A stretch of 64,000 bases of DNA. Origin: Vulcanimicrobium alpinum (lineage in GTDB: Bacteria > Vulcanimicrobiota > Vulcanimicrobiia > Vulcanimicrobiales > Vulcanimicrobiaceae). The stretch is taken from positions 744,001-808,000 of the forward strand of contig NZ_AP025523.1 in assembly GCF_027923555.1 (NCBI RefSeq). The letters are read 5' to 3'. The stretch's first letter is position 1. The number at the start of each line of letters is the position of its first letter. The position numbers were made by a program, and so were the translations under genes. Below, piece after piece: positions 1-64,000 of the stretch. Below the pieces are notes generated by a model. It had not been told where the DNA came from. It worked only from the letters and a program-made list of their open reading frames with translations, and did no database searches.

Positions 1-324
1 CCGTTCGCCCCGGCGCATCCCGAGGATCGTGTCTCCTACGAGGTGCCGCAAGCCGTCGTCACGTACTCGCGCGCGATCGCGGCGAATGCTACATTCGCCG
101 CGGGCCTCGGACGCTATGCGATCAAAGGCGCGTTCGCCGAACCGCTCGACTTCGCCGAACGCCTCGCGTTCGCGGGCGTGCAGTTCCGGTCGAGTTCGCG
201 CGCGTCTACGTTGATCACGTTCCGGCGCACGGCGTTCGCGGGGATGTCGACCTTCCCGGCGTCGCCGGCGAGTCCGAACTTCACCGGTTCTGCGCTGGTC
301 GCCGAAGAACGTCTGCGGTTCTGA
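1..324 (+). CDS. 3' end of an unidentified gene (partial)
   Basis: Frame 1 is open from the first base of the window to a TGA at 322-324, three bases before the MgtC-like gene, so it may be the C-terminal part of an upstream operon member. The visible 107 residues include an alanine-rich stretch (YSRAIAANATFAAGLGRYA) and end in phenylalanine. I recognise no family. High-GC DNA gives long chance frames, so this could be non-coding; the tight spacing to the next gene is the main argument for it. Confidence 0.3.
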   Translation, partial: PFAPAHPEDRVSYEVPQAVVTYSRAIAANATFAAGLGRYAIKGAFAEPLDFAERLAFAGVQFRSSSRASTLITFRRTAFAGMSTFPASPASPNFTGSALVAEERLRF

Positions 325-326
325 TC

Positions 327-1046
327 ATGGACTTCTGGGATTTCGTCCTGCGGCTCGCAGCTGCGCTGCTGCTCGGTTCGATCGTAGGCCTGGAGCGGCA
401 GTATCGCCAGCGCACGGCGGGGCTGCGCACGAATGCGCTCGTTTCGGTCGGTGCGGCGACGTTCGTGATGATCTCCGCACTCGATAAGACGGGCGATCCG
501 ACGCGCGTCGCAGCCCAGGTCGTGTCCGGGATCGGGTTCCTCGCCGGCGGCGTGATCTTTCGCGAAGGGCTTAGCGTGCAAGGACTCAACACCGGCGCGA
601 CGATCTGGGCGACCGCGGCGGTCGGAACGCTCGCGGGGTTCGGGTTTTTCGCGCAGGCGGCCGCCGGAGCGGCGGCGATCTTGGCGGCCAACGTGTTCTT
701 GCGGCCGATCGCACGCAGCATCAACCGTCAGCCGTTCGACGATACCGAAGTCGTCACGAGCTACGAGATTCGCGCGGTCTGCCGCAACGACGTCGAAGAG
801 CAGGTGCGCGAGGCGCTGATTGCGTCGGTACGCGGCGGACCGCTGATCCTGCAAGCGCTTTCCAGCGAAGACATCGAGGCGACGACGCGGGTCGAGGTGG
901 TCGCCGACGTCGCGGCGAGGGGACGCGCGGACACCCACCTTGAGCGCTCGGTGACGAAGCTCGGCGTCGTCTCCGGCGTCACCGCGGTCAGCTGGAAAGC
1001 CGTCCCGACCGGCGAGGACGAACAGGCGATGCTCGGTGACGCGTGA
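327..1046 (+). CDS. MgtC/SapB-family inner-membrane protein
   Basis: A 239-residue protein. The first about 140 residues are hydrophobic and contain the MgtC/SapB signature near residues 18-45 (LGSIVGLERQYRQRTAGLRT, then NALVSVGAA), with further membrane segments rich in Gly and Ala. The C-terminal about 90 residues are soluble and resemble the ACT-like domain of MgtC proteins. MgtC proteins are linked to growth at low Mg2+ and, in pathogens, to modulation of the F-type ATPase; the role in this organism is unknown. Before the IS insertion downstream, this gene converged on larE with its stop only about ten bases from the larE stop. Confidence 0.85.
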   Translation: MDFWDFVLRLAAALLLGSIVGLERQYRQRTAGLRTNALVSVGAATFVMISALDKTGDPTRVAAQVVSGIGFLAGGVIFREGLSVQGLNTGATIWATAAVGTLAGFGFFAQAAAGAAAILAANVFLRPIARSINRQPFDDTEVVTSYEIRAVCRNDVEEQVREALIASVRGGPLILQALSSEDIEATTRVEVVADVAARGRADTHLERSVTKLGVVSGVTAVSWKAVPTGEDEQAMLGDA

Positions 1047-1060
1047 CGTCACCCGTTTAG

Positions 1061-1083
1061 CAGGCCGATGAAAAATCGGCCGA
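1061..1083 (+). repeat. Left terminal inverted repeat of the 1061-2377 IS
   Basis: Outer 23 bases of the element, partner of 2355-2377. The repeat also contains its own small hairpin: GGCCGAT at 1063-1069 pairs with ATCGGCC at 1075-1081 around a GAAAA loop. This could stop transcription entering from the mgtC-like gene. Confidence 0.8.
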
Positions 1084-1158
1084 GTTGATGTTGGCGTGAC
1101 GGCGTTTTTCGCGTATTATAAGAGCAAGTCTCCTCATACCTTGGTGAGGTTGCGGCCG

Positions 1159-2241
1159 ATGCGGACTCATGATGAGCAGCGTGCATCCGTTTGGACGACG
1201 TTGCAGCCGGAAGACACCGTGCCCGGCGATCATCCGTTGCGCCCGATGCGCGTGATGGTCAACGAAATTCTGCGCGAACTCTCGCCGGAGTTTTCCAAGC
1301 TCTACTCCCGACGGGGCCGGCCATCGATCGCGCCGGAGAAGCTGCTGCGAGCCTTGCTGTTGCAAATGTTCTACTCGATCCGCAGCGAGCCGATGCTGCT
1401 GGAGCAGTTGCGTTACAATTTGCTCTTTCGTTGGTTCGTGGGCTTGAGCATGGACGACAAGATCTGGGACCCCTCGACGTTCAGCAAGAACCGCGATCGG
1501 TTCTTGAATGGCGAAATCTCCGAGCGGTTCTTCGCCGCCGTGGTCGAGCGGGCGCGTGCCGACGAACTGCTCTCGAACGAGCATTTCACCGTCGATGGGA
1601 CGCTAATCGAGGCGTGGGCCAGCCACAAGAGCTTTCGGCCCAAGTCGGACGACGAACCGCCGACCTCGAGCGGCGGTCGCAACGAGGGCGTGAACTTTCG
1701 TGGCCGGCCGCGCAGCAACGAGACGCACGTCTCGAGTACCGATCCGGACGCGCGGTTGTACCGCAAGAGCAGCGGCGCGCCGGCGATTCTCGGCTATCTC
1801 GGACATGCTCTGATGGAGAATCGCAACGGCTTGATCGTCGGCGTGAAGACCACTCGCGCGACCGGGATCGCCGAACGCGAAGCAGCGCTGGAATTGATTC
1901 GCGGGGTCAGCGGAAGCAACCGAATCACGCTCGGCGCCGACAAGGCGTACGATACCAAAGACTTTGTCGAGGCGTTGCGAGCGCTCAACGTGACGCCGCA
2001 CGTTGCTCAAAATACGACCCGTCGCCGCAGCGCGATCGACCGCCGAACCGTCCGCCATCCGGGCTACACGGTGAGTCAACGCAGGCGCAAGTTGATCGAG
2101 GAGAGCTTCGGGTGGGGCAAGACGATCGGCCGATTGCGCAAGGTGCATTTCCGCGGGCTTGATCTGGTCGGCGACATTGTGCGCTGGACGGCCGCGGCGT
2201 ACAACTTGATCAGGATACGCAATCTGAGGGCCGCGACATGA
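1159..2241 (+). CDS. IS5-family transposase (DUF772 plus DDE domain)
   Basis: A 360-residue transposase of the IS5/IS4-like superfamily. An N-terminal DUF772-type domain contains the RPSIAPEKLLRALLLQMFYSIRSE region. The DDE domain follows, with FTVDGTLIEAWASHKSF holding the first Asp, LGADKAYDTKDFV the second, and a C-terminal ESFGWGKTIGRLRKVHFRG segment supplying the Glu. The start at 1159 is chosen over the in-frame 1096 because GGTGAGG at 1144-1150 is a good ribosome-binding site about eight bases upstream and the protein then begins at the usual family position. It is the only gene of the element. Confidence 0.9.
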   Translation: MRTHDEQRASVWTTLQPEDTVPGDHPLRPMRVMVNEILRELSPEFSKLYSRRGRPSIAPEKLLRALLLQMFYSIRSEPMLLEQLRYNLLFRWFVGLSMDDKIWDPSTFSKNRDRFLNGEISERFFAAVVERARADELLSNEHFTVDGTLIEAWASHKSFRPKSDDEPPTSSGGRNEGVNFRGRPRSNETHVSSTDPDARLYRKSSGAPAILGYLGHALMENRNGLIVGVKTTRATGIAEREAALELIRGVSGSNRITLGADKAYDTKDFVEALRALNVTPHVAQNTTRRRSAIDRRTVRHPGYTVSQRRRKLIEESFGWGKTIGRLRKVHFRGLDLVGDIVRWTAAAYNLIRIRNLRAAT

Positions 2242-2354
2242 TGCGAAGTGATGCTGACCCGAGGGGCGTTTTCGAGATGAACCGCTCGGCAACGGGCTTC
2301 GAGAGGTCCGCCGACCTCCCGAAAACCGTGCTGAACGGGCAGTTCGCGAACCAC

Positions 2355-2377
2355 GCGCCGATTTTTTCACGGGGCTG
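2355..2377 (-). repeat. Right terminal inverted repeat of the 1061-2377 IS
   Basis: Inverted copy of the left end. The next four bases (TTAG, 2378-2381) are the right target duplication and contain, on the minus strand, the TAA stop codon of larE. Confidence 0.8.
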
Positions 2378-3199
2378 TTAGCGGGACGGGTTGTAGCCGC
2401 CGCTGACGTAGCCGCCAAGGTCGAGGGTGACGTAGCGGTAGCCGGCGGCGCGGACGCCGGCGACGATGCCGTCGCGGATCGCGGGATCGGCGAGTGCGGC
2501 GACGTCGGCGGGGGGGACTTCGATGCGCGCGATCTCGCCGTGGTGCCGGACGCGGCAGGCGCGGAACCCAGCGTCGTGGATCGTCTGTTCCGCGCGATCC
2601 ACCTGACGCAGGAGTTCCAGCGTGATCGGTGTGCCGTACGGGAAGCGCGACGAGAGGCACGCCAGCGCAGGCTTGTCCCACACCGCCAGCCCCAGCCGCT
2701 GCGCGAGCGCGCGCACGTCGGCTTTGCGCAGGCCGGCGTCGTAGAGAGGGCTGCGTACGTCGTGTTCGCGTGCAGCCTTGCGTCCCGGCCGCCAATCGCC
2801 TTCGTCGTCGCGATTGTAGCCGTCGACGATGTGCGGGATGCCGCGTTCGCGGGCAATCGCGGCGAGCTTTTCGTAGAGTTCCGATTTGCAGAAGTAGCAG
2901 CGATCCACGGGATTCGCGGCATACGACGGGTCGTGCAGTTCGCGCGTCTCGATGACCTCGTGCCGGGCGTCGATCGCCGCGGCGAAGCCGACCGCGCCGG
3001 CGTACTCGCGCTCGGCGAGCGACTCGCTGCGCGCGGTGATACCGACGGCGCGTTCGCCGAGCTCCTGCGAGGCGACGTGCAGGACGAGCGCCGAGTCGAC
3101 GCCGCCGGAGAACGCGACGAGCACGCTGCCGAGCTCGCGGAAGATCGCGCGCAAGCGCGCTTCTTTCAGGTCCAGGGTTTCGGTCGTCAGGTCGATCAC
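2378..3199 (-). CDS. larE: LarE, ATP-dependent sacrificial sulfur transferase
   Basis: LarE donates sulfur to pyridinium-3,5-dicarboxylate mononucleotide in building the nickel-pincer nucleotide cofactor. In the classical enzyme the sulfur comes from its own cysteine. The 273-residue protein has the PP-loop SGGVDS at residues 31-36, a CYFC pair at 101-104 and Cys181 in the ACLSSRFPYGTPIT motif, which matches the sacrificial cysteine. A further Cys215 leaves open a cluster-dependent variant. The start overlaps the end of larC by four bases (ATGA). An IS abuts the 3' end, but the TAA stop lies inside the IS target duplication, so the reading frame is intact. Confidence 0.92.
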   Translation of the reverse strand: MIDLTTETLDLKEARLRAIFRELGSVLVAFSGGVDSALVLHVASQELGERAVGITARSESLAEREYAGAVGFAAAIDARHEVIETRELHDPSYAANPVDRCYFCKSELYEKLAAIARERGIPHIVDGYNRDDEGDWRPGRKAAREHDVRSPLYDAGLRKADVRALAQRLGLAVWDKPALACLSSRFPYGTPITLELLRQVDRAEQTIHDAGFRACRVRHHGEIARIEVPPADVAALADPAIRDGIVAGVRAAGYRYVTLDLGGYVSGGYNPSR

Positions 3200-4428
3200 T
3201 TCTCGGAGTCTCTTTGGATGGCGGCGTCGACGACGCGGGCCACCTCGGGAAGGGGCAGCGCGCGTTCTCGCGCGATGCGCAGCAGGTCGTCGTATTCGGC
3301 GCGGGCGCGGCCGCGGCCGTTTCCCGCGACGGCTTTGACGCGCACCGGGCCATACTGCGTTGCGACCGTCGTGACGGTGCGCTCGAGGACGCGGCGCCGT
3401 TCAGTGCGCACGCGCACGCCGATCGTCGTCGTCTCGTGCAGCATTGCGCGGGCGACCGCATCTTCGTCGCTTGGAACAGCGATGGCCGAGAGCGTGATCG
3501 CCGGGCGCCCTTTCTTCATCGTGATCGGCGTCAGCCAGACGTCGAGCGCGCCCGCCGCGAAGAGCCGCTCCATCGCGAGCTCGTAGTGCTGCGGGAGCAT
3601 GTCGTCGATGTTCGCTTCGAGGATCACGACATCGCTCACGTCCGCCGAGACGGCCGCCCGCGTGCCGACGGTGACGCGCGTAACGTTGGGGATCGAGAAA
3701 TCGCTCGTCCCGGCGCCGTAGCCGATTCGCTCCGGCACCATCGCCGGACGCGCGCCCGGCGTCGCGAGCGTGGTGAGAATCGCGGCCGCGGTGGTGGTGA
3801 CGAGTTCGCCGTCCACGTCGACCGGACGCGTCGGCCACCCGCGCAGCAGGTCCGCCGTCGCCGGCGGCGGGTTGGGATAGAGACCGTGCTGCATGCGGAT
3901 CCAGCCGTTGCCGATCGGGAACGGCGAGACGCGCAGTTCGTCGATTTCCAGCAAGTCGAGCGCGACGCAGGTTGCGGCGACGTCGAGGATCGCGTCGACC
4001 TGCCCGATCTCGTGAAAGTGAATGGCGTCGATGTCGACACCGTGGACACGCGCCTCGGCTTCGCCGAGCCGCCGGTAGATCGCGACCGCGCGCTCTCGCT
4101 GGCGCGGGCTGAGCGCACTGCGCTCGACGATCGCCAGCACGTCGGCGAGGGTGCGGCGCGGACCGTGCGCGTGGCGATGACCGTGCGCTGCGTCGTGCGG
4201 ATGATGATGGTGCTCGGCGTCGCCATCCTCGCCGGGGACGACGAGGGCGGCGTACGTTGCAGCGATCCCCCGTTTCACGACGCGCCGCGGCGCAAACGTC
4301 CAGCCGTCGGCGACGACGCCGCGCAGCGCGCGCTCGAGTTCCGCGCGGTCGGCGCCGGCGTCGAGAAACGCGGCGAGCAGCATGTCGCCCGCCGCGCCGC
4401 CGATCATCTCGACGTAGGCGACGTTCAT
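3196..4428 (-). CDS. larC: LarC, nickel insertion protein for the nickel-pincer cofactor
   Basis: LarC is the CTP-dependent nickel insertase that completes the nickel-pincer nucleotide. The 410-residue protein starts with the family motif around EMIGGAAGDMLLAAFLDAGA and has a histidine-rich loop (HHHHPHD, then HGHRHAHG) near residues 73-89, a likely nickel-binding segment. A DAIHFHEIGQVDAILD segment lies near residue 134. It is one continuous frame, whereas the founding Lactobacillus plantarum gene is split into larC1 and larC2 and needs a programmed frameshift. It overlaps larB upstream and larE downstream by four bases each, so the three genes form one translationally coupled operon. Confidence 0.93.
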   Translation of the reverse strand: MNVAYVEMIGGAAGDMLLAAFLDAGADRAELERALRGVVADGWTFAPRRVVKRGIAATYAALVVPGEDGDAEHHHHPHDAAHGHRHAHGPRRTLADVLAIVERSALSPRQRERAVAIYRRLGEAEARVHGVDIDAIHFHEIGQVDAILDVAATCVALDLLEIDELRVSPFPIGNGWIRMQHGLYPNPPPATADLLRGWPTRPVDVDGELVTTTAAAILTTLATPGARPAMVPERIGYGAGTSDFSIPNVTRVTVGTRAAVSADVSDVVILEANIDDMLPQHYELAMERLFAAGALDVWLTPITMKKGRPAITLSAIAVPSDEDAVARAMLHETTTIGVRVRTERRRVLERTVTTVATQYGPVRVKAVAGNGRGRARAEYDDLLRIARERALPLPEVARVVDAAIQRDSEK

Positions 4429-5081
4429 CGTGATGCGGCCGCGACGATCTTGTGCGCCATCGCCGCGGCGCCGAACCCGTTGTCGATGTTCACCACGGCG
4501 ATCCCGGGCGCGCAGGCGTTGAGCATCCCGAGCAGCGCCGCGAGCCCGTCGAACGCGGCGCCGTAGCCGATGCTGGTGGGGACCGCGATCACCGGCGCCC
4601 GCACGAGTCCGGCGACGACGCTGGGCAGCGCGCCCTCCATCCCGGCGACGACGATCAGCGCGCGGCAGCGTTCGATGTCGCCCAGCGCGTCGAAGAGCCG
4701 ATGGATCCCGGCGACGCCGACGTCGGTCGCGCGAATCGCGTCGTGGCCGAACGCGTCGACGCAGAACGCGGCCTCGTCGGCGATCGGGAGATCGGAGGTG
4801 CCGGCGCAGACGATCCCGATCCGCTCCCCCGTCCGCGGCAGCGCGCCGCGACGCAGCGTCCCCGAGCCGGTGTCGACGACGGCATCCGTATACGCGGCCG
4901 CGAGCGCGACACGCTGATCGGCCGGGATGCGCGTCGCCAGCGCAAACCCGGTGCGCGCGTAGAGCGCGCCGACCAGCGCGATGTTCTGCTCGAGCGTTTT
5001 CCCGGCGGCATAGATGACCTCGGGGACGCCGGTGCGGCCGCGCCGCTCGAGGTCGAGCTGCGCGACGGACGACGGATCCAT
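4425..5081 (-). CDS. larB: LarB, nicotinic acid adenine dinucleotide carboxylase/hydrolase
   Basis: First enzyme of nickel-pincer cofactor synthesis: it carboxylates the pyridinium ring of NaAD and hydrolyses the phosphoanhydride. The 218-residue protein is PurE-like in its C-terminal half. Recognisable segments are GVPEVIYAAGKT near residue 18, GIVCAGTSDLPIADEAA near 89, GVAGIHRLFDAL near 122 and VVAGMEGALPSVVAGL near 143. It heads the larB-larC-larE operon with four-base overlaps. No lactate racemase (larA) is in the window, so the cofactor user must lie elsewhere. No promoter stands out in the 88 bases separating it from the divergent Tat-protein gene. Confidence 0.93.
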   Translation of the reverse strand: MDPSSVAQLDLERRGRTGVPEVIYAAGKTLEQNIALVGALYARTGFALATRIPADQRVALAAAYTDAVVDTGSGTLRRGALPRTGERIGIVCAGTSDLPIADEAAFCVDAFGHDAIRATDVGVAGIHRLFDALGDIERCRALIVVAGMEGALPSVVAGLVRAPVIAVPTSIGYGAAFDGLAALLGMLNACAPGIAVVNIDNGFGAAAMAHKIVAAASR

Positions 5082-5169
5082 GCCGATTCGTACCTCATCG
5101 CGTCAGTGTTGGCCTCGCTGTACCGCTGCACGGAGGGACAAACGCGCCGCTGGGCGTCTAACCGCCGGT

Positions 5170-5535
5170 ATGGCAGATCGACGTTCCTTTCTCGGGGCGG
5201 TCTCAGGCATTGCCGCGACCGTCCTCCTCGCACGCGACGCCGACGCGCAGACCGCGCCGGCAGCCCCCGTGTCCCCAGCGAGTGCGTTGCCCGCGAGCGC
5301 GTCGCCCGCTCCCGCGCCGAGCGCCTCGCCGAAGCCGGCGTCGCCGCAGGCGGCGGCGATCGCCGCGTCGATGCGGCGCTTCGATTCGGCGCTCAGCGAT
5401 GCCGACGTTGCGACGATCGCCCAGGGGATCGACGCCAATCGCGCCGGCGCCGCGCGGCTCAACCCGCGCAAAGCGACCGCGTTGAAGAACGGCGACGAGC
5501 CAGTGACGCGCTTCGCCGTCGCGAGGCCGCGATGA
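5170..5535 (+). CDS. Small protein with twin-arginine signal
   Basis: A 121-residue protein starting MADRRSFLGAVSGIA, a clear twin-arginine export signal followed by a hydrophobic stretch and an Ala-x-Ala type cleavage region (DADAQ). Then come a Pro/Ala/Ser-rich linker (about residues 29-60) and a predicted helical tail containing FDSALSDADVATIAQGIDAN. No enzyme family is recognised. It overlaps the amidase start (ATGA at 5532-5535), so the two are probably translated together. The Tat protein may carry or anchor the amidase, or an ancestral Tat-signal amidase may have been split; both are inference. An upstream in-frame start at 5014 is rejected because it would bury the signal. Confidence 0.6.
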   Translation: MADRRSFLGAVSGIAATVLLARDADAQTAPAAPVSPASALPASASPAPAPSASPKPASPQAAAIAASMRRFDSALSDADVATIAQGIDANRAGAARLNPRKATALKNGDEPVTRFAVARPR

Positions 5536-6935
5536 CGGCCGACGATCTCGCCTTCGCCGACGTCGTCGAACTCCAGCGGCTCCTCACGGCGAAAGCCGTG
5601 TCATCGGTCGAGCTGACGGAACTCTACCTGAAGCGGCTGGAAACCTACGGGCCGGTCTACAGCGCGGTCGTGACGATTCTGCACGATCGTGCACGCCGTG
5701 AAGCGCGGCGCGCCGATCGGGAACGCGTACGCGGACGCGTGCGCGGTCCGCTGCACGGCATCCCCTACGGGGTGAAGGATCTGCTCGCGACCCCCGACGC
5801 GCCGACGACGTGGGGCGCGCAGCCGTACCGCGCACAGCACTTCGATTTCGACGCGACGGCGGTGCGCAAATTGAGCGACGCGGGCGCGGTGCTGCTCGCG
5901 AAGCTCGCGATGGTCGAGCTCGCCGGCGGATTCGGCTACGGCGACGCCGACGCGTCGTTCACCGGTCCCGGGCGCACGCCGTGGAACGCGAAGTTCTGGA
6001 GCGGCGGTTCGTCGAGCGGTTCGGGGATCGCGGTCGCGGCGGGGCTCGTCGGCTTCGCGATCGGCTCGGAGACGTCGGGCTCGATCCTCTTCCCGTCGAC
6101 CGCCTGCGGGATCACCGGATTGCGTCCGACCTACGGCCGCGTGTCGCGTCACGGTGCGATGGCGCTCTGCTGGACGCTCGACAAGCTCGGCCCGATGGCG
6201 CGCAGCGCCCGCGATCTCGAGATCGTGCTCGCCGCGATCGCCGGTGCCGATCCCCGCGATCCCACGGCGGTCGACGTGCCGCTCACCGCGCCGCGGCGCC
6301 GGCCGCGTATCGCGGTGCTGAAGAATGCGACGAAGGGCGCGATGCCCGCGGTGGCGGCGAACTTCCGCGCGTCGCTCAAGGCGCTCGCGACGTTCGCCGA
6401 CATCGCGGGCGAGGTCGCGCTCCCGAAAGGGCCGTGGGGACCGGTCGTCGGCACGATCGTCGATGCGGAGGGCGCCGCGGCGTTCCGCGATCTGATCGAG
6501 TCGGGGAAGTCGCGCGGCCTGCGCAACGCCGACGACAAACTCGGCGGCTACGTCGCGTATGCGACGCCGGCGGTCGACTACATCGACGCGCTCCGGCAGC
6601 GCGCGAAGCTCAACGCGGCGCTGGAAGCCGCTTTCGCCGGGTACGACGCGATCGTCTCGCCGACGTTGCACACGGTGACCTACCCGGTCGGAATACCGTT
6701 CGACAAGGCGTATCCGAAGTTCGGCGGCGGTCCGTCGCTGATCGCGCCGGGAAACCTCGCCGGACTGCCGGCGATCGCCCTGCCGAACGGCTTCGGTCCC
6801 AACGGCCTGCCGACGTCGGTCGCGCTGCTGGGGCGAGCGTGGGGAGAAGCGACGCTCACCGCCATCGGCGCACGCTATCAGCGCGCGACCGACTTTCACA
6901 CCAAACGGCCGCCGCTCACGACGGGCCGCCCGTAA
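5532..6935 (+). CDS. Amidase (amidase-signature family, GatA-like)
   Basis: A 467-residue amidase-signature hydrolase that would cleave a carboxamide. The catalytic Lys is in GVKDLLA near residue 80. The Gly/Ser-rich signature SGGSSSGSGIAVAAGL near 157-172 supplies the cis-Ser, and the Ser nucleophile lies in GSETSGSILFPS just downstream. The N-terminus has the usual helical ELTELYLKRLETYGPVYSAV segment. It lacks any GatB/GatC neighbour, so it is unlikely to be the tRNA amidotransferase subunit; peptide, nitrile-pathway or other small-molecule amidases are more likely. The start overlaps the upstream Tat-signal gene by four bases. It converges on the broken TonB receptor gene. Confidence 0.85.
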   Translation: MTADDLAFADVVELQRLLTAKAVSSVELTELYLKRLETYGPVYSAVVTILHDRARREARRADRERVRGRVRGPLHGIPYGVKDLLATPDAPTTWGAQPYRAQHFDFDATAVRKLSDAGAVLLAKLAMVELAGGFGYGDADASFTGPGRTPWNAKFWSGGSSSGSGIAVAAGLVGFAIGSETSGSILFPSTACGITGLRPTYGRVSRHGAMALCWTLDKLGPMARSARDLEIVLAAIAGADPRDPTAVDVPLTAPRRRPRIAVLKNATKGAMPAVAANFRASLKALATFADIAGEVALPKGPWGPVVGTIVDAEGAAAFRDLIESGKSRGLRNADDKLGGYVAYATPAVDYIDALRQRAKLNAALEAAFAGYDAIVSPTLHTVTYPVGIPFDKAYPKFGGGPSLIAPGNLAGLPAIALPNGFGPNGLPTSVALLGRAWGEATLTAIGARYQRATDFHTKRPPLTTGRP

Positions 6936-6951
6936 GTTCGTCGAAATAGAA

Positions 6952-6977
6952 ACGCCGACGAGTTCAATCGTCGGCGT
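6952..6977 (+). terminator. Perfect 10-bp hairpin after the amidase
   Basis: ACGCCGACGA pairs perfectly with TCGTCGGCGT around a six-base loop, 16 bases after the amidase stop. No T-run follows, so it is a terminator-like stem rather than a classical intrinsic terminator. Confidence 0.5.
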
Positions 6978-6985
6978 GTGACGTT

Positions 6986-7051
6986 CCCGCGTCACGCTGA
7001 GCCGGTCGAAGAGCGAGTCGTTCGACCCTTCGACCGTCTCAGGGTGACGGG
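6986..7051. repeat. Intergenic palindromic repeat, copy A (paired arms)
   Basis: Two facing arms, about 6986-7011 (containing GTCACGCTGAGCCGGTCGAAG) and 7028-7051 (containing CTTCGACCGTCTCAGGGTGAC), form a long imperfect palindrome between two convergent genes. Related sequences are at 47437-47465, 51661-51763 and 54097-54119. Confidence 0.7.
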
Positions 7052-7056
7052 GCGCG

Positions 7057-10000
7057 CTAGAACTTAATGTTCAGCGTCGCGTAGAGCTCAAAGGGGTTGG
7101 CCTGTGCTCCGGTCACGGACTGGAACACGTTCCCGAACGTCGGTGCATACGGATAATTGAAGCCGGGCTGCAGCGTGTCGCCGGGGTTGTAGAAGTTCGA
7201 TCCGTACGTGCCGCCGCCGAAGTTGCAGCCCGCGCGCCCGCCGGGATTCCAGGGAACCGGCGTTCCGCCAAAGCACTGCGCGACGACGTTCACGAAGTCG
7301 ACGCGCAGCGTCGACTGCTTATTGAGGTCGTACGAGACGGTCAAGTTGACGCCGAGCTTGTTGGGTTCGGTGAACTGACCGTAGTTGTCGAAGTGCTTGA
7401 CGAACGGATCGGGGATGACGATGGAACCGCCGCACGTCGCCGCATTGTACGGCGAGCCGGCCTGCGTTCCGGGATAGCGCGGATCGCCGTTCGTGGTGGT
7501 CGCAGCATTGAGCGCCGAGCATCCGGCCGCGGGATCGACGCCGACGACCTGCAGCGGACGCCCGTACTGCGCGCCGCCTTGGAACTGCGCCGTCGGCGTG
7601 AAGTTCCATGGGCCGCGCTTGTAGTTCGCGATCAGCGTCAGGACGTGCGGCGGGATGTAGCTCTGGTTCGAACCGGTGCCCCGCAGGCCGCCGGAGTACG
7701 TGTTGTACACCGGATAGCGGCCGCCCGGATCGAAGAAGCTCTGGACCGGCATGTTCCAGTACGGGTTCGCGACGCTGCCCGCCGCGCATGCGGGGTCGGG
7801 AGCACCCTTCGCCGTGAAGCAGGGGGCTCCGACCGTCCCGGTCGAGGTGGTGGCCGGCGTCCCGAACGTCGTGTTGCAGCGCGCGTCGCTCGGGTTCGTC
7901 GCGCAGAACGACGTGTACGCGTTGTAACGCGCGATCGCGTTGTTCAGCGCCGTGTTGATGTTCGTCCCATTCTGGAACTTGTCGAAGGTGACGCGGGCGA
8001 AGGTGTAGGTATACCCGAGCTGCGTGTACCAGCCGTCCCGCGCGATGTCGCCTTTGCTGAAGGCGAGCTCGAGGCCCTTGACGTTCTTGTGCCCGACGTT
8101 GATGCCGGAGACGAAGCTGGTCTTCGCGTCGAGCAGCACCGTCGTCAGTTCGTTCTTCGTCTGCCGCAGATACGGCGTGAGCTTGAACGACGCGTCGGTG
8201 CCGTTGAACTGATGCTCCCACGAGGCGTCGATGTTGTACGACTCCTCGGGGAAGATCTTGTGGCTCGGGTTGCGGAACCCGATCGGATAGAACACCTGGT
8301 TCGCCGCGATGAAGTTCGGCTGCGTGGTGTTGTACTGCTGGAACGCCGAACTCGCCGGCTGCGCTTACTTGCCGGCCGAGAAGCGCACGACATTGTTGCG
8401 GTTGACCGTATAGGTGGCGCCGATGCGCGGCTGCAGTTCCGGATAATCCTCCTGCGAGTCGCTGTGCGCGTTGAACGCAGCCGGCTGCGTTCCCGCCGGG
8501 CACGCCGCCCCGACCGTGCGCGTGACGAGCACCTCGGCCACCGGATCGAAGCAGTTGAAGTTGTTGAAGTAGTTGACCCAGAACCTGCGCGCCGGTCCAC
8601 CGTCGGTGTTCACGAGCTGGTAGCGGAAGTCGTCGTAGCGCAGTCCTAGATCGAGCGAGAGCTTCTCGTTGACCTGGAATTTGTCGCTCAGCGAGACGTT
8701 GAGGAACTGCGGCGTGACCGTGTTGTACACTGCCGCATTTCCGGTCGCTACGGTGTAGAAAGCGCAGGGACCGTTGCCGCACTTCAAGGCCCCGGCGTTT
8801 GCCACGTTCACCGCCGAGGTGGCAACCAGCGGGCCCCCGTTAGCAGCGGGAAGCGTGTACCGGGCAGCCGTCGACGAGGAACAATTCACCGGGGCCGCGT
8901 TTGCCGTGTAGCAGAGGCCCGCGGTTGGGTTCGTGCTGTCGACGAGGAATGCGACGGTGCGGGAGTTTGCAGCGGTCGTCGCGCCTGAAAGGAATGTCGA
9001 CGTGTTATTGTTGCGGAACGTCGTCGCGGTCGTGTACGAGCCGCTCAGGATGAGCAGGTGCTTGGCGTCGATCTGGTTCGCGTACTGCAGATATCCGCCG
9101 CGCGTGTGCGCGCCGAGCTTGTAATCCTGCGAGATCGAGCCGGTGAAGTTCGGGTTGAGTCCGCCTTCGCCGTACTGCAGCCAGTCGGAGTACTCGGTGT
9201 ACCCGTAGACGCGGATGTACGAACGCGCGTTGATGTTGTGTTGGTATTGCACCTTCGCGATCGACGCGTTCTGCTGGTAGTTGTCGCGTTCGAACGGATC
9301 CTGCGGGCCGTTGACCGCGCGATTCGTCGGCGAGCCCGGGAAGAGTGACAGCTGCGTGTTCGCAAGGTCGCCGGCGCCCAGGAACGTTCCGGTGAGTCCG
9401 TTATAGATCTGCTTGTCGTTGTAGACTCGGGGGTGGCGCCGAAGACGTTGCAGTTCGCCGTCACCGCGCCACCGCACGGTGGGTTGCCGAAGTAGGCACC
9501 GGTGTTGATCCAGTCCTGGAACCCGGGTCCCCAGTCGCTGGGCGCCGAGGCGAAGTACGTCTGCACCAGCGTCGTGTTGTACAAAAGCTGTACGTCGTCG
9601 CGCAGGTCGTCGTGCTTGTGGGGGATCCCGAAGTGGAAGTTCGCGACGGTGTCGCGATCGGTGTCGTATGCGCGGCTGCCCCAGAAGAGCGGTCCCAGCT
9701 CGTAGCCGTTCGGTCCAAGAGGCGCGCCGCCCGCAGCCGTGTTCTTATAGCAGCCGACTGTCGGATTGGGCGTCGTGCAGTTGGCTTTATAGACGTCGAG
9801 AAGGGTGCCGTATTTCGCGTCGTAGAGATTTCCGCGCACGTCGACGATGTTCTGGTTGTAGCCGCCGGTCCCGACGTAGTAATTGAAGTTGCGATCGGGA
9901 GTGGCGCCGCCGCCTTCGAGGCGGATGTTTGCGTAGTGAGTTGGCCCGCCGACCCCGAGCTGGCCGCCGGCAAAGCCGGGGTAGGTTCCGGTGCGGATGA

Positions 10001-10739
10001 CCTGGTTCACGAAACCGGCAAGGGCGGTCGAACCGGTGCTGGTGGGCGCACTGCCGGTGTAGACCTGCACCGACTGCTGGCCGAGGCTAGAAAGATTGTT
10101 GCCCGGATATTGGTCGAAGGCGCGCTGAATGGGTACGCCGTCGTACTCGTAGCCGACTTGGGTGTAGTTCGAGCCGCGAATGAAGATCGACTGATATGAC
10201 GCGTCCTGTCCCTGCGGGACGAACACGCCGGGAACGGACGCGATCGCCGAATAGGCGTTGTTGAGGCCGCCGCCGCCGCCCAGCGTCGCCGCCGCGCTCT
10301 GCTGCGCTGCGGAGATGTTGTAGACGTCGGTGCTCACGCCCGGCTGGATCAGCGAAGTCGTCGCGCGCGAACGCGTGGCGCCGATGCGCTGGAGTGTCTT
10401 GGCCATCGTGACGTTGAAGGTGGTCGTCTGATCGGCTTGCACCGTGATGCCGCTCAGCGACGCGGAATCGTAGCCGGCGATCGACACGACGAGCGTGTAC
10501 GTGTCCGGCTGGAGGGTTAGGAACTGGAACGAGCCGTTCGCGTCAGTGATCTGCGTGGCAGAGCCGGAGGGAGCTGAGGCCGTTACGCGCGCGCCTGCGA
10601 CGGGCGCTTGCGAAGCTACGTCGACGACCCGCCCGCTCAGAGCACCGGTCGTTCCTGCGACTGCGGCGAGCATGCCGTTGCACAGAAATGCGGCGATGAG
10701 CGCGAGAAGGACGACCAGCCTCGAGGATGTTTTACTCAT
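7057..10739 (-). pseudogene. TonB-dependent receptor with carboxypeptidase-regulatory domain, broken twice
   Basis: Restored, this would be an outer-membrane receptor of about 1227 residues. It has a signal peptide (MSKTSSRLVVLLALIAAFL), a CarboxypepD_reg-like domain at about 37-115, a plug and a long aromatic-rich barrel. Translation from 10739 (GAGG about eight bases upstream) runs to a G5 tract at 9429-9433 (C5 in the gene), where one missing base shifts the frame. Beyond it the new frame stays homologous until an in-frame TAA at 8365-8367, at a position in an FSAGK-(Y) motif where Tyr is expected. The same frame then continues to the TAG at 7057-7059. Adding one base makes the whole span exactly divisible by three. 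Either decayed or affected by sequencing error. Confidence 0.85.
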
Positions 10740-11059
10740 CGCGATCCTCGGGGAAGGGATCGGTCCCATCGGCAACGCGGAACGCGCAGGTAGGGGCGCC
10801 CTCCGGACGATCCCGGGAACCTTAAAGTTTCCTTAGAGAGTCTGATTGTGTATGCCTGGTTGCCGTCGCTGCCCTGCCGCGCCGGGCCGCCCCCAAAAAC
10901 CTCAGAGACGCAAGGTCTTTGCCTCTGTGCTAATAAACATTTAATACGGAGAATTGCGGACGCGTCCCTTAGGTCCGGGCGTCCGCAGGATCAGCTCGTA
11001 CAGGCCTCGCCGTCGCGGCAGAGCGAGCGAGGGTTTTTCTTTACGATCGAGGAGCGCTC
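10740..11059. promoter_or_regulatory. Divergent control region between two TonB receptor genes
   Basis: 320 bases with no gene of their own. The stretch 10928-10947 (TGCTAATAAACATTTAATAC) is the most AT-rich part and is the best place for promoter elements. TTGCCT lies about 16-17 bases before TTAATA, a weak match to a housekeeping promoter for the plus-strand receptor. The leader then contains GCGGACGC (10956-10963) facing GCGTCCGC (10979-10986), an 8-bp stem. No riboswitch class is recognised. Because both receptors read outward from here they may share regulation. Confidence 0.4.
10956..10986 (+). other. Hairpin in the leader of the plus-strand TonB receptor gene
   Basis: GCGGACGC and GCGTCCGC form a perfect 8-bp stem with a 15-base loop, 73 bases before the GTG start at 11060. 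It may be an attenuator or an mRNA-stability stem; nothing further can be read from it. Confidence 0.35.
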
Positions 11060-14000
11060 GTGACTCTTACAGAGACATCCAAGGCCATCAGGCGCCTTTT
11101 TGGCGTCGTGGCTGTCGCGACTTTTCTGGCGGCGACGTTCGGCGCTGCCAGCGCCGGAACGACCGGCAACATCAACGGAACCATTACCGCTGTCAACGGC
11201 ACGGCGTTGGCGGGCGTGCAGGTTATCGCGATCTCCCCTTCGGCGAAATATACCGCGACCACCGACGCCAAGGGCTTTTTCGCGATTGCGGGCGTCACGC
11301 CCGATACCTACTCCGTTATCCTTTCCGCGTCGGGATACTCGCCGTATACGGTCAGCGGCGTCACGGTCTTCCAAGATCAGACGGTCGCCGTTAACCAGCA
11401 ACTGAACACGGCGTTGCGTACGATCGGCCGGACGGCGGCGCGCAATCAGGCTTCGGCGTTTCAGCCGACGGTGCCGGAAAATACGATCAATCTCGGGGCG
11501 ACGCAAATTCAGACCCAGTTGGGAAAGAAGAACAACGTCTCGGAAAGCAACCTGCTGGTCTCACTCCCGGGCGCCAGCTTGGACTCCAGCGGATATCCCG
11601 TTCTTCGCGGCGGCCGTGAAAACGAAGAAGGCTTCCAGTTCGAGGGCATCGACTACACCGACGCCTTTACCAGCCAGTTCGTCAACTCGCTCGCGTTGAA
11701 CAACGCCGGTAATTTTCAGTTGACGCCCGGTGCCGGCGACGCCTCGAGCGGCAACACGGGAACGGGCGTGATCAATCTGCTAACAAAACGCGGTTCGTAT
11801 CCGGCGTTCGGTTCCTTAGATGCCGAGCTTCTCACCCGTATCGTCGGCAAGCAGCTCGCCGGCGAGTACGGCTTTGCTACGCCGGACGGCAAAGTGTCAA
11901 ATTATACGACGTACACATTCAACGATCAGGATCGTATCTACGGACCGTACGGGGCAGACCCGGCTTCGATTGGAGCGTTTTTCTCCACCCAGCACCAGCA
12001 CGGCAACGATCTCATCAACAATTTTGTGTACAAGTTCGGCAAGAACAACAATCAATCGCTTCAGGCCCTGTACCAGAACCAGTGGTTCATCTTCAACGGC
12101 AACTACGGCGGCGGCGTCAATCAATTGCCGTACAAGACCAACGATCCGTATGCGCTTTCCCGAATCCGCGTGTACACGGGGCTCACGCCCGCCCAGTTCC
12201 TGCCGCTATTGCAGCCTTACCTGGGTCAAACCAGCCAGACGGATCTGTTGCAATACGTGTCCGGGAGCACACAGCCCAACGAAACGATCAAGCTCCAGTA
12301 TTCGCTCAATCCTGGTCCTTCGTCGTTCTATACCGTTAAGTATTACAAGGTGAACTCCGTTGCGCAGTTCCGGCGTCCGTTCAACAGCGAAGACTCTTTA
12401 GGAAACTACTACTTCTCGGAGCAAGGCGGTCAGCGGACCGGATTTGCCGGCGACGGGAACCTACAACTCGGCAACAAGCATTTGCTAAAGTTTGGGGGCA
12501 AGTACGAACTGCTCACGCCGGTCTTCGGCTACGCCTCACCGGTCTTCGGCGCCGAGGTACTCGGACCGATCCTCGGTAATGGAAACGAGATCAAGGATTT
12601 TTTGCCCGGCGGTTACTTGGCGAAGAACGGCTTCTTCGATCAGACCGTGCCGGTGTTTTGGGAGTCGACATCGACGGTGCGGCAGGACACCTCCGCCTAC
12701 GTGACGGACTCGTGGTCTCCGACCTCGCGTTTGAAGATCGACGCGGGCGTCCGGCTCGACATTAGCAACTACCGCTACCCGAGCCCGACGAGAAATCCGG
12801 AACTTTTCGCGACGAATCCCGACGGCTCGGCGCTCACTTCTATCGATTCGGCGCAGCGGAATCCGCACATCATCGAACCGCGTTTCGCGTTCGCCTATCA
12901 GTTTGGGCGTAACGATGCGATCCGCGGCTCATACGCGCGCACGGTCGAATTCCCGCCGCTCGCCGACGTAGATGCCTTTGTCAACCGCGCATACTACAAC
13001 TCCTTGCCGTACTCGAATCTGCCTGCAACACAGCCCGTGTGTGGAATCTCCGGAACCGGGAAGTGCGCGAGTTATGGCGAGCAGCTATTCTGGGAAAATC
13101 AGAACTTCTCCGGAGTGCCGTTCCAGCCGATCAAGCCGGAGACGTTCTCAAACTTTGATTTTTCGTACTCGCACCAGTTCCCGAACAATCTCTCGGTGAA
13201 GATTACGCCGTTCTACCGGCGTGGTTACGACGCGCTCGTCCAGTACGCCACAGTCCGCACGGTGAACGGCGTTCCGGTAACCGACCCCGTCACGGGTGCC
13301 TATCAGTTTAATCCGTCGCAGTCGTCGAATCTCGGTATCAACCGGACAACCGGCGTGGAACTCTACATTACCAAGGACAACCCCGGTCCGGGATTTTCCG
13401 GTTCGATCTCGGCAACGTACCTCAACGAGTTTTCCAACGTCATCCCGCTTTCGGCGAGTGAAGATTTCTTTCCGACCATTCCGGCCGCGTCGGCGTTGTT
13501 AGGCAAGGTCTACCGCGTCGGCTTCCTCTCACCGTTCCAGGCCACGGCCGCCCTAGCGTATCAGACGAAGAGCGGCTTCCGCATCAATCCGATCGTGTCG
13601 TACAACATCGGTTATCCGATCAGCTATGGCAATTCGACGGCGTATCTCGCGGGCGGCAAGCCGCTCAATGTTCCCAATACGAACGTCACCAGCGGCTTCG
13701 GGTCGTCGGTGGCCCCGAACTACGTCGATCCGCTGAATCCGGGAACGCTGCAACGTCCAAACATCGCGGCATCGCGCGGGACGAACGAAGGAAACGATCC
13801 CGGCAGCAAACTGTCGGCGCAGCGTGTGACTGCAAACCTCTCGATCGAGTTTACCCCCTCGAGAACGCAGAAAGGCGGGACCTACGGGCTGTTTATCTCA
13901 AACCTGTTCAACCAGGTGTACGGACAGCCGTCGCTCAACTCGCGCTGGCAGCCGGTCGCGACGGGCCTCGCCGGCCCCACGACCGGAAAGGTGTCGCAAA

Positions 14001-14128
14001 CCGTCCTGTTCCCGGGCGTCGGCTTCGCGAACTATGATTACGTGCAGCGCTTCGGCAACCAGCCGTACATCATCACTCCGAACGGCGCTCCGCGCTTGTT
14101 CCGTCTCTACTACCAGTTCGCGTTCTAA
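11060..14128 (+). CDS. TonB-dependent outer-membrane receptor with carboxypeptidase-regulatory domain
   Basis: An intact 1022-residue receptor. A signal peptide covers about residues 1-33 (hydrophobic core FGVVAVATFLAATFGAAS). A CarboxypepD_reg-like beta domain follows at about 36-115, with the typical TTDAKGFFAIAGVTPDTYSV strand pattern. The plug domain at about 150-260 includes PVLRGGRENEEGFQFEGIDY, and the remainder is beta-barrel strands ending in a terminal Phe (LYYQFAF), as for BAM substrates. The GTG start has GGAG at 11051-11054. It imports an unknown ligand using TonB. The last base of its stop codon is the first base of the lipoprotein gene start (TAATG), so the two are coupled. It is a divergent paralogue of the broken receptor. 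Confidence 0.9.
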   Translation: MTLTETSKAIRRLFGVVAVATFLAATFGAASAGTTGNINGTITAVNGTALAGVQVIAISPSAKYTATTDAKGFFAIAGVTPDTYSVILSASGYSPYTVSGVTVFQDQTVAVNQQLNTALRTIGRTAARNQASAFQPTVPENTINLGATQIQTQLGKKNNVSESNLLVSLPGASLDSSGYPVLRGGRENEEGFQFEGIDYTDAFTSQFVNSLALNNAGNFQLTPGAGDASSGNTGTGVINLLTKRGSYPAFGSLDAELLTRIVGKQLAGEYGFATPDGKVSNYTTYTFNDQDRIYGPYGADPASIGAFFSTQHQHGNDLINNFVYKFGKNNNQSLQALYQNQWFIFNGNYGGGVNQLPYKTNDPYALSRIRVYTGLTPAQFLPLLQPYLGQTSQTDLLQYVSGSTQPNETIKLQYSLNPGPSSFYTVKYYKVNSVAQFRRPFNSEDSLGNYYFSEQGGQRTGFAGDGNLQLGNKHLLKFGGKYELLTPVFGYASPVFGAEVLGPILGNGNEIKDFLPGGYLAKNGFFDQTVPVFWESTSTVRQDTSAYVTDSWSPTSRLKIDAGVRLDISNYRYPSPTRNPELFATNPDGSALTSIDSAQRNPHIIEPRFAFAYQFGRNDAIRGSYARTVEFPPLADVDAFVNRAYYNSLPYSNLPATQPVCGISGTGKCASYGEQLFWENQNFSGVPFQPIKPETFSNFDFSYSHQFPNNLSVKITPFYRRGYDALVQYATVRTVNGVPVTDPVTGAYQFNPSQSSNLGINRTTGVELYITKDNPGPGFSGSISATYLNEFSNVIPLSASEDFFPTIPAASALLGKVYRVGFLSPFQATAALAYQTKSGFRINPIVSYNIGYPISYGNSTAYLAGGKPLNVPNTNVTSGFGSSVAPNYVDPLNPGTLQRPNIAASRGTNEGNDPGSKLSAQRVTANLSIEFTPSRTQKGGTYGLFISNLFNQVYGQPSLNSRWQPVATGLAGPTTGKVSQTVLFPGVGFANYDYVQRFGNQPYIITPNGAPRLFRLYYQFAF

Positions 14129-15186
14129 TGGAGAGCTCGTTGAACACAATTTTCCGACTGGCCGCGACGGCGGCCCTGGGCGCGCTCGTCACGGCATGTA
14201 CGTCCAACGGCGCCGCCGTCGAACCGTCCGTTACGCAGGCGAACTTGACCGTCAATACGCTCCAGTTCGCCGTCGGAACGGCGAATTATGCAGGAACTGC
14301 CGCGCTCAACACGGTGGTTGCATATCGCCAGCCCAATGGAAACTCCGCGGTTCTGCTCGATACGCCGACGATCACCGGCCCGGCCGGCTTTGTCATTCCG
14401 AGCGTTGCGTCGGCAGGTGTTGATGCCGGCACCAACCATATCAGCGGCAGCCCGCAGGCAACTCCGGGTACTGCCGCGACGCCCTCGACGTTCGGACAGA
14501 GCGGCGGAGCCTTCTCGTACGGGTTCGCGCCGGTGAATTCCAATAATGCCGGAGCGCCCTCATATACGCTCTACTCGCAGCCTTTTTACACGACGCCGCA
14601 ACGGAAATTTACGGGGGGGCCACCGCTCTACCCGAACCCGCAGGACGGCACGTATCCTCCGAACTTCCGTGGCTGGTCGCAAGGGTTCACTTCGTTTGCA
14701 GGCGTCCCGCTGTCGATCGGAACCTACTCGCTCAGTGTCAACGTCCCCGTCGTCAATGCTTCCGGGATCACGCAGACGGCGTCGGCGACCCTCTCCTCCG
14801 CGGCATTGCTGCCGGCGATCCTTGCGCCGACCGTTGCGCGCGCAGGCGCGAACGGAGCAACCGTTACGTTTACTGCCGCTGCAGGCACCACCGAGTCGAT
14901 CGTTTACATCGTCGATTCCACCCAGGGTACGAACTTCTCGGCGCTTACCCGGGGAAGCGGCCCGCAGACCGTGACATTCCCCGACAATCTCGGTGCGCAT
15001 GGCTTCGGCATCGCGCCGACGCCGACGTTCAATACCGGTGACAGCCTCGTGGCGTACGTCGTCGGCTACGATTATGGCGCGTACGAGGCAAGCCCGCCGT
15101 CCAACACGAGTGCTGCCCCGTCGATCACGGGTTTGAACGGACAGGCCGACATCACAGTGTCGCCGAGCACGACGTTCACATACTAG
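14128..15186 (+). CDS. Predicted lipoprotein coupled to the TonB receptor
   Basis: A 352-residue protein with a lipoprotein signal: hydrophobic residues 8-23, then lipobox V-T-A-C with lipidated Cys24. The mature part is rich in Thr, Ser, Gly, Pro and aromatic residues and looks like beta-sandwich repeats. The middle (about 140-190) is Tyr/Pro-rich. No family is recognised. The TAATG junction with the receptor gene suggests a surface or periplasmic partner in ligand capture, comparable in position to SusD-type lipoproteins but not similar in sequence. An IS5-family element is inserted exactly in the TAG stop; its target duplication restores the stop, so the protein is complete. Confidence 0.75.
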   Translation: MESSLNTIFRLAATAALGALVTACTSNGAAVEPSVTQANLTVNTLQFAVGTANYAGTAALNTVVAYRQPNGNSAVLLDTPTITGPAGFVIPSVASAGVDAGTNHISGSPQATPGTAATPSTFGQSGGAFSYGFAPVNSNNAGAPSYTLYSQPFYTTPQRKFTGGPPLYPNPQDGTYPPNFRGWSQGFTSFAGVPLSIGTYSLSVNVPVVNASGITQTASATLSSAALLPAILAPTVARAGANGATVTFTAAAGTTESIVYIVDSTQGTNFSALTRGSGPQTVTFPDNLGAHGFGIAPTPTFNTGDSLVAYVVGYDYGAYEASPPSNTSAAPSITGLNGQADITVSPSTTFTY

Positions 15187-16387
15187 GGAAACTCTGATGA
15201 AGAGCGCGCGCTACGTCGGCTGTCGGTAAAAGGGTTCATGTTGAGCGGCTTTCCTCGATTTACTGAGCGCGTTTGCGAGCTTCGCGGTCCAGATCGCTGG
15301 TTTCGAGAGAAACTACACCCCTCGAAGTGCCGGTCGTCGACGATGCAGGTACAGATTGGCGAGCGCGAAGTTGACGACCAGGCGATGTGCGTTCTTCGCG
15401 ATGCCGCGATAGCGGACTTTCGAAAACCCGAAGATCCGCTTGACGACGTGGAACACATGCTCCACTCGGGCTCGCACCCTGAATTTGTTCGATGAATTTC
15501 GCGCTCGCGGTCGGAGATATTCTTCCGACGAGCGGACCCGCGCGCCGTAAAGTCCGCCGCATGTGGTGCTTGCGACCGGATCACCGCGGTCTGACCGCGA
15601 TACGCCGAGTCTCCCCAGACCCGCGTTTCGGCTCCGTGCAAGAGTTCCGGGAGAACGCGACTGTCGTGCGTGTTCGCCGGCGTCGCAACGAACGAATGCA
15701 CGATCCGCGACTTGCTATCCACGCCGATGTGAGCCTTCATTCCGAGGTGCCACTCGTTGCCTTTCATCGTCTGGTGCATTTCGGGATCACGCTTCCCGTC
15801 GCTGTTCTTGGTCGAGCTGGGCGCGTGAATAATCGTCGCGTCGACGATCGTCCCGCGCGAAACCTTGACGCCCGCCTTCGCCAGATGATCGTTGATCTCG
15901 TGTAGAATCTTCGGCCCCAAACCATGTCGTTCAAGCAAATGCCGAAACTTGCAGACCGTCGTCTCGTCGGGCGCCGGCTCCCGTCCCAGGTCGATCTTCG
16001 CGAACGCCCGCATCGAAACGCTGCGATTCCTCGACGGCGGGGTCGCTTAGGTTGAACCACTGCTGCAAGAAGTGGCGCTTCAGGACTTCGGGTGGGCGGG
16101 CAAGAGGTCGAGCCCACCACAGTGGAATAGAATCGCCGCTGCAAATCGGCCCTCATTGCGATAGCCGCGCGCGCGGAATTTGATCATTTGGATCTTGCTG
16201 TTGAGGCTCTCGGCTGCCGCATTGGTGATCGGCTTGCGAATGTACGTGATGATGTTCGCAAAGTGACGTTTGAGCGTGCGCGCGACGCTGATCATTTCGG
16301 GCAATTGAGAGTGCGTCGCCCACCGGTACCAATCGGCAAAGAAACGACGCGCTGCGGACTCACGCCGATATCGCCAGAACTCCGTAA

Positions 16388-17755
16388 GATCGTGTCCCGG
16401 CCCGTGGTGTATGAGAGGGTCGCCCTTGTAGCATAGAGAGCGGCCATCGTGGCTTTCGGCGAAGGTTGTTTTTGCAACAAATAACCGACCGAAAGGGATC
16501 CACGATGGCCAAACCCAGTATCGCACTTTCCGAGCTCGTCGAAAAGGGCGGCGACGTCGACTTCGTTCGCGAGATGCTCCAGTACGCCGGGCAGCGGATC
16601 ATGGAGATCGATGTTGAGGAACTCTGCGGCTTGCCCTACGGCGAGCGCGGCCCCGGCCGACAGAACGCCCGCAACGGCTTCCGCGAGCGCCAATGGGAGA
16701 CGCGTTCCGGCACGATCGGACTGCGCATCCCCAAGTTGCGCAAAGGTAGCTACTTCCCCGCGTTCCTCGAGCCGCGCCGCACGGCGGAGAAGGCGCTCAC
16801 CGCCGTCATCCAAGAGGCCTACATCCAGGGCATCTCCACGCGCTCGGTCGACGAGCTCGTCAAGGCGATGGGGATGACAGGCATCTCCAAGAGTCAGGTC
16901 TCACGGCTGTGCGAAGAGATCGACGAACGCGTGAACGCATTTCTTACCCGGCCGATCGAAGGCGACTGGCCCTATCTTTGGATCGACGCGACGTACGTGA
17001 AGACGCGCTCCGGCGGACGCATCGTCTCGGTCGCCGTGATACTGGCCGTCGGCGTAAACACCGATGGGACACGGGAATTGTTGGGCCTCGCGGTTGGTCC
17101 GAGCGAAGCAGAGCCGTTCTGGATCGACTTTCTTCGCAGCTTGAGCCGCCGCGGATTGCGCGGTGTCAAGCTCGTCATTTCCGACTCGCATGTCGGCCTG
17201 AAAGCGGCCATCGCGAAAGTATTCAAAGCAACGTGGCAGCGCTGCCGCGTGCATTTTATGCGAAACGCGCTCGCACATGCGGGTAAAGGGCAACGGCAGA
17301 TGGTCCTCGCGTTGATCAACACGGTATTCGCGCAAGAGACAGCGGAAGCTGCGCACGAGCAATGGCGTATCGTCTCCGAGCAGCTTCGGCAGAAGTTCCC
17401 GAAGCTCGCGGCGATGATGGACGACGCCGAGAACGACGTGCTCGCGTACATGGACTTTCCCAAGGCGCACCGCAAGCAGATCGCCTCAACCAATCCGCTC
17501 GAACGGGTCAACGCGGAGATCAAGCGGCGCACCGATGTCGTCGGTATCTTCCCGAACGATGCTGCCATCGTACGCCTCGTCGGTGCGCTCCTACTGGAAC
17601 AGAACGACGAATGGCAACTGCAGCGGCGCTACATGCAACTCGAAGGACTCAGTGCCGTCAGCGATAATCAGCCCGCCAAGCTCTCCGCCGTGATTAACGG
17701 CTGAGCGCTACCCTCGCCGAGCCACCGCTCGTACACCACGGCTGGGGACACGATC
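16388..17755 (+). mobile_element. IS256-family element, complete, 1368 bp (innermost)
   Basis: Flanked by a perfect 8-base duplication CTCCGTAA (16380-16387 and 17756-17763), the duplication size of the IS256 family. The terminal inverted repeats are about 26 bases long: the left begins GATCGTGTCCCGGCCCGTGG and the right, read inward, begins GATCGTGTCCCCAGCCGTGG, followed by TGTA on both sides. It carries one intact transposase in the opposite orientation to the interrupted ISL3 gene. It is the most recent insertion of the three and probably the only one still capable of self-transposition. Confidence 0.93.
16505..17704 (+). CDS. IS256-family transposase (mutator type)
   Basis: A full-length 399-residue mutator-type transposase. 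The N-terminal part has [20 protein letters not shown] and the [12 protein letters not shown] segment. The catalytic DDE residues lie in [20 protein letters not shown] (first Asp), [17 protein letters not shown] (second Asp) and [20 protein letters not shown] (Glu); CRVHFMRN is also typical. The start at 16505 is preferred to 16466 because a GAAAGGG ribosome site lies about eight bases upstream and the protein then begins MAKPSIAL, at family length. Confidence 0.93.
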
Positions 17756-19000
17756 CTCCGTAAAGTGCTCCTTCATCGACCACGCGCGGCCAAGGCGTTT
17801 GTACTGGCTCCGCAAGGCGCTCAGATCACGTCGTTCGTCGCGGTCGAGATTCGCAAACGAGCGCAACCAGGAATACTTAGTCCCTTTCAATGCCGTTCGG
17901 TCGAGCGTCTTGTCACGCATCATCGCTCGACGAGTGAGATCGACGGCTTTGGTGAGATATGCCGTGATGTGGTACTTATCGAAGACGATCTTCCGTGCCG
18001 CATCGGGCACGTGTGCTACGGTCGACTCGAAGTACGGCTGCCACATATCCATCGCGATGCCCTCAATGGCATGAAGTTGTTCGTGCGAAAGGCCGTCGTA
18101 GAAAGCGTCAATCGATTCGCGCTTGCGACCGCGACCGACCCACAGGACCTCGCCGCGGTCCAAGTCGGACACGATCGTGAAGTACCGATGCCGCTTTTTG
18201 ACGGCCTTCTCGTCGATGCCGAGATGCCGCACAAGACGTGGCAGTCGCCGCTGCTTACCGCGCTCGACCGCCCGGAGCATAATGGAATCGACTTGCTCCC
18301 AGCTGATGCCCAAGCGACGCGCGACCGCCGCGACGGACATCTCGAGTAGGAGGGCGATCGCCAAACGCTCGAAGCGCGACGTAAACTCGGTGCGACCGCT
18401 TGACCAGGGAATCGCAACGGTCGTGACGCCGTGCTCGGGACAATCGATCCGGGGTACGGAGGCGTGCAAGAAAAGTTGGTCGCCGGCCAGATCGAGGTCA
18501 CGCCAGACGCGCTCGCGATGATCGTGCTTGGGGCACTCCCGATCGCATTTTGGACAGCGACCCGCGCCTTGCCATTCAAGCCGAACATCGACCCGATTTC
18601 GCTCGAGATCGAGCTTTGATTCGGTCACGTCCCAAGGATCTTCGACGCGCAGCAACCCGCGGATGAATTCGGTGTCTCGCATGGCGTAGCATTACGACGG
18701 CCGACCGATTTCCTCTCGCCCGCCCACTACAAAACCGGAAGACCCCAAGAAGTAAATACGAAGCATGCGTTCCAACGGAATCGGCGGCCGACCGCCTTCG
18801 CCGGTCGGGTAGTGCGGTGCGATCAGCGTGCACAATCGCTCCCACGGCACCACGGCGTCCATCTCGATGAGGAATTCAGCACGTCGCGTCGCGCGAGCGT
18901 AACGCTCGAATCCAGCGCTCGCGAACGACATTTGCTCTTTACGCTTCATCATCAACATTGTAGCAAATACACCCCCTTTTTCAGGGTTTCCCTAGTTTCG

Positions 19001-19023
19001 TCGTTCGTCGAAGCGACGAACGA
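19001..19023 (+). terminator. Perfect 10-bp hairpin beyond the IS cluster
   Basis: TCGTTCGTCG (19001-19010) pairs with CGACGAACGA (19014-19023) around AAG. In the uninterrupted chromosome it would start only about seven bases after the lipoprotein stop, so it is likely the original terminator of the TonB receptor/lipoprotein operon, now displaced by 3.8 kb of insertion sequence. Confidence 0.55.
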
Positions 19024-19062
19024 GAACAGCAGGGTGTGGCTACGATGCCGGATCCTGCTGCT

Positions 19063-19698
19063 TTATCCGGCATTGCGTTGCGGCGCCGGGTGCAGCTCCC
19101 GTCGCCGCTCGATTGCGGTGCGCGCGGCCGCCGCAAATGCGAGCGTCGCCGAGCCCAGCAGGATGCCGCCGATTAGGTCGCTGACGTAATGCGCGCCAAG
19201 AGCGAGACGCGACCAGATCACGCCGCAGCCCCACAGCGCGAGCAAAAGGACGCCGGCCGTACGAACCGGCCGAGGCAACGCGCTGCGCCACAAGAACCAC
19301 GCCCACAGCCAATACACGACCGTCGCGAACATCGCGTGCCCGCTGGAGTAGGCGAACGTCGGCTCGTGGATGATCCGCCAGTACTCGGGACGCGGCCGTC
19401 GAAAGACGTTCTTGAGGACGTCGCTCACCTGCCACGTGACGACGGTGGTGATTAGCGCGTAGGTTACGCGGGCGCGCCATTCCGGCCGGAACACCGCGAC
19501 GACGATCATCAGTACGCCCAGGATCAGCAGCACGTACCACCAGCACGACTCGGTAAAGACCAGCGCGAGCTGCGGATCGCCGCCGAGCAGGGAGCGCCCC
19601 GCGCGGTCGAGCGCGCCGGGCGGCGCATGCGACACCGCGGCGCCGAGGAACGCGTAGGCGACGGCGCATGCCGCGCCGATCGCGAGGTACCGCGTCAT
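19063..19698 (-). CDS. PAP2-family membrane phosphatase
   Basis: A 211-residue integral membrane protein with the three phosphatase signature motifs: KNVFRRPRP, YSSGHA and SRLALGAHYVSDLIGG. These supply the conserved Arg, the two catalytic His and the Asp of the type-2 phosphatidic acid phosphatase family. About five or six membrane spans are visible. Likely substrates are lipid phosphates, such as undecaprenyl pyrophosphate or phosphatidylglycerophosphate; the sequence alone does not decide. Its start codon overlaps the ftsK stop (ATGA), so it is co-translated behind ftsK. The longer in-frame start at 20070 lies within ftsK and is rejected. Confidence 0.88.
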   Translation of the reverse strand: MTRYLAIGAACAVAYAFLGAAVSHAPPGALDRAGRSLLGGDPQLALVFTESCWWYVLLILGVLMIVVAVFRPEWRARVTYALITTVVTWQVSDVLKNVFRRPRPEYWRIIHEPTFAYSSGHAMFATVVYWLWAWFLWRSALPRPVRTAGVLLLALWGCGVIWSRLALGAHYVSDLIGGILLGSATLAFAAAARTAIERRRELHPAPQRNAG

Positions 19699-22109
19699 CC
19701 GCCGAAGAGATCGGCTTGCGTCGTCGGGCGCCCGAAGCGTTCGGCGATCCGTTCGAGATCGGCGGGCGATTCGATGACGACGACGCGCGGCTTCGTCCCT
19801 TCGTTGGGTCCGACGATCCCGAACTCTTCGAGCTGCTTCATGAGACGCACCGCGCGCGGATGTCCGATCGAGAAGCGCGCTTGCAGCGCCGCGGTCGAGC
19901 CTACGCCGGCGTCGCCCTTCGCGACCCGCGAGTCGAGCAAGAATTTCGCCGCCTCGTACCAGAGTTCGTCGACTTTGCGTTCGGCGCCGCCGGCGGCGCG
20001 TTCGTCGTCCTCGCGGATCGGGACGATCTCCATCGCCTTTGACTGGTCGGGCTTCGCTTGGCGCTTCCAAAACTCGACGAGCCGCTCGATCTCGGCGCCC
20101 GTGACCAGCGCGCCCTGCGCGCGGATCGGTTTGGGCGCGTCGATCGGGAGATAGAGCATGTCGCCGCGTCCCAGGAGCCGCTCCGCGCCGCCCATATCGA
20201 GGATCGTGCGCGAATCGACCTGCGAGCTCACCGCGAACGCGATGCGCGAGGGGATGTTCGCTTTGATCAGACCGGTGATGACGTCGACCGACGGGCGCTG
20301 CGTCGCGACGACCAAGTGGATCCCGGTCGCTCGCGCGAGCTGCGCGAGGCGCATGATCAGCATCTCGACCTTCGCCGGCGCGACGAGCATCAGGTCGGCA
20401 AGCTCGTCGATGATGACGACGATATACGGGAGCTTCTCGTCGGGATACTTCGCGTTGTACTCTTCGATCTTGCGCACGCCGGCTTTGGCGAAGCGCTCGT
20501 ACCGCATGTCCATCTCGCGCGTGATCATCGCGAGCGCGCCCGCGGCCATGCTGGGGTCGGTGATGACGTCGTTCTTGAGGTGCGGGATCCCGTTGTAGAC
20601 CGTCAGCTCGACGCGTTTGGGATCGATCATCAGCAGTTCGAGCTGATCCGGCGTCGCGGTCACCAGGAGCGACGCGATGATGCAGTTCAGACAGACCGAC
20701 TTGCCGGCTCCGGTCGCGCCGGCGACCAGGAGATGCGGCATCTTGCCCAAGTCGCCGAAAACCGGCTTGCCGGTGATGTCCTTGCCGAGCGCCATCGAAA
20801 GCGGCGGCACGCCCTGCGGTATCCGTTCGAGAATTTCACGCACCGCGACGATCGAGACCGTTGCGTTCGGCACCTCGATCCCGACCGCGGACTTCCCCGG
20901 GATCGGGGCCTCGATGCGGACCGACGTCGCGGCGAGCGCCAGTGCCAGATCGTCGGCGAGCGACGAGATCCGCGAGATCTTGACGCCGCGTTCGGGCTTG
21001 AGTTCGTAGCGCGTGATCGACGGTCCGCGTTCGATGTGCGTGACCTTCGCGCCGACGCCGAACGACGCCAGCGTGTCCTCGAGGACGTGCGCGCGGCTCG
21101 CGTCGTCGGTCTTCTGCGCCTGCGGCGGATCGAAGATCGTCGTGATGTCGGGAAGCCGGTAGACGATGCGCCGCGCGGGCTCGTACTCGCCGCTGACGCG
21201 GCGTGCCCCGTTCACGGCAACCAGGGCCGGCGCCGCGAGCCGGTCATCGACCCCCGATTCTAGGTCGTCTTCGGCGTCGTCCTCGGGCTCGTCGGTGATG
21301 TCTTCGTCGTCTTCGTCGTCGTACTCGGCATCCTCGTCCTCGTCTTCGTCGAACGCCTCATCGTCGTCGTCCTCATCGTCGTACCCGTCCTCTCCGTCCT
21401 CGTCTTCGTCCTCGATCTCGTCGTCGTCGAGGTCTTCATCGTAGAAGCGGACCGGCGGCGGGTCGACGACGGTGTGCGTCGGCAGCGGGATCTCGGATGC
21501 CGGCGCCGCGACGGCAACCGCCGGAGCGCGCGAGAGCAACACAGGCAGGTGGAACGCTTCGCGAAGCGATTTCGGACCGGCCGTCTTGCTGGCGCTGTTC
21601 TCGCTGCGGGGTTCGACGCGCAACGCCGACGCCTGCGCGATCGCCCAGCCGATGACTTTCTTGAGCGAGATCCCCGTGATCGCGACGGTGATCGCGAGCG
21701 CGGCGACGAGAAGGACGATCCACGCGCCTGCGTCCCCCACGAGGGCGTGCAGTCCGCGCGACAGCGCGCTGCCCAGCCATCCGCCGTCGAACCCCGCGCT
21801 CGCGAGCAAGGCGTCGACGATGATGAAGTACGCGCATGCCGCGCCGCCGAGCCGCACGATCATGCGCGGCACGTTGATTTCAAGGAAGACGATCGCAGCG
21901 AGCAGCGCGACGAGCACGACGAATAGCCCCGCAGCGGCGCCGAACAGCAGGTGCAGAACCGAGGTGGTGGCACCTCCGACGACGCCGGTCGCGCGCGGGG
22001 GCGCCACCAGCGCCACCCCGAGCAGCAGGGCGAAGCCGAGGGCGACGATTCCCGCCACCTCGAGATTCCAGCGCATCGCGGCGCTTGGCTTGCGTCGAAC
22101 GCGTGCCAT
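19695..22109 (-). CDS. ftsK: FtsK/SpoIIIE DNA translocase
   Basis: The 804-residue translocase pumps chromosomal DNA through the closing septum. The N-terminal about 150 residues hold four membrane spans. A short linker has an exceptionally acidic block at about residues 220-281, nearly all Asp and Glu. The motor follows, with Walker A GATGAGKSVCLN near residue 463, Walker B VVIIDELADLM, and the conserved GIHLVVATQRPSVDVITG segment. The C-terminal winged-helix gamma domain includes ALQARFSIGHPRAVRLMKQL. The linker is much shorter than in E. coli FtsK. The start is divergent from the dehydrogenase gene, and the PAP2 gene follows in the same operon. Confidence 0.95.
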   Translation of the reverse strand: MARVRRKPSAAMRWNLEVAGIVALGFALLLGVALVAPPRATGVVGGATTSVLHLLFGAAAGLFVVLVALLAAIVFLEINVPRMIVRLGGAACAYFIIVDALLASAGFDGGWLGSALSRGLHALVGDAGAWIVLLVAALAITVAITGISLKKVIGWAIAQASALRVEPRSENSASKTAGPKSLREAFHLPVLLSRAPAVAVAAPASEIPLPTHTVVDPPPVRFYDEDLDDDEIEDEDEDGEDGYDDEDDDDEAFDEDEDEDAEYDDEDDEDITDEPEDDAEDDLESGVDDRLAAPALVAVNGARRVSGEYEPARRIVYRLPDITTIFDPPQAQKTDDASRAHVLEDTLASFGVGAKVTHIERGPSITRYELKPERGVKISRISSLADDLALALAATSVRIEAPIPGKSAVGIEVPNATVSIVAVREILERIPQGVPPLSMALGKDITGKPVFGDLGKMPHLLVAGATGAGKSVCLNCIIASLLVTATPDQLELLMIDPKRVELTVYNGIPHLKNDVITDPSMAAGALAMITREMDMRYERFAKAGVRKIEEYNAKYPDEKLPYIVVIIDELADLMLVAPAKVEMLIMRLAQLARATGIHLVVATQRPSVDVITGLIKANIPSRIAFAVSSQVDSRTILDMGGAERLLGRGDMLYLPIDAPKPIRAQGALVTGAEIERLVEFWKRQAKPDQSKAMEIVPIREDDERAAGGAERKVDELWYEAAKFLLDSRVAKGDAGVGSTAALQARFSIGHPRAVRLMKQLEEFGIVGPNEGTKPRVVVIESPADLERIAERFGRPTTQADLFGG

Positions 22110-22190
22110 TGCTCCGGACTTCCCGGTCGACCAGCGGTCTCACCTGTGTGGGGGCGGACACCGCAATCGCCAGCGCGAACCGCTGCGGAC

Positions 22191-23264
22191 GTGCCGAAAC
22201 CGACCATCGTCGTCCTCGAGGGCGATCAAACCGGACAAGAACTCCTCGTCGAATCGCTGCGCGTGCTGGCACCGGACGTGATCGGCCTCGACGTCGAACG
22301 CGAGCACTTCGATCTCTCGCTCCAAAACCGCCGCAAGACGGGCAACGCCGTCGTGCACGAAGCCGCCGCGGCGATGAAGCGAACGAAGCTCGGCTTGAAA
22401 GCCGCGACGATCACCCCGGAGACGAAGGGCGACGTCGGCTCGCCCAACGCGATCCTGCGCAGCGCGATCGACGGCAAAGTCATCGTGCGCACGGGCCGGC
22501 GCATCCCCGGCGTTCGCCCGGTTGCGGGGATTCACGCTCCGATCTCGGTGGTGCGCATGGCGGTCGGCGACGCGTATGGCGCCAAGGAGTGGCGCGAAGA
22601 GCAGAACGGCGACGAGGTCGCGTACCGCACCGAACGCATCGAGCGATCGGTGTGCCGCGTCGTCTCCGAGTACGCGTTCTATCACGCGCGCCGCGCCGGA
22701 GCGAAAGTCTTCGGAGGTCCCAAGTACACTGTCAGTCCGGTGTACGAAGGGATGCTCAAAGAGGAGATGGATGCCGCAGCGCAGCGCTACCCCGACGTCG
22801 CGTACGAACCGCAGCTCATCGACGCCACCTACGCGCTCCTCATCTCGACCTCGGGCGATCCGATGGTGATCCCGTCGCTCAACCGCGACGGCGACTGCCT
22901 CTCCGATCTGGTGATGCAGCTCTTCGGTTCGATCGCCGGCGCGGAGTCGACGCTGATGTCGTTCACGCGCGACGGAAAGCCGGACGTCGTAATGACCGAA
23001 GCGCCGCACGGCACCGCGCCGCGACTGCAGGGCAAGAACGTCGCCAATCCCATGGCGATGGTCCTCGCAGCCGCTGCGCTGCTGACGTTCGTCGACGACC
23101 GCCGGGCGACCAATGCGTCGCGCGCCATTTACGAGTCGGTGCTCGAGACCGTCCGCGACGGAATCGCGACCAGCGACCTCGGCGGCCAGGCGTCCACCAC
23201 GGAATTCACCGACGCCGTGATCGCGAAGGTGAAAACGAAGCTCGATGTGTGGGCTACGCTCTAA
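22191..23264 (+). CDS. Isocitrate/isopropylmalate dehydrogenase family protein
   Basis: A 357-residue beta-decarboxylating dehydrogenase. The N-terminus reads TIVVLEGDQTGQELL where most relatives have GDGIGP. The substrate-binding strand includes TKGDVGSPNAILR and a VIVRTGRRIPGVRP segment. Downstream, CLSDLVMQLFGSIAGAES and EAPHGTAPRLQGKNVANPMA match the metal- and cofactor-binding parts. Reactant could be isocitrate, 3-isopropylmalate or homoisocitrate; lack of leucine-pathway neighbours and the GSPN motif make isocitrate the better guess. The GTG start gives family length; an in-frame start at 21951 would run antisense through ftsK and is rejected. Confidence 0.8.
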   Translation: MPKPTIVVLEGDQTGQELLVESLRVLAPDVIGLDVEREHFDLSLQNRRKTGNAVVHEAAAAMKRTKLGLKAATITPETKGDVGSPNAILRSAIDGKVIVRTGRRIPGVRPVAGIHAPISVVRMAVGDAYGAKEWREEQNGDEVAYRTERIERSVCRVVSEYAFYHARRAGAKVFGGPKYTVSPVYEGMLKEEMDAAAQRYPDVAYEPQLIDATYALLISTSGDPMVIPSLNRDGDCLSDLVMQLFGSIAGAESTLMSFTRDGKPDVVMTEAPHGTAPRLQGKNVANPMAMVLAAAALLTFVDDRRATNASRAIYESVLETVRDGIATSDLGGQASTTEFTDAVIAKVKTKLDVWATL

Positions 23265-24048
23265 CCGCGTCCGGACATCGCACGTTCGAGCGGGTATCGC
23301 CGTCGCGAGCGCGTGTGCCTGGATCGCCGCCGCGCCTTCCACCGCTCCGCCGAACCCGTTTACGCTCGACGCAGCGACCCCGTCGCCGTCGCCGATCGCT
23401 CTGCCCGAGATCGGCCGTGTCCGTTCGACGGGGATCGCATGCGTCGCGATGCGGGACCTCGTCATCCCGTCGTTCGCCGCCGCTCGCCGCAACGATACGG
23501 AGTACGCGGATGCGACCCAGCGTCTGAAGCGCTACATCAGTGCTTCCGACGACGACTCCAATAAGCAGGCTCCGGCGTACCTCGAGGGTCTGCTGTCCAA
23601 GCTCGACATGAATGTCTCGGCGCTGCGGACAAGCCTGCTCGTCATCAATCGCGCGCTGGGCGATCCGCGCATCTCTGCCGACGCGGTGAGGGGTAATCCG
23701 CAACTGAGCGACCTTCGCGCACAATTACAGCGCATCTACGCCGTGCAAGCCGATCGCACGAATGCCTTGGGTGAGTTCGTCATGCGCGAACAAGCGGCGA
23801 TGAACCGTGCCGAATTCAGCGCCGGCAGCACGGCGTTTTCCGGACGCGGCACGAGGACGCCCGCGACCGAGTCGATACCGGCCGCGGCGCCGACGAGGCA
23901 GCCCATCGGGATGCCGGTGCGAAGCGGAATCGAGTTTGGGGATATCGCGTCGATCGCCGACTGGACCGGAAGTTACGTTCGCCAGGTCCGCCAAACCGAA
24001 AATGGGGCAGCGAAGGTCTTTTTCCCGATCGCTCAGTCGTGTCGCTGA
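23245..24048 (+). CDS. Secreted protein of unknown function
   Basis: A 267-residue protein overlapping the 3' end of the dehydrogenase gene by 20 bases. A basic N-terminus and a hydrophobic stretch (AGIAVASACAWIAAA, about 16-30) suggest a signal peptide, followed by a Pro/Ser-rich segment. The mature part is mainly helical (TQRLKRYISASDDDSNKQAP, and YLEGLLSKLDMNVSALRTSL). It resembles small periplasmic helical proteins, but no family is recognised. The C-terminal part has low-complexity Ala/Pro/Arg, then SIADWTGSYVRQVRQTEN. The start could be slightly further downstream. Confidence 0.6.
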   Translation: MCGLRSNRVRTSHVRAGIAVASACAWIAAAPSTAPPNPFTLDAATPSPSPIALPEIGRVRSTGIACVAMRDLVIPSFAAARRNDTEYADATQRLKRYISASDDDSNKQAPAYLEGLLSKLDMNVSALRTSLLVINRALGDPRISADAVRGNPQLSDLRAQLQRIYAVQADRTNALGEFVMREQAAMNRAEFSAGSTAFSGRGTRTPATESIPAAAPTRQPIGMPVRSGIEFGDIASIADWTGSYVRQVRQTENGAAKVFFPIAQSCR

Positions 24049-24069
24049 CGCCGGGCGCGCGGAAGCACG

Positions 24070-24924
24070 TCAGCGCGCGAGCGAGATGCACAGCACGCCG
24101 GCGAACGCGAGCAGCACGCCGACCCACTGCGCGCGCAGCAGACGCTCGTGCAGGATGAACACCGCGAGCGCGACCGTCCCGGCCGGATAGAGCGAGGAGA
24201 TCACGGCGACGATGCTCAGCGCGCCGAGGTGTGAGGCCAGGACGTAGGCGACGTTCGCGCCCATGTCGAGCGCCCCCGCGAGCGCAACGGTCCGCAGATT
24301 CGCCGCGCCGACCCGCAGCGAGCGGCGTGTCAGCAGCGCGCCGAGCGAGACGAGCGTCATCGACGTCACGCGCATCATCAGCACCGGCACGAGGCCCGCG
24401 TCACTGCGCGTCTGCGCGAGCCCGATGAACAGAAACCCGAACGCAATCCCGGCGCCGAGCGCTTCCGCGACGCCCGGGGGGAGCGCACGCGAGTGCGCGG
24501 CACGCCGCGCCTCCCCGGTATCGGAGGCCGAGACGAAGATGACGGCGACGAGCGCGCAGACGATCCCGGCGACGGCAAGCGGCGCAGGACGTTCGCCGCG
24601 GGCGATCGCGAACGCGACCGGCACCGCGGCGGCGAGCACCGCCGTGATCGGTGAGACGACGCCCATCGTGCCGATCGCGAGACCGCGATAGAGCAGCATG
24701 ATCGCGCCGCCGCCGGCGAGGCCGCACGCAACGCCCCACCACAGGTCGCTCGCGTGCGCCGACACGCCGAGGAACGGCAGCGCGACGAGCAGGACGACGA
24801 GCCCCACCGCCTGCGCCCAAACCACCACGGCAACCGCCGAATCGCGGCGCGTCGCGAGGCCACCGAAGAAGTCCGCCGCACCGTAGACGAGCGCGCACAC
24901 CAGCGCGAGCGAGACAGCAGCCAC
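24070..24924 (-). CDS. EamA/DMT-family transporter
   Basis: A 284-residue membrane protein with about ten hydrophobic segments in the two-fold repeat of drug/metabolite transporters. The first repeat begins ALVCALVYGAADFFGGLATR and contains LYRGLAIGTMGVVSPITAVL. The second begins LGAGIAFGFLFIGLAQTRSD and ends WVGVLLAFAGVLCISLAR. The family exports amino acids, nucleosides or other small metabolites; the substrate cannot be read from sequence. It lies 12 bases after the peptide-type ABC permease gene on the same strand, so they probably share a transcript. Confidence 0.85.
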   Translation of the reverse strand: MAAVSLALVCALVYGAADFFGGLATRRDSAVAVVVWAQAVGLVVLLVALPFLGVSAHASDLWWGVACGLAGGGAIMLLYRGLAIGTMGVVSPITAVLAAAVPVAFAIARGERPAPLAVAGIVCALVAVIFVSASDTGEARRAAHSRALPPGVAEALGAGIAFGFLFIGLAQTRSDAGLVPVLMMRVTSMTLVSLGALLTRRSLRVGAANLRTVALAGALDMGANVAYVLASHLGALSIVAVISSLYPAGTVALAVFILHERLLRAQWVGVLLAFAGVLCISLAR

Positions 24925-24936
24925 CGCGTGCGGAAC

Positions 24937-25827
24937 TCAGCGCGTCTTCGGATCGAGCGCGTCGCGCAGACCGTCGCCGAGCAGGTTGAACCCGAGCACG
25001 AGCACGGTGATCGAGACGCCCGGGACGATCAGCGCCCACGGCGCGCCCAGCCAATAGTCGCGCGCGTCGTTGAGCATCGCGCCCCACTCCGGCGCGGGCG
25101 GCCGCGCGCCGAGGCCGAGGTACGAAAGCCCGGCGGCTTCGAGTTCCGCGGTCGCGATGCCGAGCGTCGCCTGCACGAGCAGCGGCGTGAGGATGTTCGG
25201 CAGGACGTGACGCGCCAAGATCGCCGCGGTCGGCGCGCCGATCGCGCGCGCCGCTTCGACGTACTCGTGCTCTTTCACCGCGAGCACCGAGGAGCGCGCG
25301 AGCCGCGCGTACTGGGGCACGTACACGATCCCGACCGCGAGCATCAGGTTGGTGATGCTCGGACCCAAGATGGTCGTGATCCCGATGGCGAGGATGATCG
25401 ACGGAAACGCCAGCATCAAATCCATCGCGGCCATCAGCGCGGCATCGGCGCGGCGGCCGCCGTACCCCGCGATCACGCCGATCGCGGTCCCGACGGTGAT
25501 CGCGAGACCGACGGCGACGAAGCCGATGCGGATCGAGATGCGCGCGCCGAACGCGACGCGCGCGAAGAGGTCGCGGCCGAGCTTGTCGGTACCGAAGACG
25601 TGCAGCGCGCTCGGCGGTGTCGCGCCGAGCGCAACGTCCTGCGCCAGCGGGTCGTGGGTCGCCAGCACCGGTGCGAGCACCGCCGTGAGCACGATCGCGA
25701 GAACGATGACGGCGCCGACGAGTGCGCCCGGCGTCGCCCGGAAACGCCGCCAGACGTCAGCCAGAAACGTGCGCGACGGAGCATCGAGTGCGGCCGCCTG
25801 CGAGGCGCCCGGCGAGGTCGAGGACAC
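24937..25827 (-). CDS. ABC transporter permease, DppC/OppC type
   Basis: A 296-residue inner-membrane permease of the dipeptide/oligopeptide/nickel class. It has the N-terminal OppC_N segment (GALVGAVIVLAIVLTAVLAP, then HVFGTDKLGRDLFARVAFGA) and the EAA-type loop EYVEAARAIGAPTAAILARH that contacts the ATPase. It ends WALIVPGVSITVLVLGFNLL then GDGLRDALDPKTR, the family terminus. The GTG at 25827 gives the usual length, but no strong ribosome site is seen. No DppA, DppB, DppD or DppF gene is in the window, so this permease is separated from its partners. Nickel uptake is possible with larBCE nearby, but that is speculation. Confidence 0.85.
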   Translation of the reverse strand: MSSTSPGASQAAALDAPSRTFLADVWRRFRATPGALVGAVIVLAIVLTAVLAPVLATHDPLAQDVALGATPPSALHVFGTDKLGRDLFARVAFGARISIRIGFVAVGLAITVGTAIGVIAGYGGRRADAALMAAMDLMLAFPSIILAIGITTILGPSITNLMLAVGIVYVPQYARLARSSVLAVKEHEYVEAARAIGAPTAAILARHVLPNILTPLLVQATLGIATAELEAAGLSYLGLGARPPAPEWGAMLNDARDYWLGAPWALIVPGVSITVLVLGFNLLGDGLRDALDPKTR

Positions 25828-26001
25828 GGAACGGCGTGGGTTCAGGCGAGCGCCGGAAGGTCCCTCGTCAATGGCGAAACGGAACGCGGCCCGACCTACG
25901 TCTTCGTGACGATCTCGGCCGAACGGTACTCTAATGAGTGACGAGCGGGGCCGGGAGGGTGCCTTTTCGGCGCCTGCTGCACTTCTGGAGGAACCGTCCC
26001 G

Positions 26002-27153
26002 GTGACCACGGCCGACCCCGCCCTGCGCGCGATCGAGTGCAAGCTCGATGAGGGTATCTCGCTCTCGCTCGAAGACGGCTTGACTCTTTTCCGCACCAGC
26101 GACATCCACACGCTGGGGCGCCTGGCCAAAACCGCCAAGGAACGCAAGAGCCGGAACGAGGTCTACTACGTCCTCAACCGCTACATCAACTCGACGAACG
26201 TGTGCTACGCGAACTGCACGTTCTGTTCGTTCTCGCGCGGCGAAAAGGACGTCGACCGGGTGCGCATGTCGGCCGATCAAGTCGTCGCGAAGGCGCTGGA
26301 GACGGGGACCAACTTCAACCAGCTCCACATCGTCGGCGGGCACGATCCGCGTCAGCTCTCGCTCGACTACTGGCTGCCGCTGATGCGCCGGTTCAAAGAG
26401 CAGCTGCCGCACGTCCAGCTCTCGCTGTTTACCGCCGCCGAGATCGACTACATGGCGCGCCGGCACCGGCTCTCGTACGATGAGATCGTCGCTCAGCTCG
26501 CCGAGGCCGGCCTCGACAACGTCAACGGCGGCGGCGCCGAGGTGTTCTCGGAGCGATTCCGCCGCGAGGTCTGCCCCAACAAGGTCGACGCCGCCCATTG
26601 GCTGGAGATCCACGAGACGCTGCACCGTCACGGCGTCGCTTCGAATGCGACGATGCTCTACGGCACGATCGAGACGCTCGAAGAACGGCTCGAACATTTG
26701 ATCATGCTGCGCGAATCGCAGCGCCGCTCGCCCGGCTACAATGCGTTCATCCCGCTCGCATTCCATCCCGACGGCAACGCGCTCTCGCACCACGGCTGGA
26801 CGTCCGGACTCGACGACATCCGCATGTTCGCGGTTTCGCGGCTGATGCTCGACAATTTCGACCACATCAAAGCGTACTGGATGATCCAGGGGATCAAAGT
26901 CTGCCAGCTCGCGCTCGAGTTCGGGGCCGACGACATGGACGGCACGCACGGTTCGACCGACGAAGAGATGATCTACCACTCGGCCGGCACGCGTTCGGGG
27001 CAGTACGTCGACGACCGCGAGTTCCGGCGTTTGATCGAAGAGGCGGGCTACGTTCCGGTGCGCCGCAACTCGACGTATCAGACGTTCCCGCACGACTGGA
27101 AGCCCGAAGACGGGATGCCGGAGCGCGCGCTCGCGGGTGCCGGCGCTGTCTAA
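26002..27153 (+). CDS. mqnE: MqnE, aminofutalosine synthase (radical SAM)
   Basis: Radical SAM enzyme joining 3-(1-carboxyvinyloxy)benzoate and S-adenosylmethionine to form aminofutalosine, the second step of the futalosine menaquinone pathway. The 383-residue protein has the cluster motif CYANCTFC (Cys68, Cys72, Cys75) and a C-terminal domain shared with MqnC and CofG/H-type enzymes (SGLDDIRMFAVSRLMLDNFD, WMIQGIKVCQLALEFGADDM). The GTG start has a strong GGAGG at 25987-25991. It leads the mqnE-mqnA-mqnC run, whose genes overlap by 14-17 bases. Confidence 0.95.
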   Translation: MTTADPALRAIECKLDEGISLSLEDGLTLFRTSDIHTLGRLAKTAKERKSRNEVYYVLNRYINSTNVCYANCTFCSFSRGEKDVDRVRMSADQVVAKALETGTNFNQLHIVGGHDPRQLSLDYWLPLMRRFKEQLPHVQLSLFTAAEIDYMARRHRLSYDEIVAQLAEAGLDNVNGGGAEVFSERFRREVCPNKVDAAHWLEIHETLHRHGVASNATMLYGTIETLEERLEHLIMLRESQRRSPGYNAFIPLAFHPDGNALSHHGWTSGLDDIRMFAVSRLMLDNFDHIKAYWMIQGIKVCQLALEFGADDMDGTHGSTDEEMIYHSAGTRSGQYVDDREFRRLIEEAGYVPVRRNSTYQTFPHDWKPEDGMPERALAGAGAV

Positions 27154-27967
27154 CACGCGCACCGGCGAGCCGCTGCGCTACGGCCGCATGGGCTTCGTCA
27201 ACGTGGCGCCGATCGAGACGGCGTTCGACGCCGGCGCGGTCGCGCGCGACGTCGTTGAAGTCTCCGACGTACCGACGCGTCTCAACGCGATGCTGGTCGC
27301 CGGCGAACTCGACGTCGCGGCGATCAGCGCCGCGCACTATCTCGCGCACCGCGACGAACTCGCGCTGCTGGGCGACTGCTGCATCGCCTCCGACGGCCCG
27401 GTGCGTTCGGTGCTGCTGGTCTCGCCGATCCCGCCCGCACTGCTCGAGGGCGCGTCGATCGCGGTTACGGCGCAGTCGGCGTCGGGTCGCGCGCTCCTTG
27501 CGACGCTGCTCGAGCACGTGCAGCACGTCCGTCCGACGTACGACGTCGTCGACGATGCGCTCGGCGCCGCGCGCGCCGGCCGGCCCGCCCTGATCATCGG
27601 CGACGACGCGCTCGTCGCGCGCGGCGCGTGCCCGCCGGCGCAGATTCACGATCTCGGCGAAGCGTGGTCGCGCTGGACCGGGCTGCCGTTCGTCTTCGCC
27701 GTGTGGGCGGTGCGCCGCGACGTCGCGCGGCGCCGTCCCGCCGAGGTCGCCGCGCTCGCCGCGGCGCTCGCGGAGGCGCGCGCGTGGGGCACCGCGCATC
27801 GCGATGCCGTGATCGAAGCGGCGATCGCGCGCAAGCCGTTCCATCGCGGTCTGTACGCCGACTATTTTACCCGCTTGCGCTACGTGCTCGACGAACGCGC
27901 GCAGCGCGGCCTCGCCCGGTTCGCCGACCTTTTCCTGCCCAAGGAGCCCGCTCGTGTCCCTCGCTGA
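27137..27967 (+). CDS. mqnA: MqnA, chorismate dehydratase
   Basis: First enzyme of the futalosine pathway, dehydrating chorismate to 3-(1-carboxyvinyloxy)benzoate. The 276-residue protein has the periplasmic-binding-protein-like fold of the family: MGFVNVAPIETAF near residue 18, VPTRLNAMLVAGELDVAAIS near 45, and a C-terminal WTGLPFVFAVWAVRRD segment near 179. It starts at a GTG inside the end of mqnE and overlaps mqnC by 14 bases, so all three are probably made from one message. MqnB and MqnD, needed for later steps, are not in this window. Confidence 0.92.
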   Translation: MPALSNTRTGEPLRYGRMGFVNVAPIETAFDAGAVARDVVEVSDVPTRLNAMLVAGELDVAAISAAHYLAHRDELALLGDCCIASDGPVRSVLLVSPIPPALLEGASIAVTAQSASGRALLATLLEHVQHVRPTYDVVDDALGAARAGRPALIIGDDALVARGACPPAQIHDLGEAWSRWTGLPFVFAVWAVRRDVARRRPAEVAALAAALAEARAWGTAHRDAVIEAAIARKPFHRGLYADYFTRLRYVLDERAQRGLARFADLFLPKEPARVPR

Positions 27968-29036
27968 CGTCCTCGACCGCGCCGCCGCCGGCGGCCGGCT
28001 CTCATTCGATGAGGGCGTGCGGCTCTACCGCGAGGCACCGCTGCACGCGCTCGGCGCCGCCGCGCACGCGCGCCGCATGGCGATGTATCCGACCAACGAC
28101 GTCACCTACGTCGTCGACACCACCATCAACTACACCAACGTCTGCAACGTGCACTGCACGTTCTGCGCGTTCTTCCGGCCCGAGCACCACGCCGAAGGCT
28201 ACACCATGTCGCACGACAAGGTGCTCGAGCGCGTGAAGTACGCGGCCGATCAGGGCGCGACGCAGATCATGATCCAGGGCGGCGTCAACCCCGAGCTGCG
28301 CATCGGCTGGTTCGAAGAACTCTTCCGGCGCGTCGCCGCGGAGTACCCGGACGTCGACATCCACTCGCTCTCGGTCTCGGAGATCTCCGGGCTCGCGACG
28401 ATCGAAGGGATGACGACCCGGGCGGTGCTCGAGCGGCTCAAGGCCGCCGGGATGAAGTCGCTGCCGGGCGCCGGTGCGGAGATTCTGGTCGAGCGCGTAC
28501 GCAAGCGGATCAGCGCGCGCAAGATCGTCCCCGACGCATGGATCGACGTGATGCGCGACGCGCAGCAGCTCGGGATGCCGACCACGGCGACGATGATGTT
28601 CGGCTCGATCGAGACCGACGACGAACGCATCGCGCACATGAAGGTGATCCGCGACCTGCAGGACGAGTCCGAGGGGTTCACCGCGTTCATCCCGTGGTAC
28701 TACGTGCCGTACAAGACGCCGCTGCGCGGGCGCGAAGCGACGGGCCTCGAGTACTTGCGCGTGCTCGCGGTCTCGCGGCTCTTCCTCGACAACGTGCCGC
28801 ACCTGCAGGCGTCGTGGCTGACGCCTGGATTGAAGCTCGGTCAGCTCGCGCTGTTCTACGGCTGCGACGACATGGGCGGGACGATCATCGAAGAGCAGGT
28901 CGTCCACGATGCCGGCGGCGGCAACGAAGCGACGCGCGCGCAGCTCGAAGAGATCATCCGCGGCGCCGGCTTCACCCCCGTCATCCGCGATACGTACTGG
29001 AATCTGCGCAACGACTTGGCGCTCGCCACGGCCTAA
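27954..29036 (+). CDS. mqnC: MqnC, cyclic dehypoxanthinylfutalosine synthase (radical SAM)
   Basis: Radical SAM cyclase that converts dehypoxanthine futalosine to its cyclic form in menaquinone synthesis. The 360-residue protein has the cluster motif CNVHCTFC (Cys64, Cys68, Cys71), then QIMIQGGVNPELRIGWFEEL, and the family-specific FIPWYYVPYKTPLRG and SWLTPGLKLGQLALFYGCDD segments. The GTG start overlaps mqnA. It is a paralogue of mqnE two genes upstream, but the two are clearly separate subfamilies. It converges on mnmA with three bases between stops. Confidence 0.95.
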   Translation: MSLADVLDRAAAGGRLSFDEGVRLYREAPLHALGAAAHARRMAMYPTNDVTYVVDTTINYTNVCNVHCTFCAFFRPEHHAEGYTMSHDKVLERVKYAADQGATQIMIQGGVNPELRIGWFEELFRRVAAEYPDVDIHSLSVSEISGLATIEGMTTRAVLERLKAAGMKSLPGAGAEILVERVRKRISARKIVPDAWIDVMRDAQQLGMPTTATMMFGSIETDDERIAHMKVIRDLQDESEGFTAFIPWYYVPYKTPLRGREATGLEYLRVLAVSRLFLDNVPHLQASWLTPGLKLGQLALFYGCDDMGGTIIEEQVVHDAGGGNEATRAQLEEIIRGAGFTPVIRDTYWNLRNDLALATA

Positions 29037-29039
29037 CAG

Positions 29040-30125
29040 CTACGCGGTTGCGCGGATCGTGGCGGCGCCGAGGACTTCGGTGCCGTCGTTGTCGAGCAAT
29101 GCGACGAGCTGGCCGGGAGTCACCGCGCGCTGCGGCGTCTGGAAGCGCAGGTGCAGTGCGTCGCCGTCGAGCGTCACCGTCGCGGCAGCTGGCTTGGCGC
29201 GATAGCGCGTCATCGCCAGCACGCGGGCCGGTCCGGCAGTGAACCGTTCGGGGCGGATGAGGTTGACTTCGTCGGCGATCAATCCGTCGACGTCGAGTTC
29301 GTCTTCGCGTCCGATCACGATCGTGTTGGTCGCCGCGTCGATGCGGGTCACGTAGCGCGGGCTACCGCCGGCCGGCAGCCCGCGCCGCTGTCCGACGGTG
29401 TAGCAGCCGATCCCGGCGTGCGTCCCGGCGGCCGCTCCGGCCGTCGTCATCACCGGGCCCGGTATTGCCGTCGAGGGCGCCAGCGCAGCGAGGACTTCGC
29501 GGTAGTCGCCGCCTTCGACGAAGCAGATGTCCTGCGACTCGGTCTTCTCGGCGACGGGCAGTCCCAGACGTGCGGCGTGCGCACGGGTCTCGGCTTTCGT
29601 CATCTGCCCCACCGGCAGCAGAAGTCGAGAGAGCTGCTCCGGCGTCAGCTGCGCCAATGCGTAGGCCTGATCTTTCGGCGACTCGCTGCGGAAGAGGCGC
29701 GGGCCGTCCGCCCCGTGTTCGAGCCGGGCATAGTGGCCGGTCGCGACGTAGCGCGCGCCGAGCCGATCGGCGTAGGCGCGCAGGGTGCCGAGCTTCACGT
29801 CGTTGTTGCAGGAGACGCACGGATTGGGAGTGCGGCCTTGCGCGTACTCGCGCGCGAACCGTTCGATGACGCCGCGGCGGAACGTTTCTTCAAAATCGAG
29901 GACGTAATGGGGGATCCCGATTGCAGACGCGGTGCGGCGAGCGTCGTCGAAATCGTCGGCGCCGCAGCACGATTTCGCGTGCGCCGGTTTGGTCGGCGCA
30001 TACATCTTCATCGTCACGCCGACGACGTCGTAGCCGGCTTCCGCCAGCAATCCCGCCGCGACGGCGGAGTCGACGCCCCCGCTCATCGCGGCGACGACGC
30101 GCACTCGCTCCTTCATCACATCCAC
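29040..30125 (-). CDS. mnmA: MnmA, tRNA-specific 2-thiouridylase
   Basis: Installs the 2-thio group on wobble U34 of Lys, Glu and Gln tRNAs. The 361-residue protein has the PP-loop SGGVDS at 15-20, the catalytic Cys103 in NPCVSCNNDVK and the second catalytic Cys201 in ESQDICFVEGG, matching the two cysteines of E. coli MnmA. The C-terminal beta-barrel domain ends the protein. A start at 30116 (MKERVRVV) is equally possible and would remove three residues; neither has a strong ribosome site. It is divergent from the RodZ-like gene. Confidence 0.95.
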   Translation of the reverse strand: MDVMKERVRVVAAMSGGVDSAVAAGLLAEAGYDVVGVTMKMYAPTKPAHAKSCCGADDFDDARRTASAIGIPHYVLDFEETFRRGVIERFAREYAQGRTPNPCVSCNNDVKLGTLRAYADRLGARYVATGHYARLEHGADGPRLFRSESPKDQAYALAQLTPEQLSRLLLPVGQMTKAETRAHAARLGLPVAEKTESQDICFVEGGDYREVLAALAPSTAIPGPVMTTAGAAAGTHAGIGCYTVGQRRGLPAGGSPRYVTRIDAATNTIVIGREDELDVDGLIADEVNLIRPERFTAGPARVLAMTRYRAKPAAATVTLDGDALHLRFQTPQRAVTPGQLVALLDNDGTEVLGAATIRATA

Positions 30126-30176
30126 TACTGAACCACGGAACAGGGAAACCGGGTGCGCCCGCTAAGGTGCGATTTC

Positions 30177-30911
30177 ATGTCTGCGCTCGGAGAGGAGTTT
30201 CGGAGCGCGCGAGAAGCGCGCGGTCTCACCCTCTCGGACGTCGCCGAGCAGATCCATATCCGCTCGGTTTACCTGAACGCGATCGAACACGAGGACTGGG
30301 GCGCGATCGGGGCGCCGGTCTACGTGCGCGGCTTCATCCGGACGTATGCCCGGTTCCTCGGTCTCGACGGCGAAGCCGCCGTCGCCCGATTCAACCAGAT
30401 GATCCCCGCGACCGAGCGGCCCGCGGCGGCGCCGGTGACGCACGCCGTCGACCGCGAACGCAGCGGCCCCTCGGTCTGGGCGATCGGCGGGATCGTGGTC
30501 GCGCTCCTGCTGGTGCTCTTCGCCGGGTACGAGTGGTACGCGTACTCGCAGGGGACCGACGTGCGGACGGCCGCGGCGCCCGGCCCGCAGACGCAACCGA
30601 CGGCGCCCTCGGGCGGGTCCGCGCCTTCGGCCTTTCCCGTCGCGGCGAGTGCGCCCACGGCCACACCCGCCGTCCTGCCGAAACACGAGCTCGCGATCCG
30701 CCTCTCCGAGGCGTCGTGGCTGCGGGTGACGGTCGACGGGGCGACGCTCGCCGAGGGCCTCTACCCGGCGGGAACGCGCAAGTCGTTCACCGGGAGCGTT
30801 GCAGTCGTCCGGGTCGGCAACGCCGGCGGCGTGCAGATCCTCGTCGACGGCCGCCCCACCCCCGCGCTCGGCAAAAATGGCGACGTCGCCGAGCAGCGCT
30901 ACACCCTCTGA
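30177..30911 (+). CDS. RodZ-like protein (HTH, membrane span, DUF4115)
   Basis: A 244-residue protein with an N-terminal helix-turn-helix of the RodZ type (residues about 5-75, including GLTLSDVAEQIHIRSVYLNA and VRGFIRTYARFLGL) and a single membrane span at 99-118. A Pro/Ala-rich linker then leads to a periplasmic DUF4115 domain (about 165-240: LAIRLSEASWLRVTVDGATL). RodZ couples the MreB cytoskeleton to wall synthesis; many phyla carry this architecture without proven function. The start at 30177 has AAGG nine bases upstream. yajQ follows 22 bases later. Confidence 0.85.
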   Translation: MSALGEEFRSAREARGLTLSDVAEQIHIRSVYLNAIEHEDWGAIGAPVYVRGFIRTYARFLGLDGEAAVARFNQMIPATERPAAAPVTHAVDRERSGPSVWAIGGIVVALLLVLFAGYEWYAYSQGTDVRTAAAPGPQTQPTAPSGGSAPSAFPVAASAPTATPAVLPKHELAIRLSEASWLRVTVDGATLAEGLYPAGTRKSFTGSVAVVRVGNAGGVQILVDGRPTPALGKNGDVAEQRYTL

Positions 30912-30933
30912 TCCCGCTTCCGCACGAGAACCG

Positions 30934-31428
30934 ATGGCATCCGACGCTTCCTTCGACGTGGTCTCCAAAGTCGATCCGCAAGAGCTCGACAACGCCCTCA
31001 ACCAAGCGCGCAAAGAGATCGCGGGCCGCTTCGATTTCAAGAACTCGATCGCGTCGATCGAAAACGACGACAAGACGATCACGGTGCTCGCCGACGACGA
31101 AATGAAGCTGCGCAACGTCGTCGACATCATCCAGTCCAAAGCGGTGAAGCGCGGGATCGATCTCAAGGCGCTCGATGCCTCGGCGAAGCCGGAATCGGCG
31201 TCGGGGAGTGCGCTGCGTCAGAAGATCACGATTCGCGCCGGGATTCCGAAAGACAAGTCGAAGGCGATCATCGAAGCAATCAAGGGCTCGAAGCTCAAGG
31301 TGCAGGCGCAGTACCAGGACGAGCAGATCCGCGTCTCAGCGAAGTCCAGGGACGATCTGCAAAAGGTTATTCAGCTCTTGAAAGGGTTGGAGTACGAGCT
31401 GCCGCTGCAGTTTGTGAACTATCGGTGA
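30934..31428 (+). CDS. YajQ-family nucleotide-binding protein
   Basis: A 164-residue protein, full length for the YajQ/UPF0234 family, which has two ferredoxin-like domains and is reported to bind cyclic di-GMP in some proteobacteria. Diagnostic segments are MASDASFDVVSKVDPQELDN, the GRFDFKNSIASIE strand and GIPKDKSKAIIEAIKGSKLK. The C-terminus has VQAQYQDEQIRVSAKSRDDL followed by LPLQFVNYR. The start at 30934 is the family start; an earlier in-frame Met would read antisense-like sequence through the previous gene. It probably shares a transcript with the RodZ-like gene. Confidence 0.92.
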   Translation: MASDASFDVVSKVDPQELDNALNQARKEIAGRFDFKNSIASIENDDKTITVLADDEMKLRNVVDIIQSKAVKRGIDLKALDASAKPESASGSALRQKITIRAGIPKDKSKAIIEAIKGSKLKVQAQYQDEQIRVSAKSRDDLQKVIQLLKGLEYELPLQFVNYR

Positions 31429-31462
31429 GAGCGCCTTGGGGGTGACGGGGGGTGCCGAGAAC

Positions 31463-31495
31463 GCGTTCGAACGCCCATCCGGGGCGTTCGAACGC
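31463..31495. repeat. Double palindrome between yajQ and rimO
   Basis: GCGTTCGAACGCC (31463-31475) and its exact complement GGCGTTCGAACGC (31483-31495) flank a seven-base spacer. Each arm also contains the self-complementary 12-mer GCGTTCGAACGC. It could fold as one 13-bp hairpin and serve as the yajQ terminator, or be a pair of protein-binding sites. The 140-base gap holds nothing else recognisable. Confidence 0.5.
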
Positions 31496-31568
31496 TCGGT
31501 GCTCCGGTCGCTCTCGCCATTCTGGCTTCGCTCCCTTGGCGATGTTCTTCGGCCGATGTTGGATTTGA

Positions 31569-32957
31569 ATGACTGTTGATTTGATGACCAAGACGGTCTC
31601 GTTTGTGTCCTTGGGTTGTGCGAAGAATCTCGTGGACAGCGAGGTGATGATCGCGAAGCTGGGGGCGGCGGGGTGGACGCTTGTGCCGGAGACAGAGCAG
31701 GCGGAGGCGGTCGTCATCAACACGTGCGCGTTCATCGACCCGGCGAAGGCGGAGTCGACCCAGACGATCTTGGCGCACGCGGAGAAGAAGCGGGACGGAC
31801 AGCAGCTGATCGTTGCGGGGTGTTTGTCGCAGCGGTTCGGGGATGAACTGCAGTCGCTGATTCCTGAGATCGACGGCGTCGTCGGAACGGGAGCCTATCC
31901 GTCGATCGTCGAGTTGCTGGAGGATGCGCGGGCCGGCAAGGGCCCGGTCCGGCTCGATTTCGAGGCGGAGCCGGAGCATGATTTTCTGCCGCGGCTGATC
32001 ACGACGCCGTCCGCGACGGCGTATCTGAAGATCGCGGAAGGATGCGATCATCCGTGCACGTTCTGCATCATTCCGCAGCTGCGCGGCGGGTTTCGGTCGC
32101 GCAGCGAGGAGTCGATTCTGGCGGAGGCGCGTGCGCTCGCTGCGGGCGGGACGAAAGAACTGATTCTGATCGCGCAGGACACGTCGATGTGGGGACGCGA
32201 TCGCGGGTATCGGCGCGGCGGCCTTGCGGCGCTGCTCGAGAAGCTGCACGCGATCGACGGCATCGTGTGGATTCGGCTGCTGTATCTGTATCCGGCGACC
32301 GTCGATGCGGAGCTGATCGATGCGATGGCGTCGCTCCCGAAGGTGTGCTCGTACATGGACATGCCGCTGCAGCACGTCAGCGCCGGCGTGCTGCGGCGGA
32401 TGCTGCGGCCGTCCAACGGCGAGCGGTATCTCGAGATCGTCGAGGACTTTCGGCGGCGCGTTCCGGGGATCACGATGCGCTCGACTTTCATCGTGGGGTT
32501 TCCCGGCGAGAACGACGAGGACGTCGCGGAACTCGAACGCTGGATCGGGCGCGCCGAGCTCGATCGCGTCGGGTTCTTCGTCTATTCGCGTGAAGATGGG
32601 ACGCCGGGCGCGGAACTCGACCGCCAGGTGCCGGAGCGCGAGAAGCGGCGCCGGCTGCTGCGTCTGCGCGACGCGCAGCGGCGTGCGTCGGAGCGCGCGC
32701 GCGCGAAGCGCATCGGCGAGACCGTGCAGGTGCTGGTCGAGGAGAAGCGGACGCTGCGCAAGACTGATCCGCTTGCGGCGGCGCTGCGCTCGCGCCACGT
32801 GATCGCCGGACGTTCGAGCGGCGAAGCGCCGGGAGTCGATGGGATCATCGCGTTCACCGGAGACGCCGAGATCGGCGAGTTCGTCGACGTCACGCTGCGC
32901 GGCAATACCTCGTTCGATTTCTACGGCGATCTCGTGCCGGCGCTGGTGCCGGCGTGA
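31569..32957 (+). CDS. rimO: RimO, ribosomal protein S12 methylthiotransferase
   Basis: Radical SAM methylthiotransferase that modifies an Asp of ribosomal protein S12. The 462-residue protein has the UPF0004 domain cluster cysteines Cys17, Cys53 and Cys85 (SLGCAKN, NTCAF, AGCLSQR), the radical SAM motif CDHPCTFC (Cys159, Cys163, Cys166), and a C-terminal TRAM domain. S12-specific rather than tRNA-specific (MiaB) assignment rests on SLGCAKNLVDSEVM and the EGCDHPCTFCIIPQLRGGFR segment. The start could also be Met6 at 31584. The stop overlaps the GTG of the LCP gene. Confidence 0.93.
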   Translation: MTVDLMTKTVSFVSLGCAKNLVDSEVMIAKLGAAGWTLVPETEQAEAVVINTCAFIDPAKAESTQTILAHAEKKRDGQQLIVAGCLSQRFGDELQSLIPEIDGVVGTGAYPSIVELLEDARAGKGPVRLDFEAEPEHDFLPRLITTPSATAYLKIAEGCDHPCTFCIIPQLRGGFRSRSEESILAEARALAAGGTKELILIAQDTSMWGRDRGYRRGGLAALLEKLHAIDGIVWIRLLYLYPATVDAELIDAMASLPKVCSYMDMPLQHVSAGVLRRMLRPSNGERYLEIVEDFRRRVPGITMRSTFIVGFPGENDEDVAELERWIGRAELDRVGFFVYSREDGTPGAELDRQVPEREKRRRLLRLRDAQRRASERARAKRIGETVQVLVEEKRTLRKTDPLAAALRSRHVIAGRSSGEAPGVDGIIAFTGDAEIGEFVDVTLRGNTSFDFYGDLVPALVPA

Positions 32958-34375
32958 GCCAGGGAACCGTCGTCGACCCGCCTCAGCCGCCCGCGCGCGG
33001 CGACCGCCGTCGGCCCGAGCCGAGCGAACCGCCGCACGGCAAACCGGCGTTCTTCCGCGCACTCCCCTACGCGCTCGGCGCGCTGCTGATCCTGATCGGC
33101 GCCTTCTTCGGGATCGTCGCGTACAAGATGGTGCGCGGCGACAACTTCTGGCACAGCGTCAACACGACGCTGCCGGCCTACATCCCGCCGCCCGAGACGG
33201 TCTTCGCGAAGCAGCGCCTCTACGTGATGCTGCTCGGCATCGATTTCAACTACGACAACAAGGGGATGCCGTACTCGAAGGGTGCGCGCAGCGACACGAT
33301 CATGCTCGCATCGCTCGACTTCCCGACGAAGTCGCTGCACCTCATCTCGGTCCTGCGCGACACCGACGCGATCGTCAACGGCAGGGATGCCAAGATCAAC
33401 GAAGCGTACGCCGTGGGCGGCGTCAAGCTTGCCGACAAGGTGATCGGCGAGCAGATGGGCTTGCCGCTCAACGAGAAGGGGACGCACTTCGATCGTTTCG
33501 TCGTCGTCAACTCGTTCGGCGTCAAGGATTTCGTCGACGCGATCGGCGGCATCGACGTGCCGGTGACGGAGAAGATGGACTACGAGGACCACTGGGGACA
33601 TCTGTCGATCCACTTCAAGCCCGGGCTGCAGCACATGAACGGCACACAGGCGATGTTCTACTCGCGCTTCCGCCACGACGCGTGCAGCGATCCCTGCCGC
33701 GTGAAGCGCCAGCAGCAAGTCATTCACATCACGATGCAGAAGCTGAAGTCGGAGAAGATCAACGACCTGCTGCACATCGGTTCGCTGATCGCCGCGCTCA
33801 ACAAAAACATCTACACCGACCTGAACTTCGACGAGGAGAAGTCGCTGGCGTGGGCGTTCAAAGACGCGAACCTCGCCGACCTCAGCCACGCCGAGACGAT
33901 CCCGTACGTCGACACGAAGGACACCGCCGACGGCGAGACGCTGATTCTCGACCCGGTCGCGAAGGGCAAGATCATCCGCCAATTCCTCGGGGCGTACGGC
34001 AACGTCGCGCCGCCTTCGTCGAAGGCGCTGGCAGCGATCAAGCCGGCGACCGTGCACCTGACGGTCGAGAACGGGAGCGGCATCCCGGGGCTCGCCGGCC
34101 GCGCCGCCGAGCGCTTGCGGAAACTGGGCTATCGCGTCGATTCGGTGACCAATGCCGACGCGTTCAGTTACGACAGCAGCGAGATCCGGCCGGCGTCGCA
34201 GACGCCGTTCGTCGGGGAGCGCGTTCGCGCCGACCTCGGCGTCCCCGGCGCGACGATCTCGCCGGCGACCGATGCGACGCCGGGCCCCCAGATCGCGGCG
34301 ACCGTGATCGTCGGAAAAGACTTCGCCGCCGCGCTCGAGACGGCGAGTCCGCCGGCGACCGCCGCGAAGCACTGA
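32954..34375 (+). CDS. LytR-CpsA-Psr (LCP) family protein with LytR_C domain
   Basis: A 473-residue membrane-anchored protein. The N-terminus is cytoplasmic and Pro/Arg-rich, with one membrane span at 36-57. The LCP domain covers about 88-290 (YVMLLGIDFN, ARSDTIMLASLDF, SVLRDTDA, FYSRFRHD-x-C-x-D-P-C-RVKRQQQV). A LytR_C domain (VHLTVENGSGIPGLAGRAAE) lies near 365. LCP enzymes transfer polyprenyl-linked glycopolymers to peptidoglycan or other acceptors. CSDPCRV is an unusual cysteine pair inserted before the conserved Arg. GTG start overlaps the rimO stop. The polysaccharide deacetylase gene is three bases downstream, fitting an envelope operon. Confidence 0.9.
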   Translation: MSQGTVVDPPQPPARGDRRRPEPSEPPHGKPAFFRALPYALGALLILIGAFFGIVAYKMVRGDNFWHSVNTTLPAYIPPPETVFAKQRLYVMLLGIDFNYDNKGMPYSKGARSDTIMLASLDFPTKSLHLISVLRDTDAIVNGRDAKINEAYAVGGVKLADKVIGEQMGLPLNEKGTHFDRFVVVNSFGVKDFVDAIGGIDVPVTEKMDYEDHWGHLSIHFKPGLQHMNGTQAMFYSRFRHDACSDPCRVKRQQQVIHITMQKLKSEKINDLLHIGSLIAALNKNIYTDLNFDEEKSLAWAFKDANLADLSHAETIPYVDTKDTADGETLILDPVAKGKIIRQFLGAYGNVAPPSSKALAAIKPATVHLTVENGSGIPGLAGRAAERLRKLGYRVDSVTNADAFSYDSSEIRPASQTPFVGERVRADLGVPGATISPATDATPGPQIAATVIVGKDFAAALETASPPATAAKH

Positions 34376-34378
34376 GCC

Positions 34379-35209
34379 GTGCGCGGCCGGGTCCCGGCCC
34401 TGGTCGCGGGGATCGCGGCCCTGGCCGTCGTGTTCTACGTCGGCTGGCGGCTGTGGGTGAAGTCCGGCGACCAGCTGCGGCCCGTCGTGGTGCTTCGCGG
34501 CGCCGACGCTGCGGCGCTCGTGACGCCGCGGCTCGGCGCGCGCCTGCACGCGCTCGCATCCGGCGGCCGAGCCCCGGCGGCCGGCCGCCCGAGACTGATC
34601 GCGCTGACCTTCGACGACGGGCCCTATCCGGTCACCACGCCGCTCCTGCTGCAGACGCTGCACGACCTTCGCGTCCCGGCGACGTTCTTTCTCATCGGGC
34701 GAGACGCCGAGCAGTATCCCGGCCTCACCCGCGCGATCGCCGCCGACGGCCACGAGATCGCCGACCACACCCTCACCCATCCGAACCTCGACACGCTGGG
34801 CGAGGCCGACGTCGCCGCCGAGCTCCGTGACGGCGCCGACGTCCTGAACCGGATCGCACCCGATCCGGCCGAGCGCCGGCTGTTCCGGCCGCCGCACGGC
34901 CGCTACCGTTTGGCGACGGTCCGCACCGCGCAGGTCTCCGGATACGACACGATCCTCTGGAACGACGATCCGGGCGACTGGCGGTCGGTCGGCACCGCCG
35001 AGCTCACCGCGCACGTCTTCGCCCACGCCACGGCGCCGGAGATCCTCCTCCTGCACAGCGGACGCACCGCGACGATCGCGATGCTGCCCGAGCTTGTCAC
35101 CCGGTATCGACAAGCGGGGTATGCGTTCGTTACAGTAGGGCGTCTGCTCCGCCTGACGTCGCCTGCCGAGCTGAACCGCCCGGCGGCGATCCCCTTCCCC
35201 TCATCCTAA
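34379..35209 (+). CDS. Polysaccharide deacetylase (NodB domain), membrane anchored
   Basis: A 276-residue carbohydrate esterase family 4 protein. It has an N-terminal membrane anchor (residues 6-24) and a NodB domain with TFDDGPYP (Asp79, Asp80) and the zinc-binding HTLTH motif (His130, His134). Further motifs are RPPHGRY near 170 and the LLHSG strand near 229. It would remove N-acetyl groups from peptidoglycan or a cell-surface glycan. GTG start, three bases after the LCP gene, so the two probably act on the same envelope polymer. Confidence 0.9.
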
Positions 35210-35261
35210 GAGCCGCGGCTCGGGAGGAACCCCGCCGCGCGCCGAATGGTTGTTACCTCGT

Positions 35262-37982
35262 ATGGCCTTTCTGAAGACCCTGTTCGACGGCAACGAACGC
35301 GAACTCGCGCGGCTGCGCAAGACCGTGGAACGGGTCAACGCGCTCGAACCGGCGATGGCGGCGCTCTCCGATGACGAGCTGCGCGCCAAGACCGCCGAGT
35401 TCAAAGGTCGCGTGGAGGCGGGCGAGACGCTCGACGCCCTCCTCCCCGAAGCGTTCGCCGTCGTCCGCGAGACCGGCAAGCGCGTCATGGGGATGCGCCA
35501 CTTCGACGTCCAGATCATGGGCGGCCAGGCCTTGCACGAAGGCAACGTCGCCGAGATGCGCACCGGCGAAGGCAAGACGCTCGTCGCGACGCTCCCGGTC
35601 TACCTCAACGCGCTGACCGGCCGCGGCGTCCACGTCGTCACGGTTAACGACTACCTCGCCAAACGCGACGCCGAATGGATGTCGCCGATCTACACGGCGC
35701 TCGGGATGACGGTCGGCGTGATCCAGCACGATCTCGATCACGGCGCGCGCAAGGCCGCGTACGACAGCGACATCACGTACGTCACCAACAACGAGGTCGG
35801 GTTCGACTACCTGCGCGACAACATGGCGTGGTCGCTCGACCAGATGGTGCAGCGCCACCTCAACTTCGCGATCGTCGACGAAGTCGACTCGATCCTCATC
35901 GACGAGGCGCGCACCCCGCTCATCATCAGCGGCCAGGGACACGACGCGACCGAACTCTACGCGCAATTCGCCAAGATCATCCCGCGGCTGGTGAAGGGCG
36001 ACGATTTCACCGTCGACGAGAAGGCGCACGCGGCGCCGATCACCGAGCAGGGCGTCGCCAAGGTCGAGAAGATGCTCGGCATCACCAACCTCTACGACCA
36101 GCGCAACCTCGAGCTCACGCACCAGCTCAACGCCGCGCTCAAGGCGTGGAACCTCTTCCACAAAGATCAGCAGTACATCGTCAAGGACGGCGAGGTGATC
36201 ATCGTCGACGAGTTCACCGGCCGGCTGATGTACGGCCGCCGGTACTCCGACGGCATCCATCAGGCGATCGAAGCGAAGGAAGGGCTGAACGTCCGCAGCG
36301 AGGACCAGACGCTCGCGACGATCACGTTCCAGAACTACTTCCGCCTCTACGACAAGCTGGCCGGGATGACCGGTACCGCGAAGACGGAAGAGCGCGAGTT
36401 CCGCGAGATCTACGGTCTGGCGGTCGTCGTTCTGCCGACCAACATGCCGGTGCGCCGCAAGGACTACGCGGACATCGTCTATCGCAGCGAAGAGGCGAAG
36501 TTCAACGCCGTCATCGACGACATCATCGCCGAGCACGAGAAGGGCCGTCCGGTTCTCGTCGGTACGCGGTCGATCGAAAAGTCGGAACGGCTCGCGACCC
36601 TGCTGCGCCGCCGCGGGATCGAGTGCAACGTCCTCAACGCGAAGTATCACGAGCAGGAAGCGCAGATCATCAAGGATGCCGGGATCCCCGGCAAGGTGAC
36701 GATCGCGACCAACATGGCCGGCCGCGGCGTCGACATCAAGCTCGGCGACGGCGTCCCCGAAGCGGGCGGCCTGCACATCATCGGCACGGAGCGGCACGAA
36801 TCGCGCCGCATCGACAACCAGCTGCGCGGGCGCGCCGGACGTCAGGGCGATCCAGGTACCACGCGCTTCTACATCGCGCTCGAAGACGAGCTGATGCGGC
36901 TGTTCGGGCAAGAGCGGCTGCAGAGGATGATGGACTTCGTGAAGTTCACCGACGAGACGCCGATCGAGGCCGGGATCCTCTCGCGCTCGATCGAGAACGC
37001 GCAGTCGAAGGTCGAGAACCACAACTACGAGATCCGCAAGTCGGTCCTCGAATACGACGACGTCATGAACAAGCAGCGTGAGATCATCTACGCTGAACGA
37101 CGCCGCGTCCTCGAAGGGCAGAGCCTGCGCGATTTCTTCGTCGACACGTTGCGCCGCAAGGCGGGCTACGCCGTCGACACCGGCGCGCCCGAAGAAGAGC
37201 ATCCCTCGGAGTGGAATCTCCAGGCGATCATCGACGAGCTCGATCAGATCTTCCCGGTGAAAGATCAGATCGGCGTCGCGGATTTGGAGAAGCTCGATCG
37301 CGAAGGGATGAAGGAGCGGATGTTCGCGCTCGCGCTCGCCGCGTACGAGGCGAAGGAAGTCGAAGTCGGGCCGGACCTGATGCGGATGATCGAGTCGCAG
37401 TACATCATGCTGCCGATCATCGACCGGCTGTGGGTCGACCATCTCTACATCATGGATGCGCTCAAGAGCGGGATCGGTCTGCGCGGCTACGGCCAGAAAG
37501 ACCCGCGCGTCGAGTACGAAAAAGAAGCGTACGAGATCTTCGAAGATCTCAAGAACAACATCGCCGACGAGGCGATCAAAGCCGTCTTCTCGATGCGCAT
37601 CGAGATCGGTCCGCCGCCCGAAGGCGAGGGCGTTGAGGGTGCGTTGCTGCCGGGTGCGCACGGCGGGTTCCCGCCGGGCGCCGAGGCGCTGCCGCCGGGC
37701 GGCGACGGTTTCGCGATGCCGCAGTTCGCGACGGTCCCCAGCGGCGAGATCGCGCCGCAGCCCGTCGCGCAGCCGTCGGCGCCGCGGATGGATCCCGCGA
37801 CCGCGGAGAAGTTACTCGGCCCGGCGCCGCGCTACGAAGCGACGCAGGTCCACACCAACCTCGGCAACGGCGAACCCGCCAAGCCCAAGCAGAACGCCGC
37901 CGCCGACAAAGTCGGCCGCAACGATCTCTGCCCATGCGGCAGCGGCAAAAAATACAAACGCTGCCACGGCGCCGCCGCCTAG
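35262..37982 (+). CDS. secA: SecA, preprotein translocase ATPase
   Basis: The 906-residue motor of Sec export. It starts [20 protein letters not shown]. Walker A GEGKT is at 102-106, with [15 protein letters not shown] downstream and the [20 protein letters not shown] Walker B region. The NBD2 signatures are [25 protein letters not shown] and [21 protein letters not shown] Gly/Pro-rich linker leads to a C-terminal zinc-binding SEC-C tail, [16 protein letters not shown]. The start at 35262 is preferred to 35250 because it matches the family N-terminus. The stop TAG and that of the convergent amidohydrolase share the same CTAG tetranucleotide. Confidence 0.97.
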
Positions 37983-39139
37983 CGCCGGGTGACGAGTTCG
38001 ATGCGGCGCAGGGCGGTGATGTCTTGCGTCGGATCGCCGTTGACGGCGACGAGCTCGGCGCGTGCGCCGGCCCGGATCGTGCCGATCTCGGGGCTGCGCA
38101 GGACTGCGGCGGCCGTCGACGTGGCGCTGCGGAGTGCTTCGAGCGGCGTGAGGCCGTGCGCGACGAGCAGTTCGAGCTCGCGCGCGTTCTCGCCGTGCGG
38201 GAAGACCCCGATGTCGCTCCCGTTCGCGATCGTCACGCCGCTCGCGCGCGCTGCCGCGAACGCGTTGCGTTTCGCGACGACCGCGGGATGCGCGTCGTCC
38301 TGGTTGCGGATCGCCTGCAGGGCGTCGTACGCCGCGAGCGTCGGCACGTAGGCGACGCCGCGCTCCGCCATCAGCGCGAAGACCTCGGGCGTCCCCTCGT
38401 TCCCGTGCTCGATCGTGTCGACGCCTGCGCGGGCGGCGCGGGCCATCGCCTCGGCGGTCGTCGCGTGCGCCGCAACGGGACAGCCGGCGTCGTGCGCGAT
38501 CGCGACAATCAGCGCGAGATCGCGCTCGGAGAACGTCGGCCGTGCGTCGCCGGCCGGCCCGAAGCGATAGTCGCCGTACACCTTGATCCACTCCGCCCCG
38601 CGCGCGATCTGCGCACGCGTCACGCGGTGGATCGACTCCGGCCCGTCGACCTCTTGCGCGCCCTGCGCGACGCAGCAGTCGCCGACGAAGCCCTTCGGAC
38701 CGTACGTTCCGCTCGCGACGATCGCGCGCGTCACGGGGATGAGCCGCGGCCCGGGGATGACGCCTTCGTCGACGGCGCGCCGCAGGCCGACGTCGGCATC
38801 GCCCGCGCCTTCGGTGCCGAGATCGCGGATCGTGGTGAAGCCGGCACGCAGCGTGCGCTCAAGCGCGACGACGGCGCGCGCCACGCGCAGCGCCTCATGG
38901 TCGAATAGCACTTGGTCGTTCCACGGGCGCACGTCGTACGGGTGCAGCAGCACGTGCGTGTGCAGGTCGATCAGCCCCGGAAGGAGCGTGCAGCCGTCGA
39001 GCTCGACGACGCGCGCATCGCCCGCCTCGACCTGCGGACGTGCCGCCGCGATACGGTCGCCGTCGACGAGCACCTCCCAGCCCGCGTGCGCGAGCATGCC
39101 GTCGAACACGGCCGCGGGACGATAGAGCACGCGCGTCAT
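37979..39139 (-). CDS. Metal-dependent amidohydrolase (imidazolonepropionase/prolidase-like)
   Basis: A 386-residue amidohydrolase-superfamily enzyme. The first metal ligands are in [14 protein letters not shown] near residue 56, the carboxylated-lysine position is around [12 protein letters not shown] near 178, and His residues lie in AHATTAEAM and IEHGNEG. The last Asp is in [20 protein letters not shown] near 313. The family includes Xaa-Pro dipeptidase-like and imidazolonepropionase-like enzymes; substrate is not determined. Its stop overlaps that of secA by four bases in tail-to-tail arrangement. Confidence 0.87.
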
Positions 39140-39219
39140 CGCCGCCCTCTTCCGCGTCGATGCGGCGGAGTCGTCCCGGCGGTAGGGTGCCCCGGCTTCC
39201 CGGAGAACCCCGTTTTTCC

Positions 39220-40348
39220 GTGTCCGACGCCCAAACCGCCGCCATCGAACGCGCCCGCGAGCGCCTCAACGCGCTTCAGGTGCGGCTTTGACGACGCTGC
39301 GAAACGCCGCAGCGTAGCGGAACTCGAAGCGCGTTCGCGCGCCGACGACTTCTGGAACGATCCCGATCGCGCGCGCGGCGTGATGAAGCGGATCGCCGAT
39401 CTGCGTTCCGACATCGACGCGGTCGATGCTGTGCGCGCCACCCTCGACGACGCCGCCGAGATCATCGCAGTGCTGGGCGACGAGGAGGGAGCCGAGGCCG
39501 AGGCCGACGCGATGATCGCGCGCGCGACGCGCGCGCTCGACGACCTCGAGATGGCCGCGAACTTCGATCGCCCGTACGATTCGCACGGCGCGATCGTGAC
39601 GATTCGGGCCGGAGCGGGCGGCACCGACGCCGCCGACTGGACGCAGATGCTCGGCCGCATGTACCTGCGCTGGGCCGAGGGTCATAAGTTCGAGACCCAC
39701 GTCGTCGAAGAGGCGCCCGGCGACGAAGCCGGCCTGCGTTCGATCACGTTCATCGTACGCGGAAAAAACGCGTACGGGATGCTCGAGAGCGAACGCGGCG
39801 TGCATCGGCTCGTGCGCATCTCGCCGTTCGACAACCAGGGTCGCCGGCAGACGTCGTTCGCCGAAGTCGACGTTGTCCCCGAGATGGAAGAGGGCGACGC
39901 CGGCGACCTCGAGATCAAGCCCGACGACCTCAAGGTCGAGACGTTCAAAGCCAGCGGCGCCGGCGGTCAATACGTCAACAAGACGGAGTCCGCGATCCGC
40001 ATCTACCATCTGCCGACGGGGATCACCGTCGCCTCGCAGCAAGAGCGCTCGCAAATGCAGAACCGCGATGTCGCGATGAACATCCTGCGCGCGAAACTCA
40101 TCCAGCGTGCGCGCGAAGAGCAGGAGCAGAAGCTCGCCGAGATCCGCGGCGAGCGGATGGCGAACGAGTGGGGCTCGCAGATCCGCAACTACGTGCTGCA
40201 CCCCTACCAGATGGTGAAGGATGTGCGCACGAACGTCGAGACGGGCAGCGCGCAGGCCGTCCTCGAAGGCGACATCGACGGCTTCATCTGGCCGTATCTG
40301 CAGAACCGCAACAAGTTCGCGCCCGCCGGCGGCGGCGACGCAGCATGA
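39220..40348 (+). CDS. prfB: Peptide chain release factor 2, with programmed +1 frameshift
   Basis: The coding sequence is 39220-39288 joined to 39290-40348, 375 residues. The first 23 codons (VSDAQTAAIERARERLNALQ then VRL) end in CTT TGA C. Skipping the T at 39289 continues with DDAAKRRSVAELEARSRADD, the normal RF2 sequence. RF2 recognises UAA and UGA: the SPF tripeptide is in ISPFDNQGRRQTSF and the catalytic GGQ in ASGAGGQYVNKTESA. As in E. coli, RF2 shortage would favour the shift, giving autoregulation. The GTG at 39220 is the likely start. The stop overlaps the ATG of the glycosyltransferase gene. Confidence 0.95.
39276..39292 (+). promoter_or_regulatory. RF2 programmed +1 frameshift site
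   Basis: CAGGTGCGGCTTTGAC contains the three classic parts: a Shine-Dalgarno-like AGGTG, a three-base spacer, the slippery CTT codon (39286-39288), and the in-frame TGA (39289-39291) followed by C, a poor termination context. The E. coli site is AGGGGGTATCTTTGAC. Confidence 0.95.
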
Positions 40349-41232
40349 GCCGCATCGACGTCATCGTCGTCTGCTGGAACGACAAGGAGAAGATCGCGAC
40401 CGCGCTCGATTCGGTGTTCGCGCTGAGCGAGGTGCGCGACGATCCGTCGTTCGCGAACGTCGTCGTCTCCGACAACGGATCGACCGACGGCTCGCGCGCG
40501 TTCATCGGCGAGCGTTACGGCGGGCGCGTACGGATCGTCGAGAACGGCGCGAACCTCGGCTTCGCGGCGGCGTGCAACCGCGCGTTCGCGGCGACGTCGT
40601 CGGAGTACGTGTTTCTGCTCAACCCCGACGCGGAGCTGAAAGACCGCGCGCTGGCTGAGATCGTCGCGTTTCTCGACGCGCATCCGCGCTGCGGGATCGC
40701 CGGTTCGCGCATCTACAACTACGACGGCACGGTGCAGCAGTCGCTGGGCGAGTTCGATACCTGGACCGGCGCGTTCTTGCGTTCGAGTGCGTGGGGCGAG
40801 TGGCCGGCGCTGCGGGGATTCTCCAACGGCGCGAGCCTGCGCGATTTCGCCTACGACCGCCCGCGGCGCGTCGATCTGGCGATCGGCGCGGCGCTGGCGA
40901 TCCGGCGCGCGCTGATCGACGCGATCGGCCCGTTCGACGAGCGGTTCTTTCTCTACCACGAAGAGGTCGATTTCGCGAAACGCGCGGCCGAAGCGGATTG
41001 GGAGACGTGGTTCGTCCCCGCGAGCGAGGCGGTGCACGAGGGGATGGGCAGCGCGCGCGGCCAGTACAATGTCGAAAGGCGCAAACAGGCGTCGCGGCGC
41101 AAGTATTGGATCAAGCATCACGGACGCGCGTGGTACTACAGCCTCGCCGGTGCGCTGATCGGCCGCTACGCGCTGTATGCCGGGGTCGTCGCGGTCGCGG
41201 TCATCGCCGGACGGCGGCTGTTCCTGCGCTGA
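40345..41232 (+). CDS. Glycosyltransferase family 2, rhamnosyltransferase-like
   Basis: A 295-residue GT2 enzyme that would transfer a sugar from a nucleotide donor to a surface glycan or lipid acceptor. The GT-A motifs are IDVIVVCWNDKEKIATALDS at the start, VVSDNGSTDGS near residue 41, and FLLNPDAEL (the DXD-type metal site as NPD) near 92. The acceptor region DAIGPFDERFFLYHEEVDFA near 194 is typical of the WbbL/rhamnosyl branch. A C-terminal hydrophobic segment may associate with the membrane. ATG overlaps the prfB stop; its own stop overlaps the next start (TGATG). Confidence 0.88.
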   Translation: MSRIDVIVVCWNDKEKIATALDSVFALSEVRDDPSFANVVVSDNGSTDGSRAFIGERYGGRVRIVENGANLGFAAACNRAFAATSSEYVFLLNPDAELKDRALAEIVAFLDAHPRCGIAGSRIYNYDGTVQQSLGEFDTWTGAFLRSSAWGEWPALRGFSNGASLRDFAYDRPRRVDLAIGAALAIRRALIDAIGPFDERFFLYHEEVDFAKRAAEADWETWFVPASEAVHEGMGSARGQYNVERRKQASRRKYWIKHHGRAWYYSLAGALIGRYALYAGVVAVAVIAGRRLFLR

Positions 41233-41576
41233 TGGCCCTGGCTCCGGAAGCGGTCACCACGTTCGCAAGCATCGACGGGTACCGCGTGGTGAAATCGTTC
41301 GGGTACGCGTGCGGTCAGGGGAGCCGCCCGCGCAACGTGCTGCGGCAGACGTTTCGCAGCATCGGCGCGCTGATCGGCTTGGCTCCGGTCGAGTATCTCA
41401 CCGACGCGGAGCGCGCGCGGACCGATTCGCTCGAAGCGCTGGTGCGCAAGGCCGAGACGATGGGCGCGAACGGGGTGATCGGCCTGCAGTTCCAAGCCTC
41501 GGAAGCGCCCGACGGCGGAACGCGCGTCGTCGCGTTCGGCGAAGCGGTCCTGCTCGAGCCGGCGCCGCTCGCGTGA
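41232..41576 (+). CDS. YbjQ/UPF0145-family small protein
   Basis: A 114-residue protein of the YbjQ/UPF0145 (heavy-metal-binding-like) family, thought to form pentameric beta assemblies. Recognisable parts are TTFASIDGYRVVKSFGYACG, then ALVRKAETMGANGVIGLQFQ, the hallmark segment, and a final beta strand AFGEAVLLEP. Its function is unknown; some relatives are proposed metal-binding or membrane-associated proteins. Starts within the stop of the glycosyltransferase gene and overlaps the next GTG by four bases. Confidence 0.8.
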   Translation: MALAPEAVTTFASIDGYRVVKSFGYACGQGSRPRNVLRQTFRSIGALIGLAPVEYLTDAERARTDSLEALVRKAETMGANGVIGLQFQASEAPDGGTRVVAFGEAVLLEPAPLA

Positions 41577-42232
41577 GCATCGCGGAGCGCACGCGGCGCG
41601 AGGCGGAATTGGCGCGCGCCCGCGAGATCGTCGCGCGCTGCCGCAAGTGCGCGATCGGCGCGACGCGGCGCAACGCCGTGTACGGCGAGGGCGATCCGTG
41701 CGCGGCGCTGATGGTGGTCGGCGAAGGTCCGGGCGAGACCGAAGATCAGCTCGGCCGCCCGTTCGTCGGCCGCGCCGGCGAACTGCTCGAGAAGATGCTG
41801 CTGGCGATCGACCTGCCGCGCGAGGACGTCTTCATCTGCAACACGGTGAAGTGCCGGCCGACGCTCGACACGGGGGCGCGTCTGGCAAACCGCGCGCCGA
41901 CGCCGGACGAGATGCGCAACTGCCGCCCGTATCTCGACGAGCAGATCGCGCTCATCCGTCCGGCGGTGATCCTCGCGCTGGGCGCGCCGGCGGCGAAATC
42001 GTTCATGGGGGAGCGCTTCTCGATCACCAAGCAGCGCGGGCAGTGGTTCGAGGGCCCGCTCGGGACGCCGGTGATCGCGACCTTCCACCCGGCGTACATC
42101 CTCCGCCAGACCGGCGGCGCGATGACCGAGGTCAAGCGCCTCGTCTGGAACGACCTCAAGCAGGTCCGCGACCGGCTGAACGCGCCGCCGCCGGCGTCCC
42201 CGCCGCCCGCGCAGCACACGCTCTTTGACTGA
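41573..42232 (+). CDS. Uracil-DNA glycosylase, family 4 (iron-sulfur type)
   Basis: Removes uracil from DNA. The 219-residue protein has the family 4/5 motif GEGPGETEDQLGRPFVGRAG near residue 50 and FHPAYILRQ near the C-terminus. Four cysteines in the spacing expected for the 4Fe-4S cluster are Cys23 and Cys26 (RCRKC), Cys94 (TVKCRP) and Cys117 (RNCRPYL). A Pro-rich tail ends QHTLFD. The GTG at 41573 overlaps the preceding stop. Short overlaps link it to the surrounding run from prfB to the glycosyltransferase at 45033, so it is probably part of a long transcript. Confidence 0.92.
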   Translation: MSIAERTRREAELARAREIVARCRKCAIGATRRNAVYGEGDPCAALMVVGEGPGETEDQLGRPFVGRAGELLEKMLLAIDLPREDVFICNTVKCRPTLDTGARLANRAPTPDEMRNCRPYLDEQIALIRPAVILALGAPAAKSFMGERFSITKQRGQWFEGPLGTPVIATFHPAYILRQTGGAMTEVKRLVWNDLKQVRDRLNAPPPASPPPAQHTLFD

Positions 42233-42272
42233 CGGCCTTGCCGCGCGAAGTCGCCGCGGCCGCCGGCGCGGC

Positions 42273-43421
42273 ATGGTACACTATGTCGTCATGCTCAGCG
42301 TCCGCGACCGGTGGATCGACGAGAAAGCACGCCGTGCCGGTCATCCCGACGGCGCGGCGTTCGCCGCCGCGCACGCCCTCAAGGGCTACCGGCTCGATCA
42401 GCTGTATCGCGCCGCGACCAAGGAACTGGTCGACGACGTCGAGGCGATCACCACGCTGCCGAGGGACCTGCGCGCCGCGCTGACGGCCGAAGGCTTCACG
42501 CTCGATGCAGTCGAGCAGGTGGTCGTCCAGCGCTCGCGCGATGGGCAGACGACGAAGGGACTCTTTCGCCTGCACGACGGGAACGAAGTCGAAGCGGTGC
42601 TGATGGAGCATCACGGCGACCGCAACACCGTCTGCATCTCCTCGCAGGCGGGCTGCGCGTATGCGTGCGCGTTTTGTTCCACGGGCCAAGCCGGCTTCAC
42701 GCGGAACCTCGCCGCCGACGAGATCTTCGATCAGGCGCGCTACTTCGCCAAGCAGCTTGCGCGCGACGGGCGGCGGATCACGAACATCGTGTTCATGGGG
42801 ATGGGTGAACCGTTTGCCAACTACGACAACGTGATGGGCGCCGTCGCTTTGCTCAACGATCCCAAGGGTTTCGGACTCGGACACCGGCACATCACGATCT
42901 CGACCGTCGGACTGGTCGATAAGATCGATCGTTTCGCATCGGAGCGCACGCAGGTCAACCTTGCGATCTCGCTGCACGCGCCGACCGACGCGACGCGCTC
43001 GACGATCATGCCGGTCAATCGCAAATTCTCGACCGAGGAGCTGATGGCGGCGGTCGCGCGCTACATCGCGTCCACGAAGCGCAAAGTCTTCTTCGAATAC
43101 GTCATGCTCGCCGGCGTCAACGACAGCGACCAGCACGCGCACGACCTCGCGCGCTTGATGAAGGGCCCGCTCTACCACGTCAACCTGATCCCGTACAACA
43201 GCACCCCCGACGCGCTGTTGCGCGGGAGCGACGACGAGCGCATCTGGGCGTTCGCGAAGCTGCTCGAGGCCCGCGGCACGGCGGTCACGGTGCGCACGCC
43301 GATGGGCCGCGACATCGCCGCCGCATGCGGCCAATTGCGCGCCGAAACGCAGCCGAAAGCACACCGGCCGAGCGTTCCGCTTACGCTCCCCGGCGCGTAC
43401 CTGGGGAGGACGCGCGTCTGA
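42273..43421 (+). CDS. rlmN: RlmN, dual-specificity 23S rRNA/tRNA methyltransferase
   Basis: Radical SAM enzyme adding a methyl group to C2 of A2503 in 23S rRNA and A37 of some tRNAs. The cluster motif is CAYACAFC, followed by the TGQAGFTRNLAADEIFDQ segment and VFMGMGEPFANYDNV. The C-terminal RTPMGRDIAAACGQL contains the methyl-carrying Cys, and SSQAGC is also typical. An internal ATG at 42291 is a possible alternative start; neither ATG has a good ribosome site. The 3' end carries an SD-like GGGGAGG that appears to serve the next gene. Confidence 0.93.
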   Translation: MVHYVVMLSVRDRWIDEKARRAGHPDGAAFAAAHALKGYRLDQLYRAATKELVDDVEAITTLPRDLRAALTAEGFTLDAVEQVVVQRSRDGQTTKGLFRLHDGNEVEAVLMEHHGDRNTVCISSQAGCAYACAFCSTGQAGFTRNLAADEIFDQARYFAKQLARDGRRITNIVFMGMGEPFANYDNVMGAVALLNDPKGFGLGHRHITISTVGLVDKIDRFASERTQVNLAISLHAPTDATRSTIMPVNRKFSTEELMAAVARYIASTKRKVFFEYVMLAGVNDSDQHAHDLARLMKGPLYHVNLIPYNSTPDALLRGSDDERIWAFAKLLEARGTAVTVRTPMGRDIAAACGQLRAETQPKAHRPSVPLTLPGAYLGRTRV

Positions 43422-43867
43422 GCGGACGTCCCGACGCGGCCGCGATCGTGGTGCTGCGCGGCGCCGGTGAGGCGACGCGTCTGCTCGTCCTGCGCCGCGC
43501 CCGCGGGGCCTTTGCGGGTGCGTGGACGTTCGTGATGGGCGGGATCGAGCCCGGCGAGCGCGCGAGCGAGACGGCGCGGCGCGAAGTGCTGGAGGAGTGC
43601 GGCCTGGCGGTAACGTCGCTCTACACGGCCGGCGCGCTGGACGCGTTCTACGATCCGGTCCGGGACACGATCGTGCACGTGCCGTTTTTCGTCGCGCGCG
43701 TCGTCGAAGGAGACGTGATCACCGACGACGCGCACGACGCGCACCGCTGGGTCTCGTTCGACGAGGCTGCCGCGCTGCTCATGTTCGCAGCCCAGCGGCG
43801 CGTGCTGACCGAAGTGCACGACGCGTTCGTCGCGCGCGAACCCGATCCGTGGCGGTCGATCTCCTGA
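43418..43867 (+). CDS. Nudix hydrolase, probable CTG start
   Basis: A 149-residue Nudix protein that would hydrolyse a nucleoside diphosphate derivative. The Nudix box GGIEPGERASETARREVLEE then CGL is complete. I place the start at CTG 43418 because it overlaps the rlmN stop (CTGA), a strong GGGGAGG lies eight bases before it, and the next in-frame GTG (43448) would cut into the first beta strand. An ATG at 43325 is possible but sits almost 100 bases inside rlmN without a ribosome site. The downstream glycosyltransferase start overlaps its end. Confidence 0.85.
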   Translation: MSGRPDAAAIVVLRGAGEATRLLVLRRARGAFAGAWTFVMGGIEPGERASETARREVLEECGLAVTSLYTAGALDAFYDPVRDTIVHVPFFVARVVEGDVITDDAHDAHRWVSFDEAAALLMFAAQRRVLTEVHDAFVAREPDPWRSIS

Positions 43868-45033
43868 GCGAACGCGTGCGGTCCTTCGCGGCGCACGCGG
43901 CGGCGGCGGCGGCGCTGGGTTACGCGTCGCGCGCGAGCGACCTCGCGAGCGGGTGGCTGCACGTCCCCGTCCGCGACCCGGACCCCGACGCGCCGCTCCT
44001 TTCGGTCATCGTGCCGGCGCGCAACGAGCAGCGTTCGATCGAACGCTGCGTGCGTTCGCTCGCGGCGCAGACGCTGCCGGGCATCGAACTGATCGTCGTC
44101 GACGACCGCAGCGACGACGAAACGCCCGAGATCCTGGCCCGTCTCGAGCGCGAGATCCCGGCGCTGCGGGTCGTGCACGGCGCCGAACTCCCGGCCGGCT
44201 GGGTGGGGAAACCGTGGGCCCTCGCCCAGGGCGCGCGGGTTGCGCGCGGCAGCTGGCTGCTCTTCACCGATGCGGACAGCACGCATGCCGCACATGCCTG
44301 CGCCTCGACGCTGGCGTTCGTCCGCGAACGCGGCGCCGACGCGCTCACGCTCTGGACGTTTCAAGAACTCGGCTCCTTCGCCGAACGCGCGATCCTGCCG
44401 GCGATCCTCGGGATGGTGCTGATGGCGTCGGGGACGATGAGTCAGCTCAACGATCCGCACGACACCGAACACGCGCTCGCGAACGGTCAGTACATCCTCG
44501 TCTCGCGCGAGGCGTACGACGCGCTCGGCGGTCACGACGCGCTGCGCGGCGAGATCCTCGACGACGTCAACTTCGCGCGCCGCCTCAAAGCCGACGGCCG
44601 GTTTCGCCTGGTGCTCGCCGACGGCGCCGACCACGTGCGCGTGCGGATGTACACGTCGCTCGGCGAGCTCTGGGAAGGCTTCACCAAGAACATGTACCTC
44701 GGCGCGAACGGCGACATCGCGACGCTCGCCGGCGCGGCAGCGTTTCTCGCGATGCTCTCCGTCGTGCCGGCGGCGATCGCTGCCGACGCGATCGCGCGCG
44801 GGAAGACGGCGCGCGCATGCGAGGCGTTCGCCGCACTCGGCCTGGGGATCGCTGTGGCCGCGCGGGGCTACGAACGCGCTCGCATCCCCCGCCGGTTCGC
44901 GCTCCTGGCGCCGCTCGGCTATGCCGCGTGCGGAGCGATCATGCTGAACTCGACCCTTCGGATCGTGAGCGGGCGCGGGGTCTCGTGGCGCGGCCGCCGC
45001 TACACCGGGCGCGTGGGCGGCGAACAGCCCTAG
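43849..45033 (+). CDS. Family 2 glycosyltransferase, CruC/HpnB-like, membrane
   Basis: A 394-residue processive-type GT2 protein. The catalytic domain has SVIVPARNEQRSIERCVRSL near residue 45, IVVDDRSDDETPEI near 75 and the DxD motif TDADS near 139. NGQYILVSREAYDALGGHDA and EILDDVNFARRLKADG follow in the acceptor region, then EGFTKNMYLG. Two or three C-terminal membrane spans follow. Relatives glycosylate carotenoids or hopanoids, but the acceptor here is unknown. The GTG at 43849 overlaps the Nudix gene by 19 bases; a CTG at 43864 overlapping the Nudix stop is an alternative. Confidence 0.85.
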   Translation: MAVDLLSERVRSFAAHAAAAAALGYASRASDLASGWLHVPVRDPDPDAPLLSVIVPARNEQRSIERCVRSLAAQTLPGIELIVVDDRSDDETPEILARLEREIPALRVVHGAELPAGWVGKPWALAQGARVARGSWLLFTDADSTHAAHACASTLAFVRERGADALTLWTFQELGSFAERAILPAILGMVLMASGTMSQLNDPHDTEHALANGQYILVSREAYDALGGHDALRGEILDDVNFARRLKADGRFRLVLADGADHVRVRMYTSLGELWEGFTKNMYLGANGDIATLAGAAAFLAMLSVVPAAIAADAIARGKTARACEAFAALGLGIAVAARGYERARIPRRFALLAPLGYAACGAIMLNSTLRIVSGRGVSWRGRRYTGRVGGEQP

Positions 45034-45052
45034 AACGGGTACGAGGCCCGGT

Positions 45053-45892
45053 GTGAATCGTCCGACACCGGTCAATCCCGACGAGGTCGAAGAGGTCGAG
45101 AAGCGGCAGCGTCCGCGCTCGGCGGTCATCTTCGAGACGATCCGGCGCGAAGGCGAGGACGATTTCGAACGCACGACGCCTGCGCTGTTCTGGTCGGCGA
45201 TCGCCGCGGGCGGATCGATGACGTTCTCGATGGTGACGATGGGCGCGATCCAATCGATGCTCCCCGATGCGCCGTGGCGCCATCTCGTCGCTTCGTTCGG
45301 CTACACGATCGGATTTCTGATCGTGATCCTCGGCCGCCAGCAGCTCTTCACCGAGAACACGCTCACGCCGCTGCTCCCGATCTTCTATCAGCCGCGCCGC
45401 TGGAAATTCCGTCAACTGCTGCGATTGTGGAGCGTGATTCTCGGCGGCAACCTGCTGGCGGCGCTGGCAACCGCCGCATTCGTCGCGTTCAGCGGCGCGT
45501 TTCCCGATGCGATGCAGCGTGCGTTCGACGAACTCGCGCGCGCCGCCGTCGGACACCCGTTCCTCGTGCTGTTCGCAAAGGGTATCTTCGCGGGCTGGCT
45601 GATCGCGCTGATGGTGTGGCTGCTCCCGCTGGCCGAGGGTGCCGCCGTCTTCGTCATCGTGATCCTGACCTACGTCGTCGCGGCCGCGGAGTTCGGCCAC
45701 ATCATCGCCGGGTCGGTCGAGGCGTTTTACGGGGCGTGGCGCGGTCTGTTCGGGTGGGGCGATGTCGTCGCGTTCATCGTTCCGACCTTGGCGGGGAATT
45801 GCGTCGGCGGCGTGGCGTTCGTCGCGGCGATCTCGACCGCCGAGATCGCATCCGAACGCAAAACGCGCGCTTCTTCGGGGCAGATCACCTAG
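45053..45892 (+). CDS. Formate/nitrite transporter family protein (YfdC-like)
   Basis: A 279-residue membrane protein with six spans of the FNT fold. Recognisable parts are AAGGSMTFSMVTMGAIQSML near residue 50, GRQQLFTENTLTPLLPIFY near 97, LWSVILGGNLLAALATAAFV near 127, the FAKGIFAGWLIALMVWLLPL segment near 179, and AEFGHIIAGSVEAFYG. The acidic, charged N-terminus (VEEVEKRQRPRSA) and overall pattern match the YfdC branch, whose substrate is unknown, rather than FocA or NirC. The GTG start is 20 bases after the glycosyltransferase. The stop shares CTAG with the convergent aquaporin gene. Confidence 0.87.
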   Translation: MNRPTPVNPDEVEEVEKRQRPRSAVIFETIRREGEDDFERTTPALFWSAIAAGGSMTFSMVTMGAIQSMLPDAPWRHLVASFGYTIGFLIVILGRQQLFTENTLTPLLPIFYQPRRWKFRQLLRLWSVILGGNLLAALATAAFVAFSGAFPDAMQRAFDELARAAVGHPFLVLFAKGIFAGWLIALMVWLLPLAEGAAVFVIVILTYVVAAAEFGHIIAGSVEAFYGAWRGLFGWGDVVAFIVPTLAGNCVGGVAFVAAISTAEIASERKTRASSGQIT

Positions 45893-46584
45893 CCGACGGC
45901 GTCACCGCCCGCAAGCGAGGCGTCGCGGGAGCCGGCGAGCGGGAGCAGCCAGGCGAACAGCGCGACCGCGGCCGCGCCGCCCGCGAACTGCGCGACGATG
46001 AAGCCCGGCGCGTCGAGCGGACGGATCCCGGCGAATGTATCGGTGAGCGCGCGCGCGATCGTGACCGCCGGGTTCGCAAACGACGTCGACGGCGTGAACC
46101 AGTACGCTCCTGCGATGTAGGCCGCAACAGCAAACGGCGTCGCCGTCGAACGCACGCGCGAGCACCCGGCGATCACCGCGAGCAGGCCGAACGTCGCAAC
46201 GAACTCGCTCGCAAGCAGCGGCGTGCCGCTGCGCGCGTGATGCGACGCGAACCACGGCGGCAGGCCGAACATCGCGTCGGCGAGCCCGGTCCCGGCCAGC
46301 GCGCCGGCGCATTGCGCGGCGATGAACGCCGGAACGCGCGCGCGGTGCTCGCGGTTTTCCCAGGCGTCGGCGAGCGTCACGGCGGGGTTGAAGTGCGCGC
46401 CGCTGACGGGCCCGAACGCGAGGATGAGCGCGATCAGCGCGCCGGCGGTGGCGATCGCGTTCGCGAGCAGCGCGAGCCCGACGTTCCCGCCGCAGAGCCG
46501 CTGCGCCATGATGCCGGAGCCGACGACGGCCGTCAGCAGCAGCAGGGTCCCGATGAATTCCGCGACCGTCGCGCGGGCGATCAC
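45889..46584 (-). CDS. Aquaporin/aquaglyceroporin (MIP family), arsenic-linked
   Basis: A 231-residue MIP channel with both NPA boxes, HFNPAVTLADAW near residue 63 and FANPAVTIARAL near 180, and six hydrophobic spans. Its GTG start overlaps the arsC stop (GTGA), and it is the last gene of arsI-arsC-aquaporin. In other bacteria an aquaglyceroporin (AqpS) replaces an efflux pump by letting arsenite made by ArsC flow out down its gradient; the same role is inferred here because no ArsB or Acr3 pump is in the operon. Confidence 0.88.
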   Translation of the reverse strand: MIARATVAEFIGTLLLLTAVVGSGIMAQRLCGGNVGLALLANAIATAGALIALILAFGPVSGAHFNPAVTLADAWENREHRARVPAFIAAQCAGALAGTGLADAMFGLPPWFASHHARSGTPLLASEFVATFGLLAVIAGCSRVRSTATPFAVAAYIAGAYWFTPSTSFANPAVTIARALTDTFAGIRPLDAPGFIVAQFAGGAAAVALFAWLLPLAGSRDASLAGGDAVG

Positions 46585-47030
46585 GGAGCGGCCCTCGTGC
46601 GTTCGGCACGCCGTGCGGCGGCCCACGCCTCCACGGTGTCGCGGATCGCATCGCGAATCCGCCGCGTCTGCGCCCGCCGTTCGTCGATCGTTCCGGTCAG
46701 CGCGGAGGGGTCGGGAAACGACCAGTGCTCGCGCCGCCCCTGCGTGGGCACCACGGGACAGCGCTCGCCGTCGCTCTCGGCGCAGACCGTGATCACGTAC
46801 CGGTACGCGCGCCCGGCGATCTCCGGCGCGGAGAGCGGCTTGGCGTACGCGCGCGAGAGGTCGAAGCCGATCTCCGCCATCACGTCGACGACCAGCCGGT
46901 TCATCGCGCCAGCTTCGATCCCGGCGCTGAAGACATCGAAGAGATCGCCCGCCGCCGCGGGCAGAAACGCCTCCGCCATCTGACTGCGGGCGCTGTTGTG
47001 CACGCAGACGAAGAGCACGTTGTCCTTCAT
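46581..47030 (-). CDS. arsC: ArsC, arsenate reductase (low-molecular-weight phosphatase type)
   Basis: Reduces arsenate to arsenite. The 149-residue protein has the phosphatase P-loop VCVHNSARSQMAEAF with Cys9 and Arg15 (CX5R), and two further redox cysteines, Cys83 (TVCAES) and Cys91 (RCPVVP). This is the three-cysteine arrangement of the thioredoxin-coupled pI258 type. DPSALTG includes the usual loop Asp. It begins one base after arsI ends and overlaps the aquaporin gene, so all three form one operon. Confidence 0.93.
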   Translation of the reverse strand: MKDNVLFVCVHNSARSQMAEAFLPAAAGDLFDVFSAGIEAGAMNRLVVDVMAEIGFDLSRAYAKPLSAPEIAGRAYRYVITVCAESDGERCPVVPTQGRREHWSFPDPSALTGTIDERRAQTRRIRDAIRDTVEAWAAARRAERTRAAP

Positions 47031-47031
47031 C

Positions 47032-47427
47032 TCAGGCGCAGCACGCGTCGCCGTCGCGTGTCTCGGTCTCCTCGTGCACGACGTACGTCTCCCAGCGCCG
47101 GCCGTCGGGATCGCTCGCCCACACCTTCGTCTGCTTCGCGTAGCAGCACGTTTCGTCGCGCTCGACGTCGACCGCGAAGCCTTCGCGTTCGAGTCGTGCG
47201 ATCTGCGCGTCGACCGCGTCGGTCGAATCGACGACGATGCCGAAGTGCTCGGCCTCACCGGCGCGCGCCTGCGCATCCAGATCGAGCGCCAGCTCGAGCC
47301 CCGGCTCCTCGGTGACGAACAGCGCATAATCGGGAAGCCGCTTCGCCGGTGCCGCCCCCAGCAGCGTCCCATAGAACGCCACGCTGCGCTCGAGATCCCG
47401 CGTCCCAAGATTGAGATGCATCTTCAT
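47032..47427 (-). CDS. arsI: ArsI, organoarsenical C-As lyase (VOC family, CadI/ArsI)
   Basis: A 131-residue vicinal-oxygen-chelate dioxygenase that breaks the carbon-arsenic bond of trivalent methylarsenicals. The iron ligands are visible as His4 (MHLNLG), His61 (EHFGIV) and Glu113 (RWETYVV). The arsenic-binding cysteine pair is Cys94-Cys95 in RDETCCYAKQTKVWASDPDG, with a second CC at the C-terminus (DACCA), as in ArsI proteins. CadI annotations belong to the same family. Start at 47427 is the family start; a repeat element lies just upstream. First gene of the operon divergent from arsR. Confidence 0.92.
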   Translation of the reverse strand: MKMHLNLGTRDLERSVAFYGTLLGAAPAKRLPDYALFVTEEPGLELALDLDAQARAGEAEHFGIVVDSTDAVDAQIARLEREGFAVDVERDETCCYAKQTKVWASDPDGRRWETYVVHEETETRDGDACCA

Positions 47428-47436
47428 CCGACCGTC

Positions 47437-47465
47437 CCCCGTCACGCTGAGCTTGTCGAAGCGCC
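47437..47465. repeat. Intergenic repeat, copy B
   Basis: Contains GTCACGCTGAGCTTGTCGAAG (47441-47461), the cleanest single-arm copy in the window. It lies between the arsI start and the ars operators. Confidence 0.7.
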
Positions 47466-47493
47466 GCCCAAGCCGACCCCAAACGCGATCAAA

Positions 47494-47574
47494 ACATCGA
47501 CGCTCATCGATATTACGCAAATGCATCGATAAATGTCAATAAACAGAGACCGCAAGACATTGACGTTCATCGAT
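47494..47574. promoter_or_regulatory. ars operator/promoter region with three related boxes
   Basis: Box 1 at 47494-47511 and box 3 at 47557-47574 share ACATYGACGYTCATCGAT with only two differences (ACATCGACGCTCATCGAT and ACATTGACGTTCATCGAT). Box 2 at 47525-47542 is an inverted, looser copy (ATCGATAAATGTCAATAA). They fill the space between arsI and arsR. Winged-helix ArsR repressors bind such paired half-sites. The AT-rich centre probably holds both divergent promoters. Presumed derepression by arsenite. Confidence 0.7.
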
Positions 47575-47594
47575 CACTGGCGTAACATCGAGAG

Positions 47595-47924
47595 GTGCCC
47601 ACGTCCCGCAAACCACGCAGCCGGCGGTCGTCTTGGGATTTCGCCCCCAGTGCGATGCTCTTCAAGGTGCTCGCCGATCCGCACCGCCTGGCGATCCTCG
47701 CGATCCTCGCGCGCAGCGACGAGGATGTCTGCGTCTGCGAGTTCACCGCCGACCTGCCGCTGAACCAGCCTACCGTCTCGCATCATCTGCGGCTGCTGCG
47801 CGAAGCCGACCTCGTGACGGCGGAACGCCGCGGCACGTGGAGCTATTACCGGCTCAAGCCCGGCGTGCGCGCGCGGATCATCGCCGCTCTGCGGCGCGTC
47901 GTCCCCGAGAGCGACGTCGCGTAA
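47595..47924 (+). CDS. arsR: ArsR-family arsenite-responsive repressor
   Basis: A 109-residue winged-helix repressor. The metalloid-binding motif is DVCVCEFTADL (Cys46, Cys48), matching the ELCVCDL motif of ArsR sensors, followed by the recognition helix LNQPTVSHHLRLLREADLV and the wing AERRGTWSYYRLKPG. It should bind the three boxes at 47494-47574 and release them on binding As(III) or Sb(III), opening arsI-arsC-aquaporin and itself. The GTG start has no well-spaced ribosome site, so the exact N-terminus is uncertain. Confidence 0.92.
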   Translation: MPTSRKPRSRRSSWDFAPSAMLFKVLADPHRLAILAILARSDEDVCVCEFTADLPLNQPTVSHHLRLLREADLVTAERRGTWSYYRLKPGVRARIIAALRRVVPESDVA

Positions 47925-47956
47925 GGGCCGCGGCCGTCGTCGGCCGCTCGCACCGC

Positions 47957-47986
47957 GGCGGCAAGGCGAGCGTCTCGCCTGCCGCC
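47957..47986 (+). terminator. Strong hairpin after arsR
   Basis: GGCGGCAAGGCGAG faces CTCGCCTGCCGCC around CGT, a 13-bp stem with one bulged base, 32 bases after the arsR stop. It has no T-run. It is probably the arsR terminator. Confidence 0.55.
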
Positions 47987-48028
47987 GCCGAGGGTGCGCA
48001 CGCGTGCGTCACGAACGCCGCCGATTCG

Positions 48029-49369
48029 ATGTCGGAGGCAGTAACGGACCAACCCCGCGTAACGATGGACGAGATCGTCGCCCTTGCGAAGCGCCGCGGC
48101 TTCATCTTTCAGTCGAGCGAGATCTACGGCGGCATCGGGGGGTTTTTCGACTACGGTCCGCTGGGCGCCGTCCTCAAACGCAACGTCAAGGACGCCTGGT
48201 GGCGTGAGAACGTCGAACTGCGCGACGACGTCGTCGCCTTCGATTCGTCGATCGTCATGCACCCGCGCACGTGGGAAGCGTCGGGACATGTCGCGGCGTT
48301 CCACGACAAACTCGTCGACTGCCGCAACTGCAAGCACCGCTTCCGCGCCGATCACCTCCCCTCGCTCGAGAAATGCCCCGACTGCGGGATGACCGGAACG
48401 CTGACCGAGCCGCGCAACTTCAACCTCATGATGAAGACGGCGATCGGCCCGATGGAAGACACCTCGGCGCAGGCGTACCTGCGGCCCGAGACCGCTCAGG
48501 GCATCTTCGTCAACTTCAAGAACATTTACCAGAGCGCGCGCAAGAAGCCGCCGTTCGGGATTGCACAGATCGGCAAGTCGTTCCGCAACGAGATCACGCC
48601 CGGCAACTTCACCTTCCGCGTGCGCGAGTTCGAGCAGGCCGAACTCGAGTTCTTCGTCCCGCAGGACGGCCGCGATCTCGAATGGTTCAACCAGTGGGTC
48701 ACCGCGCGCAAGAAGTGGTACAGCGACTACGGCGTGCGGCCGGACCGGCTGCGCTTCTACGAACTCACCCCCGAAGAGCGTCCGTTCTACGCGAAGGCCG
48801 GGATCGACGTCGAGTATCTCTTCCCGTGGGGCTGGGGCGAGCTCGAGTCGATCGCGCACCGCGGCACCTACGACCTCGACCGCCACATCGAGTACTCGGG
48901 AAAAGACCTGCAGTTCTTCGACGAGGCGACGAAGCAGAAGTACACGCCGATCCTGATCGAGAGCTCGGCCGGCATGGATCGCACGACGCTCACGATGCTG
49001 ATCGACGCCTACGAGCGTGAGACGATCGTCGACGGCGAGAAGACCACGGAGCGCACCGTGCTGCGCTTCCACCCGAAGATCGCGCCGGTCCAAGCCGGGG
49101 TCTTTCCGCTGGCGCGCAACAAACCGGAACTCGTCGAACGCGCGCAGTCGATCGAACGTGGGCTGCGCGCGCATTGCCGCACGCAGTACGACGAAGGCAA
49201 CGTCGGCCAGCTCTATCGCCGTCAGGACGAGATCGGCACGCCGTTCTGCCTGATGATCGATTACGACACGCTCGGCGACGCGACCGTGACCGTGCGCGAA
49301 CGCGACAGCATGAAGCAAGACCGCGTCGGCCAGGACGCGCTTGAAGGCTACCTGCGCGAGCGTCTCTGA
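48029..49369 (+). CDS. glyQS: Glycyl-tRNA synthetase, single-chain (dimeric alpha2) type
   Basis: Charges tRNA-Gly. The 446-residue class II synthetase has the N-terminal RRGFIFQSSEIYGGIGGFFD then YGPLG motif. A zinc knuckle is formed by CRNC and CPDC, followed by ETAQGIFVNFKNI, the motif 2 region SFRNEITPGNFTFRVREFEQ, and motif 3-like class II elements. The C-terminal anticodon-binding domain starts near IAPVQAGVFPLARNKPELVE. This alpha2 type differs from the alpha2beta2 GlyQ/GlyS of proteobacteria. Start at 48029; Met at 48065 is an alternative. Confidence 0.95.
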   Translation: MSEAVTDQPRVTMDEIVALAKRRGFIFQSSEIYGGIGGFFDYGPLGAVLKRNVKDAWWRENVELRDDVVAFDSSIVMHPRTWEASGHVAAFHDKLVDCRNCKHRFRADHLPSLEKCPDCGMTGTLTEPRNFNLMMKTAIGPMEDTSAQAYLRPETAQGIFVNFKNIYQSARKKPPFGIAQIGKSFRNEITPGNFTFRVREFEQAELEFFVPQDGRDLEWFNQWVTARKKWYSDYGVRPDRLRFYELTPEERPFYAKAGIDVEYLFPWGWGELESIAHRGTYDLDRHIEYSGKDLQFFDEATKQKYTPILIESSAGMDRTTLTMLIDAYERETIVDGEKTTERTVLRFHPKIAPVQAGVFPLARNKPELVERAQSIERGLRAHCRTQYDEGNVGQLYRRQDEIGTPFCLMIDYDTLGDATVTVRERDSMKQDRVGQDALEGYLRERL

Positions 49370-49506
49370 GGGTGCAAACCATGGAAACAGGCCGGTCGGC
49401 CCGCTCTACGCGGCGCGCTTCACGGAAACCATGGGCTTTCTGTGTACGGCGATGGCCTTTCGAAGCCGGCGCCGGCGAATTCGTCGCGTTCCCCGCGGTA
49501 ATGCCC

Positions 49507-49530
49507 GTACCATAGGGGGGTAGGGTATCC
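49507..49530. promoter_or_regulatory. Candidate CsoR/RcnR operator
   Basis: TACCATAGGGGGGTAGGGTA contains a G6 tract flanked by TA-rich half-sites, the architecture of CsoR/RcnR-family operators. It lies 21 bases before the sensor gene start, well placed for autoregulation of the sensor-ATPase operon. Confidence 0.65.
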
Positions 49531-49550
49531 GCCCTGCCGAAACGGCGATC

Positions 49551-49826
49551 ATGTCACACACCACTCGCGATCGTGACACGCTGCTGCCTCGGGTCCGGCG
49601 GATCATCGGCCAACTCCAAGCCGTCGAGCGCGCCCTGGAAGAAGAGAAACCGTGCGGCGACGTCTTGCACCTGATGGCCGCCGCGCGCGGCGCGATGAAC
49701 GGCTTGATGGGCCGCGTGCTGGAGGAGCACATCCACGCGCACCTCGGCAACGGCAGCCTATCCCGCGCCGCGCAGACCCGCGCGGCCGACGAGCTGATCG
49801 GCGTCGTCCGCACCTACCTCAAGTGA
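49551..49826 (+). CDS. CsoR/RcnR-family metal-sensing repressor
   Basis: A 91-residue all-helical DUF156 repressor. The ligand positions visible are His3 (MSHTTRD), Cys35 (KPCGDV), His60 and His64 (EEHIHAHLG). This is the His3-Cys35-His60-His64 set of the nickel/cobalt sensor RcnR rather than the Cys-His-Cys of copper-sensing CsoR. RGAMNGLMGRVLEEHIHAHL is typical of the family. It probably binds the G-tract operator just upstream. It overlaps the P-type ATPase start by four bases (GTGA), so sensor and pump are co-expressed. Confidence 0.9.
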   Translation: MSHTTRDRDTLLPRVRRIIGQLQAVERALEEEKPCGDVLHLMAAARGAMNGLMGRVLEEHIHAHLGNGSLSRAAQTRAADELIGVVRTYLK

Positions 49827-51691
49827 GCGACCGCGCTGCGCCCGAGCACGCCGTCGAGCACACCGACCTGATCCGCATCGCGCTGGTCGCGCTCGCCGCT
49901 GCGGCGGTATGGTTCCGCTGGTGGGAGCCGTATCCGCACGTCAGCATCATCGGGATCGTCGCGACGGTCGCCGGAGGCTGGCCGATCTTCGCCGAGGCCT
50001 TCGAGAACTTGCGCGAGCGCACGATGACGATGGAACTCTCGATGACGATCGCGCTCGTGGCGGCGCTCGCGATCGGCGAATTCTTCACCGCGCTCGTCAT
50101 CACGGCGTTTGTCCTTGCCGCCGAAGTCCTCGAAGGCCTGACGGTCGCGCGCGGACGCCACGCGATCCGCGATCTCATCGCCCTGATGCCGCGCGCGGCG
50201 ACCGTGCGCCGCGACGGCATACTGATCGACATCGACGCGTCGGACGTGCGGCCCGGCGACGACGTCGTCGTCAAACCCGGCGCGCTGCTCCCGGTCGACG
50301 GTATCGTGACCGCCGGCCGATCGTTCGTCGACCAGGCCGCGATCGCGGGCGAATCGATGGCAGTAGAAAAGGCCGCCGGCGCCTACGTGTATGCCGGCAC
50401 GATCAACCAGTCCGGGGCGCTCGACGTGCGCGCCGACAAGGTCGGCCGCGACACGAGCTTCGGCAAGATCGTCGAAGCGGTCGAGACGGCGGAACGCTCG
50501 CGCGCACCGGCCCAGCGCCTCGCCGACCGGCTCTCGGGCTACCTCGTCTACTTCGCGCTCGGCGCAGCGGCGCTCACCTACGCGCTCACGCGCGATCCGC
50601 GCTCGACGATCTCGGTGGTGATCGTCGCCGGGGCATGCGGAATCGCCGCCGGGACGCCGCTGGCGATCCTCGGCGCGATCGGCCGCGCCGCGCGCGGCGG
50701 TAGCATCATCAAAGGCGGCCGGTATCTCGAATCGCTCTCCACCGTCGACACGGTGGTGCTCGACAAGACGGGGACGGTGACGTACGGAACGCCGCGCATC
50801 GCACGCATCGCCGCGGCTGCCTCGGGCGAACGCGAACTCCTGCGCATCGCGGCGAGCGTCGAACAGCGCTCGGAGCATCCGCTCGCGAGCGCGATCGTCG
50901 CCCGCGCACGCGAAGACGGGATCGCGCTCGCCGAGCCCGACGACTTCTCGTATGTTCCCGGCCGCGGGATTCGTGCGATCGTCGAAGGCGAGGCCGTCTT
51001 TGTCGGCAACGCGGCGTTCTTTGCCTATCACGCCCTGGCGGTGCCCGTCGATGGCACCGATCCGGGCGCGACGACGGTGCTGGTCGCGCGCGGCACGGAC
51101 GCTCTCGGCACGATCGCGATCGCCGACGTCGTTCGCGATGAAGCGGCCGGCGCGATCGCCGCGCTCGCATCGATGGGAATACGAACGGTGCTCCTGACCG
51201 GCGACGTCCAACGCGTCGCGGAGGCGACGGGCCGCGCGCTCGGCGTCGATGAGATCATTGCGGAGATGCTGCCGGAGCAGAAGAGCGCCTACGTTGCGGA
51301 ACTCGTGCAGAAGGGCCGCACCGTCGCGATGGTCGGCGACGGCATCAACGACGCGCCGGCGCTCGCGGCGGCGACCGTCGGCGTCGCGATGGGATCGGGG
51401 ACCGACGTCGCGCGCGAAAGCGCCGACGTCGTCCTGCTCGGCAATGACCTTGCGCGCTTCGTCGAAACGATCCGCATCGCGCGGCGGACGCGCGCGATCG
51501 TGATGCAGAACTTCGCCGGCACGCTCGCCGTCGACTCGGTCGGCATCCTGCTCGCGGGCTTCGGCCTGCTGAACCCGCTGCTGGCGGCGTTCATCCACGT
51601 CGCCTCGGAGCTCACGTTCATCTTGAACTCGACCCGCATGCTGCCGGGGCGCGCGCCCAGCCCCGTCGCTCAGAGCTCGTCGAAGGGCTGA
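49823..51691 (+). CDS. P1B-type heavy-metal ATPase with unusual membrane motif
   Basis: A 622-residue cation pump without an N-terminal HMA domain. It has the actuator AGESMAV near 175, phosphorylation site DKTGT near 313, the SEHPLASA nucleotide-domain motif near 351 and hinge GDGINDAPAL near 506. The transport-site helix before the DKTGT domain reads AGACGIAAGTPLAILGAIGR. The usual CPC, SPC, CPH or TPC triad is absent; a single Cys in ACG takes its place. With an RcnR-like sensor in front, nickel or cobalt export is a reasonable guess. The last codons (QSSSKG) are encoded by an intergenic palindrome that has run into the gene. Confidence 0.88.
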   Translation: MSDRAAPEHAVEHTDLIRIALVALAAAAVWFRWWEPYPHVSIIGIVATVAGGWPIFAEAFENLRERTMTMELSMTIALVAALAIGEFFTALVITAFVLAAEVLEGLTVARGRHAIRDLIALMPRAATVRRDGILIDIDASDVRPGDDVVVKPGALLPVDGIVTAGRSFVDQAAIAGESMAVEKAAGAYVYAGTINQSGALDVRADKVGRDTSFGKIVEAVETAERSRAPAQRLADRLSGYLVYFALGAAALTYALTRDPRSTISVVIVAGACGIAAGTPLAILGAIGRAARGGSIIKGGRYLESLSTVDTVVLDKTGTVTYGTPRIARIAAAASGERELLRIAASVEQRSEHPLASAIVARAREDGIALAEPDDFSYVPGRGIRAIVEGEAVFVGNAAFFAYHALAVPVDGTDPGATTVLVARGTDALGTIAIADVVRDEAAGAIAALASMGIRTVLLTGDVQRVAEATGRALGVDEIIAEMLPEQKSAYVAELVQKGRTVAMVGDGINDAPALAAATVGVAMGSGTDVARESADVVLLGNDLARFVETIRIARRTRAIVMQNFAGTLAVDSVGILLAGFGLLNPLLAAFIHVASELTFILNSTRMLPGRAPSPVAQSSSKG

Positions 51692-51763
51692 GCTCGGCGC
51701 ACCTACCCGCGGCCTGCGTGCAACGATGCGGGCGGCCCTTCGACGAGCTCTGGGTGACCGGGG
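51661..51763. repeat. Intergenic palindromic repeat, copy C (paired arms)
   Basis: Left arm 51661-51686 (containing CAGAGCTCGTCGAAGG) and right arm 51737-51763 (containing CCTTCGACGAGCTCTG) are near-perfect inverted copies about 50 bases apart. The left arm supplies the last codons of the P-type ATPase; the right arm ends just before the cupin gene stop. Confidence 0.7.
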
Positions 51764-51769
51764 CTCGGG

Positions 51770-52141
51770 TTAGGTCCGCTTGGCGTAGTTCTCGAAGCCG
51801 ACGAAGTCGACGACGACGCACGGCTCGTTGCCGACGATCCATGCATCGTGTCCCGGCGGCAGCGACATTGCATCGCCCGGCCCGAAGTCGAGCGTCTTGC
51901 CGTCGTCGGTCACCACCGTCATGCGCCCGGAGATCACGTATCCCAGGTGCGCCGCCTGGCACGACTCCGTCTTCGCGATCGGCTTGACGCACTCGGACCA
52001 CTTCCATCCCGGTTCGAACACCGCGCGTCCGATCGTGTGCCCGCCGACGTTGACGACGTCGAGCCGGCCCTTTGCAAAGGGTCGCGTCTCGTCGGCCTGC
52101 GTGAAATTCTTGCGTTCCGCAAATTGGGTGACCGTCGCCAT
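51770..52141 (-). CDS. Small cupin-domain protein
   Basis: A 123-residue single-domain cupin. The two conserved beta motifs are visible, the first around AAHLGYVISGRMTVVTDDGK near residues 64-83 and the second around GPGDAMSLPPGHDAWIVGNE near 87-106. His65 and His98 are possible metal ligands. The N-terminal DETRPFAKGRLDVVNVGGHT segment is typical of small stress-type cupins. Enzymatic or sensory role unknown. It converges on the P-type ATPase gene. Confidence 0.8.
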   Translation of the reverse strand: MATVTQFAERKNFTQADETRPFAKGRLDVVNVGGHTIGRAVFEPGWKWSECVKPIAKTESCQAAHLGYVISGRMTVVTDDGKTLDFGPGDAMSLPPGHDAWIVGNEPCVVVDFVGFENYAKRT

Positions 52142-52282
52142 GATGAGTCCTCCACTCCAGTGCCTGGGTTCTCAGTCTACTCCCTCACCGCGGGCGAACC
52201 CAACGATCAAGCGATCCCGGCGACGGAACGCGACGTCCGAACGCGGCAGAAGCCTCCGACACGGTCGGCGGCCTGCTAGAAG

Positions 52283-52884
52283 ATGATGCTTGTAATCGCT
52301 GCCGTCGCCGCTCTGATCGCTGCCGGGATCGAACTCTATGTGTGGACGATCGCGTTCCGCTGTTCGGTCTGGTCGATGCGCGGACGTTCGTGCACATGCG
52401 TGCGTTTCACGCGGAACGCATCACTTGGTCGATCGGACCGGCGCTGCTCGTCGCGGCCTTCGGCAATGCGGCGCTCGCGCTGCAGAAGCCGTCACCCGCG
52501 GCGTTCGTCGCGGCGCTGGCCGGGTTTGCGGTCCTTGCCGTCACCGCGTTCGTGCAGATTCCGTTGCACGCGCGTCTCACGTCGGGCGAAGATCCCGTCA
52601 CGATCGCGCGTTTGAACGCCAACGAGACGGCGCGCGCGTTGCTCACGCCTTCGACGAGTCCATCGTCGACAACGCTCACCGCTTCGTCGATCGAGTCGAC
52701 GCACGACCTCGCGCCGGCCGGCGGTATCCAGGGGACGATCGCTCTCGTCGAGGCCCTTCGCGCCCGCGGGATTGCCCTCGATGCGTCCGGCACCGAGGTC
52801 CTGGGGTCGTTACGAGGGGTACTCGCTACGTCTCATGAGCGACGCACCGTTGCGCGCATAACGTGCCGATCGGCGATCGAGTAA
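52283..52884 (+). pseudogene. Small membrane protein gene with a probable frameshift
   Basis: Reading from ATG 52283 gives a membrane segment (MLVIAAVAALIAAGIELYVW) that breaks off in Arg-rich nonsense near 52350. From there another frame continues with DRVPLFGLVDARTFVHMRAF, a second hydrophobic region (ALLVAAFGNAALALQ) and a third (ALAGFAVLAVTAFVQIPLHA). One missing base near 52349-52354 joins them, and the span then divides by three to give 200 codons. The last third is not clearly membrane and may be eroded. I cannot name a family. It converges on and overlaps the GH130-like gene by about 50 bases. Confidence 0.45.
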
Positions 52885-53738
52885 TAGAGACGGATGCATT
52901 CGCCGTCAACGATCGCGGACGCGGCGAAAGCAATGTCCGTATCCTCCTCGAAACGGCGCTCGCCGGGCAGCACGATCGGATGCTCGCACCGCGCGATGAC
53001 GCGCGTGAACTTCGGGTCGAAGACGATCCAGCCAATACGCCACGCCGCGGCGCGCGTGGCACCGTTGTAGAACATCACCGGCGCCGCGTCCGAGCCGCGT
53101 ATCACCGGCCCGGTGCTCAGGTGCCATTCGTCCCAGCCGGGACGCGCCTCGAACAGGGGTGCGCCGACGATCCAGGGTCCGGCGGCGCTCGACGATGACG
53201 CGATGCCGACCTTCGAGCGGCCCTCGTGCGCGTACTCGAACAACAAGCGCCAGGTTCCATCGTCGACGGGCACGATCTCCGCCTCTTTCGGGTTCACGAC
53301 GCCAAGCATCGAAGGCAGCGCGATGCCGCGTTTCTCCAGCCGCTCCAGCGAAGGGCCGGATGCAAGTAGCAGCTCGCCGCGCTTGCGGTGCTCGTTCCAC
53401 CCCGTGTAGTACACATAGTAGATGCCGTCGACGAAGGAAACGGTGGGATCTTCGCATCCGCCGCTGTCGTACGCGTCCTCAACGTCCTCGCCGGGCGCGA
53501 TCACAGGAGACGTGCTTAACGCAAAACGCAGCCCATCGAGGGAAACGCCTCGATGGATGCGGGCGAGCTTCTCTGCGGGGACGTCGGAGTAGTTGACGAC
53601 CCGCAGCAGCAGTTCAAAATGATCTTCGGTGGCCCAGACAAACGGACTCAGCTTGTACATGTCGGCGAGCTCAGGCGAGCACGCATAGCTGACCTCATCG
53701 ATGTGCTCGAGTCTGAACTTGTGCTGCGGGCTGTTCAC
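52833..53738 (-). CDS. Glycoside hydrolase family 130-like protein
   Basis: A 301-residue five-bladed beta-propeller protein resembling GH130 beta-mannoside phosphorylases. Family-like segments are SGGCEDPTVSFVDGIYYVYY near residue 92 (the Glu-Asp pair is typical), then NPKEAEIVPVDDGTWRLLFE near 148. HLSTGPVIRGSDAAPVMFYN near 206 and a repeated FEEDTDIAF strand near 267 follow. Substrate would be a mannose- or glucose-containing oligosaccharide, cleaved with phosphate or water; no partner genes of that pathway are adjacent. The start at 53738 gives the usual length. Confidence 0.8.
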   Translation of the reverse strand: MNSPQHKFRLEHIDEVSYACSPELADMYKLSPFVWATEDHFELLLRVVNYSDVPAEKLARIHRGVSLDGLRFALSTSPVIAPGEDVEDAYDSGGCEDPTVSFVDGIYYVYYTGWNEHRKRGELLLASGPSLERLEKRGIALPSMLGVVNPKEAEIVPVDDGTWRLLFEYAHEGRSKVGIASSSSAAGPWIVGAPLFEARPGWDEWHLSTGPVIRGSDAAPVMFYNGATRAAAWRIGWIVFDPKFTRVIARCEHPIVLPGERRFEEDTDIAFAASAIVDGECIRLYYSIADRHVMRATVRRS

Positions 53739-54172
53739 CGGCCCGGACGTGCTGGAATGTTCATGTCAGTTGCCGCAGCATGCTTCGGCTGCAAATTCGG
53801 TCATGGCCAGATGAGCGCGCGGTTTCGACGGCCACGTCCAAAAAGTGAGAAATTCGGGCCGATCGCGCAGCCTGTCCTGACGTCGCAATCCGACTATACG
53901 GCGGTTGTCGCATTGCGAATGTTTCCAAAGCACCATCATCCCAACCGATTGGGTGCTTGATGATGAGCGCCTGCAGCCCGGTATGCAACTTCGTATCAAC
54001 CTCTCGCCGACGACGAGATGCTGTCTGCGACGGAGGTCGTTCCCGCGGTATCCTCCCCTGTCTACCTCACGAGCAAGAGCCAACGCGCAACAGCACGTAC
54101 GCTGAGCTCGTCAAAGCGCAGCCGCACTCGCGCCGGCCGAATGCTGCCGGCATGGCGCCCCGTGGAACCTCG
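53739..54172. other. 434-base stretch without a convincing gene
   Basis: No frame here has the codon pattern of its neighbours. The base composition is less GC-rich than the surroundings (for example around 53830-53960), and short open frames on both strands (longest about 135 codons) do not look like known proteins. It ends in a copy of the intergenic repeat at 54097-54119. It may be the remains of decayed or transferred DNA. Confidence 0.4.
54097..54119. repeat. Intergenic repeat, copy D (single degenerate arm)
   Basis: CGTACGCTGAGCTCGTCAAA followed by GCGC differs from copy B (CGTCACGCTGAGCTTGTCGAA then GCGC) by one missing base and two substitutions. Confidence 0.55.
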
Positions 54173-55711
54173 TCAGCCCGCCTCGATCTCCACACCGCTC
54201 AGGTCGCGCGGCTGACGCGGCATCATGAACGCGATCGGGATGATGCACAGCGCCGCGATCCCGAGCAGCCACGCCTCGTCGGCGAAGGCGAGCGTCTGCG
54301 CCTGCGTCACGATCGCTGAAAAAAGTTGGCCCACCGACTGATGCGTGTCGAGGAACTGCTGCACCGGGATGCGCGCGGCGTTCGCCGTGCCGGCGAGAGT
54401 GTCGAGGTGAAGATCGGCGCGGCGGTCGATCAGCGTGACCGCGATGGCGCCGGCGATCGAGCCGCCGAGCTGAAACGCGAGCGTGATCAACGCGCTGGCC
54501 TGCGGCGCTTCGTTCGGCGGGGTGGTGCTCTGCACGGTGATTAGCAGCGGGATGAACAGCATCGATCCGCCGAGTCCGGCGATGAACAGCGGCAGCACCA
54601 GCGTCCAGAAACCGGTCTCGCTCGTCGTCACCCCGACCTGCATCAGCGAACCGATCCCCGCCAACAGAAACCCGGCCGCCATCACCGGCCGCGCGTCGAG
54701 CCGTCCGCTCCCCACGAGTCCGGCGACGACCGGCGTGAGCAGCATGACCGGCAGCGCGCGAAAGAGCAGTAAGAATCCTGAGTCGTAAGCGGTGAAGCCG
54801 AGGACGTTCTGCGTATACTGCGGCAGCACGAGGATCGTCCCGAAGATCGTCGCCGCCGTCCCGATCGCGATGAGCGAGCCGGCCGCCACCGCACGATAGC
54901 GCAGCACGCGCAGGTCCACGATCGGCCGGGACGTGCCGCGCAGTTCCCACACCGCGAACGCGATCAGTCCGGCGATCGCCGCAAACGTCGCGAGCTGGAT
55001 CTCGACGCTGTTGTACCAATCGCGCCGCTCGCCCTCATCGAGGATGAACTGCAGCGATCCCAGCCCGACGGCGAGAAACGCCACGCCGAGTGCGTCGACC
55101 GGCAGCACCCGCGGGCGCGTCGGATTGCGCAGCATCGTCGCGATGATGAACGCCGCCGCGGCGCCGGGGACGAGGTTGATGAAGAAGATCCATTGCCACG
55201 AGAGGTTGTCGACGATGACGCCCCCGATCATCGGCGCGACGATCGGCCCGATGAGGATCACGATCGCGAAGAGGCCTTGGCTGGCGCCGACCTGCTCGGG
55301 CGGGAACGTGTCGCGAAGCGTCACCTGCGCCGTAGCGATCAGTCCGCCGCCGAACAAGCCTTGCAGGACGCGGTACACGATAAGCTGCTCGATCGAGCCC
55401 GCCGTCCCGCACAGGACGCTCACCACGGTGAACCCGACGATGGTGGCGGCGAAGTACTGCCGCCGTCCGAAGCGCGACTGCATCCACGGCGTCAGCGGGA
55501 TGACGATGACGTTGGCGATGATGTAGGCGGTGACGACCCAGGCGGCTTGATCGAGCGTGGCGCCGAGGTTCCCTTGAATCGTCGGCAGCGCGACGTTGAC
55601 GATCGACGAGTCGATCGTCTCCAGCAGCGGCGCAAGCAGAACGCCCAGCACCACCACCGGAAGCCGCCACCCCTGCTCGACGACGTCGATCCGTTGGTCC
55701 TCGTTTGCCAC
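54173..55711 (-). CDS. DHA2-family MFS multidrug exporter (EmrB/QacA type)
   Basis: A membrane protein of about 512 residues with 14 predicted spans. The N-terminal LLETIDSSIVNVALPTIQGN is the DHA2 motif D1 region, followed by MQSRFGRRQYFAATIVGF (motif A) and VYRVLQGLFGGGLIATAQVT. APMIGGVIVDNLSWQWIFFI holds motif C. It exports toxic compounds using the proton gradient. The GTG at 55711 is chosen, with ATG 55795 as an alternative adding 28 residues. It is divergent from an AraC-family regulator that may control it. No EmrA membrane-fusion partner is adjacent. Confidence 0.87.
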   Translation of the reverse strand: MANEDQRIDVVEQGWRLPVVVLGVLLAPLLETIDSSIVNVALPTIQGNLGATLDQAAWVVTAYIIANVIVIPLTPWMQSRFGRRQYFAATIVGFTVVSVLCGTAGSIEQLIVYRVLQGLFGGGLIATAQVTLRDTFPPEQVGASQGLFAIVILIGPIVAPMIGGVIVDNLSWQWIFFINLVPGAAAAFIIATMLRNPTRPRVLPVDALGVAFLAVGLGSLQFILDEGERRDWYNSVEIQLATFAAIAGLIAFAVWELRGTSRPIVDLRVLRYRAVAAGSLIAIGTAATIFGTILVLPQYTQNVLGFTAYDSGFLLLFRALPVMLLTPVVAGLVGSGRLDARPVMAAGFLLAGIGSLMQVGVTTSETGFWTLVLPLFIAGLGGSMLFIPLLITVQSTTPPNEAPQASALITLAFQLGGSIAGAIAVTLIDRRADLHLDTLAGTANAARIPVQQFLDTHQSVGQLFSAIVTQAQTLAFADEAWLLGIAALCIIPIAFMMPRQPRDLSGVEIEAG

Positions 55712-55803
55712 GTAGCGACTGTAGAGGAAGCCCCGCCGCGGCCGGTAGGACTCTTCACGGACGTTGCCACCGCCGCGGCGGGCCGCGGGTTCCAAGTCGC
55801 AAC

Positions 55804-56652
55804 GTGACGCGCATCGGATCGCTCGAGCCGGGGACGCTCGGGCTCAGCACGACCGCATTTCCTGCCGCGACCGCTCCCGACGGCAACGCGCACTTCGTCG
55901 CCGCGCAGTGGGTGTGCGCCGCACTGCGCAGCGGCCGCGGATCCATCACCTTCGCCGGTACGCGCTACGCCGTCGATGCGGGGACCGTCGCGTGGATGCC
56001 GCCGGGCGAGGTGCGGCTCGCGTTCGACGAGACTCCCGACGTCCTGGCGGTCGCGTTCGTCGAACGTTTTCGCTCGCCGCTCGACGCATGGCGGCCGTTC
56101 TCCGCGCCCGTCGTTCGTACGCTCGACGATGACGCGTTCCGCCGCTGGAATCGTCGACTCGACGCGGTGGCGCACAGGCTCGATACCGGCCGGCTCGACG
56201 ATCGCGACGTCGCCGGCCTCAAGCGCGCGTTTCTCGAGCACTTCTGGCTGCGTTCGTCGCCGGCGGGCCGCGCGGTGCTGCATCGCGCGTTCGGCGAACT
56301 GTACCGTTCGCTCGATGCGCCCGTGCGGCTCGAAGAGATCGCCGCGCGAGTCGGCTACACGCGCAACCATCTGAGCGATCTCTTCCGCGAGTTCACGGGT
56401 CACCCGATGAGCGCGTGGTCGCTGGGGTTGCGTATGACGCGCGCTCGCGAGCGGCTGGTCACGACCGACGTCCCGATCGCCGATGTCGGCTTGGCGGCAG
56501 GCTACGACGACGCTGCGTATTTTGCGCGTGCGTTCCGGCGCTATCACGGCGTTCCGCCCCACGCCTGGCGCATCGCGCACCGTCCCGCTGATCCGCGCTA
56601 CGCCGCCGTCACCGAACGCAAGGAATACGCGCGCGCACGCGGCGTCGCCTGA
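55804..56652 (+). CDS. AraC-family transcriptional regulator
   Basis: A 282-residue regulator. The N-terminal about 160 residues have a cupin-like sensory pattern (TRYAVDAGTVAWMPPGEVRL near residue 59). The C-terminal AraC domain has two helix-turn-helix units: LEEIAARVGYTRNHLSDLFR and VPIADVGLAAGYDDAAYFAR then AFRRYHGVPPHAWR. The GTG at 55804 is taken as start because the frame before it reads antisense-type sequence. Divergence from the DHA2 exporter suggests it responds to an exported toxic compound; that is inferred from position only. Confidence 0.88.
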   Translation: MTRIGSLEPGTLGLSTTAFPAATAPDGNAHFVAAQWVCAALRSGRGSITFAGTRYAVDAGTVAWMPPGEVRLAFDETPDVLAVAFVERFRSPLDAWRPFSAPVVRTLDDDAFRRWNRRLDAVAHRLDTGRLDDRDVAGLKRAFLEHFWLRSSPAGRAVLHRAFGELYRSLDAPVRLEEIAARVGYTRNHLSDLFREFTGHPMSAWSLGLRMTRARERLVTTDVPIADVGLAAGYDDAAYFARAFRRYHGVPPHAWRIAHRPADPRYAAVTERKEYARARGVA

Positions 56653-56669
56653 GCGCGCAGGATTAGCGC

Positions 56670-57331
56670 TTATCCGTCTGTCTGTCCTGGTCGCCGTAGG
56701 ACGACATGCGTGGCCTTCTCCGACGCTGCGAACTCCACGCACTCATATCGCAGAGCCCGCATGTCAACCCCTTCGAACAGCGGCTCTCCCGCTCGGAGCA
56801 GGACCGGCGCGATCGCGATGTGCAGTTCGTCGATGAGGCCCTCACGCAGATACTGCCGGATGGTGCCCGGGCCGCCGCCGATCGGTACGTCCCTTGCGGC
56901 GGCGGCTTCGCGTGCACGGTCGAGCGCCTCGCGAATGCCTCCGGTGATGAAGCGGAACGTCGTGCCGCCTTCCATCTCGATGGGGGACGAGGATAATGCG
57001 TCAAGACGAAGACGGGAGCGTGATACGGTGGAGTGTCTCCCCACCAGCCTTTCCAGTTGGCGTCGGGCCAGTCCCCACGATCGGGTGAGAACATGTTCCT
57101 CCCAAGAATCCAAGCCCCAACATTCTGAAAGCCGCGGGCGGCGAAATCATCGTCGATCCCAGTCGTACCGCCGTCCTTGCCGAACAACGTCCGCTGAAAC
57201 GTACGCGTCGGGACCAGCCACTGGTGGAGTTCCGTCCCGCCGACGCCGAGCGGATTGTTGATGTCTTGATTCGGACCTGCACCGTATCCGTCGAGCGAAA
57301 CGGTGAAGCCCTCAACGCGAACTCGTGTCAT
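56670..57331 (-). pseudogene. Dihydrofolate reductase/RibD C-terminal-domain protein, frameshifted
   Basis: From ATG 57331 the frame reads MTRVRVEGFTVSLDGYGAGP, then GRNMFSPDRGDW and HAPVFVLTHYPRPP, a typical YwjB/RibD-like protein. It is lost at a G5 tract (56982-56986; C5 in the gene). Another frame takes over with IEMEGGTTFRFITGGIREAL, GGGPGTIRQYLREGLIDELH and IAPVLLRAGEPLFEGVD. One added C joins them exactly and gives 220 residues. Relatives are putative NADPH-dependent reductases of unknown substrate. The rest of the sequence is undamaged, so a sequencing slip or very recent mutation is likely. Confidence 0.85.
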
Positions 57332-57403
57332 CGTGTACCTTCGTAGACGTCGAACTTCGATCTTTGGACAGCGTATCGATGCCGCCGCAGCGGCGAAGCG
57401 CCC

Positions 57404-57931
57404 TCAGCGCACGCGTGCATACATGACCATGCCGACGATCTCGCCGTCCTTGATCGCGGCGCGGCGCAGCAGCCCTTCGCGCAGGTAGCCGGCTTTTTCG
57501 AGGACGCGGTGTGAGGCGAGATTGCGCGCGAACGGCACCGCCCAGATCCGCGTCAGATCGAACGTCTCGAAGGCGTACTCGGTCATCAGCCGCAGCGCGT
57601 CGGTGGCGATCCCGCGTCCCCAGACGCTGCGTCCTAGCCAGTAGCCGATCTCTGCGGAGACGCGTTCGATGTCGTGACCCACTGCGATCCCGATCGAGCC
57701 GCAGACCTCGCCGTCGACGTCGATCGCGAGGTTCGTCGCGGGGCGATCCATGCGCGTGAGCGCGATCCACTCGCGCGCGTCTTCGATGTCGTACGGATGC
57801 GGGAAACGATCCCGCAGGTTGCGGCCGATCGCCGGATCGTTCGCGTGGCGCAGCAGCGCTTCGTCGTCGCGTTCGTCGAACGCGCGCAATCTGCAGAGCG
57901 CGCCGGTCAAGGGAAGTTCGGGCTGCGTCAT
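57404..57931 (-). CDS. GNAT-family N-acetyltransferase (RimJ/RimL-like)
   Basis: A 175-residue acetyltransferase. The N-terminus has LRAFDERDDEALLRHANDPA, and the acetyl-CoA-binding motif A is in EIGYWLGRSVWGRGIATDAL near residue 94. RNLASHRVLEKAGYLREGLL near 134 is characteristic of the RimJ/RimL ribosomal-protein acetyltransferase branch and its detoxifying relatives. Acceptor unknown. Its ATG overlaps the stop of pbpC (ATGA), so it is made behind the penicillin-binding protein from the same message. Confidence 0.9.
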   Translation of the reverse strand: MTQPELPLTGALCRLRAFDERDDEALLRHANDPAIGRNLRDRFPHPYDIEDAREWIALTRMDRPATNLAIDVDGEVCGSIGIAVGHDIERVSAEIGYWLGRSVWGRGIATDALRLMTEYAFETFDLTRIWAVPFARNLASHRVLEKAGYLREGLLRRAAIKDGEIVGMVMYARVR

Positions 57932-60150
57932 CCGCGCACCGTGAAGCCCTCGCGCCGCTCGTGCACGAGCGGATCGCGCACGGTGAAGGTCACCCGGTCG
58001 GCGTGCGCACCGTCCCGGGCCTGCAGCGTCCAGCGTCCGCGGTGCAGCGGCAGGATCCAGCGCGCTCCGTGCGCCGCGATCTGCGTGCCGTTGAGTTCCC
58101 AGCGCGCTCCGGCACCGCCGCGCGCGACCACGGCGATCGCGGCCCCGGCGCCCATCTCGAAGATATCGCCGTCATGCGGCGCGACGATCCGCAGCGCGTC
58201 GCCCGCCCGCGGCGGCTGCGCCGCGAGCCATCCGTCGTAGACGCGCGGAAGCGGGCCGGCCGGACGGTTCCACGCGACGTTGTCGCCGCTGTCGAGCCAC
58301 TCGCTCACGACGCTCCCGCACGCCGGCGCCGGTCGCGTCCCGGTCGTCGCGCACATCGGCTTGCGCACGTAGCCGCGCGGCGGAGCGAAGCGCGCGGGCA
58401 GTTCGCGTTCGGCGAGTTTGCGCATGATGCGATTCCACAGCGGCGCGGCGCCGCTGACGCCGCTGATCCGCTGCATCGGCGTGCCGTCGAAATTGCCCAC
58501 CCACGTCGCGACCGTGTAGCGCGGGGTGAAGCCGACGGTCCACGTATCGCGAAACTCCGACGACGTGCCGGTCTTCACCGCGCTCGGAAACGGCGTGCGC
58601 AGCAGCGATGCAACGCCGAACGCGCGGGCTCGCGCGTGCGCGTCGGCGAGCATGTCCGTGACCAGCGACCACTCCGACGCCGCTCCGACGGTCGCCGCGC
58701 GCTCGTCGCGCCGCGCGAACCCGGCGTGAACGCGGATGAGCCGCCCGCCGTTCGCGATCGCCGCATACGCTCCCGCGAGCTCTTCGAGCGAGACCTCGCC
58801 GTCGCCGAGCGCGAGCCCGAGACCGTAATACGCCGGATCGCGGGTGAGATGGCGGAATCCCAGCGCGCGCAAGCGCGCCAGAAACGCCGGAACGCCGACG
58901 GCGCTCAGCGTGCGGACCGCGGGGACGTTAAGCGAATCCGCCAGGGCGACGCGCGCGCGCACCGGACCTGCGAACGTATCGCCGTAATCGCTGGGCGCGT
59001 ACGCGTGCATCTCCGGGAGCGCATAGGTCGTCGGTACGTCTGCGAGGATCGACGTCGGACGCACCGCACGGCGCTCGAACGCCAACTCGTACAGCAGCGG
59101 CTTGAGCGTCGACCCCGGCTGGCGCAGCGCGGTGACGCCGTCGTTCTTCCCCGCACCGTCGTCCGCGAAGTACCCTGCCGAACCGGCGTACGCGAGGATC
59201 GCGCCGTCGCGGTTGTCGACGACGATCGCCGCACCGTCACGCGCACCGCGATCGCGCAGCGCCGCGACGACCGCCCCGGTCTCGTGCTCGACGAAGGCCT
59301 GCAGACGGGCGTCGAGCGTCGTGCGCATGCGCATCGTCGCGGGCGCTGCGCTTGCCGCGAGCCGCAGCAGCAGATGCGGTGCCGCGCCGATCCCTCCGCT
59401 GCGCGGAACGATTGTGAGCCGTTCGTCGGCGGCCCGCGCGGCGTCGGCATGCGTCGCCGCTCCGGTCGCGACCATCCGCGTCAGGACGGCACGCTGACGC
59501 GCGCGCAGCGCGTCGGCATGCGCGTACGGGTCGAGCCGGACGGGATCGTTCGGAATCGCCGCGAGCAGCGCGGCCTGCGCGAGATCGAGATCGGCGGCCG
59601 GGACGCCGAAATACGTGCGCGCACCGGCCTCGACGCCGACGAGGTTGCCGCCCATCGGGAGGCGATTGACGTACGCCTCGAGGATCGCGTCCTTGCTCGT
59701 CCCCGCCTCGATCCGGCTCGCGAGCACCGCTTCGGCGACCTTTCCATACAACGTCCGCGGCAGACCGTAGCGCAGCCGTGCCAACTGCATCGTGATCGTC
59801 GAACCGCCCGAGACAATCGTCCGCGTCGCCGCGATCTGCCCGGCGGCGCGCGCGAGCGCGAGCGGGTCGACGCCGCGATGCAGGCGGAAGCGCGCGTCTT
59901 CGGCCGCGACGACCGCGGCGAGGAAGCGCGGCGAGATCTGCGCGAGCGGGACACGGACCGCGTGTTCGGTGTCGCGCGCGAGCACCGTCCCCAGCACCAC
60001 GCCGGCGCGGTCTTCGAAGACGAGGGCGTTCGCGCCGCCGGCGAACGCGCGCGGTCCGATCGGCCGCGCGGCATACGCGAGCACGACGACGATCGTCGCC
60101 AGCGAGAGCAGCACCGGACGCGAGAGTGTGGCCCGCGGCGCTCCGTTCAC
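57928..60150 (-). CDS. pbpC: Penicillin-binding protein 1C
   Basis: Bifunctional peptidoglycan synthase of 740 residues. It has an N-terminal anchor, then a GT51 transglycosylase (EDARFRLHRGVDPLALARAA near residue 70; GGSTITMQLARLRYGLPRTL near 111). The transpeptidase has the SxxK serine in QPGSTLKPLLYE, SLN in LADSLNVPAVR, and KTGTSSEFRDTW. A C-terminal BiPBP_C domain follows. The GTG at 60150 has AGGG four bases upstream and gives the usual length. The alpha-2-macroglobulin gene is divergent 85 bases away; the same pair is adjacent in many proteobacteria. Confidence 0.93.
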   Translation of the reverse strand: MNGAPRATLSRPVLLSLATIVVVLAYAARPIGPRAFAGGANALVFEDRAGVVLGTVLARDTEHAVRVPLAQISPRFLAAVVAAEDARFRLHRGVDPLALARAAGQIAATRTIVSGGSTITMQLARLRYGLPRTLYGKVAEAVLASRIEAGTSKDAILEAYVNRLPMGGNLVGVEAGARTYFGVPAADLDLAQAALLAAIPNDPVRLDPYAHADALRARQRAVLTRMVATGAATHADAARAADERLTIVPRSGGIGAAPHLLLRLAASAAPATMRMRTTLDARLQAFVEHETGAVVAALRDRGARDGAAIVVDNRDGAILAYAGSAGYFADDGAGKNDGVTALRQPGSTLKPLLYELAFERRAVRPTSILADVPTTYALPEMHAYAPSDYGDTFAGPVRARVALADSLNVPAVRTLSAVGVPAFLARLRALGFRHLTRDPAYYGLGLALGDGEVSLEELAGAYAAIANGGRLIRVHAGFARRDERAATVGAASEWSLVTDMLADAHARARAFGVASLLRTPFPSAVKTGTSSEFRDTWTVGFTPRYTVATWVGNFDGTPMQRISGVSGAAPLWNRIMRKLAERELPARFAPPRGYVRKPMCATTGTRPAPACGSVVSEWLDSGDNVAWNRPAGPLPRVYDGWLAAQPPRAGDALRIVAPHDGDIFEMGAGAAIAVVARGGAGARWELNGTQIAAHGARWILPLHRGRWTLQARDGAHADRVTFTVRDPLVHERREGFTVRG

Positions 60151-60235
60151 GGTCCCTCGCTCTTCCGGGAGCGCCGCATGCACCCTGCGCGCCGTGCGGG
60201 TCGTGCGCTTGGCCGGCCAGAAGTTCAGGCGCGTC

Positions 60236-63200
60236 GTGAACACGCGGCACGCGTCCGTCCTCGCCCTTGCGGCCGGCGTCCTTCTTGCTGCGGGGTGCGC
60301 TCGGCGCGGCCCGGAGCCGGCGCCGCTCGCGGCCGTCTCGCCGCTCCCGGTGCCGTCGAAACCGCCGCTGATCGCCGCTGCCCAGCCGGTCGGCGAAGTC
60401 GACGTCACCGCGCAGATCCGCGTCCGCTTCGGCGACGATCTGATCCCGCTCGAACAGCTCGAATCGCCCGGCGAACGCGCGATCCTCGCGCACTTCACGA
60501 TCGATCCGCCGCTTGCCGGCGCGTTTCGGTTCCTCACGCCACGCATGATCGGGTTCGAGCCCGACCGCGCGTGGCCCGCGGCGACGCGCATCCGCGTCAC
60601 GATCGCCAAGGGATTGCGCACCGTGCACGGGCGCAGTCTCGACGAAGACGTCGCATGGACGTTTCAGACGCCGGCGGTCGAACTCAGCGATCTTCCGGCC
60701 GACAATGCGTCGCCGTACACGCTCGCTCCGCGACTGCACCTGACCTCGAACGTCGCGCTCGATCGCGCGTCGCTGCAAGCCCACGCCGTGGCGCATCCCG
60801 CCTCGGGCTCAGGTCCCGACATCCCGCTCGTGATCCCGCCCGACACTGCCACCGCGGCGCCGTCGGCGACATCGCCGTCGGCGGGCGCGCCGGACGAGTA
60901 CGACCCGTCGAGTCAGACGTGGCGGTACCGGCTCGTGCCGTCCGCGCCGCTCGCGAAAGGGACCAAGTACGACGTCGTCTTCTCGTCAGGCATCGCGCCG
61001 CGCGACGGGAACGTCCCGAGCGCGACGACCTTCACCGGGCATTTGACGACCTACGGCACGCTGCGCTTTCAATCGGTGCAGTGGGAGCGGCCGGGGCGCT
61101 TCGCGGCCGGTTCGCCGTTGCTCGCGTTCAGCAACCCGATCGATCCGAAATCGATCTCGGAGCTGCGCTTGCGGCCGGCGCCGCCGGCGGGCTTGACGCC
61201 GTTCGCGATCGCGGGCGGCCGCGTCGCCGTGAATGCGTCGCTGCTGCGTCCGGCGACCGACTACACCGTCGCGATCGGCGCCGGCATCACCGACACGTTC
61301 GGTCAGCCTCTCGATGCGGCGCAGACCGCGACGTTCCGCACCGGCGACCTCGCGCCGGACGTCTGGGCGCCCGGGGGCGTCAGCCTGTTTCCTGCATCGA
61401 AGGACGTGCGGCTCAACGTCGTCGCGGTCAACGCGCCGCCGGTCGTGCGCGCCGCGTTTCGCGCGCTGACGCCGCCCGACGTGGTGCAGCATCCCGATCC
61501 CTACGGCGATCCGGGCCGCGACGACATGCTCTCGTCGTCCGACTCATGGCCCGCATTCGATGCGCGCGCGCCCAAGAACGTCCAGCGCACGTTCGACGTC
61601 CCGCTCACGCGCAAGCTCGGCGCACCCGGCGGCGCGCTTGCCTACGGCGTCACGGCGGAGTTCGCACACTCGACGTACCTCACCGAAGGCGTCGTGCAGC
61701 TCACCGATTTGGGCGTCTTCGCGCAGTACTTCCCGGACGGCGGGATCGTGCGCGTGCACCGCATCGCCGACGGCACGCCGGTCGCGGGCGCGCAGGTCGC
61801 GGTCTATCCCTCGCAAGCGGGGAACGAGACGAAAACGGCGCCGGCCGCGTGCGCGACCGCGACGACGAACGCGGCGGGCGCGGCGACGTTCGCGCGCGGC
61901 GGGTTCGCCGCGTGCGCCGCGCGCGATCAAGGAAAGAACGACGCGCCGTCGTTCGTCACGATCGTCCGCCGGGGCGGTGACTGGACGTACGTGCGCACCG
62001 ATGCGTCGAGCGGCGCGTACGCGGGCGACTTCTGGAACGGCTGGTCGTCGGCGACGCCGATCGCGCGCGGCACGATCTTCAGCGATCGTCAGCTCTACCA
62101 GCCCGGCGAGACCGCGCAGATGACCGCTGAGGGCTGGTTTCTCGTCGACGGCGAGCTGCGCCGCGGGACGGCGCCGCTCTACACGCTCACGCTTGAAGCG
62201 CCCGACGGCAGCAAAACCGATCTTGGCCGCCGGTCGCTGGACGCGTTCGGCGTGATGGCGTTCCCCGTCGCGCTCGCCGCGCACGCCACGCTCGGCTACT
62301 ATAGCGTGCACGCGACGGCGGGGAATGGCGAACAGCTCGACGGCTCCTTCCGCGTCGCCGAGTTCAAGCCGCCGAATTTCAAAGTCGATCTCGCGCTCGA
62401 CCGCGACGTCGTGCAGCGCGGCGCGACCGTCGCCGCCGCCGCGACGAGCACGTATTTGTTCGGCGCGCCCGTCAGCGGCGCGTCGACGAAGTTCACCGTC
62501 ACCCGCGCCCCGGCGCCGTTCGTCCCGAAAGGCCGCGACGGTTTCGTCTTCGGGCGGCGCTGGTTTTGGCCCGAACAGCAGCCCGACGCCGCGACCGACG
62601 TCCTGCAGTCGACCCTCGCCGTCGACGCGCAAGGGAAGAACGCCGTCAGCGTCCCGGTCTCCGGCGAGCTTCCGTACGCGATGACGTATCGCGTCGACGC
62701 CGACACGACCGACGCGTCGAACGTGGACGTCGCCGACTCGAAGACGTTCACCGCTCTGCCGAGCGCGACGCTCGTCGGCATCAAGAGCGACGACGTCGGG
62801 ATCGCGGGAACGCCGCTGCACGTCGGGGTGATCGCGAGCGATCCGGGCGGGGCCAGCATCTCCGCAACGGCGGTGCACCTCGAACTGCAGGCGGCGGACT
62901 ACAGCAGCGCCACGCAAATCGTCGAGGGTGCCGAGCGGTCCGTCGACGCGGTCACGTACCGTACCGTCGCCGCCGCGGACGTCACCACCGCTGCCGCCCC
63001 CGTCGATGCCGCGTTGACCCCGCCGAAGGCCGGCACGTACCGCCTGCGCGCGACGGTCGCCGGCAACAACGGGGAAGCGACCGAGACCGACTGGGAGATC
63101 TTCGTCGCGGGCGAGGGCGCCGACGCGTGGTATGCGCGCGATCCGAGCGTCGCATCGGTGAAGCTCGACAAAGACACCTACAAACCCGGCGACACCGTGA

Positions 63201-64000
63201 CGGCGCTCGTGCAGTCGCCGTTCCCGAGCGCGGAACTGCACGTCGCAGTCGTGCGCCACGGCGTCCTGTGGGAGACGACGCAGGTGACGGCGAGCCGCGT
63301 ACCGGCCGTGAAGTTCACCGTGACGTCGGAGATGCTCCCGAACGTCGCCGTCGAGGCACTGCTCGTGCGGCGCGGCCCCGTTCCGTCGCACGTGTCGCCC
63401 GCCGGCGGCAACGCGCTCGCGCGCGTCGGCTTCGCGTCGTTCAACGTTGCGCTGGACGCGAAGTATCTGCGCGCAACCGTGCGCGCCGGCAACTCCGTCA
63501 CCGCGCCGGGCGCAGCGCAGACGGTGCGCGTTCACCTGACCGACGCGGCGAACCGACCCGTCGCCGGTGAAGCGACGGTGATGGTCGTCAACGACGCCGT
63601 CCTGCAGTTGACGGGGTATCGTCCGCCCGATCTTGTCAAGCAGATCTACGCCGACCAGCCGATCTCGACGCGATACGCCGACAACCGCGGCGCGCTGGTG
63701 CTCGCGACGCTGCAGCGCCCGCTCCAGAAAGGCTGGGGCTTCGGCGGCGGGCTCTCGGGCGAAGACGCCGATCCGCGCGTGCGCCGCAAGTTTTCGCCGC
63801 TCGCTTTTTTCGCCGGCGCGCTGCGCACCGACGCGAACGGCGACGCGAGTGCGACGTTCACTCTCCCCGACGATCTCACGACGTGGCGGATGATCGCGGT
63901 CACGGCGAGCGCCGACGGCCGCTTCGGCAACGCCGACGCGACCTTCCGCACGACCTTGCCGCTGATCGCGAATCCGGTGCTCCCGCAATTTGCGCGGCCC
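60236..64000 (+). CDS. Bacterial alpha-2-macroglobulin lipoprotein (YfhM-like), 5' part
   Basis: The frame is open from GTG 60236 to the end of the window (1255 codons) and the gene continues beyond. The start has a lipoprotein signal (LAAGVLLAAGC, Cys21). The macroglobulin-like domains follow, then GTIFSDRQLYQPGETAQMTA near residue 615, the PGDTVTALVQSPF strand, and FTLPDDLTTWRMIAVTASAD near the visible end, with LIANPVLPQFARP last. These proteins trap proteases attacking the periplasm and pair with PBP1C in wall repair. The thioester (CxEQ) region, if present, would lie past the window edge. Confidence 0.9.
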   Translation, partial: MNTRHASVLALAAGVLLAAGCARRGPEPAPLAAVSPLPVPSKPPLIAAAQPVGEVDVTAQIRVRFGDDLIPLEQLESPGERAILAHFTIDPPLAGAFRFLTPRMIGFEPDRAWPAATRIRVTIAKGLRTVHGRSLDEDVAWTFQTPAVELSDLPADNASPYTLAPRLHLTSNVALDRASLQAHAVAHPASGSGPDIPLVIPPDTATAAPSATSPSAGAPDEYDPSSQTWRYRLVPSAPLAKGTKYDVVFSSGIAPRDGNVPSATTFTGHLTTYGTLRFQSVQWERPGRFAAGSPLLAFSNPIDPKSISELRLRPAPPAGLTPFAIAGGRVAVNASLLRPATDYTVAIGAGITDTFGQPLDAAQTATFRTGDLAPDVWAPGGVSLFPASKDVRLNVVAVNAPPVVRAAFRALTPPDVVQHPDPYGDPGRDDMLSSSDSWPAFDARAPKNVQRTFDVPLTRKLGAPGGALAYGVTAEFAHSTYLTEGVVQLTDLGVFAQYFPDGGIVRVHRIADGTPVAGAQVAVYPSQAGNETKTAPAACATATTNAAGAATFARGGFAACAARDQGKNDAPSFVTIVRRGGDWTYVRTDASSGAYAGDFWNGWSSATPIARGTIFSDRQLYQPGETAQMTAEGWFLVDGELRRGTAPLYTLTLEAPDGSKTDLGRRSLDAFGVMAFPVALAAHATLGYYSVHATAGNGEQLDGSFRVAEFKPPNFKVDLALDRDVVQRGATVAAAATSTYLFGAPVSGASTKFTVTRAPAPFVPKGRDGFVFGRRWFWPEQQPDAATDVLQSTLAVDAQGKNAVSVPVSGELPYAMTYRVDADTTDASNVDVADSKTFTALPSATLVGIKSDDVGIAGTPLHVGVIASDPGGASISATAVHLELQAADYSSATQIVEGAERSVDAVTYRTVAAADVTTAAAPVDAALTPPKAGTYRLRATVAGNNGEATETDWEIFVAGEGADAWYARDPSVASVKLDKDTYKPGDTVTALVQSPFPSAELHVAVVRHGVLWETTQVTASRVPAVKFTVTSEMLPNVAVEALLVRRGPVPSHVSPAGGNALARVGFASFNVALDAKYLRATVRAGNSVTAPGAAQTVRVHLTDAANRPVAGEATVMVVNDAVLQLTGYRPPDLVKQIYADQPISTRYADNRGALVLATLQRPLQKGWGFGGGLSGEDADPRVRRKFSPLAFFAGALRTDANGDASATFTLPDDLTTWRMIAVTASADGRFGNADATFRTTLPLIANPVLPQFARP

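What the first reader, a model, noticed from the sequence alone, without database searches (positions are those of the whole stretch)
11060..15186. TonB receptor coupled by TAATG to a lipoprotein of no recognised family
The tight overlap implies equal production of an outer-membrane receptor with a carboxypeptidase-regulatory domain and a Tyr/Pro/Thr-rich lipoprotein. The arrangement resembles SusC/SusD nutrient-capture pairs outside Bacteroidetes, but the lipoprotein shows no SusD-like helical repeats; it looks beta-rich. This may be an undescribed ligand-capture system.
Basis: inference. Interest (0 to 1): 0.6.

Follow-up and report, generated by a model that had tools for sequence, protein, structure and literature searches.

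The report
Two-part outer-membrane receptor of Eremiobacterota
A bacterium from a poorly known soil phylum carries an outer-membrane import channel whose gene is followed by one for an otherwise unknown membrane-anchored protein, probably a capture lid, and the two have evolved together across the phylum, a two-part design known best from gut Bacteroides.

Summary
A TonB-dependent receptor (TBDR, 11060-14128) is followed by a lipoprotein (14128-15186). TAATG is literally there, but the likelier lipoprotein start is TTG 14140 behind GGAG. Neither refuting condition was met. The lipoprotein matches no Pfam, NCBIfam or PDB sequence. The pair is strikingly conserved: the family occurs in 78 of 149 phylum genomes (Eremiobacterota/WPS-2), and 87 of 88 lipoprotein genes tested have a TBDR stop codon 35-224 nt before the lipobox cysteine. 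All 18 well-supported lipoprotein-tree splits recur in the TBDR tree, including clades that mix taxonomic families. AlphaFold gives the lipoprotein two Ig/FN3-like beta-sandwiches (pLDDT 71), not a SusD helical fold. SusD_RagB was found in 0 of 149 genomes. The TBDR has the TBDT fold and a lineage-wide TonB-box-like motif; TonB and ExbD genes are present. One clade of pairs is linked to PstS-like and beta-propeller lipoproteins (PstS: 10 of 11 regions, 0 of 30 others). Best reading: a lipoprotein-assisted TonB importer that works like SusCD or BtuBG but belongs to neither. Substrate, physical complex and surface exposure are not shown. A 2023 paper calls lipoprotein-capped TBDTs apparently exclusive to Bacteroidetes; this would be a counter-example.

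The parts
11060..14128 (+). TonB-dependent receptor (TBDR) of the pair, 1022 aa, GTG start
   Evidence: ORF; PF13620 and PF00593; TBDT fold by model m3693cf70efd5, Z 22.7-26.1 to solved TBDTs in the 50 rows shown, but model pLDDT only 60
11171..11404 (+). N-terminal CarboxypepD_reg domain (aa 38-115)
   Evidence: PF13620 1e-14; PF13715 3.8e-7, below its cut-off
11414..11434 (+). TonB-box-like motif LRTIGRT (aa 119-125)
   Evidence: IGx[TVIA] stands just before the plug in all 17 TBDRs looked at in this genome: 15 elsewhere, the pair and the neighbour; function inferred
12191..13636 (+). beta-barrel match (aa 378-859)
   Evidence: PF00593 2.3e-13
14128..15186 (+). lipoprotein ORF as drawn from the overlapping ATG, 352 aa
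14130..14133 (+). GGAG, Shine-Dalgarno-like
   Evidence: matches TAA-GGAG-N-start of relatives
14140..15186 (+). lipoprotein from the likelier TTG start, 348 aa
   Evidence: lipobox Cys then at residue 20 as in relatives
14197..14199 (+). lipobox cysteine (VTAC)
   Evidence: invariant in alignments A1 and A2
14242..14796 (+). first Ig/FN3-like beta-sandwich, approximate limits, with long inserts
   Evidence: AlphaFold model, PDB matches are FN3 domains
14491..14661 (+). insert of mature residues 99-155: mostly low model confidence but strongly conserved (YGFAPxNS ... GGPPxYP)
   Evidence: 11 of 29 invariant positions in 57 of 329 residues, hypergeometric p 0.005
14809..15183 (+). second FN3-like beta-sandwich
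   Evidence: model residues about 205-329
15183..18682 (.). three transposase genes directly downstream (DDE_Tnp_1, Mutator family, ISL3): bound the pair, not part of it
   Evidence: Pfam

Best explanation
The two genes make one outer-membrane import machine. The receptor is a TonB-driven beta-barrel channel with an N-terminal carboxypeptidase-regulatory-like domain. The lipoprotein, anchored in the outer membrane by its lipid, is its dedicated partner: two Ig/FN3-like domains with long conserved Pro/Gly/aromatic loops that capture the ligand or close over the barrel and pass the ligand on; TonB-ExbBD then pulls the plug. Shown here: gene structure, conservation, adjacency, co-evolution, fold class, presence of TonB and ExbD genes. 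Inferred: physical complex, surface exposure, ligand capture, import direction. Substrate of the window's pair: unknown. For one clade of pairs a phosphate-containing ligand is suggested by a linked PstS-like lipoprotein.
For: Adjacency: 87 of 88 lipoprotein genes with 5' end and upstream DNA in hand follow a TBDR, stop-to-Cys 35-224 nt. Co-evolution: Mantel r 0.91, 0 of 2000 permutations as high; 18 of 18 lipoprotein splits with support >=0.95 are in the TBDR tree, and clades mixing taxonomic families f1, f2, f3 are shared. Distribution: 78 of 149 phylum genomes, 38 of 70 genera. Often bicistronic, with an oppositely oriented gene next. Lipoprotein fold: two beta-sandwiches. TBDR fold, TonB-box-like motif, 5 TonB_C and 2 ExbD matches in the genome. 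Conserved loops poorly folded alone, as expected of a partner- or ligand-binding segment. Extra propeller lipoproteins abut the pair in two lineages; PstS-like proteins beside one pair clade, 10 of 11 regions against 0 of 30.
Against: No complex, surface exposure, binding or transport was tested. Nothing shows which leaflet the lipoprotein faces; no acidic surface-export signal follows the Cys (0 of 87). Co-evolution could partly reflect shared species history (r is not corrected for it). The tandem Ig/FN3 fold is generic, Z 5.8-7.0 in the rows shown. The PstS link covers one clade that excludes the window's pair, and the window's genome had no match to that protein. Known importers of this layout have alpha-helical or propeller lids, not Ig folds.
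Confidence: 0.6

Rival explanations
1. The lipoprotein faces the periplasm and helps assemble or regulate the receptor (a chaperone, or a part that touches plug or TonB) rather than binding ligand outside.
For: Outer-membrane lipoproteins often face inward by default (recalled); residues after Cys are neutral (T 30, G 29, S 26, A 2 of 87) with no acidic cluster; partnership is one to one in 87 of 88.
Against: Long, variable, uncharged Thr/Pro/Gly loops and Ig domains look extracellular (inference); no general assembly role, since 13 other plug-bearing receptors of the genome that were examined have no lipoprotein behind them (read by eye).
Confidence: 0.2
2. The receptor works as an exporter (like Oar of Myxococcus, recalled) and the lipoprotein is its cargo or cargo receptor.
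For: CarboxypepD_reg plus barrel also describes Oar-type receptors (recalled); the lipoprotein has a secreted composition.
Against: Lipobox Cys invariant, so the cargo would be lipid-anchored; PstS-like and propeller binding proteins beside one clade suggest uptake.
Confidence: 0.08
3. The pair is specifically a phosphate or organophosphate uptake system across the phylum.
For: PstS-like PBP_like_2 lipoprotein within the fetched region in 10 of 11 regions of one pair clade, on both sides of a f1/f3 split, operonic in f1 and divergent in f3; the R-x-D-x-SGT segment aligns with the E. coli phosphate-binding protein and is conserved in all 11 homologues.
Against: 0 of 30 other regions, the window included; of 32 PstS-like matches phylum-wide several lie on contigs without a listed pair; different clades may have different ligands.
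Confidence: 0.12

Closest known systems
SusC/SusD (RagA/RagB) glycan and peptide importers of Bacteroidetes
   Same: TBDT with an N-terminal carboxypeptidase-regulatory-like domain (recalled for SusC), lipoprotein gene immediately downstream, tight co-evolution, extra lipoproteins in some operons
   Different: Lipoprotein is not SusD: no Pfam match, beta-sandwich not helical; SusD_RagB found in 0 of 149 phylum genomes
BtuB/BtuG vitamin B12 importer of Bacteroides (PMC10404256, passages read)
   Same: TBDT capped by a non-SusD beta-rich surface lipoprotein; a precedent for other lid folds
   Different: BtuG is a seven-bladed propeller; ours has two Ig/FN3-like domains. Propeller lipoproteins occur only as extra genes in some of our operons
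TbpA/TbpB and HpuA/HpuB of Neisseria (PMC7857515, passages read)
   Same: Two-part receptor of TBDT plus beta-rich lipoprotein outside Bacteroidetes
   Different: TbpB is a bilobed barrel-plus-handle protein exported with Slam; no sequence match here and the model shows beta-sandwiches
SusE/SusF-type surface glycan-binding lipoproteins (recalled)
   Same: Ig-like tandem domains on a lipoprotein beside a TBDT
   Different: No sequence match; here the lipoprotein is the constant second gene, not an accessory

Membership tests
TonB-dependent transporters | C-terminal beta-barrel | tested here: met
   PF00593 2.3e-13; model Z 22.7-26.1, rmsd 2.7-5.2, 470-567 residues aligned to solved TBDTs in the rows shown, model pLDDT 60
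TonB-dependent transporters | Plug domain | tested here: inconclusive
   No PF07715 match in the pair's receptor; the plug region of the model is mostly below pLDDT 50
TonB-dependent transporters | TonB box before the plug, and TonB/ExbD in the genome | tested here: met
   LRTIGRT matches the motif before the plug of all 16 other receptors looked at; its TonB-box role is inferred; TonB_C 5 and ExbD 2 matches
SusCD | SusD-family alpha-helical lipoprotein | tested here: not met
   0 of 23 members match any Pfam family; SusD_RagB in 0 of 149 genomes, control rang in Bacteroides; model is beta
SusCD | Receptor gene directly followed by lipoprotein gene | tested here: met
   87 of 88
SusCD | Receptor matches a SusC/RagA family model | tested here: not met
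   NCBIfam gave only a sub-threshold S-layer hit at E<=1; that NCBIfam holds a SusC model is recalled
BtuBG | Beta-propeller lipoprotein lid | tested here: not met
   Two beta-sandwich domains in the model; no NHL or SBBP match
TbpAB/HpuAB | TbpB-like lipoprotein and Slam export | tested here: inconclusive
   No Pfam or PDB sequence match; PF04575 0 of 149 but no control genome rang
Bacterial outer-membrane lipoproteins | Lipobox with invariant Cys, no Asp at +2 | tested here: met
   Cys invariant; +2 is T, G, S or A in 87 of 87
Lipoprotein-capped TBDTs (functional class) | Lipoprotein exposed on the surface and bound over the barrel | not testable with these tools
   No complex prediction available; surface exposure cannot be read from sequence

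The most novel reading that the evidence does not exclude
Eremiobacterota independently evolved a class of lipoprotein-capped TonB transporters whose lid is a new tandem Ig/FN3 family, reaching the surface by an unknown route, with substrate types set by pair clade, one of them a phosphate-capturing module with a PstS-like lipoprotein and propeller lipoproteins.
Probability: 0.4. Interest if true: 0.75.

Novelty: new variant of a known kind. Interest (0 to 1): 0.55.

Why it matters
[quoted passage not shown] A co-evolving receptor-lipoprotein pair spread over three families of another phylum, with an unrelated lipoprotein, would make this a convergent design. It would also raise the question of how lipoproteins reach the surface there, and give a concrete handle on what these oligotrophic, mostly uncultured soil bacteria take up. 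A cultured relative (Vulcanimicrobium) exists for tests. The lipoprotein family is also a missing annotation: half of the phylum's genomes searched carry it and no family library searched here names it.

Tried and rejected
SusD homology: rejected. Known unrelated family for the lipoprotein: none in Pfam, NCBIfam or PDB by sequence or profile. TAATG as the true start: less likely than TTG 14140. A lipoprotein behind every receptor: rejected, 13 of the 15 other plug-bearing receptors of the genome were examined by eye and none has one within 500 nt, and only one copy of this lipoprotein was found there. The mqn (futalosine menaquinone) genes next to many pairs as a function clue: mqnA-like ORFs in 8 of 41 regions and ftsK-like in 9, on either side of the pair; taken as synteny. 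Slam search uninformative because no control rang. Papers on Eremiobacterota receptors: two hits for Eremiobacterota+TonB-dependent, neither on such a pair (listing; passages of one); WPS-2+TonB+lipoprotein none; Eremiobacterota+outer membrane+receptor+lipoprotein one, not on the subject by its abstract; searches for SusD outside Bacteroidetes, carboxypeptidase-regulatory TBDRs in Acidobacteria, and SusCD with 'lipoprotein partner' gave 0. Foldseek and VIA rows shown for the lipoprotein contain no SusD, TbpB or BtuG, which does not exclude them. The family-wide scan used one peptide pattern, so absence outside the phylum is weakly tested. Of six f3 receptors that resemble the pair's but had no listed lipoprotein (L149-L154), five showed no lipobox ORF by my regular expression and one (L151) did; L160, fetched for a partial lipoprotein match, also showed none.
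Full report
WHAT IS THERE. The window lies in a 3,508,363-base single-contig genome. A TBDR gene (11060-14128, +) is followed by a lipoprotein gene (14128-15186, +). TAA and ATG share an A. The receptor carries PF13620 and PF00593. The lipoprotein has a signal peptide, a lipobox, no Pfam match, no NCBIfam match and no PDB sequence match of note. Three transposase genes follow directly, so the pair is the whole local unit.

THE START CODON. In relatives the lipoprotein often starts 8-12 nt after the receptor stop behind GGAG, with the lipobox Cys at residue 19-20. In the window GGAG 14130-14133 and TTG 14140 give Cys at residue 20; the overlapping ATG gives 24. Over 87 scored pairs, 34 have a stop/start overlap, and the window is the only one of those with a Shine-Dalgarno-like sequence after the stop; 39 others have such a sequence without an overlap. 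I therefore think the TAATG is mostly coincidental here, while close coupling is real.

CONSERVATION. A protein search found the lipoprotein in 77 of 149 genomes of the phylum at E<=0.001; a profile from 21 members found it in 78 of 149 at E<=1e-10, 38 of 70 genera. A scan of 84,980 species genomes gave 24 loci, nearly all titled Eremiobacterota, WPS-2 or just 'bacterium'; one titled Rhodospirillales has the contig length and hit of a phylum genome. That scan used one peptide pattern, so restriction to the phylum is likely but not proven. The genome's size, G+C of the window (67.0%) and phylum fit Vulcanimicrobium alpinus WC8-2 (3.50 Mbp, 68.4%; PMC9758169, passages), but identity was not tested.

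PARTNERSHIP. I had upstream DNA for 91 lipoprotein genes; three gave no scorable piece (L133, L141, L147). Of the 88 left, 87 have the receptor's stop 35-224 nt before the Cys, median 66, 83 of 87 within 35-90. The exception is an extra copy in G120 just upstream of a normal pair. Distances of receptor and lipoprotein correlate over 41 pairs (Mantel r 0.91, 0 of 2000 permutations); this is not corrected for species history. Stronger: all 18 lipoprotein splits with support >=0.95 occur in the receptor tree, and clades that mix taxonomic families f1, f2 and f3 are shared by both trees, so pairs were inherited or moved as units. Without a support threshold the trees share 24 of 38 splits; nearest neighbours agree in 20 of 41. 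A divergent short form of the lipoprotein follows further receptors: 8 of 14 extra regions, eight of which had been fetched for a partial lipoprotein match. In the window's own genome the arrangement is special: 13 of 15 other plug-bearing receptors were examined and none has a lipoprotein behind it.

FOLD. The mature lipoprotein model (23 sequences, pLDDT 71, pTM 0.76) is two beta-sandwich domains with long loops; the best PDB matches are FN3/Ig domains (Foldseek 1.4e-4; VIA Z up to 7.0 at 8-9 A), a generic fold. Eleven of 29 invariant positions lie in the mostly low-confidence insert 99-155 (p 0.005), which I read as a segment ordered by a partner or ligand. The receptor model is weaker (pLDDT 60) but matches solved TBDTs (Z 22.7-26.1 in the rows shown) without singling out SusC. 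A motif IGx[TVIA] sits before the plug in 17 of 17 receptors looked at in this genome and is a candidate TonB box. TonB_C (5) and ExbD (2) matches exist.

CLUES TO SUBSTRATE. Many pairs have no operon mates; in many regions the next gene faces the other way. In one pair clade (11 of the 41 regions) the neighbourhood holds a PstS-like PBP_like_2 protein in 10 of 11 regions, in none of the 30 others (Fisher 1e-8), on the pair's strand in f1 and divergently transcribed in f3. Its R-x-D-x-SGT segment aligns to the E. coli phosphate-binding protein and is conserved in all 11 homologues from these regions. Propeller (NHL/SBBP) lipoproteins abut the pair in f1 and f3 members, and a DUF4397 lipoprotein is part of the f1 cluster. 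The regions were chosen by me for contig length, not at random. The window's pair is outside that clade, and its genome had no match to this PstS-like protein.

COMPARISON. It works like SusCD or BtuBG but fails their defining lipoprotein tests. The BtuBG authors wrote that lipoprotein-capped TonB transporters seem exclusive for Bacteroidetes, though Neisseria TbpAB-type receptors are a related two-part design (PMC7857515, passages). I found no paper on such a pair in this phylum in the searches listed; 'tonb' and 'lipoprotein' do not occur in the main text of the Vulcanimicrobium paper.

VERDICT. A real, conserved, co-evolving two-gene receptor with a new lipoprotein family; new variant of a known kind; mechanism likely ligand capture and TonB-driven import, 0.6.

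Noticed in passing
window 7057-10775 (-): A second CarboxypepD_reg/plug receptor, divergent from the pair, is split over three open frames (9045-10775, 8365-9477, 7057-8295), so it looks frameshifted in two places.
   Followed up: partly
window 26002-29036 (+): Futalosine-pathway menaquinone genes (two CofH_C radical SAM genes around a VitK2_biosynth gene); mqnA-like ORFs lie near the pair in 8 of 41 regions, upstream or downstream of it.
   Followed up: partly
window 23245-24045 (+): Protein without Pfam match whose N-terminal part reads ...PEIGRVR, like the TonB-box-like motif of the receptors; a protein with a similar stretch sits near another pair (L061:4599-5384).
   Followed up: no
L082:11274-16725: Behind the pair: beta-propeller lipoprotein, PstS-like lipoprotein, DUF4397 lipoprotein and a 359-aa lipoprotein without a Pfam match over its cut-off: an extracytoplasmic gene set of one clade.
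   Followed up: partly
L151, L155-L159, L161, L162: A divergent, shorter form of the lipoprotein (frames of about 266-345 aa) follows further receptors in f3 and one f1 genome.
   Followed up: partly
L078:13416-14816 (-): Orphan extra lipoprotein copy just upstream of a complete pair, the one exception to adjacency.
   Followed up: no
window 15183-18682: Three different transposases (DDE_Tnp_1, Mutator, ISL3) stacked directly behind the lipoprotein stop, an apparent insertion hot spot.
   Followed up: no

Follow-up and report, generated by a model that had tools for sequence, protein, structure and literature searches.

The window, the whole stretch of 64,000 nucleotides analysed here (positions 744,001 to 808,000 of contig NZ_AP025523.1), was taken from Vulcanimicrobium alpinum and contains a two-gene operon in which the ORF of a DUF156 repressor overlaps that of a P1B-type ATPase by 4 bp, with the GTGA at 49823–49826 combining the repressor stop with the ATPase start. 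The following features, all on the plus strand, were identified.

49512–49528, plus strand: putative operator, ATAGGGGGGTAGGGTAT, 22 bp 5' of the repressor start
49551–49826, plus strand: CsoR/RcnR-family (DUF156) repressor, 91 aa (PF02583, 8e-21 in Pfam), with the DmeR/RcnR-type ligand set H3-C35-H60-H64
49823–51691, plus strand: P1B-type heavy-metal ATPase, 622 aa, GTG start at 49823 (TIGR01525, 2e-159; tree; AF2 model)
50630–50641, plus strand: TM4 GACG, residues 270–273, where xPx is usual (sequence; family rows)
50762–50776, plus strand: DKTGT phosphorylation motif, residues 314–318 (sequence)
51533–51535, plus strand: D571 in TM5, invariant in the GAC family described below (transmembrane column comparison)
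51596–51628, plus strand: TM6 H592-V-A-S-E596-(X)5-N602, in the register of the P1B-4 HEGGT(X)5N motif (transmembrane column comparison)

The CPx motif is thought to define the P1B class, and a handful of membrane residues near it is used to predict which metal a pump carries. The ATPase of the window scored over the cut-off of the P1B profile TIGR01525, and all the catalytic motifs claimed for it in the original prediction were found, with DKTGT at residue 314, HP at 352, and GDGIND at 505. Its A-domain carries AGE where TGE is usual, a departure that had gone unmentioned; the invariant G176 and E177 are retained, and the usual P180 is replaced by Ala. TM4 reads VAGACGIAAGTP, with GACGIAAGTP, the string that had been said to replace xPC/CPx, located exactly at residues 270–279, and C272 is the sole cysteine among the 622 residues. 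A sequencing or reading error in TM4 was ruled out because 16 homologous rows carry the same motif. No HMA domain was found with Pfam, in agreement with the earlier claim that an N-terminal metal-binding domain is absent. In the AF2 model (pLDDT 86.7), TM4 nonetheless has a helix break at residues 269–271, and in structure searches the model resembled CopA, which is also the top PDB match. On the strength of the profile and the tree, the protein was filed as P1B-like and as an exception to the TM4 motif.

At least 17 distinct proteins share this TM4 (hereafter, the GAC family), and they are spread over several phyla and plasmids: the window, three genomes of its phylum, five plasmids, at least three genome contigs, one contig of a viral set, and further genomes. 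The relatives are 54–67% identical, several have His-rich N-terminal tails, and G270-A271-C272 is invariant in all 16 family rows that were usable in the tree. The family is sparse. Scoring of the top candidates, which gives rough frequencies, found it in at least 4 of 149 genomes of the window's phylum; for the class that includes L029 the count was at least 2 of 385 genomes, and for the Acidobacteria, the phylum to which L028 belongs, at least 4 of 247. The copy in Methylobacterium extorquens AM1 (L024, 5827–7689) lies just 5' of an IS21 element and is probably non-functional, because its last transmembrane helix is missing. We also noted P1B-like ATPases on a Shinella plasmid (L131) and at L082 with a TM4 that is odder still (SPA; CAD).

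In a first tree, from which the N-terminus, the TM4 motif, and the TM6 columns were excluded, the GAC family formed one clade (SH-aLRT 100). A more careful tree, with the TM5 site excluded as well and six P1B-5 rows added, again recovered one clade (100/100), apart from the P1B-1, P1B-2/4, P1B-5, CSC-type, and HN-type groups. Because the clade persists without the motif columns, a motif artefact was ruled out as the source of the clustering. The CSC-type group is most likely the sister clade (94/93). In AU tests, a joint clade with P1B-4 was rejected (p-AU 1e-5), which rules out P1B-4 membership of the window ATPase, and joint clades with P1B-5 (p-AU 0.25) or with P1B-1 (p-AU 0.12) were not rejected. 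The proposal of an unusual P1B subgroup is thus borne out by the clade, by the P1B-4 test, and by the private ligand set described below, and the trees keep the family separate from the sampled P1B-1, -2, -4, and -5 pumps. The best reading is that the window pump belongs to a branch distinct from these sampled subgroups, one that may equal the named P1B-6 or P1B-7, for which subgroup motifs were reportedly given by Smith et al. 2014. P1B-6 and P1B-7 have been named yet are untested (PMC4932525, PMC7558416). Our literature search found no paper on the window ATPase, and the GAC branch is apparently uncharacterised. The CSC-type clade (L007, L030, L032, L034, L121, L122, L132, and L133), whose TM4 carries CSC where CPC is usual and whose TM6 mostly reads QSLPD, is apparently little described as well.

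When the transmembrane columns were compared by group, the GAC family showed a private residue set of C272, D571, H592, and E596. Position 571 was Asp in all 15 family rows having it; elsewhere, 31 of 33 P1B-1 rows had Asn there, 13 of 13 P1B-2 rows had Lys, and P1B-4 had an apolar residue. At position 592, the GAC family and P1B-4 shared His, with Met found in P1B-1, Asp in P1B-2, and Gln in P1B-5, and position 596 was Glu in the family, Asp in the CSC-type group and P1B-5, and Thr in P1B-4. As judged from these columns, the four residues may form one metal site, and such ligands, harder than those of Cu(I) pumps, would fit a divalent ion. The window ATPase has neither the CPC, TM5 Asn, and TM6 Met and Ser-Ser of P1B-1 (Cu/Ag) nor, in a comparison with six P1B-5 rows, the TPCP in TM4 and QExxD in TM6 of P1B-5 (Ni/Fe), and it has GAC, D571, and H592 in place of the CPC, TM5 Lys, and TM6 Asp of P1B-2 (Zn/Cd/Pb). 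The SPC in TM4 and complete HEGGT(X)5N in TM6 that mark P1B-4 (Co/Zn/Fe) are likewise absent. In that subgroup, the His of HEGGT(X)5N and the TM4 Cys have been reported to be critical (PMC10800456). The window ATPase resembles the P1B-4 pumps CzcP and CoaT in retaining this Cys and the TM6 His and Asn of the motif, but SPC is changed to GAC, the final Thr to Glu, and an Asp is added in TM5. Like the P1B-5 pump Nia of Sinorhizobium meliloti (Ni/Fe), it has an acidic side chain at position five of the TM6 motif, and a VIT gene is a neighbour in one case each of P1B-5 and the GAC family; however, Nia has TPCP and QExxD, and the two groups form separate clades, each with 100/100. The CSC-type ATPases (ACSC...SLPD) similarly lack the TM4 proline, but they have CSC in place of GAC, Asn in place of D571, mostly Gln in place of H592, and Asp in place of E596. 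A copper pump under a CsoR-type regulator could be argued for from general P1B-1 similarity, from the top match to CopA, and from the joint clade with P1B-1 that the AU test did not reject, but it is very improbable, given that the family has no CPC, TM5 Asn, or TM6 Met and that residue 64 of the repressor is His, where CsoR has Cys.

The co-translated repressor carries the His3-Cys35-His60-His64 set attributed to it in the original prediction, together with Ser at position 2. A DUF156 repressor lies directly 5' of the ATPase in 10 of the 17 family members, including the window, and all ten of these repressors (the window and 9/9 relatives) have this ligand set, with the FrmR set found in none. 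The same residues occur in RcnR and in two dmeR-type repressors; four FrmRs have Pro2 and Thr64. The window repressor has P34 and A63 in place of E34 and E63, both of which are also missing from one dmeR-type relative. These two Glu residues complete the octahedral site of RcnR (PMC7055735). The window repressor is therefore not RcnR in the strict sense, as its score of 61 bits, against an RcnR equivalog cut-off of 138, also indicates. The FrmR profile gave a higher score of 83 bits, again under the cut-off, and dmeR-type repressors score on the two profiles in the same way; moreover, FrmR combines Pro2 with Cys35 and adjoins frm genes, whereas the window repressor has Ser2 and adjoins the ATPase. 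A tree built from 92 repressor columns lacked the power to place it. Among solved structures, FrmR E64H (5lcy) is the closest to it, and in cells both Zn and Co elicit a response from FrmR with only His64 introduced (PMC5016687). By its ligand fingerprint, the window repressor is thus a Ni/Co-type sensor, for which Zn is also possible.

The operon can accordingly be compared with two known systems. With dmeRF, which consists of DmeR and the CDF exporter DmeF, it shares a repressor-first two-gene layout and a repressor that is 47–52% identical, has the same ligand set, and in one case also has Pro34; it differs in that its exporter is an ATPase rather than a CDF protein. With rcnRA of Escherichia coli, it shares the ligand set and an operator with a G6 tract, but there the exporter is RcnA (NicO), the repressor has E34 and E63, and the operator flanks differ, those of the window being nearer to frmR. 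The missing Glu residues and the zinc and cobalt response of FrmR E64H also fit a Co(II)/Zn(II) pump governed by a four-coordinate repressor site that works as in FrmR E64H. We consider this improbable, since D571 stands where all 13 sampled P1B-2 zinc pumps have Lys and H592 where they have Asp, and a dmeR-type relative lacks both Glu residues as well.

The G6 tract predicted in the operator is present in ATAGGGGGGTAGGGTAT, a string whose chance expectation in the window is 0. Its core, TAGGGGGGTA, has exactly one copy across the 3.5-Mb genome. Ahead of the repressor genes at L023, L006, and L024 (there on the reverse strand), as well as ahead of E. coli frmR, we found this core or one much like it. 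The G tract is shorter or absent at L004, L005, L022, L107, L117, and L118. The match to the frmR core and the higher FrmR score, like the database name, would suit a formaldehyde-responsive operon, which is nevertheless the least probable of the explanations considered here: both profile scores are under their cut-offs, no frmA-like gene is adjacent, and formaldehyde sensing by FrmR needs Pro2 (PMC5016687), where the window repressor has Ser. On the absence of Pro2 and the presence of His64, we ruled this explanation out.

The gene neighbourhoods of the relatives bear on the metal. RcnA is a Ni/Co exporter and DmeF a Co/Ni exporter. On the M. extorquens plasmid p1META1, a DUF1289 gene on the opposite strand is followed by the repressor and the family ATPase. 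In Methylobacterium aquaticum, a close relative of this repressor lies directly 5' of an rcnA homologue (Pfam NicO, 2.5e-41; 68–70% identity with RcnA of E. coli), and the DUF1289 gene is again found upstream. As the same kind of repressor and the same DUF1289 gene flank either exporter, the family ATPase and rcnA appear to have been swapped behind one regulator, which is the strongest evidence for Ni/Co. In addition, an annotated plasmid repressor outside the family, 52% identical to the window repressor, adjoins dmeF, and Novosphingobium and Rhodanobacter plasmids carry czc-type efflux genes next to the operon. The seven of the 17 members without a DUF156 repressor count against the Ni/Co reading. 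One of them lies 3' of an Rrf2 regulator gene (L027), another between ferric reductase and VIT1 genes (L025), and a further one 3' of a two-component system. A P1B-5 pump likewise lies 5' of a VIT gene, and these neighbours, with the grouping with P1B-5 that the AU test did not reject, make a real rival of an Fe(II) (or Fe/Mn) efflux pump, akin in function to P1B-5 Nia or P1B-4 PfeT, that a Ni/Co sensor would have taken over in certain lineages. We regard this as unlikely, though less so than a Co(II)/Zn(II) pump, because 10 of the 17 members, including the window, are behind HCHH sensors rather than iron sensors. As a separate observation, the P1B-5 and GAC-type ATPases of L025 and L156 occur on alphaproteobacterial plasmids in a similar context, with a VIT-family gene 3' of each.

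Taken on sequence evidence, the operon is probably an efflux system derepressed by Ni(II)/Co(II). Without metal, a DmeR/RcnR-type tetramer on the TA-G6-TA operator would repress its own gene and the co-translated ATPase. Rising Ni(II) or Co(II) would lift this repression by binding to the repressor at His3, Cys35, His60, His64, and the amine of its N-terminus. The ATPase, possibly aided by a short N-terminal tail that contains His, would move the cytosolic ion to a membrane site made up of Cys272 (TM4), Asp571 (TM5), and His592 and Glu596 (TM6), and export it in a normal P-type cycle via phospho-Asp314. We infer this metal and transport direction from the ligand set in all ten adjacent repressors, the dmeF neighbour, the rcnA swap, the genomic uniqueness of the operator core, the czc neighbours, and the His-rich tails of relatives, as well as from H592 and N602, which match P1B-4 (Co), and E596, which stands where P1B-5 (Ni/Fe) has Asp. 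The two missing Glu residues, the response of FrmR His64 to Zn and Co, and the presence of other candidate exporters weigh against it. The nickel or cobalt originally suggested therefore stands in part, with Fe(II) or Zn(II) also admitted. The wider proposition, to which we give somewhat less than an even chance, is that of a separate P1B subgroup with a Cys-Asp-His-Glu site that has lost the TM4 proline and the first ligand, exports Ni(II)/Co(II) under DmeR/RcnR-type control, and has spread on plasmids across phyla. To our knowledge, P1B-4 pumps and Nia are the only candidates so far for a dedicated Ni/Co branch of P1B pumps; if the proposition is true, the GAC clade would supply one. A conserved clade of pumps that have dispensed with the TM4 proline and the first ligand, and that often come with a Ni/Co-type sensor of their own, would be a clean natural test of what determines selectivity.

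The genome is a single contig in which the window ATPase is the sole close P1B match, the other ATPase match being a KdpB-like sequence. NicO-like and CDF proteins are also encoded, and the window ATPase is thus not the sole candidate exporter. The nickel-cofactor genes that had been placed in the same segment are real (LarC, 3196–4428, and a LarB-like AIRC protein, 4425–5081, both on the minus strand), but they belong to nickel-pincer synthesis 44 kb from the operon, and the link was rejected as mere co-residence. A probable arsenic cluster occupies 45889–47924, with genes for an aquaporin-type MIP, an ArsC-like LMW phosphatase, and a glyoxalase-family protein on the minus strand and, on the plus strand, one for an ArsR-type regulator.
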